A DNA stretch of 64,000 bases from Colwellia psychrerythraea 34H (GTDB lineage: Bacteria > Pseudomonadota > Gammaproteobacteria > Enterobacterales > Alteromonadaceae), in contig NC_003910.7 of the NCBI RefSeq assembly GCF_000012325.1, positions 3,534,001-3,598,000 on the forward strand. The letters are read 5' to 3'. How positions within the stretch are numbered: the first letter of the stretch is position 1; each line of letters starts with the position of its first letter. A model generated the notes under the pieces. It had not been told where the DNA came from and searched no databases. It saw nothing but the letters and a program-made list of their open reading frames with translations. Made by a program: the position numbers and the translations under genes. This document shows, in pieces, positions 1-64,000 of the stretch.

Positions 1-318
1 GTGCCGGTATTTTTAATTAGCTTACGCGCTGGTGGTGTAGGTTTGAACTTAACAGCAGCCGATACGGTTATTCATTTTGATCCTTGGTGGAACCCAGCAG
101 TAGAAAACCAAGCCACTGATAGAGCTTATCGAATTGGACAAAACAAACCTGTGTTTGTTTACAAATTGATTATTGAAAACTCTATAGAAGAAAAGATTCA
201 AAAAATTCAGCAAAACAAAGCCGAACTCGCCAAAGCCTTGCTATCTGAAGAAGTCAGTGATAATAAGCTGAGTTTAACTGACGATATCTTGGACTCGCTA
301 CTTACACCACTGAGCTAG
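1..318 (+). CDS. SNF2-family DEAD/DEAH helicase, C-terminal end (partial)
   Basis: This is the last ~105 residues of a Swi2/Snf2-type ATPase whose 5' part lies outside the window. Helicase motif V ([12 protein letters not shown]) and motif VI ([11 protein letters not shown], with the arginine finger) are followed by the usual C-terminal brace reading [12 protein letters not shown]. The reading frame is open from base 1, so the GTG there is not the real start. Bacterial SNF2 proteins are dsDNA translocases that remodel protein-DNA complexes; the target here cannot be read. It converges on the buf operon, with a hairpin terminator in between. Confidence 0.9.
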
Positions 319-349
319 AGACGAGCTAGAACTAAGTGAGTAGAAACAT

Positions 350-378
350 AAAGACCGATACAATTAGTATCGGTCTTT
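350..378. terminator. Bidirectional intrinsic terminator
   Basis: An 11-bp perfect stem (AAAGACCGATA / TATCGGTCTTT) with a 7-nt loop lies between the converging helicase and bufC genes. The A/T ends of the arms give a U-run on either strand. Confidence 0.8.
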
Positions 379-394
379 ATCGATAACTTATACG

Positions 395-1198
395 TCACTG
401 CTGAAGAAATTCTTGTTTTATTAATATGCCATCATCTAGCCATCTTAGTAGATAATTTAAGGCCACTTGGCTAGCTTGCTCTTCACTCACTTCTTCGAGT
501 AAAAAGTCACATAAAGCGGTAAAACTCGCACCATTTAAAATCATAGTGATCAGGTTATATTCTTGCTGTGGCAAGGAACGAAATTGCGTTAGGCGATCAT
601 TATTTCGCCAAAGCAACCAATCACTATGCTGCGTTTTTGCTGGCTCAGGTGATTGCTCCTGTTTTAGCGCTTGCCAAGTTTCCACACTATTGTAATGAAA
701 GTGCGCCAGTTGAACACTTGGGTGAAAACGAAAAACTAAATCAGGCCAATGTTCAGGCGGCGTATTTGCGAGTAAGTCACGGGTAAATCGCTTTGCGTCA
801 GCCGCGTCAAATGCCACCATAAGTAAGCGTTCAAAATGGGCTAATTCGCTAATAATAGGATGATCTTTAAATGGCACGTTATTGGCTAAAAACAATGGTA
901 ATTTATCAGCGTAATATCTAAGCGAGGTATTATCAGACGGGTAAGCATTAATATAACCTAAGACCATTTGATCAAATAAATCATCACCAAGGAAAAAACC
1001 TAACATTTCATGGTCGTTTTCAATGGTTTCTTTCAGTCTTGCTTGGTAAGCGTTCTTGTATATATGAAGACGAACATCACGGGTAATACTGCCGTGGTCC
1101 TTAATCTGCTCCATAATATTAGTCGTGACCTTGGGGTCGTCATCGACTAAATAATCAATTAATTTTTGCTGTAATGATGCTAACGGTAATTTATCCAC
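395..1198 (-). CDS. bufC: BufC/HvfC-like DUF2063 partner protein
   Basis: A 267-aa protein with an N-terminal DUF2063 (HvfC/BufC) domain. In the family it acts as the recognition partner that presents the precursor peptide to the DUF692 iron oxidase. The N-terminal helical segment (SLQQKLIDYLVDD ... VRLHIYKNAYQARL) and the later LAHFERLL segment are typical. It starts directly after bufB ends (stop and start adjacent at 1198/1199), so the two are translationally linked. It is the last gene of the three-gene operon and ends before the 350-378 terminator. The family call is strong. The modification chemistry is inferred from the family, not visible here. Confidence 0.85.
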   Translation of the reverse strand: MDKLPLASLQQKLIDYLVDDDPKVTTNIMEQIKDHGSITRDVRLHIYKNAYQARLKETIENDHEMLGFFLGDDLFDQMVLGYINAYPSDNTSLRYYADKLPLFLANNVPFKDHPIISELAHFERLLMVAFDAADAKRFTRDLLANTPPEHWPDLVFRFHPSVQLAHFHYNSVETWQALKQEQSPEPAKTQHSDWLLWRNNDRLTQFRSLPQQEYNLITMILNGASFTALCDFLLEEVSEEQASQVALNYLLRWLDDGILIKQEFLQQ

Positions 1199-2140
1199 TT
1201 ACGTTACTACCTCCCGTTGCTTCACTCGCTCCAATTGACCTAAAGTATCGTAAGCAATGTTCCGTGCGGTTTCAACTTCAGCTAATAGCTCAGCCAGCGG
1301 CGGAATATTATCATCGCGTTCAATCATAGTGCTTACCCAACCAAACCTTTGTAATGCTTGTTTATATAGAGCCCAAACAGGATCAGCAACTGGGTGGTCA
1401 TGGGTATCAATAACGTAATTTCCGTAATCAGTATGACCCGCTAAATGAAATTGCTTGACCTTGTCTTTGTCGATACCTTCAAGATAATCTTGTGGGTCAA
1501 ATTCATGATTTCGTGCGCTGACATATATATTATTTATATCTAACAAAATGTTACAGCCTGAGCGACGAGCAACATTATTGAAAAAGTCCCATTCACTCAT
1601 TTCAGATTCTTTATAAGTAATGTAGCTAGATAGGTTTTCTAAAAGGATAGGACGGCCTAAAAAATTTTGAACTTGGTCAACACGATCGCAAACATGATTT
1701 AATGCTTCGTCGTTATACGGTAAAGGCAATAGGTCATGACTGTTCGTTTGATTAACGCCTGTCCAACAAAGATGGTCTGAAATCCATTGTGGCTGTAGTT
1801 CGTTTACCAGGACTTTTAACTGCCGTAAATACTGCATATTTAACGGATCAGTTGAACCAATAGACAACGAGACACCGTGCATCACCATAGGATAAAGCTC
1901 ACGGATTGCGTGTAAATAGTGTTTGGGTTTACCACCGTCTACCATAAAATTTTCAGAGACAACTTCAAACCAATCAATATTGGGTTTAGTTGCTAGCACA
2001 TCTTGAAAATGATCTGTTCTTAGTCCTAAACCAAAGCCGAGGAAATCATCAGGTGGAGCGATACCGTCAACAGCGCTAGAGAGTGAATACTCTCTAGCGC
2101 TAGCTTGATTTGTTATCAAGTTATGAACCAACAGTGCCAC
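1199..2140 (-). CDS. bufB: BufB-like DUF692 multinuclear iron oxidase (MNIO), TIM barrel
   Basis: A 313-aa DUF692 enzyme, the MbnB-like family that uses a di-/tri-iron centre to convert cysteines of a precursor peptide into thiooxazole or oxazolone/thioamide groups. Expected metal-site segments are present in order: DHLCW, LLENLSSYI, LLDINNIYVSA, HLAGH, DTHDHPV and IERDDN. The assigned start is a GTG overlapping the end of bufA2 by 20 nt. The ribosome site is weak and no ATG is available upstream of the conserved FGLGLRTDHF segment, so the exact start is uncertain (in-frame TTG codons lie slightly downstream). A perfect stem-loop (2072-2101) lies inside its first ~25 codons and may keep enzyme output below precursor output. 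Confidence 0.88.
   Translation of the reverse strand: MALLVHNLITNQASAREYSLSSAVDGIAPPDDFLGFGLGLRTDHFQDVLATKPNIDWFEVVSENFMVDGGKPKHYLHAIRELYPMVMHGVSLSIGSTDPLNMQYLRQLKVLVNELQPQWISDHLCWTGVNQTNSHDLLPLPYNDEALNHVCDRVDQVQNFLGRPILLENLSSYITYKESEMSEWDFFNNVARRSGCNILLDINNIYVSARNHEFDPQDYLEGIDKDKVKQFHLAGHTDYGNYVIDTHDHPVADPVWALYKQALQRFGWVSTMIERDDNIPPLAELLAEVETARNIAYDTLGQLERVKQREVVT
2072..2101 (-). promoter_or_regulatory. Perfect 13-bp stem-loop at the bufA2/bufB boundary
   Basis: The arms AGCGCTAGAGAGT and ACTCTCTAGCGCT pair perfectly around a 4-nt loop. It lies 20 nt downstream of the bufA2 stop, within the 5' coding part of bufB. No U-run follows on the minus strand, so it is not a classical terminator. 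A role in mRNA stability or in translational damping of bufB is inferred. Confidence 0.6.
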
Positions 2141-2594
2141 CTACATCATCACAAGTTTGTGCTGGTAACGCGACAAAACCATGGCCTTTACATGCGGCTT
2201 GACCTTTACACGCATTTTCAGCAGTTTTACAGTCGTTATGACCATTACATTTATTGACGCCGTAACAATGAGTCAACTCAGCAGTATCAACTACGCCACG
2301 CCAATCGTCTTGTACATTACCGCCAATGTCGTCACAGGTTTTAGTCGACATAGCAACAAAACCATGGCCTTTACAAACCGCTTGTCCCTTACAGGCATTT
2401 TCAGCCGTTTTACAGTCGTTATGACCATTACATTTATTCACGCCGTAACAATGCGCCATTTCAACCGTATTGGTTGCGCTAGTTTTAGCTGTTTTAGTAC
2501 TTGAGTCGCCTGCAACTGCAGTACATCCCATTAAACCAGCAACGGCTAGTGCTACCGCGGTACCTTGAAGTTTTGTTTTAGTGCTCTGATTCAT
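2121..2594 (-). CDS. bufA2: BufA2-type bufferin precursor with duplicated Cys-rich core
   Basis: A 157-aa exported precursor peptide. Residues 1-29 form a signal peptide with a possible lipobox (LMGC, Cys24), although Met at -2 is unusual. Two near-identical modules follow, each with six cysteines: C49, C55, C61, C68, C74, C87 and C110, C116, C122, C129, C135, C148. The period is 61 residues. Residues 48-81 and 109-142 differ at one position. Each module reads HCYGVNKCNGHNDC, then ENACKGQ, then CKGHGFVA, the BufA2 signature. Family members normally carry one such module and are thought to sequester copper after cysteine modification. A good ribosome site (GGGAG, 6 nt from ATG) sets the start. 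It is the first gene of bufA2-bufB-bufC. Metal specificity here is inferred. Confidence 0.87.
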   Translation of the reverse strand: MNQSTKTKLQGTAVALAVAGLMGCTAVAGDSSTKTAKTSATNTVEMAHCYGVNKCNGHNDCKTAENACKGQAVCKGHGFVAMSTKTCDDIGGNVQDDWRGVVDTAELTHCYGVNKCNGHNDCKTAENACKGQAACKGHGFVALPAQTCDDVGGTVGS

Positions 2595-3188
2595 TGTATT
2601 CTCCCATTAGTTTTTAGTTATAGATCAGGCCACATTTTGCTTTAAGCTAAGTTACATATGAATCATGTTCAGTTTAAATAAAAATATTGCCTACAGCACC
2701 TTTAATCTTAGTTCAAGATCATCATTTTCTTAAAATAATTATGACCAATTATAAAAGTAACCACCTAATTTGACCTGTTAATGTCTTTATAACTTTCAAT
2801 TTTTATCTGAATAATTATTTTATATTTTTTGAAATTTTAATGAGATTGTCCCGTTCGACCGGTAAAATAAATTGATTGAAAAAGGTGTTTGATGACCTTA
2901 TAAACGAGGACATTTTAATATCGTGAAGTGAGTATTAGGAAATATTCACAGAGCTAACAAATGAGGGAAACTATAACTTAATGCACTGATTGATAATAAC
3001 TTATCTAATAAAAACAAAACTAGAGTCATTATGAAAATCCATTATATTCAAGATCAATGTAGTTAACTCAAGATCTTAACGTAAATGTTATGTTCGAGGT
3101 CACTATCAAAGTTCCATTACTTTTTAGGAACTGGCCCTCCGATTAAACATTACGGGGATAACGTCCATAAGCTAGGTACTTAGATACG
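2595..3188. other. Intergenic region upstream of the buf operon
   Basis: These 594 A/T-rich bases lie upstream of bufA2 and downstream of the antiporter stop. They must carry the buf promoter. I found no convincing sigma-70 pair, ECF-type promoter, tRNA or ORF. Confidence 0.5.
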
Positions 3189-4400
3189 TTAAATGTTGAG
3201 TTTTTTAACTAACAGTGGAGTTGTTGTTGCTTGAACAATGAGAGTGAAAAGTACAATGCCAAAGCCAATAGATTGAATAGTCCACCAATAGGGTAACTCG
3301 GTTGGCAATGACAAAACTAATGCAATGGTGACCGCTCCGCGTAATCCCCCCCAGATCATGATGGGTGGATATTTACGGTTAATAGGCTGTCCCACAATGA
3401 CCTGATTTAACCATACTGAACAATAGACTGCGATGACTCGCGCAATAAAAGCCCCCACTATTGCTAATATTATGGCTAGCCACATTTGAGTAAACATATT
3501 AAGACTGACCACTAATCCCAACAAGACAAAAACAAAAATATTGGCAATGAAACCAAGTGACTCCCATATATTGTGCAAACCGGTGTGAACATCCTTTAGC
3601 TGATCCTGTGCTGATTTTTTAAAAAGTAATGCAGCAAACATAACTGCCACAATACCTGAGACATGAAATAAGTGCTCCGCGATGTAAAAGGTCCCATAAG
3701 CTAGAAACAGTGTAATAACCACCATATGTGGCACAGATGTATCAATTATTTTAACTAACAGTGCTGCAATATATCCAAATACACTACCCACAATAATGCC
3801 GCCAAAAAATACTTTGCTAAACGTGATAATGGCAGACGTCAAGTCTGGCTCACTTTGACCTAAAGCAATGCTGAGAATAATACTAAATAAAACAATCGCC
3901 GTTGCATCATTAAATAAGCTCTCCCCTTCAATTAACACGTTTAAATCATCAGGCGCTTTCAACGCTTTCAATTGACCAACCACAGCAACCGGGTCCGTTG
4001 CTGATATAACAACACCCGTTAATAATGCCGCGATGAAAGGAAAACCTGAATGAGCGATACCAAAATAAAGGAAAACAGCGATAACAAGCGTAGAAATGAT
4101 CAAACCAAGCGTCGCAAGCGTTAGTACGTTGGGTAAATATTTGAATAAGAGTTTACTGTTCAAAGCAAAAGCCGCTTCAAATATTAATACTGGCAGCAAT
4201 ATAAATAACATCAAATCCTGAAAATTACTCGCTCTCACGCCGGTATCTATGCCAAATGCTACCGTGAACAAGGACAGAAAAAACCCGAGTACAACTAATA
4301 ATAAGGTGTAGGGTATGCGTATAAAACGAGCGAGAATAATGGCAAACACGCCAACAGCTAAAATAAGCAAGGTAATAGAAACAATCATATGAATATTCAT
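3189..4400 (-). CDS. Na+(K+)/H+ antiporter, CPA1/NhaP type
   Basis: A 403-aa inner-membrane protein with about 12 hydrophobic segments and no long cytoplasmic tail. CPA1 hallmarks are SATDPVAVV (133-141), the FNDA segment (163-166, with the transport Asp) and GGLRGAVTIAL near the C-terminus. It exchanges external protons for internal Na+ or K+ in pH and salt homeostasis. The shortness suggests the NhaP-type core without RCK or other regulatory domains. It is transcribed alone. Ion preference cannot be read from sequence. Confidence 0.88.
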   Translation of the reverse strand: MNIHMIVSITLLILAVGVFAIILARFIRIPYTLLLVVLGFFLSLFTVAFGIDTGVRASNFQDLMLFILLPVLIFEAAFALNSKLLFKYLPNVLTLATLGLIISTLVIAVFLYFGIAHSGFPFIAALLTGVVISATDPVAVVGQLKALKAPDDLNVLIEGESLFNDATAIVLFSIILSIALGQSEPDLTSAIITFSKVFFGGIIVGSVFGYIAALLVKIIDTSVPHMVVITLFLAYGTFYIAEHLFHVSGIVAVMFAALLFKKSAQDQLKDVHTGLHNIWESLGFIANIFVFVLLGLVVSLNMFTQMWLAIILAIVGAFIARVIAVYCSVWLNQVIVGQPINRKYPPIMIWGGLRGAVTIALVLSLPTELPYWWTIQSIGFGIVLFTLIVQATTTPLLVKKLNI

Positions 4401-4531
4401 AGCTTATTATCCCCTTCTTGATTATTACCAAGTGGTTCGATTCTTTATGAGGTATAGCTAAGCTTAGTCGATATAGGAAAATACATCGATTGAGGAGTAG
4501 GTGTTGAGTGTTTTTTGAATTTTTTTAAGTA

Positions 4532-4560
4532 TAAAAAAAGCTTCAATAGTATTGAAGCTT
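4532..4560 (-). terminator. Intrinsic terminator after the isochorismatase-fold gene
   Basis: A 10-bp stem (AAGCTTCAAT / ATTGAAGCTT) with a 3-nt loop. On the minus strand it is followed by a run of seven U, about 45 nt after the stop at 4606. Confidence 0.85.
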
Positions 4561-4605
4561 GGGGAGTCAGTGTTTTAATCGATATATAACTAGGCGTTCA
4601 TATCA

Positions 4606-5157
4606 CTACTTAATTAAGACAAGTATTTCTTTAAATACAGGGGTTCGACAGTCTTTAACCAGTTCAAATAAACACATTTCCAATCCCGTTAACTCAACGC
4701 CATTGTTAACAAGTTTGTTTATGGCTAAATTTTTATTATCGAGCTCACGAGAAGAAACACAGTCTGAAACGATTTGTACTTCATATCCCATACGTTTTAA
4801 ACTGATCGCGGTTTGATACACACAAATATGTGCTTCAATACCACAAACAATCCATGTATCAACGTTAGTGGCTTTAACTGCTTCAATAAATTGAGCGTTT
4901 TCACAACCATCAAAGGTATATTTTATAATGGGCTCTTGATGACCAGTAGGAGAACTAAGTAGCGAACTCAATTCATCAACTGTTGGGCCAATTTTTTCTG
5001 GGTTTTGTTCAAGCCATAAAATCGGTAAATCAAGGGCTTGGACCCCTTTGATGAGCTTTTCACAATTTGACACAAGCGCATCACTATCATGAACTAAACG
5101 CGTTAATTTCCCTTGTATGTCGACAACAATCAGACCGGTACTTTCTTTTTTTAACAT
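4606..5157 (-). CDS. Isochorismatase-fold cysteine hydrolase
   Basis: A 183-aa cytoplasmic hydrolase of the isochorismatase-like superfamily. The catalytic triad is visible as Asp13 (VVDIQ), Lys79 and Cys112 (CGIEAHICV). The short length and the IVCGIEAHICV segment resemble YcaC-like hydrolases of unknown substrate rather than true isochorismatase. No siderophore genes are adjacent. It is single-cistron with its own terminator. The physiological substrate is unknown. Confidence 0.82.
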   Translation of the reverse strand: MLKKESTGLIVVDIQGKLTRLVHDSDALVSNCEKLIKGVQALDLPILWLEQNPEKIGPTVDELSSLLSSPTGHQEPIIKYTFDGCENAQFIEAVKATNVDTWIVCGIEAHICVYQTAISLKRMGYEVQIVSDCVSSRELDNKNLAINKLVNNGVELTGLEMCLFELVKDCRTPVFKEILVLIK

Positions 5158-5317
5158 AATTAGCTCCTTGGGTTATCACTTATAATGTCCCTTTAGACGG
5201 ACAAATACTCGTTATTATTTGTAAAGATACATAAATAAAACGAATATATGTTTGCTTTCATGACCTTATTGGCAACCTTTATTTCCTTGCAGAAAAACTC
5301 TAAGTTGCCCGTGTTCC

Positions 5318-5815
5318 CTATTTCTTAGGTGCCATAGTATCTGGCATCAATACTGCGATAACTTGTCCTTTTGAGCAAATAACACCAGCAGCCGATAAGG
5401 TTATATCAACGACAATTTTACGGTCTTTAACTTGACTAAAACGACCAATTAATTCCAACTCAACGCCCTGTGGTGTTGGTGCTAAGAAACTAACATTCAA
5501 CGCACCAGTGACAAATCGTAATGTAGGTGAACTACCCATTTCACGATTTTGTGCAAGGTAAGCCATAGCTGAGGCACTGCCAGTACCATGACAATCAATC
5601 AATGAGGCTGTCATGCCACCATAAACAAAACCAGGAATAGCGGTGAAAATATCAGACGGAGTAAAACGAGCAATAGTTACGCTAGCTAACAAATCATTCT
5701 TATCAATATGCTGCCAGTAACTTTTTAATTGGTGACCGTCTTGGTTGTTTTTACCACAACCATAACAATGGCTTAATTCTTCAGGGTAACAATCTTGGAA
5801 AGCTTGTTCGTTCAT
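5318..5815 (-). CDS. PaaI-family hot-dog acyl-CoA thioesterase
   Basis: A 165-aa single hot-dog domain. The N-terminal HCYGCGKNN motif and the central YGGMTASLIDCHGTGSA segment are typical of PaaI/4HBT-like thioesterases, which hydrolyse aryl- or acyl-CoA esters. It lies downstream of a PaaK-like CoA ligase in the same orientation (136-nt gap) and could clear dead-end CoA thioesters made by that pathway. The start has an AAGGA ribosome site. Substrate is inferred from context only. Confidence 0.82.
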   Translation of the reverse strand: MNEQAFQDCYPEELSHCYGCGKNNQDGHQLKSYWQHIDKNDLLASVTIARFTPSDIFTAIPGFVYGGMTASLIDCHGTGSASAMAYLAQNREMGSSPTLRFVTGALNVSFLAPTPQGVELELIGRFSQVKDRKIVVDITLSAAGVICSKGQVIAVLMPDTMAPKK

Positions 5816-5951
5816 AAAAATCCTTATTTAATTTGATAAGAGCATAGGCAAATAAGTGATAAAAATTTGCCTATGTTGCTGGCTTTACGATTATTTCACT
5901 TTTGATAAAGTGAGAGATAAAGCCGTTGCTAAAAAGATTAGTAACGCAAAC

Positions 5952-7202
5952 TTAGCCAATAGGTCGTAAGTCATCAATGACTTTGCCATCATCTGCTAAA
6001 GTGCCTACCGCAACCAACTCAACCGCACCGTTAAGTTTGGTTGTTTTTTTCAAGCTGCTGCTAATATTCTCAATTGCACCGGCAATATCAGCCTCAGAAT
6101 AGCCGCTACTATCTAATTCACATTGTAAGTTCATTTGGTCATTATAATTAACCTGAGTTACTGACAAACGCATTTTAGCGATGTGAGGATAGGCTTGTCG
6201 TACTTGCTCTATTTGCTCTGCATGCACGAACATACCTTTAATTTTAGTCGTTTGGTCTGCGCGACCCAACCAACCTTTAATACACATATTAGTCCGACCA
6301 CAAGCACTTTCACTTGATTTCACTGCAGACAAATCTCCAGTAGCGAAACGAATAAGTGGATAATCTACATTAAAGCTGGTGACAACAACTTCACCTATTT
6401 CGCCATCCGCAACAGGCTCTAAAGTACCTGGACGGACAATTTCTACCAATAAATCTTCAGCAATAATAAAACCATCATCACTTTTAGATTCAAAACCAAT
6501 GAGGCCAACATCTGCACTAGCATAGGCTTGTAAGGTGTTAATACCAGCAGCATCAAATTCAGCTCTAAGTCCTTTAGGAAGCGCTTCGCCTGTAACTAAC
6601 GCTTTAGTAACACTTGAAATATCTCGATTTTCAGCTTTAGCTTTATCGAGTAAAATCTTCAGGAATGATGGTGTACCGCTATAACCTTGAGGTTTTAAAT
6701 GCTCAATGATGTCGAGCTGCTGCTCAGTTTGCCCAGGCCCTGCTGGAATAACCACACAACCACAAGCTCTAGCGCCTGAATCAAGAATAAATCCGCCGGG
6801 TGTTAAGTGATAAGACAAACAATTTTGCACTATATCACCAGCTCTAAATCCAGCAGCATAAAATGCTTGGCCTAAACGCCACCAATCATCACTGGTATTT
6901 TCAGGATCATAAATAGGTCCTGGTGATTGAAAAATTCTGCCTATGTTAGCCTTGTTAGCATTTAAACCACCCAGTGGTGAATTTTTTGCTTGTAGCTTCA
7001 TTAAGTCTGATTTACGCGTAATGGGAAGTTGCGCAAGCAATTCTCGGCTAGTAATTTTATCAGCATCTATATGCTGTAAAATTTGCCCATAATGCTGACA
7101 TTCTTGCTTCGCATAGGTGATAAAAGAAGGTAAACGCTCTAATAGAGACTGCTCACGTAACTCAGGGTTTTGACATTCTCTTTCGTAAAAATATTGTTTC
7201 AT
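5952..7202 (-). CDS. PaaK-like phenylacetate-CoA ligase family protein (atypical P-loop)
   Basis: A 416-aa adenylate-forming enzyme of the phenylacetate-CoA ligase family. The central and C-terminal features are present: YASADVGLIGFE, LIRFATGDLS, and the hinge/C-domain with GWLGRADQTTKIKGMFVHAEQ. Where canonical PaaK carries a Ser/Thr/Gly-rich phosphate loop (SSGTTG), this protein reads FQSPGPIYDP, so the loop has diverged. The family activates aryl or acyl acids to CoA thioesters with ATP. It follows the Liv-type transporter genes in the same direction, suggesting it activates the imported acid. Substrate is unknown. Confidence 0.8.
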   Translation of the reverse strand: MKQYFYERECQNPELREQSLLERLPSFITYAKQECQHYGQILQHIDADKITSRELLAQLPITRKSDLMKLQAKNSPLGGLNANKANIGRIFQSPGPIYDPENTSDDWWRLGQAFYAAGFRAGDIVQNCLSYHLTPGGFILDSGARACGCVVIPAGPGQTEQQLDIIEHLKPQGYSGTPSFLKILLDKAKAENRDISSVTKALVTGEALPKGLRAEFDAAGINTLQAYASADVGLIGFESKSDDGFIIAEDLLVEIVRPGTLEPVADGEIGEVVVTSFNVDYPLIRFATGDLSAVKSSESACGRTNMCIKGWLGRADQTTKIKGMFVHAEQIEQVRQAYPHIAKMRLSVTQVNYNDQMNLQCELDSSGYSEADIAGAIENISSSLKKTTKLNGAVELVAVGTLADDGKVIDDLRPIG

Positions 7203-7419
7203 GGTAACTCGATTATTTAGAAATATGATAATTTATAAATATGAAAACGTTAATTTTTCATGTACTTTTTTATATCGTTTTGCTTTTACTACTTCACGTA
7301 CTTTCAGAAAGAAGTCAGTTCATTCGAGTTTTAGGAGACAGCGCGGAGCTTACGATAGTAAGTGAGCACTTTCGACAACAAAATCAAGTGAAATGGAAAT
7401 AGTCTGGAATGTACGTGGC

Positions 7420-8241
7420 TTATAACCAACGCTTACGTCTTTTATAAGATTTTAAGTTTTTAAAGCTTTTACGTTCTTCGTTGCCGCCACCTAAATAGAA
7501 TTCTTTAACATCTTCATTGCTAAGTAATTGCTCTTGAGTACCATCAAGTACAATTTTACCTGACTCCATAATGTACCCGTAATCAGCAGCCCTTATTGCA
7601 TAGTTAGCATTCTGCTCAACTAACAACATGGTAATACCCTGATCTTTATTAATTTTTTTAATAATACCAAATACTTCTTTAACCAGTAATGGTGATAAAC
7701 CCATGGATGGCTCATCTAAACAAATCATTTTAGGACGAGCCATTAATGCTCTACCTATGGCTAACATTTGTTGCTCACCACCTGATAAATAACCGGCTAG
7801 ACCTGTACGTTCTTTTAAACGTGGGAAATAATTAAACACCATTTCAAGATCTTGATTTATTTGTGAATCATTACGTGTATAAGCACCTAATTTTAGGTTT
7901 TCAATCGAGGTCATATCTTCGATAATACGACGACCTTCCATCACCTGGATCAGACCACTACGTACAACATCTTCACCATTTTTCTTATCTATGCGCTCGC
8001 CCATAAAGGTAATATCACCTTTAGTCACTTCACCATATTCTGATTTAAGTAGGCCTGAAATTGCTTTTAATGTTGTTGATTTACCTGCGCCATTAGGACC
8101 AAGTAACGTTACAACGTCTCCTTCTGGGACATCTAATGTTACCCCTCGAAGTACTTGAATAACTTCGTCATAAACCACTTCAATGTTATTAACCGATAAC
8201 ATTGGTGTAGCTGTTTGAATTTTTGCTGCCGCCTGTGACAT
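7420..8241 (-). CDS. ABC transporter ATPase, LivF type
   Basis: A 273-aa cytoplasmic ATPase of the branched-chain amino-acid (HAAT) ABC family. Walker A is GPNGAGKST, the signature is YLSGGEQQM, Walker B is MICLDEPSMGL, and the switch His is replaced by the family-typical LLVEQNA region. The C-terminus has an extra basic tail (KSFKNLKSYKRRKR). It pairs with LivG at 14099-14908. Adjacent ligases and the porin suggest import of an organic acid rather than amino acids. Confidence 0.88.
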   Translation of the reverse strand: MSQAAAKIQTATPMLSVNNIEVVYDEVIQVLRGVTLDVPEGDVVTLLGPNGAGKSTTLKAISGLLKSEYGEVTKGDITFMGERIDKKNGEDVVRSGLIQVMEGRRIIEDMTSIENLKLGAYTRNDSQINQDLEMVFNYFPRLKERTGLAGYLSGGEQQMLAIGRALMARPKMICLDEPSMGLSPLLVKEVFGIIKKINKDQGITMLLVEQNANYAIRAADYGYIMESGKIVLDGTQEQLLSNEDVKEFYLGGGNEERKSFKNLKSYKRRKRWL

Positions 8242-8370
8242 ACATCTATACTCCGTTAAAACTATAACTACCCAACTTATGCAAGCTGAATAGTTATCAG
8301 GTAATTAAAAATATACTTGCCTAATTTTTATTGTCTCAATAATAAATTAGGTTTTGATCCTCTAAATAAT

Positions 8371-8465
8371 TGGTGCAGTAGTGAAGCCGTCGAGTTGCGA
8401 GCCACATGAACTTAGTACACTAAGTGATTGTGGCGAGCAATGACGACAATAAAGCTACGGTGCCA
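8371..8465. repeat. 95-nt imperfect palindrome between binding-protein gene and livF
   Basis: The two halves are imperfect reverse complements. They match at the outer TGGTGC / GTGCCA ends, an inner GCCACA / TGTGGC pair and a central CTTAGT / ACTAAG. It starts 14 nt after the binding-protein stop. It could stabilise that message relative to livF, or be a dispersed REP-like element. Confidence 0.6.
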
Positions 8466-8478
8466 AGTATGACGAGGA

Positions 8479-9738
8479 TTAGTAACCTAACCAATCATCA
8501 CGACGTTCCAAGGTAACTTGTGATACTTTTTCAACTTTAACACCACCGTTTTCGTAGTTACCTTTATAGATATTTACTTGGTTAATACCACGATGATCTT
8601 CATTACTCCAATTAGCAGCTAAACATACGCCTTCTAGACCTTTAGGTACCCAGTTTTTGTTAACGTACATGCCTTTTTTAACATTTTCGCCAGTGATGCC
8701 ACCGTTCTTTTTAGCCCATTCCATCGCTTCTTTCATGAAGTATGTTGAACATACGCCACGCATGTAGTGATGAACGCGCTGTTCTTCGCCTGATTTATCT
8801 GACATTTTGGAAATTTCATGTACCAATTTCATACCTGGTACATCGTCACCCCAAAATGGTGTCATCGTTGGGAAGATGTAATCTTTGATACCTGAACCTG
8901 CAGCATTGAACATATTTGCATCGCCACCCCAGATACTTGACATAAATTGAATATCTACACCGACTGTGTCACAAGATTTAATTAACGACAGTACTGAACC
9001 ACCTATGTTCGCAACATAACCGTAATTTGAACCAGAGCTTTTAATGCTTAAACATTGCGCTTTAAAATCACCTGGTTTCATAGAAACAACTACTGGTTGT
9101 AAAACATCAAAGCCAAGCTCTTCTGCATATTCTGCACAAGCCGCTTTAGGCGCATTTGGGAATGGATGGTTTGCACCAATATGAGTAAATTTTGGCTTTC
9201 CTTTACTGCCTTTGCTTTTCCAATCATCCGATGCCCATTGCACTAAACCACGACAAGCATCTGAGTAAGATGCGCCATAAAAGAAGTTATAAGGTGCAGG
9301 TTTTTTCGTATGAGGGTTTTTACCTGTAGGGTCTGTTAAATGCCCAGAATAAGACGCTGAGAAAACCGGTGTTTTATCACGAGCAACAAACGAGATTAAT
9401 GCTTCAGTATCCGCTGTACCCCAACCTTGCATAGCAACCATGCCTTCGCGTGATTTCCATTTTTTATAAGCAGCAATGGCTTGTGGAACTTTATAACCAT
9501 AATCAATGGTTTCAGATCTAAGTTTAGTACCGTCAATACCACCATGGGCATTTATATAAGCAAGTGAATCACGCACACCATTGGCATAATTTTTACCAAC
9601 AAAAGCAGTAGGGCCTGACATGTCGGCTAAATGGCCAACAAAAACAGAATCTTCTGCTTGAACTTGGCTAGTAAAACTTAAAGCAATACAAGTAGTAATT
9701 GAACTTAGTAATAATTTTTTGTTTTTAATGCTATTCAT
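8479..9738 (-). CDS. Periplasmic substrate-binding protein, HAAT/LivJ type
   Basis: A 419-aa periplasmic binding protein of the type I fold used with Liv-type ABC transporters. The signal peptide covers roughly residues 1-28 (ending QVQA, before EDSVFVGHLADMSGPTA). The start is the ATG at 9738, preceded by GAGGAAC at 7-nt spacing; a longer frame would need a TTG that lies over this ribosome site. The family delivers amino acids, amides, urea, or aromatic/acyl acids. Flanking CoA ligases favour a carboxylic acid ligand (inference). Confidence 0.87.
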   Translation of the reverse strand: MNSIKNKKLLLSSITTCIALSFTSQVQAEDSVFVGHLADMSGPTAFVGKNYANGVRDSLAYINAHGGIDGTKLRSETIDYGYKVPQAIAAYKKWKSREGMVAMQGWGTADTEALISFVARDKTPVFSASYSGHLTDPTGKNPHTKKPAPYNFFYGASYSDACRGLVQWASDDWKSKGSKGKPKFTHIGANHPFPNAPKAACAEYAEELGFDVLQPVVVSMKPGDFKAQCLSIKSSGSNYGYVANIGGSVLSLIKSCDTVGVDIQFMSSIWGGDANMFNAAGSGIKDYIFPTMTPFWGDDVPGMKLVHEISKMSDKSGEEQRVHHYMRGVCSTYFMKEAMEWAKKNGGITGENVKKGMYVNKNWVPKGLEGVCLAANWSNEDHRGINQVNIYKGNYENGGVKVEKVSQVTLERRDDWLGY

Positions 9739-10081
9739 TTGAACGTTCCTCAACTTTTTATTTAGTACTTCTTTATATAAGTAACCTGTTTATATAAATA
9801 GGTAAGCAGTATTATTTTTATGTTTATATTTACGCTTATTTTCTCGCAGTTACCTTTTTAATATCCCTATTTCATACCAATCAAACTAACGAAGTGATTT
9901 TTTTCAATGGTCTAAATGTCCAAAAACATCGTTGCTTTCAATCTCAATAGCCAGCTATTACTCAATCAAACGCCTTGTTCTTAAAAATTTACTCTCATTA
10001 AAATTTGACCTCTTAATTAATTCAATCGGTATAACTGCAATTTATTCACCATTCATTTATCAAGTGTTTTAATAAAATCAC
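9739..10081. other. Intercistronic region with a dispersed repeat
   Basis: 343 bases between livM and the binding-protein gene, inside an otherwise tightly packed operon. Most of it is repeat copy A (9874-10033). A short palindrome (TAACCT ... AGGTAA around 9781-9806) precedes the binding-protein gene and may be part of a local promoter. No ORF is supported. Confidence 0.6.
9874..10033. repeat. 160-bp dispersed repeat, copy A
   Basis: It begins ATACCAATC and ends with the imperfect inverse AATCGGTAT. It aligns over its whole 160-bp length with 30133-30292, sharing stretches such as AACATCGTTGCTTTCAAT and ATTAAAATTTGACC. It has terminal inverted ends but no ORF, like a MITE. Confidence 0.85.
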
Positions 10082-11155
10082 TTAGTAAGCAAATGGATAG
10101 AATTTCCAATAGTTTTTAATTTGTGTCCAACGATGCGCTATTCCTTCTGGCTCAAAAATTAAGAAGCCGATAATAACTAAGCCAATAGCCATTTCTTTGA
10201 TGTAAGCTAAACCGTCAACTACCATAGGGATATTGCCCCAATCAGTCATTTTCATTACGCCAACACCGCTTTCTAATACTTCAGGTAAGAACACCATGAA
10301 GATGACCCCCATCAAAGTACCTTTTATCGAACCTAAGCCACCGATAATGATCATGGCTAAGAACTGAATTGACATCATGATGGTAAAACCTTCCGCCGAT
10401 ACATAACCTAAGTAATGGGCATATAACGCACCACCGATACCGGCATAAAAAGAAGAGATACCAAATGAAAGTAAGCGATATTTATTTAACTTTACGCCCA
10501 TGATTTCAGCAGATAAGTAATGGTCACGTACAGCAACAAAAGCACGTCCATCACGGCTACGCATTAAGTTACAACCCCAGATAAACATAAAGACTAGAGA
10601 AAATAGCGCTATATAGTAAAAGCTTTGGTCGGTATCAAAAGCAAAACCGAATAAGCTTACTGGTTCGGCCATTGAACCCGATGCACCACCAGAAAACCAA
10701 TCTGCACGAGCGAAGAAATCTTCAATAATAAATTGCGATGCAAGTGTTGCTATCGCTAAATATAAACCTTTAATTCGAGCAGCTGGCGCACCAAACATCA
10801 TGCCAACGCCCATGGTTAAGAAACCCGCTAAAGGAATACATAAAAACACTGGAATATGTAAGCTGGTGTTTAACCAGGCCGAGGCAAACGCACCAAAACC
10901 AAAGAAAGCACCATGCCCTAACGATATTTGTCCGGTGTAGCCAACTAAAATATTCAAACCTAATGCAGCAATGCCTAAGTAGGATATTTGAATTAATAAG
11001 GTAATAAAGTAACCATCAACAACTAACGGTGCAAAGCACAACGCTATAATGGTAAAGATGGTCACCCAACGGATGGTTTTTGTTTCAAAAATTGTATTAT
11101 CTTGTTTATAGCTAGTACGAAAATCTCCGCACGGGCGCATACTTAAACTAGACAT
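10082..11155 (-). CDS. ABC transporter permease, LivM type
   Basis: A 357-aa multi-spanning inner-membrane permease. The family segment LNILVGYTGQISLGHGAFFGFGAFASA is clear, as is the C-terminal IIIGGLGSIKGTLMG. The start is supported by AGGAG 7 nt upstream. It forms the heterodimeric pore with LivH, which lies 84 nt upstream. The N-terminus has an extra hydrophilic ~28 residues before the first membrane segment. Confidence 0.88.
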   Translation of the reverse strand: MSSLSMRPCGDFRTSYKQDNTIFETKTIRWVTIFTIIALCFAPLVVDGYFITLLIQISYLGIAALGLNILVGYTGQISLGHGAFFGFGAFASAWLNTSLHIPVFLCIPLAGFLTMGVGMMFGAPAARIKGLYLAIATLASQFIIEDFFARADWFSGGASGSMAEPVSLFGFAFDTDQSFYYIALFSLVFMFIWGCNLMRSRDGRAFVAVRDHYLSAEIMGVKLNKYRLLSFGISSFYAGIGGALYAHYLGYVSAEGFTIMMSIQFLAMIIIGGLGSIKGTLMGVIFMVFLPEVLESGVGVMKMTDWGNIPMVVDGLAYIKEMAIGLVIIGFLIFEPEGIAHRWTQIKNYWKFYPFAY

Positions 11156-11238
11156 AAATCACTCCTAAATAATTGTTCGTTTTATTGATATTGTTAATTA
11201 AATTGCGCTAGGCCTAGATAGGCCCAGCTAAAATTATG

Positions 11239-12132
11239 CTATATACGTTCAATGTCTTTGGTGCCAAATAAACCGTAAGGTTTGAACCAAAGAATAATTA
11301 ACAACACATAAAATGGTGCGATATCGTACATATTACCAATGTGTAAATATTGACTATCAAAAAACTCAGCGACGTTTTCTAGTACACCGATAATGAGACC
11401 ACCAACAATGGCGCCAATAATTGAGTCTAACCCGCCTAAAATAACGGCTGGGAATACTTTGATACCCATAATAGAAAGTGAATCTGAAACACCATTAACC
11501 ATACCTAGCACTATCCCTGCCGTAGCAGAAACGGTTGCTGCAATACCCCAACTCATCGCAAAAACATGCTTTACAGACACACCTAGACTTTGCGAGGCTT
11601 GTTGATCAAAAGCAGTCGCTCTCATTGCTAAGCCATGCTTAGAGTGTTTAAAGAATAAATAGAACGCGACCATGATAATTAACGCGATTACCGTGCTCAT
11701 TAAGTACGCCATTTCCACATTTAATCCCAAGATGTTAATACTTTGCGTATCAAATACTTGCGGGTAACTTTGTGGGGAGACTCCAAATATCCATTTCATT
11801 AACGATTGGAAGAAAATAGACAGACCGATAGTGACCATGATCACCGAGATGATCGGCTCACCAATCATAGGACGTAGTACGACCATTTGTAACAGCACAC
11901 CAAAGCCGGCCATAAATACAAGTGATAATATAAAACCTAAAAAGAATGGTAACTCTAAGTAAATCAATGACGCCCAACATACCCAGGCACCGATAAGTAA
12001 AAACTCACCTTGGGCGAAGTTAACAATTTGGGTTGATTTATAAACCAACACAAAACACATACCAATTACACCGTACAACAAGCCAACAATAAGGCCATTG
12101 ATGACTAATTGAGTTAAGAGTTCAAAATTCAT
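11239..12132 (-). CDS. ABC transporter permease, LivH type
   Basis: A 297-aa inner-membrane permease of the HAAT family. Motifs include NGLIVGLLYGVIGMCFVLVY, QIVNFAQGEFLLIGA and VILGGLDSIIGAIVGG. Its ATG overlaps the stop of the acyl-CoA synthetase gene by 4 nt (ATGA), so the two are translationally coupled. It is one of the two membrane subunits of this importer. Confidence 0.88.
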   Translation of the reverse strand: MNFELLTQLVINGLIVGLLYGVIGMCFVLVYKSTQIVNFAQGEFLLIGAWVCWASLIYLELPFFLGFILSLVFMAGFGVLLQMVVLRPMIGEPIISVIMVTIGLSIFFQSLMKWIFGVSPQSYPQVFDTQSINILGLNVEMAYLMSTVIALIIMVAFYLFFKHSKHGLAMRATAFDQQASQSLGVSVKHVFAMSWGIAATVSATAGIVLGMVNGVSDSLSIMGIKVFPAVILGGLDSIIGAIVGGLIIGVLENVAEFFDSQYLHIGNMYDIAPFYVLLIILWFKPYGLFGTKDIERI

Positions 12133-14099
12133 GATGCTTTCCTCTGAGTTTGACTACTTGTTGATGAAACAGCACTACCATCATTTTCAATTACCGTCGC
12201 AACCTTAAGTGTCGTTTGAATACGTGAGCTACCACCATCTTGGAAAGTAATCACGGTATCGATATCAACTATCTCTTTGTTGTCGTAAATAGACTCGATA
12301 ATGTCACCATATTTGTCAGCAATAACAGTGCGTCGTACTTTACGTGTACGTGTTAATTCGCCATCATCTGCATCAAGTTCTTTATAAAGTAAAATAAACT
12401 TATTGATTTTTTGTGCGTCAGGTAATGTCGCGTTAACTTTTTCCACTTCTTCACTAAGCTTTTCATAAACCTCAGGTAAAGCAGAAAGACTGGTGTAGTT
12501 AGTAAAACCTAAACCTTGTTGTTCAGCCCACTTAGAAACAATAGAGAATCGAATACAAATAATGGCGCTTAAGTAAGGTTTGTCTTTACCTAAAATAACG
12601 GCTTCACCAATAAATGATGAGAATTTCAATTTGTTTTCAATATATTGTGGTGAGTACTGAATACCATTGCTGGTTTTAGCTAAATCTTTGATTCGGTCGA
12701 TAATGACCAAGTGCCCTGAAGGTTTGAAGTAACCAGCATCACCGGTATGCATCCACCCATCAATAACATCTTCGTCATAGGCTTTTTGATTATCTAAATA
12801 ACCGGTGAACATACCCACAGTTCTAGCGATAACCTCACCAACACCTTCTTTATCAGCATTAATAACTTTGACTTCAGCAGTATCAAAAGCAACACCAACA
12901 CTGTCGTAATCAACGTCATTTTCTTTGTGAACTGTGTAAGCACCACATAACTCTGTTTGACCATAAAGTTGACGTAGCGGAACACCGATAGTCTGGAAGA
13001 ATCTGAACGTATCAGGACCCATAGCAGCGCCACCAGTTGCCGCTGATTTCAAATTGCTGAAACCTAATCTATCTTTTAAGGCATTCATCAATAAAAAATC
13101 GGCAAACCCTGAACGTTTACCCTCTAACTGTGCTTTTTCAGAGAGTGCAAAAGCATAATCAAATAATTTTTGTTTAAGTGGCGTAGAATCCATCATACGG
13201 GCTTTAACGTCGGCTAAAATACCTTCCCAAACGCGTGGTGCAAGTAAAACAAAGTTTGGTCCAATTTCACGTAAATCAGCCATCAGTGTTTCTTGACCTT
13301 CAACAAAATTGACTATTTGACGAGCAATTAAAGCTTGGCCAACGGCATAGACTTGTTCCATGATCCATGGAAGTGGTAATACAGATACATAGTTATCGCC
13401 AGGCTGGCGAGGATCAGCACGTAAATATGAACTACAGTGCTTAACAAAATTACCGCCACATAAAAAGGCTATTTTAGGTTTTGAGGTTGTGCCTGATGTA
13501 GTACAGTAAATAGCAGTTTCATCAGCATTAGTCGCATCAACATAAGTGTCGTATAACTCAGGTGACATTTTTTCTATTGCTTGCCCCTGCTTATATATCT
13601 CTTCAATGCTGATCAAACGCTTATCATCATATTTGCGCATGCCACGTGGATCGCAATAAACAATAAGTTTTACATCTGGAATGTCGTCGCCTAACTCAAG
13701 CAATTTATCACACTGCTCTTCGTCTTCTGCGATAACTACAGTGGCGTTACTTTTATTAAGTAAGTAAACCACTTCTTCATGTAAGGAGTCTTGGAAAATA
13801 CCGATAGAGTAACAACCCATAGAATGTGCTGCTACTTCACCCCAAACCCACTCTGGTCTGTTATCACCTAACAAAGCGATAGCTTCTTTCGGGTTAACAC
13901 CTAATTTTATTAACGCTAGTGATAACCACTTAACGCGATTGTTATAATCTACCCAGGTAAATTCGTTCCAAATACCGAACTCTTTTTCGCGCATGGCAAT
14001 ATCATTTGGCCAGCTTTTAGCATTTTGTCTCAGTATTTTTGGAAAAGTATCTAACTCCCCCATTTCAAAATCTTTTGTTGCTGCTTGTAAGTTAGACAT
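12129..14099 (-). CDS. Long-chain-type acyl-CoA synthetase embedded in the Liv operon
   Basis: A 656-aa AMP-forming ligase. The phosphate loop reads YCTTSGTTSKPK, motif A5-like is YGQTELCGAY, and the core is GWMHTGDAGYF followed by IIDRIKDLAKTSNG. Length and motifs match the eukaryote-like long-chain acyl-CoA synthetase subgroup, larger than the FadD at 28424-30064. It sits between livG (stop/start sharing one base) and livH (4-nt overlap), so it is co-translated with the transporter. This suggests uptake coupled to CoA activation of a fatty or aryl-alkyl acid. Chain length or ring preference is unknown. Confidence 0.87.
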   Translation of the reverse strand: MSNLQAATKDFEMGELDTFPKILRQNAKSWPNDIAMREKEFGIWNEFTWVDYNNRVKWLSLALIKLGVNPKEAIALLGDNRPEWVWGEVAAHSMGCYSIGIFQDSLHEEVVYLLNKSNATVVIAEDEEQCDKLLELGDDIPDVKLIVYCDPRGMRKYDDKRLISIEEIYKQGQAIEKMSPELYDTYVDATNADETAIYCTTSGTTSKPKIAFLCGGNFVKHCSSYLRADPRQPGDNYVSVLPLPWIMEQVYAVGQALIARQIVNFVEGQETLMADLREIGPNFVLLAPRVWEGILADVKARMMDSTPLKQKLFDYAFALSEKAQLEGKRSGFADFLLMNALKDRLGFSNLKSAATGGAAMGPDTFRFFQTIGVPLRQLYGQTELCGAYTVHKENDVDYDSVGVAFDTAEVKVINADKEGVGEVIARTVGMFTGYLDNQKAYDEDVIDGWMHTGDAGYFKPSGHLVIIDRIKDLAKTSNGIQYSPQYIENKLKFSSFIGEAVILGKDKPYLSAIICIRFSIVSKWAEQQGLGFTNYTSLSALPEVYEKLSEEVEKVNATLPDAQKINKFILLYKELDADDGELTRTRKVRRTVIADKYGDIIESIYDNKEIVDIDTVITFQDGGSSRIQTTLKVATVIENDGSAVSSTSSQTQRKAS

Positions 14100-14908
14100 T
14101 AGCTAGCCTCCTTTACGGCTTCTTCTATTTCATCATCATCTTCGATACCAAGATAAGCACGTTTAACATGTGGATCAGCCATCACTTCTTCAGGTAAACC
14201 TGACATTAGCTTCTTACCAAAATCAAGCACCATTACTTGGTGTGAAATATCCATTACTACGCCCATGTCGTGCTCAATCATCACTACCGTGATACCAAAC
14301 TCTTCATTTAAATCGAGAATATAACGAGCCATATCTTCTTTTTCTTCTAAATTCATACCAGCCATAGGCTCATCAAGAAGAATTAATTTGGGCTTTAATG
14401 CCATTGCACGCGCTAGCTCAACACGCTTACGTAAACCATAAGACAAGGTGCCAGCTACAGATTTTCTGATATGAGAAATTTCTAAAAAGTCGATAATCTC
14501 TTCACAATAACGACGGTGGGCAAGTTCTTCTTTTTGCGCAGGTGATGCCCAATATAAAGGCCCTGTTAACCAGTTATTTTTCAATAGGTGATGACGGCCA
14601 ACCATGATGTTATCTAAAACTGACATGTGACCAAACAAAGCTAAGTTTTGAAAGGTGCGGCCCATACCAAGATCTGCTCTGTCATTTGGACGTAGATCAG
14701 TGACAATTTTGTCATTGAAAATAACGTTTCCAGAATTAGGTTGATACCGTCCAGAGATACAGTTAAGCATGGAGGTTTTACCAGCGCCGTTAGGACCGAT
14801 AATGGAAAATACAGAGCCACGGGGAACTTCAAAGCTAACGTCGGTTAGTGCTTTTACGCCACCGAACGCTAATGAAACGTTCTCTACTTTGAGTATTGAC
14901 TCAGTCAT
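14099..14908 (-). CDS. ABC transporter ATPase, LivG type
   Basis: A 269-aa ATPase with Walker A GPNGAGKTS, an LSYGLRKRVELARAMA signature, Walker B LILLDEPMAGMN and the LivG-type MIEHDMGVVMD segment. The start is the ATG at 14908 with a GGAG ribosome site; the longer frame would begin with a TTG. Its stop overlaps the synthetase start by one base. It is the first transporter gene after the porin. Confidence 0.88.
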   Translation of the reverse strand: MTESILKVENVSLAFGGVKALTDVSFEVPRGSVFSIIGPNGAGKTSMLNCISGRYQPNSGNVIFNDKIVTDLRPNDRADLGMGRTFQNLALFGHMSVLDNIMVGRHHLLKNNWLTGPLYWASPAQKEELAHRRYCEEIIDFLEISHIRKSVAGTLSYGLRKRVELARAMALKPKLILLDEPMAGMNLEEKEDMARYILDLNEEFGITVVMIEHDMGVVMDISHQVMVLDFGKKLMSGLPEEVMADPHVKRAYLGIEDDDEIEEAVKEAS

Positions 14909-15037
14909 ACTCACACTCCTCAATTGATAAAAAAATATATGCGTTTTTACACGCTTGAAACATCAAGACAATCTGCTGTCTAATAAGCTACATCCATATA
15001 GCATCTGTCACTGTGATATACCGTACGTCCTGTACCT

Positions 15038-15064
15038 AAAAAAGAGGGGGAACACTTCCCCCTC
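15038..15064 (-). terminator. Intrinsic terminator after the porin gene
   Basis: A GC-rich 9-bp stem (GAGGGGGAA / TTCCCCCTC) with a 3-nt loop, followed on the minus strand by a run of six U. It separates the porin gene from livG, so the Liv genes either have their own promoter or depend on read-through. Confidence 0.88.
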
Positions 15065-15111
15065 AAAAACGTAACAACAAAATGGGAGTTGTTACGCGTA
15101 CTAAGATAAAA

Positions 15112-16167
15112 CTAAAGTACGTACTTCATTGTTACTTGAGCATAATTAGAATCTGCATCTAGGTTGTCCTGTCTGTACTGACCTACTTCAACACCTACCG
15201 CTAATTGCTTAGTTAGGTTTTCAAATAAGTTAACACTCCATTGACTACTTTCAGCACCTGAATAATCAGCTTCAGCTGAACCGTAAAGCACCGTAGATCT
15301 TAATGTTTCAGTCCAGTAATGACGGTATGCAGCTAGATAAGCAGTGGTGTCTTCAACTTTTTCAACGCCTGCAGTATCAGTATTGATATCTTTAGTGAAA
15401 CCAACACCCACATAACGGCCTACTTCACCCTGGTGGAATTGGAATCTAAAATCATCTTTACCAATGGTTTTAATACGACCGGCAATTGAACCACCAATAG
15501 CTGTTTCAGATTCACCTGAATTAGTATTAAGTTGACGACCTAGAGCAGAGAATGAAACAGAACCCCAGTCACCTTTTAAGTTATAACGTGCTACTACATC
15601 TGGAACACTGTCATTTGCGGTATCACCACCCCAAGTTTCAGGATTCTCTAGTGAGAATTGGAAATCGCCCATGGTGTAACGTACTTGACCTTGACGTATA
15701 AATACTAAGCCCTGTGTTGCACCAGCAAAATCTGCTGATTCAGGAATAGCACTAGTATTCATAAAGGTTGACCACGTTTGCCCTGCTAATACGTCTTTAT
15801 ATTTGATAAACGCATGACGAATACGAGGATGAGCAGAGTTTGAAACGATTTGGTTACCTTCGCCGCCCCAAAAATCCATTTCAATAAAGCCCATTACTTC
15901 GCCATGGGTGTACTTCATGTTGAAACGAGTTTCATTGGCAAAAATATTAAATTGTGAAGCATCTTCAGCAAGTTTAGTGCCTGAACCAATCCAGAAAGGC
16001 TTATAGCCAACATTACCATCAACATAGCGGGCATCGACTTTGATATATCCACCGAAAGATATTTTATCTTCGTCTGATATTTTTATGTCGTAACCAGCAT
16101 TTGCTGCGCTAGCAGCTACAAGTAAAGGTGAGGCGAGTAGTAGTTTTTTAAATTTATTGCTAACCAT
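15112..16167 (-). CDS. DcaP-like outer-membrane porin
   Basis: A 351-aa beta-barrel protein with a signal peptide (residues 1-24, ending SAANA). The segments SFGGYIKVDARY, HAFIKYKDVLAGQTWSTFM and PETWGG match the DcaP trimeric porin family, which passes small anionic organic compounds such as dicarboxylates. The C-terminal residues TMKYVL resemble an outer-membrane barrel end. It lies upstream of the Liv-type operon in the same orientation and probably provides outer-membrane entry for the same substrate. It is divergent from the CrbS-like kinase. Confidence 0.85.
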   Translation of the reverse strand: MVSNKFKKLLLASPLLVAASAANAGYDIKISDEDKISFGGYIKVDARYVDGNVGYKPFWIGSGTKLAEDASQFNIFANETRFNMKYTHGEVMGFIEMDFWGGEGNQIVSNSAHPRIRHAFIKYKDVLAGQTWSTFMNTSAIPESADFAGATQGLVFIRQGQVRYTMGDFQFSLENPETWGGDTANDSVPDVVARYNLKGDWGSVSFSALGRQLNTNSGESETAIGGSIAGRIKTIGKDDFRFQFHQGEVGRYVGVGFTKDINTDTAGVEKVEDTTAYLAAYRHYWTETLRSTVLYGSAEADYSGAESSQWSVNLFENLTKQLAVGVEVGQYRQDNLDADSNYAQVTMKYVL

Positions 16168-16306
16168 TGCTATTTCCCTTGTTATATTTGTTATTTTATT
16201 TGAACTTATTATGTGTGTTTTATGTCAACCGAAGTCAGGTTTACCTAATCATCATAAGCCAGTACAAAAATGTAACAATCGGAAATAAGACTTAGCACCT
16301 AGCGCT

Positions 16307-16365
16307 TAGTCCTTTAGTCGTAGGAAATAATTCATTCAAAGACTAGTCCTTAAGTCGTAGAAATA
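16307..16365. promoter_or_regulatory. Paired ~22-bp direct repeats in the porin/crbS divergent promoter
   Basis: Two near-identical copies, 16307-16329 and 16344-16365, share the core TAGTCCTT(T/A)AGTCGTAG and a trailing AAATA. The starts are 37 bp apart. This is a plausible binding site for a response regulator such as the nearby CrbR-like protein, controlling the porin, crbS or both. It is inferred from position and repetition. Confidence 0.6.
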
Positions 16366-16441
16366 TAGAGGTTTTTATTTAAAGAAATATGTTAAATTTA
16401 ACAGGTGATAAGTAGTTGAATAGTTAAGTAGGTTTAATATT

Positions 16442-19400
16442 ATGTTTGCGAATTGGTTGCTGGTTAGCGTTAGTATTGGCTATATAGGTCTGTTGTTTCT
16501 GATTGCTCATTTAGGTGGGAAATATCGTAATAAGCTAGAAGCAAAACAACAAACGATTATCTATGCCTTATCATTAGGTGTTTATTGTACTTCCTGGGGT
16601 TTTTTAGGTACGACAGCACAAGCCGCTAATCACTCTTTTACTTTCCTTTCTGTTTATTTAGCGCCCATTGTGCTGTTTGTTTTTGCTTGGCCTTTCATTC
16701 AACGTATTATAAAAACCAGTTTAAAGCTCAAAATTACCTCTATTGCCGATCTGTTATCAGCACGCTTTGGTAAATCACAAACCTTAGCAATTATTATTAC
16801 CTTAGTCGCCTTAATAGGCACCATGCCCTATATAGCACTGCAGCTAAAAGCGATTGTGAATTCCTATCAAATATTACAAGAAACTCAAGACCTACCTATT
16901 TGGCAAATTGGTTTAGTCGTTAGCATTATCCTCGCTGTTTTCACCATTATTTTTGGTATTAGAACAATAGACATTACCGAACGTCACCCCGGAGTTATGA
17001 TAGCAATTGCCTTTGAATCGCTGGTGAAGTTAATTGCTTTCCTGTTAGTAGGTTTATTCGTCAGCTTTATTATTTATGACTCACCTATGGATATTTGGGA
17101 ATTATCAAAAGATCAGTTTGATATTGAGAAACAGTTTGAGTTCAGTAACCTGTTTGCTTTGTTTGGCATGTTAATCATCGTCATGTCTGCTTTCTTATGT
17201 TTGCCAAGACAATTTCAAGTAATGTTTGTTGAAATAAAAGATAAAAAAACAAGCGGTATGGCAAGGTGGGTTTTACCGGTTTATTTACTTATTTTTGGCT
17301 TTTTTGCCGCTGTTCTCGGCTTAGCTGGTAATTTAAATTATGGCAGTTCTCTCGCTGCAGATGCTTATGTACTATTTTTGCCTGCTTTGGATGGCCAAGT
17401 GTGGTTATCTTTATTTGCCTTTTTAGGCGCTGTTTCAGCAGCAAGTTCGATGGTTATTGTTTCAACTATTGCTCTTAGTACCATGCTCAGTAATGAGATT
17501 GTGTTTCCGGTCATGTTTAACTTTTCACGCCAAAAGCAACAAGACTTTAATCACTTTCAATTACAGTTATTGTTTATCCGTAAAACACTGGTACTGCTGG
17601 TTATTTTTCTAAGTTATGGCTTGTTATTGGTATCACCTCCCGATGCATTATCATCATTAGGCGAAGTCGCTTTTGGCGCAATAGCTCAAATAGGTCCCGC
17701 TTTATTTGTCGCATTTTATTGGCGTAGAGCAACACTGGCGGGTGTGCTTGCAGGGATAATTTGTGGTTTTACTATTTGGACGGTATTTAATTTAATACCT
17801 CAATTAGGCATATATGCCCACCCTTTAGAAAACACAGACTTACCTAAAACGACCGTAATAACCCTTATTGGCTTGCTCATTAATGTTATCGCGCTATGGC
17901 TTGTTTCTTTAGGTACAAGACAAAGTATTCGAGAGCAAATGCAAAGTGAATTTTTCTATACAGACAGAAAAAAAATCAAGTGGAGCCTGCCATCGCAGCC
18001 CAAAGTAGACATTGTAGAGTTAGAGCTTTTAGTGGCTAGATTTATAGGTGAAGAAAAAGCAACCAAGTGCTTTGAAAAGTTTCATTCGATGAATCAGACT
18101 AAGGACAACAAAAAATTTAATGAAGCGATATTGTTTCATGCAGAAAACACTCTTGCCCGTGTCTTAGGATCAGCCTCAGCAAAGTTGGTCACGTCTCTGG
18201 CGATTAGTAGCCGCGGCATGGCCTTTGATCAAGTCGCTAAATTGGTAGAGGATAACTCAACTCAACAATTAGAGTTTAGTCGCACGGTATTACAAAGTGC
18301 TATTGAAAATGTGAGCGAAGGCATTTCAGTTATCGATAGCGAGCTAAAGTTAGTTGCTTGGAATAAACAATACTTAGATATTTTTAGCTATCCAGAGGCA
18401 TTTATTTATATTGGTTGCCCTATCAGTCAGCTAATACATTTCAATTTAAGTCAGCAAGGTTATTTTGCTAAAGATATCGATTTACGCGTTAAAAAACGTA
18501 TTCAGTATATTATGGAAGGTAGTCGCCATAACACTGAATATAAACTAAAAAATGGCAAAAACATTCGTATAGAAGGCAGTCCAATTCCCGGTGGTGGTTT
18601 TGTGATGATATTCTCTGATATTACTCAGTATCGTCAGACAGAAGAGGTGTTGAAAGAAGAAAATACCGATCTCGAATCAAGGGTACAATTTCGTACTGCC
18701 GAGCTTGAACAGGCAAACAAAGAGTTGGCACTTGCTAACCATGAACTCATACAAGCACAAACTAAAGCTGAGCAAGCGCACGTCAAGAAAAGTCAGTATT
18801 TAAAAGCGTGTAGCCATGATTTATTACAACCGCTCTCAGCCGCAAGGTTATTTTCTTCCGCCATATCTTTAAGTCCAAGAGTCAGTAATGAAGAACGAGA
18901 ACAAATAAAAAAGATAGATAATTCTTTAGAGATAGCAAATAGCTTGTTGCTAGATCTCAATGAAATAGCACGTATAGAAAGTGGTAATATCACGCCAACT
19001 ATTGAGCCCATTGAAATCAAAGAGCTTTTCACTATGTTAGCCAATGAATTTAATGCCTTAACAGATGAATATCATGTAGAGTTTCATTGTAAAATGAGTA
19101 AAACTTATGTGGCAAGTGACATCACCTTACTAGCAAGAATTGTACAAAACTTCCTCAGTAATGCCTTCCGCTATGCCCATAGATGTGACAAGAAAAACCA
19201 GAGTAAAGTATTGTTGGGTTGTCGAAGACAAGGTAATGAAATATCAATCCAAGTGTTCGACAACGGCCCTGGCATTCCGATAGACAAACAACAGCAAGTT
19301 TTTGACCAGTTTACTCAATTAAACAATAGCAATGTTATGGGCCCTAAAGGACTTGGCTTAGGACTAAATATTGCCCAGAGCTTGGCGAATATTCTTGAGC

Positions 19401-19996
19401 ACAAAATTGATTTAAAATCGAAACCAGGTCATGGCTGTTTGTTTAGTGTTAATGCACCGATGACGCTAGCGCCTGCGGCAAAAGAGCAAACATTACCCCC
19501 TGCGAGTATGAGTTTGCACGGTGTAGGCGTATTGTGTATAGACAATGAGCCCGCAATACTTGATGGCATGTCTAAATTGTTGAGTGCATGGCAGTGTCAA
19601 GTTTTCACCGCTGTTGACGCCCAGCAAGCCAGAGAGCTTTATGCAAAACACGAAGACGAGATTGATATTTTACTGGTCGATTATCAACTAGACGGTTGCC
19701 AAGACGATAACACTATTATGGCTACTGATATGCTGATCAGTGAGAGGAATGATAGTTCATGTTCAATTGATCCCGTTAATGGCATAGGGCTTATTAAACA
19801 ATTAAGAGCAATGAGTCCTTATGCACTGCCTGCCATTCTTATTACCGCAACGACAGGTGAAAACCTGATGGCGTTAACTAAACAGCATAATATTGGCTAT
19901 TTACGCAAAATAATCAGACCCCTTGCTTTACGTGCTTTAATGAGCTCGTTACTCACCGAAGAACTGGCAAAGAATTACTCACAAAATAATACATAA
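16442..19996 (+). CDS. crbS: CrbS-like hybrid sensor kinase with SSF transporter domain
   Basis: A 1184-aa inner-membrane protein. Residues ~1-495 form a sodium/solute symporter (SSF/SLC5-like) module with about 13 membrane segments. A STAC-like linker (~510-600), a PAS domain (~615-725), a coiled coil (~730-790), HisKA with phospho-acceptor His792 (CSHDLLQPLSAAR), HATPase (DNGPGIP, GLGLGLNIAQ) and a receiver domain with Asp1080 (LLVDYQLDG) follow. CrbS kinases sense acetate or related carbon sources and, with CrbR, activate acetyl-CoA synthetase in vibrios and pseudomonads. The unusually long receiver insertion (DNTIMATDMLISERNDSS) is atypical. A crbR-like gene converges from downstream. Confidence 0.87.
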   Translation: MFANWLLVSVSIGYIGLLFLIAHLGGKYRNKLEAKQQTIIYALSLGVYCTSWGFLGTTAQAANHSFTFLSVYLAPIVLFVFAWPFIQRIIKTSLKLKITSIADLLSARFGKSQTLAIIITLVALIGTMPYIALQLKAIVNSYQILQETQDLPIWQIGLVVSIILAVFTIIFGIRTIDITERHPGVMIAIAFESLVKLIAFLLVGLFVSFIIYDSPMDIWELSKDQFDIEKQFEFSNLFALFGMLIIVMSAFLCLPRQFQVMFVEIKDKKTSGMARWVLPVYLLIFGFFAAVLGLAGNLNYGSSLAADAYVLFLPALDGQVWLSLFAFLGAVSAASSMVIVSTIALSTMLSNEIVFPVMFNFSRQKQQDFNHFQLQLLFIRKTLVLLVIFLSYGLLLVSPPDALSSLGEVAFGAIAQIGPALFVAFYWRRATLAGVLAGIICGFTIWTVFNLIPQLGIYAHPLENTDLPKTTVITLIGLLINVIALWLVSLGTRQSIREQMQSEFFYTDRKKIKWSLPSQPKVDIVELELLVARFIGEEKATKCFEKFHSMNQTKDNKKFNEAILFHAENTLARVLGSASAKLVTSLAISSRGMAFDQVAKLVEDNSTQQLEFSRTVLQSAIENVSEGISVIDSELKLVAWNKQYLDIFSYPEAFIYIGCPISQLIHFNLSQQGYFAKDIDLRVKKRIQYIMEGSRHNTEYKLKNGKNIRIEGSPIPGGGFVMIFSDITQYRQTEEVLKEENTDLESRVQFRTAELEQANKELALANHELIQAQTKAEQAHVKKSQYLKACSHDLLQPLSAARLFSSAISLSPRVSNEEREQIKKIDNSLEIANSLLLDLNEIARIESGNITPTIEPIEIKELFTMLANEFNALTDEYHVEFHCKMSKTYVASDITLLARIVQNFLSNAFRYAHRCDKKNQSKVLLGCRRQGNEISIQVFDNGPGIPIDKQQQVFDQFTQLNNSNVMGPKGLGLGLNIAQSLANILEHKIDLKSKPGHGCLFSVNAPMTLAPAAKEQTLPPASMSLHGVGVLCIDNEPAILDGMSKLLSAWQCQVFTAVDAQQARELYAKHEDEIDILLVDYQLDGCQDDNTIMATDMLISERNDSSCSIDPVNGIGLIKQLRAMSPYALPAILITATTGENLMALTKQHNIGYLRKIIRPLALRALMSSLLTEELAKNYSQNNT

Positions 19997-20113
19997 AAAA
20001 GTACTGTGTGTGAGTATTATTGTTATACGCAGAGACAATAAATCAGGATAAGGGCTTGGTTGATTATTTGATTGAGTACTTAATTAAGTGCTTAATTGAA
20101 TACTTGAACGAGT

Positions 20114-20137
20114 AATAAGCTGGCTATTGGGATTGAG
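20114..20137. repeat. Fragment of the 160-bp repeat, inverted
   Basis: This stretch matches, in reverse orientation, the AATAGCTGGCTATTGGGATTGA part of the repeat at 30133-30292 with one extra base. The rest of the repeat is not recognisable here. It may be a decayed copy. Confidence 0.45.
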
Positions 20138-20165
20138 CAACACAGCCTTGCTGTATAGCTCAATC
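20131..20165. terminator. Hairpin between convergent crbS and crbR genes
   Basis: An outer stem GATTGAGC / GCTCAATC encloses an inner stem ACAGC / GCTGT. It lies between two converging genes, so a bidirectional terminator is likely, though the U-run is poor. Confidence 0.55.
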
Positions 20166-20198
20166 AACAACAGTAGGTATTAACTTAAAGCATTGGTA

Positions 20199-20849
20199 TC
20201 ACTGACCAAAAGTGCTTTGATTTAATTGTAATTCATTTAAAGTGATCACCGCTTGAGTGCGGTTTCGTACACCCAATTTTAAAAAGATAATACTGGCATG
20301 GCTCTTAATGGTAGATTCTGATGTACCAAGCTGAGACGCTATTTGCTTGTTGAGTAACCCATCTGCAAACATTAATAGAATCTCATGCTGCTTAGGGGTT
20401 AAAGACGCAATTTTATCATCTATATTATTGACTTTTTCATTCGGGTTAAACTCACCGTCAGGTGTCCATAATGTGCCATTAAGTACTTCTTTTATGGCAA
20501 CAAGCATTTGAGGTACCGGCGTCGATTTAGGAATAAAACCAGCAGCGCCAAAACTCATCGCTTTATGGATTGTTTCTTTATCTTCAAAACCAGAAATAAC
20601 CACGATACCTAAGTCAGGATGTGAACGTCTAATACTAATTAAACTGTTAAAACCATGTGCCCCAGGTATATCCAGATCAAGCAAGAGTAAATCAGCTTTC
20701 TCTTCACTTTGTAAATGCAGCTCAAGCTCAGGAATATTTTGCGCATCCACAATTACCGCACTAGTGAAGTGAGATTTTAACGTGATGGTTAATGCTTGGC
20801 GAAATAGAGGATGATCGTCAGCCAATATTATTTTCATGTTATCGAACAT
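20199..20849 (-). CDS. crbR: CrbR-like LuxR/NarL-family response regulator
   Basis: About 216 aa: an N-terminal receiver (IILADDHPLF acidic pocket, phospho-Asp in LLLLDLDIPG, conserved Lys in GFIPKSTP) and a C-terminal LuxR helix-turn-helix (LTPKQHEILLMFADGLLNKQIA ... STIKSHASIIFLKLGV in two parts). CrbR-type regulators are phosphorylated by CrbS and activate acs and other carbon-use genes. The ATG at 20849 has AAGGA 11 nt upstream. An ATG at 20861 is too close to that site, and one at 20837 is also possible. No acs gene is in the window. Confidence 0.82.
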   Translation of the reverse strand: MFDNMKIILADDHPLFRQALTITLKSHFTSAVIVDAQNIPELELHLQSEEKADLLLLDLDIPGAHGFNSLISIRRSHPDLGIVVISGFEDKETIHKAMSFGAAGFIPKSTPVPQMLVAIKEVLNGTLWTPDGEFNPNEKVNNIDDKIASLTPKQHEILLMFADGLLNKQIASQLGTSESTIKSHASIIFLKLGVRNRTQAVITLNELQLNQSTFGQ

Positions 20850-21073
20850 AATTAAATTCATCCTTCAACCGACTATGATTATTATAATATCGGCTGTTTT
20901 TTATTAAATGAAAACTTTTACTATTACAAACACAATAACAAAGTCTGTATGAAGCTGCTAGGGAGATTTTAAATTTATCTTCGGTGTGTTGACAACAAAA
21001 CAGCAGCATTGTCTGCAATTATTCACGTTATTTACGGGGGTATTACGCAATAAAAGATTGAATATAATTGAGG

Positions 21074-21991
21074 TTATTCTTTTGGATTTAATAACTCAGC
21101 ATGCTCTAGTACTAATTGTTTTAAGTATTGCCAAACGGTATTTACATGTGACAATCGTTTACTCTCTGGATGAGTAACCAGCCAGAAACTTCTGCTAATA
21201 GTAATATCTTGGCTATGAAGTTTAATAAGGCTTTTATCTTGATCGGCAAGAAAACAAGGAAGAATTCCAATACCTAAACCACTTTTAATCGCAAAATATT
21301 GGCTGATAATGCTGGTGCTACTAAAATTTGCTTTTAACTCACCTGATAAATAACGGTCTAACTCTTTTATGTAGGACAGCTGGTCGGTAAATATTAGATT
21401 ATCGACGTAAGTGACCCATTTATGTTCAGCTAAATTATCAAGGGTTATACCTTGCGGATATTGCTTTAAATTATGGTCTAAATAATCCTGATGTACGTAA
21501 AGCTGTAATTTATAATCGCAAAGTTTTGACACTATCATCGAGGTACTTTTGGGACGCTCAACTGCAATAGCGATATCGGCTTCATTTCTACTGATTTTTA
21601 CATAACGTGAAAAAAGTAATAAGTGTACATCAATGCTGGGATGCTGTTGTTGCAATGTCAAAAGGTTGGGTGAAACAAAAAAATTACCTAACGCTTCGGT
21701 CACACCAATACGAACTAAGCCACAATTTTCTTCATTATTATTGTGAATACTGGAAAGTGCATGTTGTGCATCCTGCTCCATTTTACAGGCTGATGTAAGT
21801 AACATTTCGCCATCAGGCGTTAATACATGACCGTCTTGCGTTCGGTCAAATAGTTTTGTCGCTATACTTTCTTCTAACTTATGCAAACGCCTAGACACAG
21901 TGGAAGCATCCATCGTTAAGCGTTTAGCGGCTGTTGATAGTCGCTCGGCACGAGCAACCTCAAGAAATATTTTAATATCATCCCAATTCAT
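21074..21991 (-). CDS. LysR-family transcriptional regulator
   Basis: A 305-aa LysR-type regulator. The N-terminal winged helix-turn-helix is at ~1-60 (WDDIKIFLEVARAERLSTAA, DASTVSRRLHKLE) and the C-terminal periplasmic-binding-like effector domain follows. It is divergent from mmsA with a 161-nt shared promoter containing an inverted repeat of LysR type. It most likely controls mmsA-mmsB, and the ligand would then be a valine catabolite (inference). Confidence 0.85.
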   Translation of the reverse strand: MNWDDIKIFLEVARAERLSTAAKRLTMDASTVSRRLHKLEESIATKLFDRTQDGHVLTPDGEMLLTSACKMEQDAQHALSSIHNNNEENCGLVRIGVTEALGNFFVSPNLLTLQQQHPSIDVHLLLFSRYVKISRNEADIAIAVERPKSTSMIVSKLCDYKLQLYVHQDYLDHNLKQYPQGITLDNLAEHKWVTYVDNLIFTDQLSYIKELDRYLSGELKANFSSTSIISQYFAIKSGLGIGILPCFLADQDKSLIKLHSQDITISRSFWLVTHPESKRLSHVNTVWQYLKQLVLEHAELLNPKE

Positions 21992-22020
21992 CTACTTAGT
22001 CTACTCTTTCTAGAATGCCA

Positions 22021-22047
22021 TTGCAAAAATGCAAAGCGTATTGCATT
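22021..22047. promoter_or_regulatory. Candidate LysR operator
   Basis: Inverted arms AATGCAA (22028-22034) and TTGCATT (22041-22047) are separated by 6 nt. An overlapping TTGCA-AAAA-TGCAA lies at 22021-22034. The spacing fits the T-N11-A type palindrome of LysR regulators in the LysR/mmsA divergent region. Confidence 0.55.
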
Positions 22048-22110
22048 TATGTTTATTGTGACAACATTAAGAAAGGCCTATCTTGCTTATATCGATTTAA
22101 ATAATTTTAA

Positions 22111-22137
22111 TGTTTTTAATGTTTTTAATGTTTTTAA
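22111..22137. repeat. Three tandem 9-bp repeats upstream of mmsA
   Basis: Three perfect copies of TGTTTTTAA, preceded by a partial copy, end 15 nt before the mmsA ATG. They fall in the promoter or 5' untranslated region. Copy number may vary by slippage. Confidence 0.8.
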
Positions 22138-22152
22138 TAAATAGAGGTTGCT

Positions 22153-23655
22153 ATGAGTATTACTGAAGTTCCACTAATCATTAATGGTGAAAAAGTTCGT
22201 TCACAAACTACAGAGTGGTTAGATGTTTTAAACCCTGCGACTCAAGAAGTTGTTGCTCGTGTCCCTATTGCAACTGCAGAAGAAATTGAATTAGCCGTTC
22301 AAAGTGCACAAACTGCATTCAAAACTTGGTCTAAAACGTCGTTAACTAATCGTATGCGCATTATGGTAAATTTTGCACATTTGGTTCGTGAAAATACTCA
22401 AGAGTTAGCTGAGTTAGTAACATTGGAACATGGTAAAACATTACCTGATGCTGAAGGTGAAGTTGGTCGAGCGTTAGAAGCAATTGAAAATGCTTCTTCA
22501 GTAACTCGCTTACAACTAGGCGATATGGGCAATAATGTTGCTACTGGTGTCGACACTTATACATTACATAAGCCACTTGGCGTAGGCCTAGGTATTACGG
22601 CTTTTAATTTTCCATTAATGCTAGCGGCCTTTATGTTTCCGCCAGCAATTGCTTGTGGTAATACCTTTGTTCTTAAACCATCAGAGCAAGCTCCTTCATC
22701 AACAGTACGTTTTGTAGAACTAGCTATTGAAGCGGGTTTACCTGCAGGCGTTATCAATGTTGTCCACGGCGGCCCTGATGCAGTGAATGCGTTAATTGAA
22801 CATGAACACGTAAAAGCAGTATCGTTTATTGGATCTACTCATGTTGGTACGCATATATACAATCACGCGAGCAAACATGGAAAACGTGCACAATCAATGA
22901 TGGGCGCTAAAAACCATATGGTTATTATGCCTGATGCAAATAAAGACAGAGCTATCAATGATTTACTTGGTTCAGCTTTTGGTGCTGCCGGTCAACGTTG
23001 TATGGCTAACCCTGTCACTATTTTAGTTGGCAAGTCTCGAGATTGGTTACCTGAAATAGTAGAACGTGCAAAATTAATGAAAGTAGGTCCTGGCTCTCAG
23101 CGTGATGCTGACTTAGGCCCTGTTGTATCGCCTCAAGCTAAAAAACGTATTATCAGCTTACTTGATAGTGGTGTTGAGCAAGGCGCTACCATGTTAATTG
23201 ATGGCAGAAACTGTCAGGTTGAAGGTTATCCAAATGGTAATTTTGTTGGCCCAACATTATTCACCAATGTTACTACTGACATGGATATTTATACTCAAGA
23301 AATCTTTGGCCCAGCATTATGTGTTTTAGAAGCTGAAACATTAGAAGAAGCCATCGCAATTATCAATGCTAACCCTAATGGTAATGGTACCTCTATTTTC
23401 ACCTCTTCAGGTTGGAATGCGCGTTTATTTGAAAATGAAATTGATGTTGGCCAAGTCGGTATTAACGTTCCTATTCCGGTTCCAGTTGCCTTCTTTAGCT
23501 TTACTGGATCAAGAGCTTCAAAATTGGGTGACTTAGGTCCAAACGGTAAACAAACAGTTAGCTTTTGGACACAAACTAAGTCAGTAACGGCACGTTGGTT
23601 TGAACCAGATCATGAAGATGGATTGAATGTTCACACCACTATTAGCATGAAATAA
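22153..23655 (+). CDS. mmsA: Methylmalonate-semialdehyde dehydrogenase (CoA-acylating)
   Basis: A 500-aa CoA-dependent aldehyde dehydrogenase. It converts methylmalonate semialdehyde to propionyl-CoA (and malonate semialdehyde to acetyl-CoA) in valine and inositol catabolism. The catalytic Cys283 lies in GAAGQRCMA, and the MmsA-type [13 protein letters not shown] (251-263) and [17 protein letters not shown] segments distinguish it from other ALDHs. A GAGG ribosome site precedes the ATG. It is followed by mmsB after a hairpin, as one functional unit. Confidence 0.93.
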
Positions 23656-23681
23656 AGCACCAACTATTTTTCGATAAGAAG

Positions 23682-23722
23682 TTCTCGACGCCTCTTTTTC
23701 AATGAGAGGTTATCGTCGAGAA
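23682..23722 (+). terminator. Hairpin between mmsA and mmsB
   Basis: An outer 9-bp stem (TTCTCGACG / CGTCGAGAA) and an inner CCTCT / AGAGG stem are separated by a small bulge. A weak T-rich stretch follows, so it may be partial termination or mRNA processing between mmsA and mmsB. Confidence 0.6.
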
Positions 23723-23827
23723 TTTATCATTGAGAGGTTAATAGTTGAGGATATTTTAATACAACAGTAGTGTATCGTCTTAGCACTGCCGTTTAAAATA
23801 ATTAAGTACAAACAACAGGAGAACGTC

Positions 23828-24718
23828 ATGGCGAATATTGCTTTTATAGGTTTAGGAAATATGGGTGGCCCAATGGCCATCAACTTAGTCAAAGCCGGAC
23901 ATCAGGTTTGTGTTTTTGACTTATCAGAGCAAGCCGTTGCTAACGTAGTAGAGCAAGGTGCAACAACGCAACCACAAGCCAGTGATTGTGTGAAAGATGC
24001 TGAATTTATTATTTCAATGCTGCCTGCTGGCAAGCATGTTGAAGCCGTATTTCTCTCAGAAAATGGCTTGATAAATCATATCGCTAAAGGCGCTTTAGTT
24101 ATTGACTCTTCTACCATTGACTCTGCTACTTCAATCAAAGTTGGTACTGTTTTGTTAGAACAAGGTATCAATTTTATTGATGCTCCTGTTTCTGGTGGCG
24201 TAGGTGGTGCAACTGCCGGTACATTAAGCTTTATGGTTGGTGGCAGTGAAGCTGATTTTAACCAAGCTAAACCCGTTTTAGATACCATGGGTAAAAATGT
24301 TTTTCATGCCGGTAATCATGGCGCTGGTCAGGTGGCTAAAGCCTGTAACAACATGCTGTTATCAGTATTAATGTTAGCGACCTCTGAAGCTTTACAACTA
24401 GGTATCAGCAATGGTTTAGATGCTTCCGTATTGTCAAATATTATGAGTAGTAGTTCAGGCAGTAACTGGACTCTTGATGTCTATAACCCCTGCCCTGGTG
24501 TAATGGAAAATGTCCCATCATCTAATGATTATCAGGGTGGCTTTATGGTTGACTTGATGGCTAAAGATTTAGGCTTGGCGATGGATACAGCGGTAAAAAG
24601 TCACTCATCAACACCAATGGGTGCATTAGCGCGTAGTTTATACGCTATGCATGCTGCCAATGGTAATGGTGCAAAAGATTTCTCAAGTGCTTTTAATCTT
24701 TTCAATCAAGCAAAGTAA
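23828..24718 (+). CDS. mmsB: 3-hydroxyisobutyrate dehydrogenase
   Basis: A 296-aa NAD-dependent beta-hydroxyacid dehydrogenase. The Rossmann motif GLGNMGGPMA (7-16), substrate segment DAPVSGGVGGA and catalytic Lys segment GQVAKACNN are all present. It oxidises 3-hydroxyisobutyrate to methylmalonate semialdehyde, the step before MmsA. The ribosome site is AGGAG. A strong terminator follows. Confidence 0.92.
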   Translation: MANIAFIGLGNMGGPMAINLVKAGHQVCVFDLSEQAVANVVEQGATTQPQASDCVKDAEFIISMLPAGKHVEAVFLSENGLINHIAKGALVIDSSTIDSATSIKVGTVLLEQGINFIDAPVSGGVGGATAGTLSFMVGGSEADFNQAKPVLDTMGKNVFHAGNHGAGQVAKACNNMLLSVLMLATSEALQLGISNGLDASVLSNIMSSSSGSNWTLDVYNPCPGVMENVPSSNDYQGGFMVDLMAKDLGLAMDTAVKSHSSTPMGALARSLYAMHAANGNGAKDFSSAFNLFNQAK

Positions 24719-24771
24719 GTTATTTTCTTCTTTTAGAAATTACTGTAGCTACGATTAAGAACGATCCAAAG

Positions 24772-24802
24772 AAAAGGCCGATACATTATGTATCGGCCTT
24801 TT
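24772..24802 (+). terminator. Intrinsic terminator after mmsB
   Basis: A 14-bp perfect stem (AAAAGGCCGATACA / TGTATCGGCCTTTT) with a 3-nt loop, ending in a T-run. Confidence 0.9.
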
Positions 24803-25252
24803 GATTTCATCAAAAGATAGTATTTTACTCAAGCAGTAAATCATTACTTGAATCAAATATAATAGCGTCTGCACTAGTCAGAATCGCCCCTCTCTACCCA
24901 TTTACTTCCAAGTTGTTTTCAAGTTATTTTCAAGTTATTTCTAGCAAGTAAGACTTCCGCTTATCGGTTCAATTTAGCTAAATAAAAGAAGTTACATTGC
25001 AATATCCACGGTGAATTTTGCAAGTCTACATGACTCAATTCGATACATTTTTCAAAAATAACAACACTAATACCACTTCATTCAATAATCCTAACTCCTT
25101 ACCCACTAACAATTAATCTAATTTAGCCCCCCAAATAGGACTGCTAATCCTCCCCATTTTGTTCAGAAAACAAATTAAACAATTAACACTTGTAAATGAT
25201 AATGATTACCATTAGGATCTGCGTTCTTTTTAACGTTACATCTTTAAACATA
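24803..25252. other. Intergenic region before the TonB receptor
   Basis: 450 A/T-rich bases without a gene. It holds three near-copies of TTTTCAAGTTA around 24909-24945 and, near the end, a Fur box. No RNA gene was recognised. Confidence 0.55.
25197..25211. promoter_or_regulatory. Fur box upstream of the TonB receptor
   Basis: TGATAATGATTACCA matches the 7-1-7 Fur consensus (TGATAAT-N-ATTATCA) at all but one position. It predicts iron-repressed transcription of the receptor and perhaps the downstream hydroxylase. Confidence 0.82.
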
Positions 25253-27466
25253 ATGAATAATAAAATGACAAAAAACAAAATATTAAACATGAAAAAAGTG
25301 TCTTTAGGAACAGTACTTATCTCTTCGCTTGTTAATCAAGTTTCAGCACAAGAGGTACCTGATATTGGTTATGAGTCGGACACAATAGAACATATTGCAG
25401 TTTCTGGCAGACCGATGAGTGATATTGAAAAACCTTCTACCGCAGCAACCAAAATGGATGTATCTATCAAAGATACTGGCCGTTCTATGATGGAACTTGA
25501 TGCTGATGATTTAAAAATGCGTGCCCTACAAGATGTCAGAGAGGCGTTCAATTATGTTGCTGGTTTTAGAGCCAATGGCCCTGCGGATCGTACTTACATT
25601 GCACGTGGTTTTTCAACCAGTATAGACAATGTAATGGTCGACGGTTTACGTTCATTACAAGGTGGCGAAGGTGGTACAGGCTCTAAGTTACCAAGTACTT
25701 TTAATGCAGAAAACACGACATTCCTTCGTGGCCCTGAAGCAATTCTTTATGGCGCGGGTGTTGCGGGTGGTTTGATTAATATTACCAGTAAAAAGCCTCA
25801 AACGACGGCTAAAACATCCATTGGGCTTAATAACCGAAGTTATGCCTCAAGCGATACCGGTAATTTCAAGCGCAATGACACCAGCTTTAACCTAGATAGT
25901 ACCGGCCCAATAACCGATGAAAGTGTGCTATATCGGGTGTTAGCACAATACACCCCATCAGGTGACCACTTTCAAGATGGTCGCGAAATTGAAGAACTGC
26001 TACTTGATGCTGCATTAAGCTTCGAACTAGGTGAAAACACCACTATATTACCCCGCTTTGAAAGAACCGATCGTAAACGAACGGGTGGTAGCGGTTATGC
26101 CGATGGTGTATTCGAGTCCACCTTTGCATCAGGTGAAGTGACAACTTATGGCAAACCTATTAATCGTGGTAAGTACTACGGTAGTCCAATAGATGTTGGT
26201 GAAAATGAATCAACAAGCGCCAGTGTACTGATCAAACATCAAATAGCTGAAGATTGGAAACTTGCTGCGAACTTCCGTCATAATGAAACTACTTCCAATG
26301 CCTTAGATTTGTACATTTCTGATTCATCAGCATTAGAAAATGAAGTAGGTAAGGATCTCGTTAATCGCAAATGGGTATACTCTGCGGGTGATGATAGCTA
26401 TAACTTATTTGATATTAACTTTGAAGGTAAAGTGGAAACCGGTAGCATTAAACATCATTTACTTGCTGGTTATAACTATCGAGATATGGACATTAAATTT
26501 GCGCGTAGTTTTCAAGATAGCGCAGATGCGGTTGGCAAGAATCCAATTTCAGCCTCAAACCCAGATCAACAAGTCACGGGTCCTATTCCTGATGGTCTTG
26601 TCGATAGTCCTGCCAAACCACGCACTCAAACCGATACTAATATTTACTTAAAAGATCGTATCAGTATAGGTAACACTACCATAGCCGCTGGCCTTGCTTA
26701 TGTTAAACAAGATCAAGAAGAGTTAAGCAGTGGTGAAACAATCGCTTCCAGCTTTGACGATACACTTTGGGACTTAGGCGTTGTACAAAAAATTAACCGT
26801 GATATTAATGTCTTTGCTACCTATAGCCGAGCATATGAACCGGTTAAAGGTCGTTATATTATCGAGTATGGTAATGGTAAAACAGACTATAAACCTGTTG
26901 AAGGCAATAACTATGAGTTAGGAATAAAGGGTGATTTACTTAATAACAATTTAACTGCTGCCGTTACATTATTTGCACTAGATCGTAGTAACAGCACTAA
27001 ATTTAATCGAGGTGATGACGGTTGGGAATTATTGCAACTTGATGGTAAAAGTTTTGAATCAAAAGGTGTTGAAGTTGATGCAGCAATGTACTTTTCGCCA
27101 AAGTTTAACAGTAGTTTAAGTTATGCCTATACTGACGCACATGACACTGTCGGTGACGATAAAGGTGTTCAATCGAATAATACCCCTAAACATGCGGTAT
27201 CACTGTGGAACAACTATACCTTTGATAAAAACATCAGTTTTGCTTTAGGATTACGTTATGAATCTGAACGTAATGATGGAGATTATAAAATAAAAAGTTA
27301 TTTTGAAGCCGATGTCGGTGCCTATTACAAAACAGACGATTGGGATGCAGCATTGGTCGTTAATAATGTGCTTGATAAAAATCGAGTTGAAGCCGGCGCT
27401 AACTGGGTTACAGTACAACCTAATACACCTAGAGCGGTTAATTTGTCACTAAACTATCACTTCTAG
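25253..27466 (+). CDS. TonB-dependent siderophore receptor
   Basis: An outer-membrane ferric-siderophore receptor of about 737 aa. After a signal peptide ending NQVSA come a plug domain (DVREAFNYVAGFRANG, AILYGAGVAGGLINITSKKP) and a 22-strand-type barrel ending LSLNYHF, the classic terminal Phe. The frame extends upstream to 25196, but that ATG lies inside the Fur box, so translation must start later: 25253 is used here, with 25265 and 25289 also possible. None has a strong ribosome site. A PiuC-type hydroxylase follows, the common pairing for catecholate-type receptors. Confidence 0.87.
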   Translation: MNNKMTKNKILNMKKVSLGTVLISSLVNQVSAQEVPDIGYESDTIEHIAVSGRPMSDIEKPSTAATKMDVSIKDTGRSMMELDADDLKMRALQDVREAFNYVAGFRANGPADRTYIARGFSTSIDNVMVDGLRSLQGGEGGTGSKLPSTFNAENTTFLRGPEAILYGAGVAGGLINITSKKPQTTAKTSIGLNNRSYASSDTGNFKRNDTSFNLDSTGPITDESVLYRVLAQYTPSGDHFQDGREIEELLLDAALSFELGENTTILPRFERTDRKRTGGSGYADGVFESTFASGEVTTYGKPINRGKYYGSPIDVGENESTSASVLIKHQIAEDWKLAANFRHNETTSNALDLYISDSSALENEVGKDLVNRKWVYSAGDDSYNLFDINFEGKVETGSIKHHLLAGYNYRDMDIKFARSFQDSADAVGKNPISASNPDQQVTGPIPDGLVDSPAKPRTQTDTNIYLKDRISIGNTTIAAGLAYVKQDQEELSSGETIASSFDDTLWDLGVVQKINRDINVFATYSRAYEPVKGRYIIEYGNGKTDYKPVEGNNYELGIKGDLLNNNLTAAVTLFALDRSNSTKFNRGDDGWELLQLDGKSFESKGVEVDAAMYFSPKFNSSLSYAYTDAHDTVGDDKGVQSNNTPKHAVSLWNNYTFDKNISFALGLRYESERNDGDYKIKSYFEADVGAYYKTDDWDAALVVNNVLDKNRVEAGANWVTVQPNTPRAVNLSLNYHF

Positions 27467-27590
27467 AAAGCACTTCTATAAGGGCTTTCTAGAGAGCATA
27501 TGCTAATCAATAACTTTACATTTAACTAGGCAAACACTCGTCCTTAATCTGTCAGTGAATAAGCAGGTTAAGGACGCGTTTACAAAAATC

Positions 27591-28262
27591 ATGATCACAA
27601 AACTACCTCAAGTGCTTTCGCCAATACAAGTGGCTTCTATTATTCAATTAATTGAACATGGCAGCTTTAATAGTGGTAAAGATACTGCTGGCTGGCACGC
27701 AAAAGCAGTAAAGAACAATCTGCAATGGCAAGGAGAAACTGAATTAAATGAACAAATACAAACAGGCATACAAGGAGCATTAACACAGCATCCACAATTT
27801 ACCGGCGCTGCTTATGCAAAGTCGATGATGCCCTTTATTATTAGCGAATCAACCTTAGGTGGCGGCTACGGCGATCATATTGATGATGCGCTCATGGTAA
27901 ACGAGACAGTGTTACGAACAGACATTTCTTGCACGCTCTTTTTAACTCCTCCTCAAGATTACGAAGGCGGTGAACTAGTGATGAACTTATCAGGAATGGA
28001 AATGGCATTTAAATTAAACGCCGGTGACGCCATCATTTATCCAAGCACTACCTTACATCGCGTTAATCCGGTGACTTCTGGTTCAAGAAAAGTAGCTTTA
28101 ACCTGGATTGAAAGTCATATCCCTCAAGCTTCACAGCGTGAAATTTTATTTGATTTAGACTGTGCCCGCAAAGATATTATGGAGCATCATGGTAAAACCG
28201 ATGCCTTTGATCGTATCACCAAAACACATGCTAACTTATTACGCCAATGGGCGATGACATAG
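27591..28262 (+). CDS. PKHD-type Fe(II)/2-oxoglutarate hydroxylase (PiuC/YbiX family)
   Basis: About 223 aa. The iron-binding triad His96, Asp98 (GDHIDDA) and His156 (TTLHRVNP) and the 2-oxoglutarate Arg166 (SRKVAL) are in place. The family is found next to TonB siderophore receptors under Fur control; its substrate is unsettled. A longer frame begins with a GTG at 27555, but homologues begin near the MITKLPQVLS segment and are ~225 aa long, so 27591 is preferred despite a distant ribosome site. Confidence 0.87.
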   Translation: MITKLPQVLSPIQVASIIQLIEHGSFNSGKDTAGWHAKAVKNNLQWQGETELNEQIQTGIQGALTQHPQFTGAAYAKSMMPFIISESTLGGGYGDHIDDALMVNETVLRTDISCTLFLTPPQDYEGGELVMNLSGMEMAFKLNAGDAIIYPSTTLHRVNPVTSGSRKVALTWIESHIPQASQREILFDLDCARKDIMEHHGKTDAFDRITKTHANLLRQWAMT

Positions 28263-28327
28263 TAACTTTTGACAGGGTAAACTACATCTAGCTTATAAGT
28301 CTTATTTAACTAACTTATGAACTGAAT

Positions 28328-28360
28328 CGGGTATTAAATGAATATTTCACTTAATACCCG
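28328..28360. terminator. Bidirectional terminator between hydroxylase and fadD
   Basis: A 10-bp perfect stem (CGGGTATTAA / TTAATACCCG) with a 13-nt loop between two converging genes. Confidence 0.7.
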
Positions 28361-28423
28361 ATAAGACATTCAACTGCTGGTTTATCGTTAAATTCAGATT
28401 AAATAAAGGTTAAAGAGTGAAGA

Positions 28424-30064
28424 TTACCTTAACTCTCTGCGCAATAATTTACCTACACTCGATTTAGGAATCTCATCAATAAAGACCACATGTTTAGGTG
28501 CTTTATAAGCCGTTAAACCTTGGCGACAAAAGCTGATGACATCTTTCTCTGTAATTTTAGCATCTTCAGAGTCTTTATCAGTAACAACAAAAAGCTTAAC
28601 CGCTTCACCTGTTTTCTCATCATCAACGCCGATACAAGCAGATTCTAATATACCTGGCATTTTGGCCACTTCAGCTTCAATTTCATTTGGGTAAACATTG
28701 AAACCCGAAACATTAATCATATCTTTTATGCGATCGACAATATGGAAAAATCCATGTTCGTCTAACATGGCAACATCACCTGTTTTGAAATACCCATCAG
28801 GGGTCATACATTCAGTGGTTGCTGCAACATTATTCCAATAACCCGACATCACTTGCGGGCCTTTGGCACATAATTCACCTGACTGGCCTTGTTCAACACT
28901 ATTACCCATCACATCACGAATGGAAATATCAGTGTTAGGCACGGGTACACCGATACCAGGAACATCATCAGTATGATCTACACTACCAAAATTTAACGTT
29001 AAAATAGGTGAAGTTTCTGATAAACCATAACCTTCTTGCAGTTTAACCCCGGTAACTTGTCGCCATTTATCAGCCACTGCTTGCTGAACGGCTGCGCCGC
29101 CGCCAATACAAAGTTTCAATGAGGAGAAATCAACGTTTTCAAAGCCTGGCGTATGTAATAAGCCGTTATATAAGGTGTTAACGCCGGTAAACATAGTCGC
29201 TGGGGTATTTTTCCACACCTCAACAAAGCTCGGCATATCACGTGGATTGGTGACTAAAACATTTTTAGCGCCAAAGCTAAAATAACTAAGGGTATTCGCC
29301 ATCAAAGCAAAGATGTGGTACATCGGGATAGCGGTGATAACAATGTCATTGCCGTAATCAATATGCGCTTTAGCAAATTCTTTATATTGCAATATATTAG
29401 CGATTAAATTGCCATGACTCAGCATAGCCCCTTTAGATAAACCTGTGGTACCACCGGTATATTGCAAAAACAGTAAGTCATCTTGGCATAATGCTGGCTC
29501 ATTCAAACCCAGAGTTTTACCCTGCGCTAGCGCATCAGTAAAACTGATGGTATTAGTTAAACGTTCGTCTACCCCTGCACAAGGTAAACCTTTATTAACT
29601 AAGTCATCTAAATCGACAGTGATAATATTCTTAATACCCGTATTATCTAAAATCTCGGCTAACATTTGGGTTGACGGAGAGAAAATTATAATCGTATCAA
29701 CTTGCGCATCATTAAGTTGGTGTTCTAGCTCTCTTGGCGTGTACATAGGGTTAACATTAACTTGTACACCACCAACACGAATGATGCCCCACATGGCTAT
29801 CGGAAAACATAAGGTATTAGGACACATTAGTGCCACACGATCATTTTTGACGACGCTCAATTTATTTTGTAAATAAGCGGCAAAATCGCGTGATAATTCA
29901 TCTACTTGTTCAAAAGTAAGTTCCGCACCAAAATTACTGTAAGCAGTGTTCTTCTGATACTTTGCTGAGGTTTGTTGCAGTAAATCGGTTAAAGAAGAAT
30001 AACGGCTTAAGTCGACAGTATGTGCCACGTTTTCAGGATAATTGGTAAACCAAGATTTAGTCAT
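28424..30064 (-). CDS. fadD: Long-chain fatty acid-CoA ligase (FadD type)
   Basis: A 546-aa AMP-forming ligase that makes acyl-CoA from free fatty acids. The phosphate loop is YTGGTTGLSKGAMLSH, with EGYGLSETSP and GYFKTGDVAMLDEHGF downstream and the catalytic Lys in SSVGKLLRREL. The start has an AAGGA ribosome site. It is the distal gene of the leftward arm (YCF48, MMPL, ALDH, FadD), 268 nt after the aldehyde dehydrogenase, with repeat copy B in the gap. It would trap the acid made by that dehydrogenase as acyl-CoA. Confidence 0.9.
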   Translation of the reverse strand: MTKSWFTNYPENVAHTVDLSRYSSLTDLLQQTSAKYQKNTAYSNFGAELTFEQVDELSRDFAAYLQNKLSVVKNDRVALMCPNTLCFPIAMWGIIRVGGVQVNVNPMYTPRELEHQLNDAQVDTIIIFSPSTQMLAEILDNTGIKNIITVDLDDLVNKGLPCAGVDERLTNTISFTDALAQGKTLGLNEPALCQDDLLFLQYTGGTTGLSKGAMLSHGNLIANILQYKEFAKAHIDYGNDIVITAIPMYHIFALMANTLSYFSFGAKNVLVTNPRDMPSFVEVWKNTPATMFTGVNTLYNGLLHTPGFENVDFSSLKLCIGGGAAVQQAVADKWRQVTGVKLQEGYGLSETSPILTLNFGSVDHTDDVPGIGVPVPNTDISIRDVMGNSVEQGQSGELCAKGPQVMSGYWNNVAATTECMTPDGYFKTGDVAMLDEHGFFHIVDRIKDMINVSGFNVYPNEIEAEVAKMPGILESACIGVDDEKTGEAVKLFVVTDKDSEDAKITEKDVISFCRQGLTAYKAPKHVVFIDEIPKSSVGKLLRRELR

Positions 30065-30132
30065 GTGCTTTCCTTAAGTAACTAGCTTTGTTTAGAATAT
30101 AGTAGAACAAGCATCAAAACAAAACAGTAATA

Positions 30133-30292
30133 ATACCAACCAGACTAACTAAATGATCTTTTAAAATGGTCTAAATATCCAATAACATCGTTGCTTTCAA
30201 TCCCAATAGCCAGCTATTGCTCAATCAAGCGCCTTGCTCATGAAAATTTATCTTCATTAAAATTTGACCCCTTAATTAATCTCATTGGTATA
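30133..30292. repeat. 160-bp dispersed repeat, copy B
   Basis: It begins ATACCAACC and ends ATTGGTATA, a near-inverted terminal pair. It aligns along the full 160 bp with 9874-10033. It has no coding capacity and occupies the ALDH-fadD gap. Confidence 0.85.
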
Positions 30293-30332
30293 AATAGTAT
30301 AAATTGTTGTCGTTATTTTTATTGTTAAGTGA

Positions 30333-31748
30333 CTAACGAATAAATAACTTATAGACAAGTTGATGAATTTCTTTGCCAAACGGTGGGAACAATAAGGACC
30401 CCAAACTGATTCGTCCTCGTGAAAGTACCGCTTTACTATGCGAGAAGGTTTTGAAACCTTCACTGCCATGATATTGCCCCATGCCTGATGCACCAATACC
30501 ACCAAAAGGTAAATCGTCATTAATAACATGAAACGCAGCATCGTTAATACAAACGCCACCAGCATGGGTATTGAGTAAAACTTTCTGCTGAAATGCTTTA
30601 TTAAAACTACAAATATATAGGGCAAGCGGTCGAGGTTTACTGTTGATATAAGCAATTGTTTCATCAATTTTTTTATAACCAATTATTGGCATTAACGGAC
30701 CAAAAATCTCTTGCTGCATCACACTCATATCGTCAGTAACATTGGTTAGTATTGTTAACGGCATTTTTCTGGATGAGCCGTTACTACTGTCTGGGATTAA
30801 CGGAATGATATTGGCACCTTTCGCTTTGGCATCCGTTAACAAACTATCAATTCGCGCTTTCTGTGCATCGTTAATTATGCAGGTGCAATCAACATTATCC
30901 TGAGTATTGGGGTACATAGTTTGATAAGCACCTTTAAACGCTTGTGTTAGCTCAGCTACCTTATTCTCTGGACAAAAGAGGTAATCTGGCGCGACACACG
31001 TCTGCCCTGAGTTAAGAGTTTTCCCTAAAATCAATCGACTCACCGCGGTTTTTATATCAATGTCATCATCAATAATCGTCGGAGATTTACCGCCCAACTC
31101 TAACGTGACTGGCACTAAATTTTCAGCGGCGGCTTTCATCACCAATTTGCCGACACCCGTTGAGCCAGTAAAGAATAAGTGGTCAAAAGCAATACTTGAA
31201 AAGGCTGCAGCCATATCTGCTTCCCCGCATACAATCGCGACTTTTTTGTGTGGGAAATTATTAGCCACTAATTCAGCCAATAGGATATTAGTGTTAGGCG
31301 TATATTCGCTCATTTTTATCATAGCGGTATTACCCGCAGCTAAAGCGGTGGTCAATGGCCCAAAAGCAAGAAAAACAGGGTAATTCCATGGCGCGATAAT
31401 GCCAACCACACCTTTGGGTTGAAAAATAACTTCACCTTTTGCTGGTTGAAATAATATGCCGATATGTTTTTTTTCTGGCTTCATCCAACCTTTTAATTTC
31501 TTTATCGCATAGTTAATGCCCATCACAGTACTAAGGATATCGCCTAGCTTGGTATCATCAGCACTTCGGTGACCAAAATCTTGGCTCATCGCATCAATAA
31601 AGGCTTGCTGATTATCAATAAGAATTGCCTTCAATTTTGTTAAGTCACTAAGTCGATCTTGGTAACTTGGGTAAGTATTGTTAGCAAAGTGCTGTTTTTG
31701 TTGTAAAAAAGTGTCTGTCAATGCTTTTTGTGAGGTAATTTCAATCAT
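30333..31748 (-). CDS. Aldehyde dehydrogenase (coniferyl/long-chain aldehyde type)
   Basis: A 471-aa class-3-like NAD(P) aldehyde dehydrogenase. The active Cys lies in NSGQTCVAPDYL and the general-base Glu in VTLELGGKSPT; the FTGSTGVGKLVM cofactor segment is present. The C-terminal tail (LLFPPFGKEIHQLVYKLFI) is hydrophobic, as in membrane-associated fatty aldehyde dehydrogenases. Its ATG shares one base with the MMPL stop (TAATG). In context it should oxidise the aldehyde formed by the GMC oxidoreductase at 39998-41617. The coniferyl-aldehyde label is by family only. Confidence 0.87.
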   Translation of the reverse strand: MIEITSQKALTDTFLQQKQHFANNTYPSYQDRLSDLTKLKAILIDNQQAFIDAMSQDFGHRSADDTKLGDILSTVMGINYAIKKLKGWMKPEKKHIGILFQPAKGEVIFQPKGVVGIIAPWNYPVFLAFGPLTTALAAGNTAMIKMSEYTPNTNILLAELVANNFPHKKVAIVCGEADMAAAFSSIAFDHLFFTGSTGVGKLVMKAAAENLVPVTLELGGKSPTIIDDDIDIKTAVSRLILGKTLNSGQTCVAPDYLFCPENKVAELTQAFKGAYQTMYPNTQDNVDCTCIINDAQKARIDSLLTDAKAKGANIIPLIPDSSNGSSRKMPLTILTNVTDDMSVMQQEIFGPLMPIIGYKKIDETIAYINSKPRPLALYICSFNKAFQQKVLLNTHAGGVCINDAAFHVINDDLPFGGIGASGMGQYHGSEGFKTFSHSKAVLSRGRISLGSLLFPPFGKEIHQLVYKLFIR

Positions 31749-34111
31749 TATTTTTTTGTCCTATGAGAGCCAATATTAAGTAACCAAGCAATAGCTGGGA
31801 TAAGAGTAAGCGCACCCAACATGTTAAAAATAAACATAAAAGTGAGTAATATGCCCATGTCCGCTTGAAATTTTATCGGTGAAAATACCCAGGTGGCGAC
31901 ACCAATAGCTAAGGTTATGCCCGTGAAAGCAACGGCTTTACCGGTTTGATTTAACGCGTAGCGATAGGTCATGTACAAGGACTTTCCTTGCCCCAGAGCT
32001 TCTTTAACTTTACTGAAAATATAAATACCGTAATCAACCCCAATACCTACCCCTAAGGCAATAACCGGTAAGGTCGCTACTTTGACGCCAATGCCTAGTA
32101 TGCCCATTAAACCTTGACTCATAATGCTGGTTAAAATTAACGGCGTGATAATACATATAACGATGCGGCCACTTCTAAAGGTGATTAAACAAATAATAAT
32201 AACGATAGAGTAAACCCAAAGTAACATTTCGGTTTCTGCTTCTTCTATCACCATATTGGTCGCTGATTCTATGCCTGCATTACCTGCAGCCATCAAAAAT
32301 TCAATACCTTCAATTTGGTTTTCAGCATTAAATTTTTCCACTGCCTTTACCACGTTATCAAGGGTTTGCGCTTTATGATCATTGAGAAAAACGAGCACTG
32401 GCACCATAGAACAGTCTTTATTCATCAAACCTTGTGGTGTTTTAGACAAAGAAGCATTAGTCATTAATTGGTTACGGTTTAGTCCATACCACTTTAACGA
32501 ACCTTCATTCATGCCAAATAGACCAAACTTTGAAACATCAGCCACTGATTTAACCGCTTGAACGCCAGCAACGTTGCGTAGTTGCCATTGGAATTGATCG
32601 ACCCAAACCAAGGTTTGATATTGCGCACACTGTTCAACATCCGTTTTGACCATGATGACAAATAAGTCAGTACTGGTACTGTAATTATCAACGATATAGG
32701 CGTTATCTAAGTTATAACGAGAGTCAGGTCTTAGCTCTGGCGCACCAGCATCTAAGTCACCAATTTTCATCGATTGTGAAAAATACAAACCAAGAATTAA
32801 ACAGCATATGCCAACAGCTAACGCTATTTTTGCCAGTGGTGGTTTAGCGAAGTTTTTAAACAAACTTTCTACAATGCCTGTTTTGTGGGCCGACTGTCGT
32901 GCGTATTTTAGGCCTGCAGGAGAAACGCCGATATAGCTCATTAAAATGGGTAAGGCGATTAAATTAGTCACAATAATAATGGCAACACCAATACTGGCAG
33001 CGATGGCTAATTCTCGAATGACCGCGATATCTATGATCATCAAGGTAGTAAAGCCGATAGCATCACTGACTAATGCTGTTATACCCGCAATATACAATGA
33101 ACGGAAAGCCAGCTTGGCCGAATCAATATTACTTGCGCCAGTAACACTATGGTGAATGATGGAATTAATAATCTGTACGCCATGACTGACGCCAATAGCA
33201 AAGACTAAAAAGGGTACCAACATAGAATAAGGGTTAATGCCAAAACCTAGTAAGTTTAGAATACCTAATTGACAAAACACGGCAAAAATTGAAAACACTA
33301 AGACGGATATTGTGCTGCGTAAGCAGCGAGAATACAGCCAAAGTAAAACAAAGGTAATTAGAACGGCTAAGCCAAAAAAAGCAACAACTTGTAAAGCGCC
33401 GTCAATTAAATCACCAACAACTTTTGCAAAGCCAACTATACGTATAGTGACGTTTTTACTGCTATATTTATCCCTAATTTTCTCTTCTAATACGGTCGAT
33501 AATGCTCGGTAGTCGAGCGGTAAACCTGTTTCAGGGTTGATGTCTTGCAGTGGCGCGATAATAATAGCGGATTGAAAGTTGTTAGCGACCAGTACGCCAA
33601 TTTGTCCTGACTTAAATACATTTGCTTTAACCCGTTCAATCATTTCTGCTGAGCCATCGTAGCCGTCAGGAATAACAGCGCCACCAACAAAACCTTCTTC
33701 AGTGACTTCTTGCCAGCGAACATTGGGTGTCCATAATGATTTTAAACCATCACGATTTATGCCAGAGATAAAAAAAACTTCATCGGTGACTTCTTTTAAC
33801 GTTTGTTGAAAATCAGCATTGAAAATATCACTATCTTTATTATCGTCATTGGTATTTTCCACCACAATACGTATAACGTTACCTAAATCAGCAAGTTCTT
33901 TTTTGTAGGTTAGAAAGTTTGTCACATAGGTGTGAGAACCCGGGATCATTTTAGTGAAGCTAGCTTCAGGTTTAACCTTAACGGCTTGAATAGTTAACAA
34001 AGCGATACAGGTAACTATTATGGTCATCATCAAGGCGCGATGTTTAAAAACGAAGTTTTCTATTATTTGTTCTAATGCACTTGGTGAGTGTGAATTTTTT
34101 TTAGTCGACAT
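31748..34111 (-). CDS. MMPL/RND-superfamily transporter
   Basis: A 787-aa inner-membrane transporter of the MMPL/HpnN-like RND group, with two repeats of one plus five membrane segments and two periplasmic loops. The family segments FAIGVSHGVQIINS and ALGVGIGVDYGIYIF are clear. The start is the ATG at 34111 with GAGGAA 7 nt upstream; the frame extends 18 codons further, into the YCF48 gene. Relatives move hydrophobic molecules (lipids, hopanoids, sterols) across the envelope. It is 4 nt from the YCF48 stop and one base into the ALDH start, forming a tight operon. Confidence 0.87.
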   Translation of the reverse strand: MSTKKNSHSPSALEQIIENFVFKHRALMMTIIVTCIALLTIQAVKVKPEASFTKMIPGSHTYVTNFLTYKKELADLGNVIRIVVENTNDDNKDSDIFNADFQQTLKEVTDEVFFISGINRDGLKSLWTPNVRWQEVTEEGFVGGAVIPDGYDGSAEMIERVKANVFKSGQIGVLVANNFQSAIIIAPLQDINPETGLPLDYRALSTVLEEKIRDKYSSKNVTIRIVGFAKVVGDLIDGALQVVAFFGLAVLITFVLLWLYSRCLRSTISVLVFSIFAVFCQLGILNLLGFGINPYSMLVPFLVFAIGVSHGVQIINSIIHHSVTGASNIDSAKLAFRSLYIAGITALVSDAIGFTTLMIIDIAVIRELAIAASIGVAIIIVTNLIALPILMSYIGVSPAGLKYARQSAHKTGIVESLFKNFAKPPLAKIALAVGICCLILGLYFSQSMKIGDLDAGAPELRPDSRYNLDNAYIVDNYSTSTDLFVIMVKTDVEQCAQYQTLVWVDQFQWQLRNVAGVQAVKSVADVSKFGLFGMNEGSLKWYGLNRNQLMTNASLSKTPQGLMNKDCSMVPVLVFLNDHKAQTLDNVVKAVEKFNAENQIEGIEFLMAAGNAGIESATNMVIEEAETEMLLWVYSIVIIICLITFRSGRIVICIITPLILTSIMSQGLMGILGIGVKVATLPVIALGVGIGVDYGIYIFSKVKEALGQGKSLYMTYRYALNQTGKAVAFTGITLAIGVATWVFSPIKFQADMGILLTFMFIFNMLGALTLIPAIAWLLNIGSHRTKK

Positions 34112-34115
34112 AAGT

Positions 34116-35309
34116 TTATTCCTCTGCCTCAATCGGCCATTGTGAAATACCGAATTGGCCAGCAAGAATTAACGAATTGTCTTTAACTAACACACTCGAC
34201 AATGCCGCGCCTGAAGGATGCTTTTTAATCGTCAATGTTGATAAGTTTTCAGGATAAAAACTAACAATAACGCCACCATGACCAACCAAGTACACCTTGC
34301 CTTGCTTAGAGAAATTTCCGCCGAGCAAACTAGTGCTACGTGGTAATTTTATATGCTGCCAATTCCCTCCTCCATCAAGGGAAACCATGATGTTTCCTTG
34401 TAAACCAAACGCGACCAATTGGGTTTTATTTTTAGTTGAATTGATATCATCAGTGGAAATAGTATGAGTTTTGACTGTGTTGGCGAGAATGCCGAATAAA
34501 CTGCCCGAATAAGGTAATGTCATGACCGACCATGTTTGGCCAACATCAGTAGAATGAAAGCCCATACCGTTTTCACCCACAATATAGAGCTGGTCATCTG
34601 CTGTAGCTATAACCGTATTAAGGTGAAATCTATCGGGGTTATCAAGGTGATTACTCACTAACTGCCACGTCTCACCTTTGTCTTTACTGCTGAGTAAAAT
34701 ACCGTAGGCACCGCTAGCAAATAAGGTATCATTCGACGTGCTAGTAACTGATAACAGTGGTTTATTTGGTCCGGATTTTAATTCTAATTGGTTATCTTCA
34801 ATAGCAAAGGTTAAATCATCAAGTTGATAGGTTAATTCTTCTAATTCATCTTCATCCTGAGTTTGCAATATGACTTGCTCTAAAGATTGATATTGCTGTT
34901 TCAATTGCGCTATTTGGAATTGTGTTATCTCTTTCCCCGTAAATACTTTGCGCCATGTCGTGCTATTACTATCAACTTTAAGAATGACACCATCATGGCC
35001 AACCGCAACTTTGCTACCATCAGACAGTATAGTTACATCGGTTATAGCAACGCTGACAGGCGATTGTAGCTGCTGCCAGTTATCATCATTTTGCCAATTG
35101 ATAATATGTCCACGTTCGCCGACCACGAGAATAGCGTCATTATTTGGCGTCATCGCCATCAGTACACTTTTAATGGCTAATGCACTGTTGGTCGCAGGTA
35201 ATTCCAGTAAATCAGAAGAGCTATTTGCCTGAGCGACAGTAAAGAATGAACCAAGCAAAGTAATAAAAAATAAGCTATTCATACCACAGTCGATATAGGG
35301 TATACGCAT
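34116..35309 (-). CDS. YCF48-like BNR/beta-propeller periplasmic protein
   Basis: A 397-aa secreted protein. The signal peptide ends near VAQA, and the mature part has repeated Asp-box/BNR blades (SKDKGETWQLVSN, STDVGQTWSVM, SLDGGGNWQHI) interrupted by an acidic coiled segment around 145-180. YCF48-like proteins commonly sit next to MMPL transporters with DUF1302/DUF1329 genes and are presumed periplasmic partners. A second possible start is the ATG at 35282. Precise role is unknown. Confidence 0.8.
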   Translation of the reverse strand: MRIPYIDCGMNSLFFITLLGSFFTVAQANSSSDLLELPATNSALAIKSVLMAMTPNNDAILVVGERGHIINWQNDDNWQQLQSPVSVAITDVTILSDGSKVAVGHDGVILKVDSNSTTWRKVFTGKEITQFQIAQLKQQYQSLEQVILQTQDEDELEELTYQLDDLTFAIEDNQLELKSGPNKPLLSVTSTSNDTLFASGAYGILLSSKDKGETWQLVSNHLDNPDRFHLNTVIATADDQLYIVGENGMGFHSTDVGQTWSVMTLPYSGSLFGILANTVKTHTISTDDINSTKNKTQLVAFGLQGNIMVSLDGGGNWQHIKLPRSTSLLGGNFSKQGKVYLVGHGGVIVSFYPENLSTLTIKKHPSGAALSSVLVKDNSLILAGQFGISQWPIEAEE

Positions 35310-35449
35310 AGAAAACCTAATAAGTAAAAAATTTATACTTATTAGTATTGATGAATAAAGTTAACTTGAGAGGTGTTAAACGTGCCAAATGATTATCTTT
35401 GCAACACAGCTAATCTTTGAGGTCGTTTTAAGTAGAACTGTTCGAAAGG

Positions 35450-36475
35450 TTAGGTTTTTTTGCTTTGTCGGTATTCACCAGGTGTTTGATTTGTCCAACG
35501 TTTAAAAGCACGGTTAAAGTTGCCTACGCTCGAAAAACCAACCAAATAGCCAATTTCACTCAAACTTAAATGTTGTTGCACAATGTAATCCATTGCTAAT
35601 TTTTTACGGGTACTTTCTAATATTTCTTTGTAACTTGTGCCTTGCTCTTGTAGTTTTCGTTGTAAATTACGCAAACTCATTCCTAGGTCTTCAGCTATAA
35701 CTATTTGTGAAGGAGCACCTAACGGCAATAAATCAAAGATTTTATTTTTGATGACATGGCTTAAATCATTTTTATCAATTCTTGCCATGAATTCATCAAG
35801 CATTTTTTCGTGACTATGCGTAATTAAAGGGTTGCCACACATTAGCTTTTCTTGTGCTTGCTCAAAATTAAAAATAATAGCGTTTTTATCGCTATTAAAT
35901 TCTATGTCACAATTGAAAAACTCTTCGAGGTAAGTCACATCATGAGCAGGTTTTTGATAAGCAAAACAAATTTTTTCAGGTGAGAAATCTAAAGTAACCA
36001 ACTCTCTAGCAAAACGGATAATGGTCGCTAAAAAGGTTTCGACTGTTGCAAGTGATAATACGGGACGATTAGTTCCCTCATAAGTAAAAATATTCATTTC
36101 AAAAACTAATTGGTTATTACTCTCGTAGGTAACTAATTGGCAAGTATTTGAAACTACACGTTTATAATGAGCTATTCTGTCTAGAGCATCTTGCAATGTG
36201 TTAGAAGACATCATGGCGTAACCAAGCGCATGAAACATACCGGGATGGAATTGTTCCGCAATTAAAATAGAAAAATCATGTCGTCCTAATTTCTTATTAC
36301 AATACTCTATTAAGTTATAAAACTTTTCGGCAGCAATACGAGATTCTTGGTCTGTCATAACATCTTGAGAAATATTACATTCTTTAAGTGCCGTTGTAAG
36401 ATCAATCTGGTGAGCTTCCATTGCCCTTGAAATCGGGATCATCCAGCCAATCAACGTTGAATAATAATCTTGCAC
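35450..36475 (-). CDS. AraC-family regulator with Arabinose_bd-type N-domain
   Basis: A ~341-aa regulator. The C-terminal AraC double helix-turn-helix (GMSLRNLQRKLQEQGTSYKE, GFSSVGNFNRAFKRWTNQTP) follows an OruR/GadR-like N-terminal effector domain. The frame is open to an ATG at 36544, but that codon has no ribosome site. A GTG at 36475 has AGGA six nt upstream and fits the family N-terminus (DYYSTLIGWM), so it is preferred. It sits between two oppositely transcribed arms of the lipid/alcohol locus and probably controls both. Confidence 0.83.
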   Translation of the reverse strand: MQDYYSTLIGWMIPISRAMEAHQIDLTTALKECNISQDVMTDQESRIAAEKFYNLIEYCNKKLGRHDFSILIAEQFHPGMFHALGYAMMSSNTLQDALDRIAHYKRVVSNTCQLVTYESNNQLVFEMNIFTYEGTNRPVLSLATVETFLATIIRFARELVTLDFSPEKICFAYQKPAHDVTYLEEFFNCDIEFNSDKNAIIFNFEQAQEKLMCGNPLITHSHEKMLDEFMARIDKNDLSHVIKNKIFDLLPLGAPSQIVIAEDLGMSLRNLQRKLQEQGTSYKEILESTRKKLAMDYIVQQHLSLSEIGYLVGFSSVGNFNRAFKRWTNQTPGEYRQSKKT

Positions 36476-36572
36476 TGCGTTTCCTATAATTGGGGACCTA
36501 TCTATATTACGGGGTTTGCACGAAATGACAACAGGTTGGCACATTTAGCGAAATATTAAACTGTTCATTGTC

Positions 36573-36599
36573 GTAATGTAATGATGAAACGAACATTAC
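36573..36599. promoter_or_regulatory. Inverted repeat in the araC/DUF1302 divergent promoter
   Basis: Arms GTAATGT and ACATTAC are separated by 13 nt, with centres 20 bp apart, about two helical turns. It is a candidate operator for the adjacent AraC-type regulator. Confidence 0.45.
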
Positions 36600-36634
36600 A
36601 ATAAGTATTATAACGATAATAATAGGCGAATAAT

Positions 36635-38497
36635 ATGCTAAATAATAATCACAAAATCAAACCATTAGCTCTGGTTGTCGCTATGGCGCTTAGTGCGTCA
36701 TCAGCGCACGCTGTAGACTTTAATTTTGGTGAAGACGATGACATTTTATTGCAAATAAATTCTCAATTGGATATTGGTTCAAGCTGGCGACTAGGCGATG
36801 CTGACCCACGATTTATTGGTAAAACTAACGGTGGAACTGGCGCTACAAGTACCACAGATGATGGCAACTTGAACTACTCAAAACATGATGCCTACTCACA
36901 AATAATTAAAGGTGTGCATGATATTCAATTAAGCAAAGGCGATTTTGGTGCTTTTGTGCGCTTTAAATATTGGTATGACTATGCACTCAAAGAAGGTGAT
37001 GTGAACCATGGTAACTCAGGTAATGGTTATGTCCCGAATACGCCATTAAGCGATGATGGATTTGAAAATAATACTAAATTTTCTGGCGCCACCTTATTAG
37101 ATGCCTACGTTTATGCTTCGTTTGATTTAGCAGATACTCCAGTAGACATACGCCTAGGTAGACAAGTGGTTAGTTGGGGCGAAAGTACATTTATTCAGGG
37201 TGGCATGAATTCGTCGAACCCTTTTGATGTCGCAGCCTTAAGACGCCCTGGTGCAGATTTAAAAGAAGGTATTTTACCTGTTGGCATGCTCTACGGTAAC
37301 GTCGGTCTCACTGAAAACCTAAGTGTTGAAGCTTTTTATCAATACGAGTGGGAGAAAACTCAAATTGACGGTTGTGGTACTTATTTTTCTGGGGCTGATT
37401 TTGCAGCAACTGGCTGTAATTATGTTTCTGTTGGTCCTTTAGGCGATCAAGCTGGATTGGCTGCAGGTTTTGCCGCTGAGCGAATAGCGGATGTTGAGCC
37501 TGATGACGGCGGTCAATATGGTTTAGCCGCGCGTTATTATGCTGAAGAATTAAATGATACCGAGTTTGGAATATACTACATGAATATTCATTCTCGCCTA
37601 CCACTGATTAACACAGTACGTACTAATATCCCGCCGACTTATGCTGCAATTACCGGTGATGATATTGCTAACTCACCCGTTTTTGTACCAGAAGCATTGG
37701 ATCCAACAGGTGGCGCTTTCGCCGCACAAAATCCAGGTTATGACATTGAATTTCCAGAAGACTTAAAGTTTTACGGCGTTAGCTTTGCTACCAATGTTGG
37801 TGGTGTAGCACTATCAGGTGAAGCCTCTTATAAACCTGATACTCCGGTACAGATCAGCGGACCAGAATTACTCAACGGTACCTTATCTGAAGCGCCATTC
37901 TTACGCTTTACCCCAAGAGTTACCGCAGTTGGTTATGGTGAAGAGGTGAAAGGTTGGGACGAGTTTGATGTAACCCAATTGCAGATGACTGCGATTCAAT
38001 TTTTTGAAAACACCATGGGAGCTTCACGAGTCACAGTTATTGCCGAAGTGGGCATGATTTTAACTGATGGCGTTGAAGACTCTGATCAACATTACGGTAG
38101 AAACTCAGTCTTTGGATTGGGGGATTTTGATGCTGGTGGCGGCTTAAATTGTAGCAACCTTGTCAATGCAGGCGCGTTATCAGGCGATTGTCGCACTGAT
38201 GGTTTTGTTACTGATAGTGCATGGGGTTATCGCATGCGGGCTGTTTGGCAATATTCTGATGTATTTGCCGGCGTATCGTTAAAGCCAACACTTTCTTGGG
38301 CACATGATGTTAATGGTTACTCGCCAGATCCAGCCCAACAATTTCATGAAGGGCGGAAGAATCTAGGTTTTTCTTTAGAAGCGGCCTATCAGCAAAAATA
38401 TACCGTCACCGTAGGCTACAACAACTATTCAGGTGGTAGTCATAATATTTTAGAAGATAAAGACCTAGTATCGCTGTCATTTGGCCTTTCATATTAA
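36635..38497 (+). CDS. DUF1302 outer-membrane protein
   Basis: A 620-aa exported protein with signal peptide ending SSAHA. The segments LQINSQLDIGSSWRLGDAD, RLGRQVVSWGESTFIQGG and PSWAHD-like C-terminal strands (LKPTLSWAHDVNGYSPDP) define DUF1302, predicted to be a beta-barrel in the outer membrane. It is almost always followed by a DUF1329 gene, as here (30-nt gap). The pair is linked to hydrophobic-substrate handling (alkanes, sterols, long-chain alcohols) and to MMPL/YCF48 genes. The exact function is not established. Confidence 0.85.
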   Translation: MLNNNHKIKPLALVVAMALSASSAHAVDFNFGEDDDILLQINSQLDIGSSWRLGDADPRFIGKTNGGTGATSTTDDGNLNYSKHDAYSQIIKGVHDIQLSKGDFGAFVRFKYWYDYALKEGDVNHGNSGNGYVPNTPLSDDGFENNTKFSGATLLDAYVYASFDLADTPVDIRLGRQVVSWGESTFIQGGMNSSNPFDVAALRRPGADLKEGILPVGMLYGNVGLTENLSVEAFYQYEWEKTQIDGCGTYFSGADFAATGCNYVSVGPLGDQAGLAAGFAAERIADVEPDDGGQYGLAARYYAEELNDTEFGIYYMNIHSRLPLINTVRTNIPPTYAAITGDDIANSPVFVPEALDPTGGAFAAQNPGYDIEFPEDLKFYGVSFATNVGGVALSGEASYKPDTPVQISGPELLNGTLSEAPFLRFTPRVTAVGYGEEVKGWDEFDVTQLQMTAIQFFENTMGASRVTVIAEVGMILTDGVEDSDQHYGRNSVFGLGDFDAGGGLNCSNLVNAGALSGDCRTDGFVTDSAWGYRMRAVWQYSDVFAGVSLKPTLSWAHDVNGYSPDPAQQFHEGRKNLGFSLEAAYQQKYTVTVGYNNYSGGSHNILEDKDLVSLSFGLSY

Positions 38498-38527
38498 TTA
38501 TAGTGCAAAAACATTAAGAGAATCATC

Positions 38528-39889
38528 ATGAAAAAATATATTACAACTGCAAGTTTACTGATGTTATCACTGGTAAGTAGTGCTGCATTGGCAAAAGTTA
38601 GCCCACAAGAAGCTGATAAATTAGGTAAAACGCTAACTCCATTAGGTGCTGAAATGGCGGCCAATGCAGCCGGAACTATTCCAGCCTGGAGCGGAGGATT
38701 AACCAGTAAAAACTCAACTAAAAGTAAAGACTCTGGACGCCCTGAAAATCCTTTTAGCCAAGACAAACCATTATTTGAAATAACGCGCGCTAATTTTGAT
38801 GATTACAAAGCGAACTTAAGTGCTGGCCAAATTGCAATGTTTGAAAAATACGCTGATTATAAAATGCCTATTTATAAAACAAGAAGAACAGCCGCCTACT
38901 CAAATGAACTTTATGATGTTGTTAAGAAAAATGCGACAACCGCTGAACTAGTACAATCGGGTAATGGTGTCGAAAATTTTGAGACAACAATCCCCTTTCC
39001 TATTGCACAAAATGGCTCTGAAGTTATTTGGAACCACATCACCCGTTTTCGTGGCGGCACAGCTAAACGTTTTACCACTACCATTCCAGTGCAATCAAAT
39101 GGCTCATTTGTGCCCGTTAAAATGAATGATCAATTGGTATGGCCTGAGTTTTTAAAAGGCGGGCGTGATGCTAAAAAAGATAACAATATTTTGTTTTATT
39201 ATCTTTCTCAAATTACCGCACCTGCACGTTTAACAGGTACGGCTTTATTAGTACATGAAACCATGGATCAAGTAAAAGAAGCGCGTAAAGCTTGGGTTTA
39301 TAACTCTGGTCAACGTCGTGTTCGCCGTGCACCAAACGTTGCTTATGATGGACCAGGTCAAGGTACTGATGGTTTAAGAGCCTCTGACAACTATGACATG
39401 TATAACGGAGCACCTGATCGTTATAACTGGAAACTAGTCGGCAAACAAGAGCTTTATATTCCATACAACTCTTATAACTTACTTGATACCACAGCAAAAT
39501 ATGATGACGTAATACAAAAGGGTCATTTGAATACTGATTATTTACGCTACGAGTTACACCGTGTTTGGCAAGTTGAAGCAACCTTAAAGGAAGGCTCAAG
39601 ACATATTTACGCTAAACGTACCTTCTTTATTGATGAAGATACATGGGGTGCCTCTGTTATTGATCAATACGATGGCCGTGGTCAACTATGGAAATTATCA
39701 GAAGCGCATAACATTCAATTTTATGATGTTGATACTCCGTGGATGGTTGCTGAAACCTTATATGACATAGACTCTGGACGTTACCTAGTAACAGGGTTAA
39801 GCAATGAAGAGCCAACCTTCATGATTTGGGGTGAAAAAGTAAAACGCAAAGATTTTTCTACCTCTGCTCTTAGACGTTTAGGACGTTAA
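38528..39889 (+). CDS. DUF1329 periplasmic/outer-membrane lipoprotein-like fold protein
   Basis: A 453-aa exported protein with signal peptide ending SSAALA. The family segments LGKTLTPLGAEMAANAAGTIPAW (in two parts), VWNHITRFRG-like IWNHITRFRGG and GQRRVRRAPNVAYDGPG are present. DUF1329 proteins have a LolB/LolA-like fold and accompany DUF1302 barrels. A periplasmic carrier for a hydrophobic ligand is inferred. A GAGA ribosome site precedes the ATG. It is co-directional with the GMC oxidoreductase gene 108 nt downstream. Confidence 0.85.
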   Translation: MKKYITTASLLMLSLVSSAALAKVSPQEADKLGKTLTPLGAEMAANAAGTIPAWSGGLTSKNSTKSKDSGRPENPFSQDKPLFEITRANFDDYKANLSAGQIAMFEKYADYKMPIYKTRRTAAYSNELYDVVKKNATTAELVQSGNGVENFETTIPFPIAQNGSEVIWNHITRFRGGTAKRFTTTIPVQSNGSFVPVKMNDQLVWPEFLKGGRDAKKDNNILFYYLSQITAPARLTGTALLVHETMDQVKEARKAWVYNSGQRRVRRAPNVAYDGPGQGTDGLRASDNYDMYNGAPDRYNWKLVGKQELYIPYNSYNLLDTTAKYDDVIQKGHLNTDYLRYELHRVWQVEATLKEGSRHIYAKRTFFIDEDTWGASVIDQYDGRGQLWKLSEAHNIQFYDVDTPWMVAETLYDIDSGRYLVTGLSNEEPTFMIWGEKVKRKDFSTSALRRLGR

Positions 39890-39997
39890 TCTCAACACGC
39901 ATTTTCAAACAACTTGGGGATATGTTTACAGCATATCTCTAAGCCACATGCTTAAGAGTATTTTACACATAAATAGTAAAAATTTAAGGCAAGGTAT

Positions 39998-41617
39998 ATG
40001 AATAAATCGCAAGATAACAACTTTGACTACATCATAGTCGGAGCTGGCTCAGCGGGCTGTGTTTTGGCGAATAGGTTAACTGAAGACGGTAAATTTAACG
40101 TCTGCTTGTTAGAAGCTGGCAGTGATAATAACTCTATGTTAGTAAAAACGCCGGGAGCATTTTCAGCCTTCATGTTTTTGAAAAAATTCAATTGGAGTTT
40201 TGATGCTAAACCTAGAAAAGATATTCGCAATGGTGAACCCCTCTTTGTTCCCAGAGGTCGAGGTTTAGGTGGCAGTTCAGCCACCAATGCCATGCTATAT
40301 ATACGAGGGCAAAAACAAGATTATGATCATTGGGCAGAATTAGGTAATGAGGGTTGGTCATTCGACGATATTTTACCTTATTTTAAGAAGTCAGAAACCA
40401 ATAGCCGTGGTGAAAGTGAACTGCACGGCGGCGCAGGTCCCTTGCAAGTAACAGATCGCCCAGCTTTTTATGAAATCAGTAAACGATATATTGAGGCGAG
40501 CCAACAGGCGGGTTTCAAAGTGACTGATGATTTTAATGGAAGTGATCAAGAAGGCGTAGGTTATTACCAATGCACGATAAAAGATGGCAAGCGTTGCTCT
40601 GCTGCTCATGCTTATTTGTTGCCAATACTGTCTAGACCTAACCTTACCGTATTAACTTATGCACAAGTGAGTAAGGTACTACTGAAAGACAAACAAGCTT
40701 ATGGTGTTGATGTTTACGTTAAAGGCGAAAAGAGAACCTTATCAGCGAATAAAGAAGTCATCTTAAGTGGTGGTAGCATCGCTTCACCACAGCTATTAAT
40801 GTTATCCGGCATTGGAGATAAGAGTGAACTGACACAACACGGTATTGATTGTGTGCATGAACTTAAAGGCGTAGGCAAAAACTTACGTGAACATGTAGAT
40901 GCCTGTGTCTTAGTAAAAAGTAAAAAAACAGACGGTTTTACCCTATCGGTTTCAAGTTTACTGAAAATGGTACCTGATGGTATTAACTACATCACGGGTA
41001 ACAAAGGCAAACTTGCCAACAGTATTTTAGAAGCTGGTGGTTTTATTAAGTCTACTGAGAAGGAAGACAGACCCGATATTCAGTTGCATATGCTGCCTTT
41101 GTTATATGACGATAATGGCAGAGATTTAAAACTGTTAACACAACATGGGTTTTCATGTCATGTCTGTGTACTACGCCCTGAAAGTACCGGCACTGTGTCA
41201 TTAAAATCAGCTAATTATCAAGATGCACCAGAAATAGATTTCAACTTATTTTCTGATAAAGAAGGAAAAGACAAAACAGTCTTAATTGATGGCATGCGTC
41301 AGCTGCGTAAAATATTAACCGCGCCGGCATTAGCCCAACATTATAGTAATGAAATGCACCCGGGAAATGCTTTTGAAACAGATGAGCAAATTTTTGCTAA
41401 AGCCAAAGAGCGTATAGGCACAGTTTTTCATCCCGTAGGCACCTGTAAAATGGGTAATGATGGCATGGCTGTGGTTGATAATCAGCTCAAAGTACACGGT
41501 ATTGATAAATTAAGAGTAATAGATGCTTCTATTATGCCAACACTTATCAGTGGCAATACCAACGCACCGACGATGGCTATCGCCGAAAAAGTTGCAGATA
41601 TGATGCTGACACATTAA
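39998..41617 (+). CDS. GMC-family alcohol oxidoreductase (choline dehydrogenase-like, LaoA-like)
   Basis: A 539-aa FAD enzyme. The ADP-binding motif is DYIIVGAGSAGCVLANRL (about 10-27), the GMC signature GLGGSSATNAMLYIRG follows, and the active-site His lies in HPVGTCKMG near SGNTNAPTMAIAEK. GMC enzymes oxidise primary alcohols to aldehydes. The pairing with a small membrane protein gene immediately downstream and an aldehyde dehydrogenase in the same locus resembles the Lao long-chain alcohol system of Pseudomonas aeruginosa. A true choline dehydrogenase is unlikely, as no betaine genes are near. Confidence 0.86.
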   Translation: MNKSQDNNFDYIIVGAGSAGCVLANRLTEDGKFNVCLLEAGSDNNSMLVKTPGAFSAFMFLKKFNWSFDAKPRKDIRNGEPLFVPRGRGLGGSSATNAMLYIRGQKQDYDHWAELGNEGWSFDDILPYFKKSETNSRGESELHGGAGPLQVTDRPAFYEISKRYIEASQQAGFKVTDDFNGSDQEGVGYYQCTIKDGKRCSAAHAYLLPILSRPNLTVLTYAQVSKVLLKDKQAYGVDVYVKGEKRTLSANKEVILSGGSIASPQLLMLSGIGDKSELTQHGIDCVHELKGVGKNLREHVDACVLVKSKKTDGFTLSVSSLLKMVPDGINYITGNKGKLANSILEAGGFIKSTEKEDRPDIQLHMLPLLYDDNGRDLKLLTQHGFSCHVCVLRPESTGTVSLKSANYQDAPEIDFNLFSDKEGKDKTVLIDGMRQLRKILTAPALAQHYSNEMHPGNAFETDEQIFAKAKERIGTVFHPVGTCKMGNDGMAVVDNQLKVHGIDKLRVIDASIMPTLISGNTNAPTMAIAEKVADMMLTH

Positions 41618-41632
41618 TTAAGGAAAGAACCC

Positions 41633-41908
41633 ATGTTTAATTTTATAATACACAGTACCAAAGCACTACTCACCGGTTTATGGATACTGGCAATATTAGG
41701 GCTGGCATCAATAAATCCGCTCCCCGTAGAATATCAATTATATCTTTTGCCCTTAGCTGGCATTGTACTTTTGGCGCACTTGCTTGAGTATTTTGCGATG
41801 AAAGCCAAAGTGAAAACTAAAAGTAATACAGAGATAAGTTTTGTACAAACCATGCTTTGGGGCTTTGGTCACTGGCTGCCTTTATTAAATAAAAGTATTG
41901 AAAAATAA
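41633..41908 (+). CDS. Small two-TM membrane protein, DUF1145-like
   Basis: A 91-aa protein with two hydrophobic segments (about 8-28 and 35-53) and a C-terminal amphipathic part ending HWLPLLNKS. It resembles DUF1145 (YhhL-like) proteins. It starts 15 nt after the GMC gene with an AAGGA ribosome site, so it is co-translated. By position it may be the LaoB-like membrane partner or anchor of the oxidoreductase; this is inference. Confidence 0.7.
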   Translation: MFNFIIHSTKALLTGLWILAILGLASINPLPVEYQLYLLPLAGIVLLAHLLEYFAMKAKVKTKSNTEISFVQTMLWGFGHWLPLLNKSIEK

Positions 41909-41932
41909 GTAATCGTACTATTTGAATTACGT

Positions 41933-41965
41933 AACCACATTCAGGGAACTGGATGTGGTTTTTTT
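41933..41965 (+). terminator. Intrinsic terminator after the GMC operon
   Basis: A 10-bp stem (AACCACATTC / GGATGTGGTT, one G-T pair) followed by a run of seven T. Confidence 0.9.
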
Positions 41966-42118
41966 AATGGCATTGTTATTACTATTCATGACGCCACAAC
42001 ACCTGTAATCTATTACAATAATAATGAACGAAATCAACAGATTTCAAAGGAACATCTTAGTCATCAGTAAAAGTGGTTTATTCATCAATAAACGGCTTTA
42101 ACAAACAAGGAGAATAAC

Positions 42119-43246
42119 GTGACGGTGAACGTAGAAAATGTAGAGCCTGAATTAAATATCGAGATTGGCCCAAACTGGTTTGCCTCCGTAATGGGAACCG
42201 GCATTATTGCTAATGCAGCCGTTGGTTTACCTATGGTGGGTCAATATTTAGGTCAAGCCGGTCTTGTGATCTGGGTTATTGCTTCCCTCATGTTAATTGT
42301 AATGCTACTGCTAAAGGCGGTTCAAACCATTACCAACCCTCATATTATCAAACGCCAATTTAATGATCCTGTGATGGCGCAATTTTTTGGTGCACCACCA
42401 ATGGCGCTGCTTACTATTGCTGGCGGAACATTATTATTTGGCCATCATTTTTTTGCACAAGATACATTGATGGTAATTGCTTGGAGTCTTTGGATAACGG
42501 GCACCATTGTAGGGATGATGACAGCCGTTATTATACCTTATCGACTTTTTACTCATCATGAAGTACGTGGAGATGCAGCCTTTGGTGGTTGGCTTATGCC
42601 AGTCGTTCCGCCTATGGTATCAGCGGCAATTGGCGCGATGTTTATTCCCCACGTTCAAGATACTTTATTACAACAAACGCTGCTCTATGCTTGTTATGCC
42701 ATGTTTGGTACTAGCTTAATAGCTGCAATGATTATTCTTACCTTAATCTGGGGACGGTTAGTACACTCAGGTACGTCTGGCGGCGCACGAGTACCAACAT
42801 TGTGGTTAGTGTTAGGGCCTCTGGGACAATCAATCACCGCAGCGGGCGCCTTAGGGGCAGTTGCCTTAGCAGTTGTTGAACAACCCATTGCAGGCAGTCT
42901 AAATACTATGGCTATTTTGTATGGCGTACCCGTGTGGGGCTTTGCCTTTTACTGGTCGATTTTAGCAAGCTTTCTTACCTTACGGGCTCTGCGTAGAAAG
43001 ATGCCTTTTGCGCTCACTTGGTGGGCATTTACCTTCCCAGTAGGCACCTGTGTAACAGGCACTACCCAATTAGCGCTACATACTGGGTTGCCAGCATTTG
43101 AATGGGCTGCGGTTATTTTATTTGCAGGGCTACTATGTGCATGGGTTATAGCTGCATTGGGTACGATTAAAGGCATTAAGACTGGCCATATTATGAAAAA
43201 CCCGGTGAGCTCTCCTGTCATCATTGCGAAGAAAGGCCCCAGATAA
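42119..43246 (+). CDS. TDT/SLAC1-family transporter (TehA-like)
   Basis: A 375-aa inner-membrane protein with about ten hydrophobic segments and the TDT family opening GPNWFASVMGTGIIANAA. The start is a GTG with AAGGAG 7 nt upstream. Relatives include malate/dicarboxylate transporters, sulfite exporters and TehA anion channels. The substrate cannot be assigned, and the label 'tellurite resistance' is historical. It stands alone, between the alcohol operon terminator and a converging dioxygenase gene. Confidence 0.83.
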   Translation: MTVNVENVEPELNIEIGPNWFASVMGTGIIANAAVGLPMVGQYLGQAGLVIWVIASLMLIVMLLLKAVQTITNPHIIKRQFNDPVMAQFFGAPPMALLTIAGGTLLFGHHFFAQDTLMVIAWSLWITGTIVGMMTAVIIPYRLFTHHEVRGDAAFGGWLMPVVPPMVSAAIGAMFIPHVQDTLLQQTLLYACYAMFGTSLIAAMIILTLIWGRLVHSGTSGGARVPTLWLVLGPLGQSITAAGALGAVALAVVEQPIAGSLNTMAILYGVPVWGFAFYWSILASFLTLRALRRKMPFALTWWAFTFPVGTCVTGTTQLALHTGLPAFEWAAVILFAGLLCAWVIAALGTIKGIKTGHIMKNPVSSPVIIAKKGPR

Positions 43247-43332
43247 TAACGTTTACTATCGAGCGTAATAATCTAGCACTAAAGATGGACACTCAAAGGC
43301 TTCTTAAGAATTTAGTGGGTGTTCATATTACT

Positions 43333-44136
43333 TCAGCAATCATTAGCTAGGGAATTAACCTTCAACTTTAAATCGATGGTATTCATAAACAATCTAGGAT
43401 CATCAATTTTATCCAGCATGGAGGTTTCTGGTAAACAATCATCATCAACATAGTCAACATAATCGCCAGTTGAATCAAAAACTAACATATCCAGCGATAA
43501 TCGATCTAATCCGTATAGTCCCCGGTGGATCATATCAGCCGAAAAAACTAATAAATCACCCGCAGCTAACTTAATTTTTTTTCCGGTAGAGAGGCTTTCA
43601 CTACTGACTCTGCCCTTTTCTTCTTGTCGGACATCAAATTCTTCATCATTATCCCATCGTTTATGCGTTCCTGGCACCAGCTCCATACCAAGTTCATCAA
43701 ATAATGGAATTCTAAAATGTACGACTTGTGTCTCAGAAATGACTCTCTTTTGATCTTCAACCTCATAATCATATTGACAATCTCTATGCCAAAAATCTTT
43801 TTGATGGGAATTAACGGGATTGAAAAATAATTGAGTATTCATAAATGCTGGATTAGCCGCCATCACAGAATCGATAATACTCATTATTTTTTTTGAACTG
43901 ATAAAGTTAAATAACTGCACTCGATCGTCATATGCTAAATACTGACTTCCAGTGATTAAGGAAGAGTTGAACGCTTCCTCCCGATAAAATTCTTCATTAT
44001 CTTTTTTCCAAGCTTCATGGAATTTTAATATGACTTTTCTAAGGGCTGATATTTCAGCCACATTAAAATAATCTCTAATAACAAAGTAACCTTGATCGTG
44101 ATAACTGCTATATAACTGACTTCTATTTTCAACCAT
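43333..44136 (-). CDS. Phytanoyl-CoA dioxygenase-family Fe(II)/2OG oxygenase
   Basis: A 267-aa PhyH-fold oxygenase. The iron ligands are His117 and Asp119 (WHRDCQ) and His204 (DMIHRGLYG), and Arg212 is the likely 2-oxoglutarate anchor. A GGAGG ribosome site lies ~12 nt upstream of the ATG. Members hydroxylate diverse small molecules. No biosynthetic partner is adjacent, so the substrate is unknown. Confidence 0.82.
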   Translation of the reverse strand: MVENRSQLYSSYHDQGYFVIRDYFNVAEISALRKVILKFHEAWKKDNEEFYREEAFNSSLITGSQYLAYDDRVQLFNFISSKKIMSIIDSVMAANPAFMNTQLFFNPVNSHQKDFWHRDCQYDYEVEDQKRVISETQVVHFRIPLFDELGMELVPGTHKRWDNDEEFDVRQEEKGRVSSESLSTGKKIKLAAGDLLVFSADMIHRGLYGLDRLSLDMLVFDSTGDYVDYVDDDCLPETSMLDKIDDPRLFMNTIDLKLKVNSLANDC

Positions 44137-44404
44137 TTACGGCCATTGCCTCCACGTTAACGTTCTTATAAGAACAACACTTACTGAACCGTGAATTTTA
44201 ATGGTAAACGTGGCGAATGACCATCAGTCACTCAAAAAAAACAGTATCGAGGGAGATTATAAAAAACTGGAAGTAATGATAAGGATAGTAACTAAAGATT
44301 ATTCATTAGTATCTTTAGTTACTTGTAGTGCTGATAAACTATTTAAAAGGTGCCTGATGCAACTCAAAGTTTTCATTATTTTGATATTGTTATTATGACT
44401 AATG

Positions 44405-44647
44405 TTAATTAGTGATGTCATCTTTCATTTTTCGAGCGAATTCATCAGCATGCTCTTTACTATATTGACGCTCTGCTGCGGTATTACATATTTTTTTACT
44501 AATACGAGTACCGGTTACCTTAATACTTTTACATTCATAACCAGATGATTTTTGTGCTGCTGTGAGTTGACCATCTTCACTCTGCTTATCAGTATTACTA
44601 CATGCAAATAGAAGAGTCGATAATGCAACTAATATAATGGTTTTCAT
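44405..44647 (-). CDS. Small hypothetical lipoprotein
   Basis: 80 aa. The signal peptide ends in a lipobox (LLFAC, Cys16). The mature part is charged, with the motif GYECKSIKVTGTRISKKIC and a downstream TAAERQ, a pattern seen in small gammaproteobacterial lipoproteins of unknown role. The ribosome site is AAGGGAAC. A possible Fur box lies 58-72 nt upstream. The two mature cysteines flanking the GTR segment could form a disulfide. Confidence 0.7.
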   Translation of the reverse strand: MKTIILVALSTLLFACSNTDKQSEDGQLTAAQKSSGYECKSIKVTGTRISKKICNTAAERQYSKEHADEFARKMKDDITN

Positions 44648-44980
44648 TTAAAGTTCCCTTTATGTTAAATATTTTCATGGTCATTTTCCAACCAGACTGC
44701 CAAACATTAATCATTATCACTATGATTGTCAACTTTCTGATTTAATATTGTTTATTGAAACGTAATCAAAGATTAATACAATAAAAGACTACGAAAAAAT
44801 CGATATCAGCTCCTTTAACGAGAAAACTTACTGACTGCTCCCTTCCTCAACATAACAACTTAGTAATGAAAGAAACTCATACTTTATGAGTAGACTCATT
44901 TCATCCTTTTGGTCTACATCTGCATAGGGCAATTGATAATATAATATCAATGAGTCTTTCAGTTATATAAAGGGAATAAA
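44648..44980. other. Divergent intergenic region, lipoprotein / cytochrome c
   Basis: 333 bases serving as the promoter region for both flanking genes. Apart from the Fur-like site at 44705-44719, nothing recognisable was found. No RNA gene or ORF with a ribosome site was seen. Confidence 0.5.
44705..44719. promoter_or_regulatory. Possible Fur box
   Basis: CATTAATCATTATCA agrees with the Fur 7-1-7 consensus at 11 of 14 defined positions, the right half perfectly. It lies upstream of the small lipoprotein gene. Confidence 0.45.
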
Positions 44981-45361
44981 ATGAAAAGCAAAATATTGGG
45001 TATGTCAATTTTAGCAGCGACTATCTCTTTTACTTCATTAGCGAAAGGTAATAATGAAGTAATGATGCAAGCAGCAGGGCAAGAGATTTTTAAAAAATGT
45101 AGTGCATGTCACTCAACCGATACCAGCAAAAACACATTTGGTCCTAGCTTAGTTGGCGTTATAAATCGTAAAGCCGCATCACTTCCGCGTTTTGCCTATT
45201 CTGAAGCATTACAGAAATCAGGGTTAACTTGGACAGAAGCCAATCTTCGTCGATGGATGGCAGGTAATGATATTTTAGTGCCGGGTACTCGTATGCGTCA
45301 TGTTCAAATTACAGACCTAGCCGAACAGAACTATTTATTGGCGTACCTTAAGTCTTTATAG
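44981..45361 (+). CDS. Periplasmic class I cytochrome c
   Basis: A 126-aa exported monohaem cytochrome. The signal peptide ends near LAKG, and the haem site is C40-S-A-C43-H44 with distal ligand Met105 (GTRMRHV). The FGPSLVGVINRKAAS segment is typical of soluble cytochrome c of the c-550/c2 kind. It is an electron shuttle, partner unknown. The ribosome site is AAGGGAA. It is monocistronic, followed by a terminator. Confidence 0.88.
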   Translation: MKSKILGMSILAATISFTSLAKGNNEVMMQAAGQEIFKKCSACHSTDTSKNTFGPSLVGVINRKAASLPRFAYSEALQKSGLTWTEANLRRWMAGNDILVPGTRMRHVQITDLAEQNYLLAYLKSL

Positions 45362-45387
45362 TAATGACAAGTGTTTTTATCACGATG

Positions 45388-45426
45388 AAAAAAGAGCTTT
45401 AAAGTTTACTTTACAGGCTCTTTTTT
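45388..45426 (+). terminator. Terminator after the cytochrome c gene
   Basis: Arms AAAAAAGAGC and GCTCTTTTTT flank a 19-nt loop region, ending in six T. Confidence 0.7.
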
Positions 45427-45595
45427 AATACACAGTCCTATCATCTATACAGAATAAAAAAAACAATATATATCAAAGCAGTAAAGCGTTTACCTCCCCC
45501 TTATTCTTTTATAATATTTAACCTGTTTTGTCATTCCTCTCTCATCCTTTTTCAGATACCCTGAAACGATTAAAGCGTTGAATTAAAGGCTTTTC

Positions 45596-45962
45596 ATGAA
45601 CACTGCGGGTATCTACGAACAGCTAATTACGCAATTAGTTGAACAAAACTTAGATCGTGAATCCTTTCATGTTGGCGAACGACTATGGAAAATACTTCGT
45701 CGAAAATATTGCCATAGATAAGCAAGATACTGAAGTGATTCAACCTTATTCAAAGGTGAATGTTGATGAAGCGGCCTATAAAGAAATGCGCGCGATACTA
45801 AAACCCTTTATAACTGCCCATGTTTATTCCTTTTACGGATTACTCTTCCTTATTCTTTTGCATATTTTAGGGGGCATTATCGCGGAAAGAAGAGAAAAAA
45901 CAGCGTTAGTTTCTGCCATGATTACTGGTTATAAGTATCTGTCAAAAGATAAGGATGATTAA
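45596..45962 (+). pseudogene. Chimeric relic: DUF3427-type helicase start joined to a cytochrome b561 end
   Basis: From the ATG at 45596 a 41-codon frame reads MNTAGIYEQLITQLVEQNL then DRESFHVGER, which looks like the N-terminus of a DUF3427-type helicase, and stops at 45721. In another frame, from 45657 to 45962, the sequence reads as the C-terminal part of a cytochrome b/b6-domain protein (ILKPFITAHVYSFYGLLFLI, HILGGIIAERREKTALVSAM), with one haem-ligand-type His in its last membrane helix and no N-terminal helices. The two fragments overlap near 45657-45700. A deletion that fused two genes out of frame is the simplest reading. The 101-aa frame might still be translated but cannot bind haem normally. 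Confidence 0.65.
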
Positions 45963-46031
45963 GTAATAAATGAATTATAGTTAAGCCACAACTAAGGGAT
46001 ATTTAAGCTATGACTCATGATTGTTCGGTGA

Positions 46032-47132
46032 TTACCCACCTTCAACAAACCAGTTTTGGGTGTGATTAATAAAATAAACTAAAGACAACATAACGGGTAC
46101 TTCAACTAGCACCCCAACAACTGTCGCCAATGCCGCACCAGAATGTAAACCAAACAGCGAAATAGCCACAGCAACCGCTAACTCAAAGAAGTTAGATGTG
46201 CCGATCAAACAAGCGGGAGCCGCGATGTTATGCGGTAGTTTCAGCCATTTTGCCGCTAGGTAAGCAATAATGAAAATACCGTATGTTTGGATCATCAGCG
46301 GAATAGCAATTAAGCCGATGGTTTGCGGCTCAGATATGATGGTGTTGGCTTGAAAACCAAATAATAAAACAACGGTAGCTAATAAACCGATAACCGACCA
46401 AGGTTTTAATGTCGCTAATAAGTTGTCTAATGATTTATTAGTACTGTCAGTATTTGTATTTGTTTCTTCATCAGCATTTATACTTGCCTCTGCACTTTTT
46501 TGTGCATCAACTTTATCATTGCCCTTATTTAGCATTCTCCTGGTTACTACACCTGCAATTAAAGGCAATAACACATACAATAAAACGGAAATAAGTAACG
46601 TTTCCCACGGCACTTGAATATCACTAACGCCCAGTAAAAATGCCGAAATAGGCGCAAAAGCGAATATCATGATGACATCATTGACAGAGACTTGAACCAA
46701 GGTGTAATTGGGATCGCCTTTGGTTAACTGAGACCACACAAATACCATTGCTGTACAGGGCGCTACGCCCAGTAAAATCATACCCGCAATGTATTCTTGC
46801 GCCGATTCAGGGTCAACTAAGTCTGCAAATAAATAGTTAAAAAATAGCCAGCCTAACGCTGCCATGGTAAAAGGTTTAACAAACCAATTAATGATAATGG
46901 TTAGCACGAGTCCTTTGGGGTTTTTACCGACATTTTGTATTGATGAGAAGTCAATTTGAACCATCATAGGGTATATCATCACCCAAATAAAAACCGCGAC
47001 AACAATGTTAACGTGCGCAATTTCAAACTCGGTAATCAGTTGAAATATGTTGGGTTGCCATAACCCTAAGATCACGCCAAGTATTATGCTTAAACCAACC
47101 CAAACAGATAAGTAACGTTCAAAAATCCCCAT
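46032..47132 (-). CDS. ACR3-family arsenite efflux permease
   Basis: A 366-aa, roughly ten-helix permease of the ACR3 (BASS-related) family. The conserved Cys126 lies in [16 protein letters not shown], and the [13 protein letters not shown] and [18 protein letters not shown] segments are present. ACR3 exports arsenite (sometimes antimonite). A hydrophilic insert of about 35 residues (~201-238, Asn/Thr/Asp-rich) extends one cytoplasmic loop. No arsR or arsC is nearby. The gene starts 2 nt after a membrane-anchored LuxR-type regulator gene, with which it forms an operon. Confidence 0.85.
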
Positions 47133-47134
47133 GG

Positions 47135-47599
47135 TTAAACCTCTCTCATTAAATCTTCTATAAAGTATGCTGCCAGTTCGTGCCTGCCTGCACAGTTGGC
47201 TTTAGCATATATCGCGGTAGCTTGGCCTCTAACTGTTTTTTCTTTTACCTGTCGCGCTTCCGCAATTTCTTTCATTGAGAGCCCTTTAATTAACAGCAAC
47301 GAAACCTCACACTCAGAGGGCGTTAGTTGCCATTTAGCGAACTGCTCTTTCATCACTTGCAGTAACTCACCGGCGAGTCTTGCTGTTTTTGATTTTTCTA
47401 TGATGATTACTTTGTTGAGGGATTTAACATGTTGAAGCTCGTGAAATAAAACCAACGAAATTGCCATAAAAACCATTAGCTCAAGGCTGAGATGAAGGAA
47501 GCCGTCTTCATTACTCAATACATCACTGATAATGTCAAAAATAAAAAACACCATGGCAAATGCCAGCACGATGGCTGGCAAATATAACTTTAAAGACAC
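47135..47599 (-). CDS. Membrane-anchored LuxR-type HTH regulator
   Basis: 154 aa. Two hydrophobic segments lie at about 5-22 and 36-53, then a short helix, then a C-terminal LuxR/GerE helix-turn-helix (~95-150: [39 protein letters not shown]). There is no receiver domain, so a signal would have to be sensed in the membrane or by partners. The start is a GTG with a GAGAGGT ribosome site. It is between the cytochrome b561 gene and the ACR3 gene, and may control this operon. Confidence 0.78.
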
Positions 47600-47623
47600 T
47601 TAATACCTCTCAAGTAGGAAAGT

Positions 47624-48181
47624 TTAACGCAATTTATTATTGAACATTTTTCGCCAATTAGATTTACCACAAAGTGAATGTAAAATTACCGCCCCAACAT
47701 GTAACGCTAAAAAAATGGGTATTAACGACTCACCTACTTCATGTAACTCTTCTACATACTCAAAAATGTTACTTTTACTTTCTGAACCCAGAATAAATAG
47801 TATAGTACCTGTAACTGACATCCAAATAAATATCAGTAGACCAAATGCTTGCGTGAACCCTGCAAGCCCGTCATGAGGGCCCCGCTTTGGGATTTTTAAC
47901 GTAAGTAGACTACGAAAATCTTCAATGGCATATTGCCTTTGCTGTTTTGAAAACGGGGACCATGCCTTAAAAGACAATGCCTGTGATTTAGTAAACCCCA
48001 TCGCGACTCTTATCAGCATAATGCTCGCTAACGACAAACCTAAATAGCTATGCAATAAATAGCCATTTGAGGTGATCCCGTCTTCAGCAAACTCTCCGGT
48101 AAGAAAAGCAAAAACACCAAAAAAAGCTATACCTAAATGAATGAGCTTTGCGTAGGTTGGGTAAGCAGACTGATCGCTCAT
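47624..48181 (-). CDS. Cytochrome b561-type membrane protein
   Basis: A 185-aa four-helix di-haem membrane protein (cytochrome b/b6 domain). Candidate haem ligands are His in KLIHLGIAFFG, LHSYLGLSLAS, ELHEVGE and LALHVGAVILH. It transfers electrons between the quinone pool and periplasmic acceptors. It is the first gene of the operon with the LuxR-type regulator and ACR3 (24-nt gap). Confidence 0.82.
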   Translation of the reverse strand: MSDQSAYPTYAKLIHLGIAFFGVFAFLTGEFAEDGITSNGYLLHSYLGLSLASIMLIRVAMGFTKSQALSFKAWSPFSKQQRQYAIEDFRSLLTLKIPKRGPHDGLAGFTQAFGLLIFIWMSVTGTILFILGSESKSNIFEYVEELHEVGESLIPIFLALHVGAVILHSLCGKSNWRKMFNNKLR

Positions 48182-48412
48182 AATAACTCCAAAGTAGAAA
48201 TTGAAATAAATTGTTGTTATGAGTTTATTGCTTTAAAAGCATATAAACATGGGACAATTGTCTCTAATTCAGCTTTATAGGTCATATGCCCTATGTTATT
48301 CATTGATATCAATACAGTGGTAGGGTTAATACTTGCCACATAGTGAGATGTCTTTACAGGCGTTAGGATGAGACATTTAACTCCTCCCTAAAATACGTGG
48401 AAACCAAACGAA

Positions 48413-48443
48413 AAAAGGCCGATTCATCACGAATCGGCCTTTT
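48413..48443 (-). terminator. Terminator of the rlmE-to-tRNA-Leu transcription unit
   Basis: A 13-bp perfect stem (AAAAGGCCGATTC / GAATCGGCCTTTT) with a 5-nt loop, 19 nt downstream of the tRNA 3' end on the minus strand. Confidence 0.9.
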
Positions 48444-48461
48444 ATAATTATTTAAATCTAG

Positions 48462-48546
48462 TGGTGCGGATGGGGGGACTTGAACCCCCACGACCTAAGT
48501 CACCAGCCCCTCAAGCTGACGCGTCTACCAATTCCGCCACATCCGC
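48462..48546 (-). tRNA. leuU: tRNA-Leu (anticodon GAG)
   Basis: An 85-nt class II tRNA with 7-bp acceptor stem (GCGGATG / CATCCGC), discriminator A and encoded CCA. The anticodon loop is TTGAGGG (GAG), the long variable arm is leucine-type (TGACTTAGGTCG), and the T-arm contains GGTTCAAGTC. It decodes CUC/CUU. Its place after secG matches leuU in enterobacteria. Confidence 0.95.
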
Positions 48547-48599
48547 GCAATACTAGATTTTTAACTTTTACTGCTAACTAAATTGAGGTTTAGTTAAGT

Positions 48600-49004
48600 T
48601 TAATCTGGAACGTTGCTGTTTTCTTCTTTCTTAGCAGGTTCGTCTGATGCAGGTACATCACTGTTTTGAACAGCTGGTAATGTAGTTGCTTCAACACTTT
48701 CACTAGGAATAGCATCAACCGCTTGGTCAGTAGGAACTGCTAGGTTATTCCACTCGTCAACCGACTTAGTACGGTTAGCCGTTAAGTTACCTAAAATTAA
48801 GCTGATAACAAAGAAACCTACTGCTAAATACGTAGTTGCTGATGTTAGGAAGTTACCTGAACCACCTGAACCAAAAACAGTGGCAGAAGAACCAGCACCA
48901 AAAGATGCGCCCATATCTGCGCCTTTACCTTGTTGGATTAATACTAAACCAATTAGGGCTAAAGCAATTAGTACGTAGACTATAATTAATACTTGATACA
49001 ACAT
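48600..49004 (-). CDS. secG: Preprotein translocase subunit SecG
   Basis: 134 aa with two membrane helices (about 3-22 and 54-72) separated by the conserved GADMGASFGAGSSATVFGS linker, and a long acidic Pro/Ser-rich C-terminus. It stimulates SecYEG export. The start is the ATG at 49004, preceded by AAGGAAAA; the extra nine codons upstream overlap tpiA and have no ribosome site. It starts 2 nt after tpiA ends. Confidence 0.93.
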   Translation of the reverse strand: MLYQVLIIVYVLIALALIGLVLIQQGKGADMGASFGAGSSATVFGSGGSGNFLTSATTYLAVGFFVISLILGNLTANRTKSVDEWNNLAVPTDQAVDAIPSESVEATTLPAVQNSDVPASDEPAKKEENSNVPD

Positions 49005-49006
49005 TT

Positions 49007-49777
49007 CTATTTTCCTTTCGCTGCAGAACAAATAATTTTAAATTGTTCCGCTTTTAAACTAGCACCGCCGATAAGACCACCGTCTATATCAGTTTGTGCG
49101 AATAGTTCTTCACAGTTAGCTGCATTTACGCTGCCACCGTAGAGTAATGGTACTTTATCCGCTACTTGCTCGTTTTGTTGAGCTAAGAATTTACGAATAA
49201 ACTGATGTGTTTCTTGTGCCATCGCACTTGATGCTGTTTTACCTGTTCCTATGGCCCAAACTGGCTCATAAGCGATAACAACATCTTTAAATTTCTCTAT
49301 GCCTATCTCATCGATAACTGGCTGAATCTGCGCTGATAGCACGGTTTCAGTTTCTCCGGTTGCTCGTTCTGCTTCACTTTCACCAATACATAAAATGGGT
49401 GTTAAGCCTGCATTTAATGCAGCATGAACTTTTTTAGCAACTTGCGTAGAGGTTTCTTTAAAGATACTTCTACGTTCAGAGTGACCAACTATTACATAGT
49501 TAATAGCTAAGTTTTGCAACATAGCCGTGGATACTTCACCTGTGTAAGCACCACTTTCATGTTCACTCACATTTTGTGAGCCTACATGGATAGCTTCATT
49601 TAAGTTAGCTGCTTTTATTTTCTGATTAAGTTCAGATAAATATGGGAAGCTAGGACAAATAACCACATCAACGTGCGATGATAGTTCAATATCAGCCAAC
49701 CCTGAAACCATAGTATCAACTAGGGCTGAGTCACCGTTCATTTTCCAATTTGCGGCTACAATTGCTTGTCTAGTCAT
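49007..49777 (-). CDS. tpiA: Triosephosphate isomerase
   Basis: A 256-aa TIM-barrel enzyme interconverting dihydroxyacetone phosphate and glyceraldehyde 3-phosphate. Catalytic Lys12 (ANWKMNG), His in VGHSERRS and Glu in AYEPVWAIGTG are present, with LYGGSVNA as the phosphate site. It is located between glmM and secG. Confidence 0.95.
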   Translation of the reverse strand: MTRQAIVAANWKMNGDSALVDTMVSGLADIELSSHVDVVICPSFPYLSELNQKIKAANLNEAIHVGSQNVSEHESGAYTGEVSTAMLQNLAINYVIVGHSERRSIFKETSTQVAKKVHAALNAGLTPILCIGESEAERATGETETVLSAQIQPVIDEIGIEKFKDVVIAYEPVWAIGTGKTASSAMAQETHQFIRKFLAQQNEQVADKVPLLYGGSVNAANCEELFAQTDIDGGLIGGASLKAEQFKIICSAAKGK

Positions 49778-49973
49778 TTATACCTCTTAGCCTAGGTTAT
49801 TATCTTATGACTTCAGTTAATATTTAAATGGAGTCATTGCTAAAATGAAGCCGCGAGATAGTAACTAACCTGCGCAAAAGATACAAGTATTTAACACATA
49901 TCTTTTACTAGTTGCAGTTTTTTTATACTTATCGCGGTGTTTAGCTATTAATAGTGGTAATTAGTAATAATAA

Positions 49974-51311
49974 TTACTTAACAAGTTTCACTAAATCAGC
50001 AATTTTGTTAGCTAATAAAGTCACTTCATCCATATCTGGACCTTCAACCATTACACGAATAAGTGGTTCAGTACCTGATTTACGAAGTAACACTCTACCG
50101 CGACCCGTTAGTGTTTCATTAACTTCATCAACAGCAGCTAATACATCAGCATCATTTAAAGGATTATTTTGTCCCGAAAAACGAACATTGACCAGTAATT
50201 GCGGAAGCATTGTTAGGCCTTGGCGTAACTCAAATAACGATTTTTCTTGTTTAGTTACCGCAGTAAGTACGTTAAGCGCAGCAATAATACCATCACCCGT
50301 AGATGTATGATTAAGATTAATGACATGACCTGAGTTTTCGGCGCCTAGCTGCCAACCTTTTTCTCTTAATAACTCCATTACATGGCGGTCACCAACATTA
50401 CTGCGAGCAAATTCGATATCTAACTCTTTTAAAGCTAACTCTAAACCCATATTGCTCATCAGGGTACCAACAACGCCACCCTCTTTTCGACCCGTTTTTA
50501 AATCATTACAGGCGATGATATAAATAATTTCATCACCATCAATAACATAACCAGTGTGGTCAACCATCATAATACGATCGCCATCACCATCAAGGGCGAT
50601 ACCTAAATCAGCCTTATGTTCAACAACAGCTTTGCTGATTGCTGCCATAGATGTTGCACCACACCCTTGATTTATATTGGTTCCGTTAGGCGCAGTGCCG
50701 ATTTCAATAACCGTTGCGCCTAATTCACGAAATACATTCGGCGCTATGTGGTAGGTTGCACCATGGGCACAATCAACCACAATAGTTAAATCTTTTAATG
50801 AAATTTTGCTAGGGAAATTACTTTTACAAAATTCGATATAGCGCCCCGCTGCATCATTAACACGACTCGCTTTACCGAGTTTTGCTGATTCAACACAACC
50901 CATTGGATTATCTAATTCAGCTTCAATAGCTAACTCCACCGCATCAGGGAGTTTTTCCCCTGTATTAGAGAAAAATTTGATGCCATTATCGTAGAAAGGA
51001 TTATGCGACGCACTAATAACAATGCCGGCTTCGGCTCTGAATGTTTTAGTAAGGTAAGCAATACCTGGCGTTGGCATAGGTCCAAGAAGGCCTACATCGA
51101 TACCTGCCGCTGAAAATCCAGCTTCAAGTGCGGATTCAAGCATGTAACCAGAGATACGCGTATCTTTACCAATAAGCACTTTTTTAGTGCCTTGACCAGC
51201 GAGTACTTTACCCGCGGCATAACCTAGTTTCATCACGAATTCTGGTGTTATAGGATATTGACCCACTAAACCACGGATACCATCGGTACCAAAATATTTA
51301 CGATCTGACAT
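49974..51311 (-). CDS. glmM: Phosphoglucosamine mutase
   Basis: A 445-aa alpha-phosphohexomutase making glucosamine-1-phosphate for peptidoglycan and LPS. The phospho-Ser102 site is ISASHNPF, the metal loop is ALDGDGDRI, and the phosphate-binding loop is [12 protein letters not shown]. The N-terminus YFGTDGIRG is typical. It is in the conserved ftsH-folP-glmM order. Confidence 0.95.
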
Positions 51312-51417
51312 ATTTTTCCTTATATACTTTCTTGTATAGCTTTATTTATTGCAGCAATTTCCGTTAGATATTCATTGAATTCATCTAACGTTGTCTTTGT
51401 TCTGCTGCAACTGACCA

Positions 51418-52278
51418 TCACTGGTATTTAGCTGTTATGGATAATACTTTTAGGGCATCAACAGTTTCTTTAACGTCATGCACCCGAATTATACTAGCGT
51501 TTTGCTGTGCGGCTATTATAGCGGTAGTTAAGCTACCTGCAAGACGTTCATCAACATTACGCGCTAATAAATTGCCTATCATTGATTTCCTCGATGTTCC
51601 AGACAACAGCGGTAAACCTAATTCACTAAATTGGTGTAGTTGAGCAAGTAATTGATAATTTTGCTCCAGCGTTTTACCAAAGCCAAAACCGGGGTCTAAA
51701 ATTAGACGTTCTCGGTTTATGCCTGCTTGTTCACATACTTTAATTCGGTCAATAAAAAACTGCTTAATGTCGCCAATAACATCATCATATCGAGGGTTAT
51801 TTTGCATCGAGCGTGGTAAACCCTGCATATGCATTAAACAAATTGGTACATGACTCTTTGCTAATACCGCTAAACAGCCTTCATTTTGTAATGCTCGAAC
51901 ATCATTAATAATATCTGCACCATGAGCGATTGCCTGTGACATTACTTCGGCTTTACTGGTATCGATTGACACCTTGATATCAAAATTTGATTTGATCGCT
52001 TTAAGTAATGGAATAACGCGTGATAACTCATTCTCTACACTCACATCAACAGCACCAGGGCGTGTAGATTCGCCGCCGATATCGATGATATCAACACCAT
52101 CAAGTATCATTTGTTCGACTTGCGCTAGCGCTTTATCAAACGTGGCAAACTTTCCGCCGTCGGAAAATGAGTCAGGAGTAACATTTAAGATGCCCATCAC
52201 TTGCGCTTGAGGTTTATTTTGCTTCTGCTCGGCTTGTTGATTATCTGCGTTATTAGCTGAAAAATTATCTTTTGTCAT
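51418..52278 (-). CDS. folP: Dihydropteroate synthase
   Basis: A ~286-aa TIM-barrel enzyme of folate synthesis, joining p-aminobenzoate to dihydropterin pyrophosphate. Motifs are MGILNVTPDSFSDGG, DIGGESTRPGA and LDPGFGFGKT. A longer frame reaches 52359, but family length favours the ATG at 52278. The ribosome site there is only a weak AGAAAGA. A Gln/Asn-rich stretch of about 25 residues precedes the domain. A palindromic repeat (52301-52345) lies immediately upstream. Confidence 0.93.
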   Translation of the reverse strand: MTKDNFSANNADNQQAEQKQNKPQAQVMGILNVTPDSFSDGGKFATFDKALAQVEQMILDGVDIIDIGGESTRPGAVDVSVENELSRVIPLLKAIKSNFDIKVSIDTSKAEVMSQAIAHGADIINDVRALQNEGCLAVLAKSHVPICLMHMQGLPRSMQNNPRYDDVIGDIKQFFIDRIKVCEQAGINRERLILDPGFGFGKTLEQNYQLLAQLHQFSELGLPLLSGTSRKSMIGNLLARNVDERLAGSLTTAIIAAQQNASIIRVHDVKETVDALKVLSITAKYQ

Positions 52279-52300
52279 TTTGATCTTTCTTTTTGTGTTT

Positions 52301-52345
52301 ATACCCGCTCCATTTGAAACGAGCGTCTTCAAGTGGAATGGGTAT
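52301..52345. repeat. 45-bp imperfect palindrome between ftsH and folP
   Basis: The outer ends ATACCCGCTCCATTTGAA and TTCAAGTGGAATGGGTAT are imperfect reverse complements around a 9-nt centre. Its form is that of a short dispersed element. Confidence 0.65.
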
Positions 52346-52380
52346 ATATGAAGAGTCAATAGGAAAGCTCTACATATGAA

Positions 52381-52415
52381 AAAGCCTCGGTATTTACAGT
52401 AAATAACGAGGCTTT
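52381..52415 (-). terminator. Hairpin after ftsH
   Basis: Stem AAAGCCTCG / CGAGGCTTT with an inner TATTTA / AAATA extension. On the minus strand it ends in a run of five U, 19 nt after the ftsH stop. Confidence 0.82.
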
Positions 52416-52433
52416 AATAATGATATAAACATC

Positions 52434-54416
52434 TTAGCTTGCTGGTGTATCACCACTTGGCTTAGTTGTATCAGGTTTTACTTGACTAGTTTCTTCTGGG
52501 TCACTAGTTGTTTCAGCATCTTTATCCGTCGCTTCAACATCTGCAGCTTTATCACCTTTGCTGTCATCCGAATTAGAGCTTGAACCACCTTTGTCTTCCC
52601 AACCAGCAGGAGGACGAACAGATGTTCTAGCCATCAAGTCATCAATTTGTAAGGCATCAATCGTTTCATACTTCATCAAACAATCTTTCATGGCATGTAA
52701 TACATCCATGTTTGCTTTGATTAAGTCTTCTGCTCGTTGATAGTTACGGCTAATTACTGATTTAATTTCTTCATCAATTGTTTTCGCTGTTTCATCAGAC
52801 ATATGCAATGATTTTGCAGACGTACGACCTAAGAATACTTCACCTTCTTCTTCAGCGAATAACATAGGACCCATTTTTTCAGATAAGCCCCATTGAGTTA
52901 CCATTTTGCGAGCAATGTTAGTTGCACGCTCAATATCGTTCGAAGCACCAGTAGAAACTTTATCACTACCGTAAATAACTTCTTCGGCAACACGACCACC
53001 ATATAAAGAAGAAATGTTACTTTCTAGATGTTGCTTAGAATGGCTAAATCTATCCTGTTCTGGTAAGTACATAGTCACACCAAGAGCACGGCCACGAGGA
53101 ATAATACTCACTTTATAAACAGGATCATGATCTGGCACTAAACGACCAATGATTGCATGCCCAGCTTCATGATAAGCAGTCATTTCTCTTTCAGACTCAC
53201 TCATTACCATTGATTTTCGTTCTGAGCCCATCATTATTTTGTCTTTAGCAGCATCGAATTCTTTCATGCTAACAACACGACGCGCCGTACGTGCAGCACA
53301 TAAAGCAGCTTCATTCACTAAGTTAGCTAAATCTGCACCAGAGAAGCCTGGCGTACCACGCGCAATAACTTCAGCTTTAACATCATCACCTAATGGTACT
53401 TTGCGCATATGTACTTTAAGAATTTGTTCACGACCTCGAATATCAGGTAAACCAACGGTTACTTGACGGTCAAAACGACCAGGACGAAGTAATGCAGGGT
53501 CTAATACGTCAGGACGGTTAGTTGCGGCAATAACGATAACGCCTTCATTACCTTCAAAACCATCCATTTCAACTAACATTTGGTTAAGTGTTTGCTCACG
53601 TTCATCATGACCACCACCCATACCAGCGCCACGTTGGCGACCTACCGCATCGATTTCATCGATGAAGATAATACAAGGAGCCGCTTTTTTAGCTTGTTCG
53701 AACATGTCACGTACACGAGATGCACCAACACCAACAAACATTTCAACAAAGTCTGAGCCTGAAATAGTAAAGAAAGGAACTTTCGCTTCACCAGCAATAG
53801 CTTTCGCTAATAAGGTTTTACCTGTACCTGGTTGACCGACAAGTAAAATACCTGATGGAATACGCCCACCAAGCTTTTGAAAACGGCTAGGTTCACGCAA
53901 GTAATCAACTAATTCAGCAACGTCTTCTTTCGCTTCATCACAACCAGCCACATCGGCGAAAGTCGTTTTGATTTGCTCTTCACTTAACTGACGTGCTTTA
54001 GACTTACCAAAAGACATAGCTCCTTTGCCGCCACCACCTTGCATTTGACGCATGAAGAAAATCCATACACCAATAAGCAAAATCATTGGGAACCAAGAAA
54101 CGAAAATAGTCGTTAAGAAACTCGTTTCTTCAGGTAATTTACCTTCAGCACGAACACCCTGTTTAACAAGATCGTTAATTAAATCACGATCATAGCCACC
54201 AGGTATAACGGTTTTGTATGCTTCGCCACTACGCTTTTCACCCGTGATTACGCCATTTCTATCAACACTCGCATCGCGAATCTGTCCTTGACGTACATCC
54301 TGAATAAAGCGGGTGTAATCCATTTGTTGATCTTCTGTGGTATTTGGAGAAAAACTCTGAAATACACTCATCAAAACAACTGCAATAACTAACCATAAAA
54401 TAAGATTTTTCGCCAT
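52434..54416 (-). CDS. ftsH: ATP-dependent zinc metalloprotease FtsH
   Basis: A 660-aa membrane AAA+ protease degrading LpxC, sigma-32, SecY and damaged membrane proteins. Two N-terminal helices (about 4-22 and 98-118) flank a periplasmic domain. Walker A is GQPGTGKT, Walker [12 protein letters not shown], the second region of homology [19 protein letters not shown], and the zinc site HEAGH. The C-terminal tail is acidic and low-complexity. The start is the ATG at 54416; the frame upstream begins with a TTG without support. Confidence 0.95.
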
Positions 54417-54573
54417 ATCGCTCAACTTAATGACCTCTTGTGATATTTAAAATATTTATTATAATAAATCTATACTAGTCTATTGTGCCTAATTTACTAC
54501 AATTCAAGGCTAGTCGCTATTTAACTTTAGTCGCCAGTAACAACTAGTTACAACTTACCCCAGTAAAATGTTA

Positions 54574-55203
54574 CTAACCTTTGTAGCCAGTAGCCACTAA
54601 ATATACTTCTCTCGAACGCGCTCTAGAAGATTCTGGCTTACGGGTTTTAACCGCTTTAAATACTGCACGGGTCGCTTTCATGTAATCTTCAAAGCCAGCA
54701 CCTTGAAATACTTTTACCACAAATGCGCCATTAGGTTTTAATACTTGGCTACACATATCTAGTGCTAACTCAACAAGATACATACTACGCGCTGAATCAG
54801 CACTTTCATTACCAGTCATATTCGCCGCCATATCAGACATAACAACGTCAATATTTTTGCCATTTATACGAGTCAATAATGCATCAAGTACTTCTTCTTC
54901 TCTAAAGTCACCTTCAAGAAAGTCAACACCAACAATGGCATCCATAGGTAAAATATCACAAGCAACAACCTGCCCTTTATCACCTACAACCTTAACAGCA
55001 TATTCTGACCAACCACCTGGGGCTGCACCTAAATCGACAACTTTCATACCTGGTTTAATCAATCTATCTTTAATATTGATCTCTTCAAGTTTGAAAACTG
55101 CACGTGAGCGTAACCCTAAACGTTGCGCTTTTTTTACGTATTCATCATCAAAGTGTTCATCTAACCAACGCTGACTACTCGCTTTGTGTTTTTTATTTGC
55201 CAT
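54574..55203 (-). CDS. rlmE: 23S rRNA 2'-O-methyltransferase RlmE
   Basis: A 209-aa Rossmann methyltransferase (RrmJ/FtsJ), modifying U2552 of 23S rRNA. The SAM motif is [14 protein letters not shown], with catalytic residues in [12 protein letters not shown] and [11 protein letters not shown]. It is first in the rlmE-ftsH-folP-glmM-tpiA-secG-leuU series and divergent from yhbY. Confidence 0.94.
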
Positions 55204-55258
55204 GTTTTTTCTTACTCATCTAACTTTAAATGCGTTAAGTTATTTAACTATTAGTATC

Positions 55259-55341
55259 ATACCAATTCTAATAAATTTATTCCCTACTCAGAGCTATGTC
55301 AGAGAAGTTAGAATAAATAAATTTTGTATTGGTCTAGTTAT
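55259..55341. repeat. MITE-like palindrome
   Basis: It opens ATACCAATTCTAATAAATTTAT and closes with an imperfect inverse (AATAAATTTTGTATTGGT). The ends resemble those of the 160-bp repeat (ATACCAAT ... TTGGT), but the interior differs. Confidence 0.55.
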
Positions 55342-55395
55342 TCTAAACCTAAACAAATTTGTGAACTTGTCACTTACCTGACAAGTTCCCGAAAG

Positions 55396-55541
55396 GCGAG
55401 CTTAAAAGGCTTATATGCTACTATCTTGATTTTAACAAAGACGCGGCACGGATGCAGCTTATTAGAGAATGCAGGGGCATATTCTCCTGAATAACCATTA
55501 TCATCAATCAATACCTTGCCTCTAAGCCTTTTAATTCTCGC
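55396..55541. repeat. 146-nt inverted-repeat block with internal hairpin
   Basis: Left arm GCGAGCTTAAAAGGCTTA (55396-55413) and right arm (55523-55541) are near-perfect inverses. An inner hairpin GAGAATGC / GCATATTCTC lies at 55465-55486. It could be a structured RNA or a relic of a mobile element. Confidence 0.55.
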
Positions 55542-55632
55542 TGAGTAGGAAAAAACTTAATAGACTTGGTATTAGTCACTAGATAAGGGTAAAATGGCGG
55601 CAATTCAAGGCAACAGATAACGAAATTTAGTA

Positions 55633-55929
55633 ATGAGCTTAAACAAAAAACAAATTCAGCACCTTAGAGGCGTAGCACACCCTTTAAAACCAGTAGTTTT
55701 ACTTGGCAATAATGGCTTAACAGAAGCGGTTGTAGCCGAGATTGATTATGCACTTAATCACCATGAGTTAATCAAGGTGAAAATCCCAACAGATGATAAA
55801 GAAACTAAAGCGTTAATCGTTGAAGCTATTTGTCGCGAAACCAAATCAATTCAAGTACAAGTAATTGGTAAGACTTTAGTTATTTATCGTAAAAGTGAAG
55901 AAAATAAAATTAGAATCCCTAAGATTTAA
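55633..55929 (+). CDS. yhbY: CRM-domain ribosome assembly RNA-binding protein YhbY
   Basis: 98 aa, a single CRM (YhbY) domain. It opens LNKKQIQHLRGVAHPLKPVV and carries the GNNGLTEAVVAEID loop (GxxG RNA-binding motif) and a C-terminal VIYRK. It binds pre-50S particles. It is divergent from rlmE, as in many gammaproteobacteria. Confidence 0.93.
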   Translation: MSLNKKQIQHLRGVAHPLKPVVLLGNNGLTEAVVAEIDYALNHHELIKVKIPTDDKETKALIVEAICRETKSIQVQVIGKTLVIYRKSEENKIRIPKI

Positions 55930-55952
55930 TTTTACCTTTGCTTTGCAACCAT

Positions 55953-55982
55953 AAAAAATGACAGCAATTGCTGTCATTTTTT
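55953..55982. terminator. Bidirectional terminator yhbY / ribbon-helix-helix gene
   Basis: A 15-bp perfect palindrome (AAAAAATGACAGCAA and its inverse) gives T-runs on both strands between converging genes. Confidence 0.92.
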
Positions 55983-56001
55983 ATTTCTGCTGAAGAATTA
56001 T

Positions 56002-56202
56002 TTATTTTTTAACAGCATCAGCTTCTTCAACAATGGTTACCACTTTTTGAATCAGCTTTACTCGGCCTGAATCAACCAAGGCTTTTCTTAATACATATTC
56101 AATTTGAGCATTAACACTGCGTAATTCGTCATCAGACCATCGCTGCATTGCAGCTAAAACCTCAGGGTTAATTCTAAGTGGGAAGCTCTTTTTGGCTGCC
56201 AT
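56002..56202 (-). CDS. Arc-like ribbon-helix-helix protein
   Basis: 66 aa. The N-terminal beta strand (KKSFPLRINPEV) and two helices (LAAMQRWSDDELRS, VNAQIEYVLRKAL) form an Arc/MetJ-type DNA-binding fold. The NAQIEYVLRKAL segment is typical of Arc-like partners. It lies 63 nt downstream of the SPFH gene in the same direction. It may bind the twin palindromes in front of that gene, as ribbon-helix-helix dimers often bind tandem 8-bp sites (inference). Confidence 0.78.
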   Translation of the reverse strand: MAAKKSFPLRINPEVLAAMQRWSDDELRSVNAQIEYVLRKALVDSGRVKLIQKVVTIVEEADAVKK

Positions 56203-56265
56203 TATATTTCCTATTAATACCTAAACGATTAATAACTCAAGGGTTAATAACTGAACAACACCTAA

Positions 56266-57111
56266 TCAATATAAACTACCCGTATTAACTACGGGTTGAG
56301 TACTTTTATCGCTACATAGTACGACCAATAAATTACTGACCATAGCTGCTTTACGTTCTTCATCAAGCTCAACAATACCTTTTTCTGATAGTTGACTCAA
56401 TGCCATCTCTACCATGCCCACAGCGCCATCAACGATAAGTCTGCGTGCTGCTATAATGGCAGAAGCTTGTTGTCTTTGCAGCATAGCATTAGCGATTTCT
56501 GGTGCATAAGCTAAATGACTAATACGTGCTTCATGTACTCGCACGCCCGCTTTGCCTAACCGTTGCTGTATTTCTATTTTTAATGCTTCAGAGACTTCTT
56601 GAGGATGACTACGTAGAGCGATCTCATCACCTTCATGTTGATCATAGGGATAGCTAATAGCCATATTACGTAAAGCTGATTCACTTTGAATATTTACAAA
56701 ACTGATATAATCGTCCACTTCAAAAGAAGCCTCTGCGGTATCATCTACCGACCATACAACTACGGTGGCTATTTCAATAGGATTACCGTGATTATCATTC
56801 ACTTTCATCTGATTGGATTCAAAGTTTCGAATACGCAATGAAATATTTTTGCGCATAAACAGAGGAATAGTCCAACGTAAACCACATGCCTTTACCGAGC
56901 CAACATAGCTACCAAAAAAAGTCATTACTTTCGCTTGGTTTGGTTGCACCATAAAAAAACCTGGAATTGCTGCCATAGTAACGATGAATACAATTACAGT
57001 GACTATTTCTATATTTCCTATCGCGGCTTGGCTAACAATAAATGCTGCTGCAGCTAACAAGGCAATAAAAATGCCGTAACCATTAATTGAAAAACCTATA
57101 TTCTCGTTCAT
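56266..57111 (-). CDS. SPFH/Band 7 membrane protein
   Basis: A 281-aa protein with two N-terminal hydrophobic segments (about 9-27 and 33-50), then an SPFH domain ([58 protein letters not shown]). The start is the ATG at 57111 with GGGAG 5 nt upstream; six extra codons upstream cover this ribosome site. SPFH proteins form large membrane-bound cages that often regulate proteases such as FtsH. Here it is inserted in a core block near ftsH. Partner unknown. Confidence 0.87.
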
Positions 57112-57136
57112 GCTAACTCCCTGGAACAAACTAAAA

Positions 57137-57155
57137 TGATATCATTTTGATATCA
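57137..57155. promoter_or_regulatory. Twin TGATATCA palindromes upstream of the SPFH gene
   Basis: Two copies of the perfect 8-bp palindrome TGATATCA, at 57137-57144 and 57148-57155, are separated by 3 nt (11 bp centre to centre). They lie 26 nt from the SPFH start. This geometry fits two ribbon-helix-helix dimers side by side. Confidence 0.6.
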
Positions 57156-57246
57156 CAAAAGAGTACTATTATTCTTAACACTTTGCAAGACGATTTTTTT
57201 GACATAAAAATTACGCTATTTACGCTCACTTAAGTAGACGCGCACA

Positions 57247-57280
57247 AAAAAGGCCGAAAACATGACGTTTTCGACCTTTT
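57247..57280 (-). terminator. Intrinsic terminator after greA
   Basis: Stem AAAAGGCCGAAAAC / GTTTTCGACCTTTT with one mismatch and a 5-nt loop, followed on the minus strand by a run of five U. Confidence 0.87.
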
Positions 57281-57333
57281 ACTTAAACAACGATGATGGC
57301 ATAAATACCCTAATAGCGGTTTAAAATAGTATG

Positions 57334-57810
57334 TTAGATATGTTCAACAGAAACAATTTCATACTCTACTACGCCACCAGGAATCGTTATTTCAATTTCA
57401 CTATCTACTTCTTTGCCAATTAAACCACGCGCTATAGGTGAGTTAACTGAGATACGACCTGTTTTAAAATCAGCTTCATCATCGCCAACAATTTGATAAG
57501 TTACTTCAACTTCGGTATCTAAATTCAATAAGGTAACTGTGGTACCAAAAATAACTTTACCATGGTTAGGTATTGCCGTTACGTCAATCACTTGCGCGTT
57601 ACATAAGCGACCTTCGATATCTTGTATACGCCCTTCACAAAAGCCCTGCTCTTCTTTTGCAGCATGGTATTCGGCATTTTCTTTTAAATCACCGTGCTCA
57701 CGTGCAGTAGCAATATCTTTAACAATGCGCGGACGCTTTTCTGTTTTTAAGATTTTAAGCTCATCATGTAATAGATCAGAACCACGAAGGGTCATTGGAT
57801 ATTTAATCAT
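57334..57810 (-). CDS. greA: Transcription elongation factor GreA
   Basis: 158 aa: N-terminal coiled-coil (~1-75, with the acidic tip [15 protein letters not shown]) and C-terminal FKBP-like domain ([27 protein letters not shown]). It rescues backtracked RNA polymerase by stimulating transcript cleavage. It follows carB in the dapB-carA-carB-greA order. Confidence 0.95.
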
Positions 57811-57931
57811 TCTTATTTTCTCACTCTAACAATAAAGGCGGTTAACCTTGCCTATAAATAGGGGGTAACCACCTTTAAATACTTTGAATAAGCTTAAATT
57901 CACTCAGGAATTTAAGCTTTATGTAGTCCGT

Positions 57932-60900
57932 TTACAACGTATTGTGTAGCTCTTGCACAGTGCGCACAGTACTCATTTCATCTGCAGCATGAGCCATACA
58001 GCTAGCAAATGCAGCATTTAATGTCGTTGTGTAAGCAACTTTATAACGCAATGCACCGCCACGTAATACTTTTGAATCCTCAATAGCTTTACGACCTTCA
58101 GTAGTATTAATAATATAGCTGTATTCACTATTTTTGATTCTATCAAGAATATGTGGACGACCTTCATGTACTTTATTAACACGACGAACCGGAACACCCG
58201 CTTCACGTAAAATCACTTCAGTACCGTGAGTTGCATCTATATCATAACCCAAATCAACCATGATTTTAGCTAATTCAAGTACACGTTTTTTATCACTATT
58301 ACGTACAGATATTAAAGCACGACCTGTTTTAGGAACAGATACACCAGCGCCTAGATTTGCTTTTGCGTAAGCTTCTTCAAACGTATCACCTACGCCCATT
58401 ACTTCACCTGTTGAACGCATTTCTGGTCCAACTAAAGGATCACTACCATGAAACTTGTTAAACGGTATCACAACTTCTTTAACAGAGAAATACTTCGGAA
58501 TAACTTCCTTGGTTATGCCCTGCTCTTTCAGTGATTTGCCCGCCATTACGCGTGCGCCGACTTTAGCAAGTGGTACTGACGTTGCTTTTGAAACAAACGG
58601 AATAGTACGTGCTGCACGTGGGTTAACTTCAATGATATAAACTTCATTGTCTTTAACTGCCATTTGCGTATTCATTAAACCAATAACACCTAGCTCAAAC
58701 GCTAAATCTGTTACTTGCTTACGCATAACATCCTGTATTTCTTGGCTTAAGCTATAAGCTGGTAATGAACATGCGCTATCACCTGAGTGAACGCCGGCTT
58801 GTTCAATATGCTGCATAATGCCGCCAATAACGACATCAGTGCCATCACAAACTACGTCAATATCAACTTCAATCGCATCATCAAGGAAGTGATCAAGTAA
58901 TACTGGCGAATCATTAGAAACACTTACCGCTTCTGTCATGTAACGACGTAAGTCGTCTAAGTCATAAACGATTTCCATCGCTCGGCCACCTAATACATAA
59001 GATGGACGTACAACTAACGGGAAGCCAATACCTTCGGCTTTAGCCATAGCTTCTTCTAACGAAGTTACGGTGGCATTTTCAGGTTGCAATAAACCTAAAC
59101 GGTCAACTGCTTGCTGGAAACGTTCTCTATCTTCAGCTCTATCAATAGCGTCTGGAGAAGTACCAATTATTGGTACGCCAGCGGCTTCTAAAGCACGTGC
59201 TAATTTAAGTGGTGTTTGACCACCATATTGCACGATAACGCCTTTAGGTTTTTCAATACGAACAATTTCAAGTACATCTTCAAAAGTAATTGATTCAAAG
59301 TATAAACGGTCTGACGTATCGTAATCGGTAGAAACTGTTTCAGGGTTACAGTTAACCATGATAGTTTCATAACCATCTTCACGTAATGCTAATGCTGCAT
59401 GAACACAACAGTAATCAAATTCAATACCTTGACCAATACGGTTAGGGCCACCACCTAGAATCATAATTGATTCTTTGTCGGTCGGGTTTGATTCACATTC
59501 TTCATCGTATGTTGAATACATATAAGCCGTATCAGAGCTAAACTCTGCCGCACAAGTATCAACTCGTTTGTAAACTGGATAAATATCTGCGTTATGACGT
59601 TTTTTACGTACTTCAGCTTCAGATACACCAATAAGATCAGCTAAACGAGAATCGGCAAAACCTTTACGCTTAAGTTTACGTAGATACTCAGGGTTTAGTA
59701 TTTTTAAACCGCCTTCGCTAACTTTTGCTTCTTCTAAAACAATGTCTTCAATTTGTACTAAGAACCAACGATCAATCATTGTTGTTCTATAAACGTCTTC
59801 AACGGTTAAACCTAAACGAAACGCATCGGCTACATACCAGATACGGTCAGCACCTGCTTCTTGAAGCTCATGCATTATTTTGGTTTTAGCACCGGGCTGA
59901 GTTACATCAACAATTGAATCAAAACCATTAACGCCAACTTCTAAGCCGCGTAATGCTTTTTGCATAGATTCTTGTTGGTTACGGCCAATAGCCATTACTT
60001 CACCAACAGATTTCATTTGCGTAGTTAATCTGTCTTCTGCGCCAGCGAATTTTTCAAAGTTAAAACGTGGGATCTTAGTTACAACGTAATCGATGGTTGG
60101 TTCAAATGATGCTGGTGTTTTGCCACCAGTAATATCATTACTTAACTCATCTAGCGTATAACCTACCGCTAACTTAGCCGCGATTTTAGCAATAGGGAAA
60201 CCTGTTGCTTTTGATGCTAATGCTGATGAACGAGATACACGTGGGTTCATCTCGATAATAACCATACGGCCAGTTTCAGGACAAATACCAAACTGTACGT
60301 TTGAACCACCTGTTTCAACACCAATTTCACGTAATACCGCTAAAGAAGCGTTACGCATAATTTGGTATTCTTTATCAGTTAATGTTTGCGCTGGTGCAAC
60401 AGTAATTGAATCGCCCGTGTGGATGCCCATAGGGTCAATGTTTTCAATCGCACAAATAATGATACAGTTATCATTTTTGTCGCGAACCACTTCCATTTCA
60501 TATTCTTTCCAACCGATTAATGATTCATCGATTAGTAATTCTGATGTTGGAGAAAGGTCTAAGCCACGAGTACAAATTTCATCAAATTCTTCAATGTTGT
60601 ATGCGATACCGCCACCGGTGCCACCCATGGTAAATGAAGGACGTATAATACAAGGGAAACCTAATACTTTACTTGCCGCGTGCGCTTCTTCAATAGTATG
60701 TACAATCTCAGCATTTGGCGTATCAAGACCAATCGCTTTCATTGCTTTATCAAAACGAGATCTGTCTTCTGCTTTATCAATTGCGTCAGCAGTAGCACCA
60801 ATCATTTCAACATTAAATTCTTTTAGTACGCCTTTGGCTTCAAGTTCTAAAGCACAGTTTAATGCGGTTTGACCACCCATAGTAGGTAGAACAGCACAAG

Positions 60901-61147
60901 GACGTTCTTTTTCAATAATATTACGTACAACTTCCCAGTGAATTGGTTCGATATAAGTCGCATCGGCCATATCAGGGTCAGTCATTATCGTTGCTGGGTT
61001 AGAGTTAACTAAAATAACTCGATAACCTTCTTCACGAAGTGCTTTACACGCTTGAGCGCCAGAATAATCAAACTCACAGGCTTGGCCAATCACGATTGGA
61101 CCTGCACCTAAGATCAAGATACTTTTTAAATCAGTACGTTTTCCCAT
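57932..61147 (-). CDS. carB: Carbamoyl-phosphate synthase large subunit
   Basis: A full-length 1071-aa protein with two homologous ATP-grasp halves (about 1-400 and 553-935), an oligomerisation domain and a C-terminal allosteric MGS-like domain (~936-1071). Segments such as [27 protein letters not shown] and [14 protein letters not shown] mark the two active sites. It makes carbamoyl phosphate for pyrimidine and arginine synthesis. It is 28 nt after carA. Confidence 0.96.
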
Positions 61148-61175
61148 TATTTTCTCTCTTCTCTTGTCTGTCGGC

Positions 61176-62327
61176 TTAAGCGTTGTTTGATTTGTAGGTT
61201 TTGATCAAATCGATGAAGTGATCAAATAATGGCGCTGCATCGTGTGGACCAGGGCTTGCTTCAGGATGACCTTGGAAGCTAAATGCTGGTTTATCTGTAC
61301 GATGAATACCTTGCAATGAATCATCAAATAATGATTTATGGGTAACCGTTAAGTTACTTGGTAAGTTTTCTTCGTTAACTGCAAAGCCGTGGTTTTGTGC
61401 AGTAATCATTACTACGTCACGTGCGAAGTCTTTCACCGGGTGGTTAGCACCGTGATGACCAAACTTCATTTTCACTGTGCTTGCGCCACTTGCTAGGCCA
61501 AGTAATTGATGACCTAAACAAATACCAAAAACAGGTATTTCTGTTTCTAGGAAAGACTGGATAGCAGAAATTGCATAGTCACATGGCTCTGGGTCACCAG
61601 GTCCATTTGATAAGAAAATTCCATCAGGGTTCATCGCAATAACTTCACTTGCTGGTGTTTGTGCTGGTACTACGGTTAATTTACAACCACGGTCAACTAA
61701 CATACGCAAGATGTTGTGTTTAGCGCCAAAATCATAGGCTACAACGTGGAACTCAAGATTGTCTGGCTTAGTGAAACCTTTACCAAGCTCCCAGCTACCA
61801 TCTGTCCACTGATACTGTTCTTTAGTAGAGACTACTTTAGCTAAATCCATGCCTTTAAGGCCAGGGAATGCTTTTGCTTGTGTTAGTGCGTCAGCCTGTA
61901 AGCTCTCATCGCTGCTATCATCAAGTGTTAAGATACAGCCATTTTGTGCACCTTTCTCACGCAAAATTCGTGTTAATTTACGTGTATCAATATCCGCGAT
62001 ACCTAAAATGTTATGAGCAATTAAGTAATCACTTAAATTTTGTTCATTTCGAAAGTTACTAGCAAGTAATGGCAAATCACGAATAACCAAGCCTTTAGCA
62101 ACAATGCTATTTGACTCTTTATCTTCGCTATTAGTACCTGTGTTACCTATGTGCGGGTAAGTCAGGGTAATAATTTGCTCTGCATATGATGGATCGGTAA
62201 GGATTTCCTGATAACCTGTCATAGAAGTGTTAAATACCACCTCCCCAACAGCCGACCCTTGTGCACCAATTGCGGTGCCTTTAAAAACAGTGCCGTCTTC
62301 AAGCACTAAAATAGCAGATGTAGCCAA
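61176..62327 (-). CDS. carA: Carbamoyl-phosphate synthase small subunit (TTG start)
   Basis: About 383 aa. The N-terminal domain ([19 protein letters not shown]) is followed by a class I glutamine amidotransferase with nucleophile Cys in [11 protein letters not shown] and the His/Glu pair in [14 protein letters not shown]. It supplies ammonia to CarB. The frame is open to an ATG at 62414, but a TTG at 62327 has a near-ideal GGAGG five nt upstream and gives the standard CarA N-terminus, so it is used here. The upstream 29 codons would then be leader. Confidence 0.92.
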
Positions 62328-62421
62328 TGTAACCTCCAAAGAAGAAATAAACGTAAACGCGCATGTAACAGCAAGTGCTCCATGCATTTGCTTTTTACTG
62401 TACTTCCCGTACAAAAATAGG

Positions 62422-62455
62422 TGTCAAAAACTGCTTTTCAGCTAAATTTTTGACA
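62422..62455. promoter_or_regulatory. Inverted repeat in the carA leader/promoter
   Basis: Arms TGTCAAAAA and TTTTTGACA are 16 nt apart. The left arm reads TTTTTGACA on the minus strand and could serve as a -35 element. No clear ArgR box was found. Confidence 0.35.
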
Positions 62456-62586
62456 AAATCCACTTATTTTACGCTTGTACTTTACTTTCGTCTAGTAATA
62501 AAATGTAAAAACTCAGTCTTTTCTAGCTTTTCCTAGCTTTTACTAGTCAAAGGGCTGAAAAGACTACTTATCTATGTGAAATTTCG

Positions 62587-62615
62587 TTAATACCTAGATG
62601 TTAACTAGGTATTAA
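62587..62615 (-). terminator. Hairpin after dapB
   Basis: An 11-bp stem (TTAATACCTAG / CTAGGTATTAA) with a 7-nt loop, directly beyond the dapB stop. There is no strong U-run, so it may be partial termination before carA. Confidence 0.6.
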
Positions 62616-62617
62616 CA

Positions 62618-63424
62618 TTAATCTTTTAATCCGAGTACGTCTTGCATATCATAAAAACCAGCGTCAGCATCTTTTAACCAAAATGCTGCTCGCATAGCGC
62701 CTAGAGCAAATGTCATTCGAGAACTAGCTTTATGCGTAATTTCAAGTCTTTCGCCTAAATCTGCGAAAAATGCAGTATGTTCGCCAACAATATCGCCAGC
62801 TCTAACAGTTGCAAAACCGATAGTTTCTCGATCACGTTCTCCTGTTATGCCTTCACGCCCATAAACAGCAACTTTATTCAGGTCACGTCCTAACGTATCA
62901 GCTATAACTTGCCCCATTTTGACAGCAGTCCCAGACGGTGCATCTTTTTTAAATCGATGATGCGCTTCAAAAATCTCAATATCTGTATAGTCACCAATGG
63001 CTTTTGCTGTAACTTGCAATAATTTAAACATTAAATTAACGCCAACACTGGTATTAGGCGCTAAGATAACAGACATAGTTTTACCTGCTTGTTCAATAAC
63101 CTGCACTTGTTCATCAGAAAAACCTGTCGTGCCGATAACTAACGCTTTTTTATTTTCGTTACACCAAGTAAGGTTTTCTAGCGTCGTTTCTATTGAGGTA
63201 AAATCAATAAAAACATCTGCTGTAGCCAATTGAGCTAACGTTGTTGATGTTTTAATACCAATGGCACCAATACCCGCCAATTCCCCCAGATCAAAATCGA
63301 CAAAAGATGAACTGGTACGTACGCTACCACCAACTAATTCGATACTTGCATGCTCATGAGCTGCTTGAATTAAATTGCGTCCCATACGTCCACTGCAACC
63401 TAAAATAGCTACTTTTACTTTCAT
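62618..63424 (-). CDS. dapB: 4-hydroxy-tetrahydrodipicolinate reductase
   Basis: 268 aa, the lysine/diaminopimelate pathway reductase. The nucleotide motif is [11 protein letters not shown], the active site [15 protein letters not shown] and the C-terminal [11 protein letters not shown] segment is typical. It lies upstream of carAB, the common gammaproteobacterial order. Confidence 0.95.
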
Positions 63425-63525
63425 ATTGTTCTCTACTGTTCTTTTGATAAGAGCGGAAACCGCCGATAAATTTAATTAATTTTTTCTATTTTCTATTAGC
63501 AACTCCTATTCGTAATGAATAGATG

Positions 63526-63945
63526 TCACCAATCTAGTGGCTCAGTTAATGATAACGAGCTATCAAGCTCATGAGAAATAACATTTACTATTTTCAATGC
63601 CCCTTCACTGTCTAACACATGGTAAATCGCAGTAAAGTCAGCAAAGACTTGCCCTTGGCCATCGATAAAATCCCAATCTATGCACACTAAATATAACTGT
63701 TCACTTACTTGCTCAAAAGACGCTTTTTTCGCAATAATATCACTCGTTTTAGCTTCTCTAAGTTGAGTGAAGATAGTGCCAAATTCTTGAAGACAATCTG
63801 AGGGGCTTGAAAGCAAAATTATTTTATCAGGTGTATTTAGTGTGCATGGTAAGTGATAACAACGGCTTACTTCATCAATATCATAATCAATAAATGCACT
63901 TTGATATCGTTTAAAGAGATCTTGTAACTTGATATCAATTCGCAT
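63526..63945 (-). CDS. NTF2/SnoaL-like hypothetical protein
   Basis: 139 aa, no signal peptide. The pattern LFKRYQSAFIDYDIDEVSRCYHLPCTL (a helix, then a conserved CYHLP) and a later WDFIDGQGQVFADFTAIYHV suggests a SnoaL/DUF4440-type cone fold. The function is not known. It sits upstream of dapB, 101 nt away, where dnaJ is found in many relatives. Confidence 0.65.
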   Translation of the reverse strand: MRIDIKLQDLFKRYQSAFIDYDIDEVSRCYHLPCTLNTPDKIILLSSPSDCLQEFGTIFTQLREAKTSDIIAKKASFEQVSEQLYLVCIDWDFIDGQGQVFADFTAIYHVLDSEGALKIVNVISHELDSSLSLTEPLDW

Positions 63946-64000
63946 AATGAATTACTCCCCTTGCTGGTTAACATTAACAATAGCTGCATTGCTTCAATTA

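Follow-up and report, generated by a model that had tools for sequence, protein, structure and literature searches.

A two-module BufA2 precursor gene and its bufB and bufC partners in Colwellia psychrerythraea 34H

Within the 64,000-nucleotide stretch of the Colwellia psychrerythraea 34H genome analyzed here (the window), a bufA2-bufB-bufC cluster encodes a precursor with two six-cysteine modules repeated at a period of 61 residues, and the duplication that gave rise to them took place before Colwellia and Cognaticolwellia separated (Table 1). We assign the cluster with good confidence to the 12-Cys BufA2 (Buf2) bufferin operons, in which case its product would be modified, exported, probably lipidated and would serve in copper buffering. 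This is a known kind of protein. The original prediction was right in its observation of the repeat and in its choice of family, while its descriptions of the duplication as recent and of the lipobox as unusual were not upheld.

Table 1. Features of the bufA2-bufB-bufC cluster (positions are those of the window)
Feature	Positions	Strand	Basis
bufC, DUF2063-domain partner	395..1198	-	PF09836 above cut-off
bufB, MNIO (DUF692) maturase	1199..2140	-	NF050167
bufA2 precursor, putative lipobox at Cys24, two six-Cys modules	2121..2594	-	ORF, profile match, Cys map
Module 1 core, residues 48-81	2352..2453	-	coordinates from residue numbers
Module 2 core, residues 109-142, 33/34 identical to module 1	2169..2270	-	coordinates from residue numbers
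RNA hairpin directly 3' of bufA2, within the bufB frame	2072..2101	-	folding + covariation

The precursor, its partner genes and their proposed function

The bufA2 frame is uninterrupted from its ATG start and encodes 157 amino acids, including 13 cysteines: residue 24 plus six in each module, located at positions 49, 55, 61, 68, 74 and 87 in module 1 and at 110, 116, 122, 129, 135 and 148 in module 2. These positions bore out the predicted six-Cys modules with their 61-residue period, and the near-identity of the two cores was confirmed as well, V73 versus A134 being the sole mismatch. At the DNA level, the repeat covers 157 nt at 80% identity with a spacing of 183 nt. The NCBIfam BufA2 equivalog model matched the precursor in two separate stretches (142 bits, cut-off 60, E 5e-42) and, taken together with the DNA repeat, this ruled out a chance repeat. 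Both modules contain the six cysteines per core domain that characterize Buf2, and the precursor as a whole shows the duplicated 6-Cys domains of the 12-Cys Buf2 subtype.

The N-terminus of BufA2 is hydrophobic and signal-like, in agreement with the export signal originally proposed, and ends in LMGC (Cys24) followed by a spacer. The putative lipobox at Cys24 was called with a PS00013-like pattern. The AlphaFold model was weak (mean pLDDT 66.5, pTM 0.54); at this low confidence, a strand-strand-helix order was repeated in both modules. As a solved structural relative by sequence, only Fibulin-4 was retrieved, and this lone match was unconvincing (E 0.63).

The partner genes were also as predicted. 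BufB, the BufB-type MNIO adjoining bufA2, reached 398.2 bits against NF050167 (cut-off 310), and the product of bufC 55.7 bits against PF09836 (DUF2063, PME-type 1; cut-off 27.2), the latter missing the HvfC equivalog cut-off (47.7 versus 142 bits). The longest bufB frame opens with a GTG at 2140, overlapping bufA2, with TTG codons at 2131 or 2119 as alternative starts. Of the 53 distinct locus proteins, 51 had bufB encoded downstream. The two exceptions, from Shewanella (L051) and Parashewanella (L055), are two-module BufA2 genes for which no bufB or bufC was found within the fetched flanks; in L055, one cysteine of module 1 is replaced by Ser.

Most likely, BufA2 acts in the periplasm as a copper buffer with two sites and a membrane anchor, the chemistry and the anchoring both being predicted. 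Cysteine modification to thiooxazoles, copper binding and protection would follow by analogy with published work on Buf1 and preliminary statements on Buf2 (PMC12452194), and the lipidation and cell location are predicted from the sequence. The precursor would be synthesized in the cytoplasm and its inner cysteines oxidized by BufB together with the DUF2063 partner, probably to thiooxazoles. Export would proceed through Sec. The matured protein would probably receive a lipid at Cys24 and stay at the outer membrane (the residue after Cys24 is Thr, not Asp), where both modules would bind copper and buffer excess metal, possibly with the higher capacity or avidity originally suggested. The weak structural model, the HvfC score, the lack of a DoxX gene in the cluster and the patchy occurrence of the gene in the genus weigh against this reading.

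The chief targets of BufB would be the Cys-Lys sites, namely C61, C68 and C74 in module 1 and C122, C129 and C135 in module 2. PMC13097082 assigns BufA2 to a Cys-Lys class and reports that the MNIOs of this class have Asp at a site in contact with the substrate. At the presumed equivalent, matched by eye, the window BufB reads ERDD, versus EWDT and EWDN in the two Buf1-linked MNIOs of the same genome. Among the 118 two-module proteins in the best 120 of 1709 homologues, Lys came directly after the third and the fifth cysteine of both modules in 109-114 cases, but after Cys 4 in only 53 (module 1) and 51 (module 2), and hence C68 and C129 are weaker candidate targets. A link between the ERD[D/G/A] site of BufB and Lys after Cys 4 was sought by eye, gave no clean pattern and was dropped.

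Relation to published bufferins and distribution

Both the two-module and the lipobox traits of BufA2 are already published, and neither is new. According to Antoine et al. 2025 (PMC12452194), six conserved cysteines are present in 90% of Buf2 precursors and 12 in the remaining ~10%, a 12-Cys Buf2 was modelled as duplicated 6-Cys domains, and lipoprotein signal peptides occur in ~16% of Buf2. Figure 3h of that paper presents two Buf2 models, of which WP_077285100 of Cognaticolwellia aestuarii is, in our reading of the legend, the 12-Cys one. The original view that a lipobox would be unusual is at odds with this published share and with the PS00013-like pattern, which was present in 22 of 38 two-module locus proteins and in 98 of the 118 two-module homologues (best 120 of 1709).

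Like the window precursor, the 12-Cys Buf2 of PMC12452194 have duplicated 6-Cys domains and are accompanied by an MNIO and a DUF2063 protein. They are exported by Sec, as predicted for the window BufA2, some of them carry lipoprotein signals, and no material difference from them was found. The two-module protein of C. aestuarii (L047) is 82% identical to the window BufA2. Directly upstream of its bufA2 lies a DoxX gene (PF07681, 71.2 bits; 4353-4955 on the plus strand of that locus), whereas the window's bufA2-bufB-bufC cluster contains none. The 6-Cys Buf2, exemplified by Pseudomonas (L061-L063), have the core and gene order of the window but one module rather than two. Buf1 (DUF2282) systems involve similar kinds of partners, yet Buf1 has four conserved cysteines (PMC12452194, available part). 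The EGKCG-repeat metallophores oxazolin and fontiphorin likewise carry multiple modified cysteines and have an MNIO and a PME1 partner, but their units are Lys-Cys 5-mers, in contrast with the Cys-Lys six-Cys modules of the window precursor (PMC13097082).

In the host's order, BufA2 matches above cut-off were obtained in 30 of 394 genomes searched, 25 of which had two matches within one frame (table count). Two modules are the published minority of ~10% in Buf2 at large (PMC12452194) but the majority among the above-cut-off genomes of this order, so that the refuting condition set in the original prediction, two modules being the normal BufA2 architecture, was borne out in part. Within the genus, the gene was patchily distributed, being present in five of 37 genomes, one of them that of the window; Colwellia demingiae and C. 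psychrerythraea were among the close relatives. Two intact modules were encoded by 15 of the 25 loci in named genomes and by 38 of the 53 distinct locus proteins, L055, counted as single-module, being a degenerate two-module protein. They were also present in 118 of the best 120 of 1709 homologues, a figure that is not a frequency in nature because it describes the top of the list and because the length limits of the search disfavoured single-module proteins.

Single-module cores shared 20-30 of 34 residues with the window modules, so that high amino-acid identity is nothing special in this core; the low end, 20/34, comes from a Methylophaga protein (L058) whose register is shifted by an internal repeat. 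This BufA2 (approximately 4986-5324 of its locus) has extra internal CK-containing repeats within one module, and its expansion is by short motif, not by whole module.

Age of the duplication and agreement between modules

A single M1/M2 change sufficed on the module tree for 10 proteins from Colwellia and Cognaticolwellia, which places the duplication before the split of these genera. This set leaves out L036, whose code points to another genome of the same family and whose modules fell in a different part of the tree. In line with this, synonymous differences between the window and C. demingiae were 3/34 for M1-M1 and 2/34 for M2-M2, versus 9/33 both ways across modules. Within the window bufA2, M1 and M2 showed 8/33 synonymous differences. 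Codons drawn independently lead to an expectation of 15.3 (window usage) or 12.0 (bufA usage), and the probability of eight or fewer was 0.004 or 0.066, respectively. The modules are thus somewhat closer than saturation, leaving room for an old homogenization event.

Modules of the same protein also agreed with each other more than with shuffled partners. Across 20 representatives, they matched at a mean of 29.35 of 34 positions, compared to 26.5 (sd 0.32) when module 2 was shuffled; the observed agreement was reached in 0 of 5000 shuffles, and in 7 of 5000 with six representatives. Positions 54, 65, 69, 71 and 77 accounted for most of this co-variation.

It is quite possible, if not the favoured history, that an old duplication was followed by repeated homogenization of the modules through gene conversion, or that duplication occurred independently more than once. 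The excess agreement within proteins fits such a history, as do five M1/M2 changes on the two-module tree. Further, a single clade of all M1 was marginally rejected (p 0.048) and eight single-module rows stood beside Colwellia M2 rows in the module tree, which together argue against a plain single origin. However, this tree is based on 53 alignment columns, with 44 of 80 inner branches unresolved, and its few columns and weak forks count against the same history. So does the constant spacing of 61 residues, shared by all 118 two-module homologues (best 120 of 1709) and by all 38 locus proteins with two modules. In L027, 33 of 34 residues are identical between modules despite 23/33 synonymous differences, which favours selection or an old event. 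Homogenization, repeated duplication and co-selection are all compatible with the co-variation, which does not separate them.

As a tentative and rather doubtful proposal, the two modules may form one matched composite copper unit, with an RNA hairpin at the gene junction setting the output of BufB relative to the precursor. The composite part is suggested by the constant spacing, the conservation of D96, W98 and G100 in the linker, and the variation of the modules in step. If the modules do co-evolve, the 12-Cys class offers a test of whether the maturase reads the cores singly or as a unit.

That module 2 is structural or decaying and escapes modification is improbable. Tyr after Cys 1 was less well kept there than in module 1 (103 versus 118 of the 118 two-module homologues, best 120 of 1709), which would suit a relaxed module, but the Cys-Lys sites are kept equally in both. 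Moreover, in a 39-row alignment five cysteines of module 2 were invariant and C135 was present in at least 90%, beside six invariant cysteines in module 1.

An origin of the tandem modules by recent duplication within this lineage of Colwellia, the view first put forward, is highly improbable and was rejected for the genus: the 33/34 identical residues and the synonymous differences below saturation would speak for it, but the single separation of M1 from M2 in the 10 proteins, the smaller within-module than cross-module distances to close relatives, and the two-module records from Shewanella, Porticoccaceae and Methylococcaceae speak against it.

The bufA2-bufB junction and further bufferin loci of the genome

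In nine Colwellia and Cognaticolwellia sequences, 86.5% of the cells of the hairpin directly after bufA2 could pair, and 9 of its 14 pairs had changed on both sides among these relatives. The covariation score was 0.482, compared to 0.218 (sd 0.038) for shuffled and at most 0.190 for slid alignments; the number of further pair types in the hairpin was not above that of shuffles (196/500). More widely, folding of the 90 bases following bufA gave z values no higher than -2 at 43 of 51 distinct loci, versus 4 of 51 for control stretches 400 bases downstream. T-rich runs, irrespective of their position relative to the stem, were flagged in 24 of the 51 loci, and the signal outside Colwellia and Cognaticolwellia may therefore partly reflect ordinary terminators. 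The window hairpin itself was called as resembling a terminator on the plus strand alone, against the direction of the operon.

The hairpin may keep the precursor above the enzyme, and it suggests a simple route to more precursor than enzyme in these clusters. Neither module co-variation nor a bufA-bufB hairpin was found in the published bufferin passages available to us; there, the words hairpin and terminator are absent from PMC12452194 and PMC13097082, and stem-loop from PMC12452194. Other regulatory signals were not apparent: a promoter scan returned 8 sites versus 9.4 expected, no common copper-regulator box was seen in the alignment upstream of bufA2, and Rfam gave no match at the gathering threshold in window positions 300-3300.

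The genome contains another two MNIO loci, both of which adjoin a Buf1 (DUF2282) gene. The bufA2 cluster thus adds a cold-marine genome, which also carries two Buf1 systems, to the bacteria whose copper buffers have two modules and are probably lipidated. One of these Buf1 clusters (L070, 1694-4576 on the minus strand of that locus) comprises a DUF2282 precursor, an MNIO, DoxX and a probable DUF2063 partner, and upstream of it lie thioredoxin-like and YHS-like frames (partner and frames by eye).
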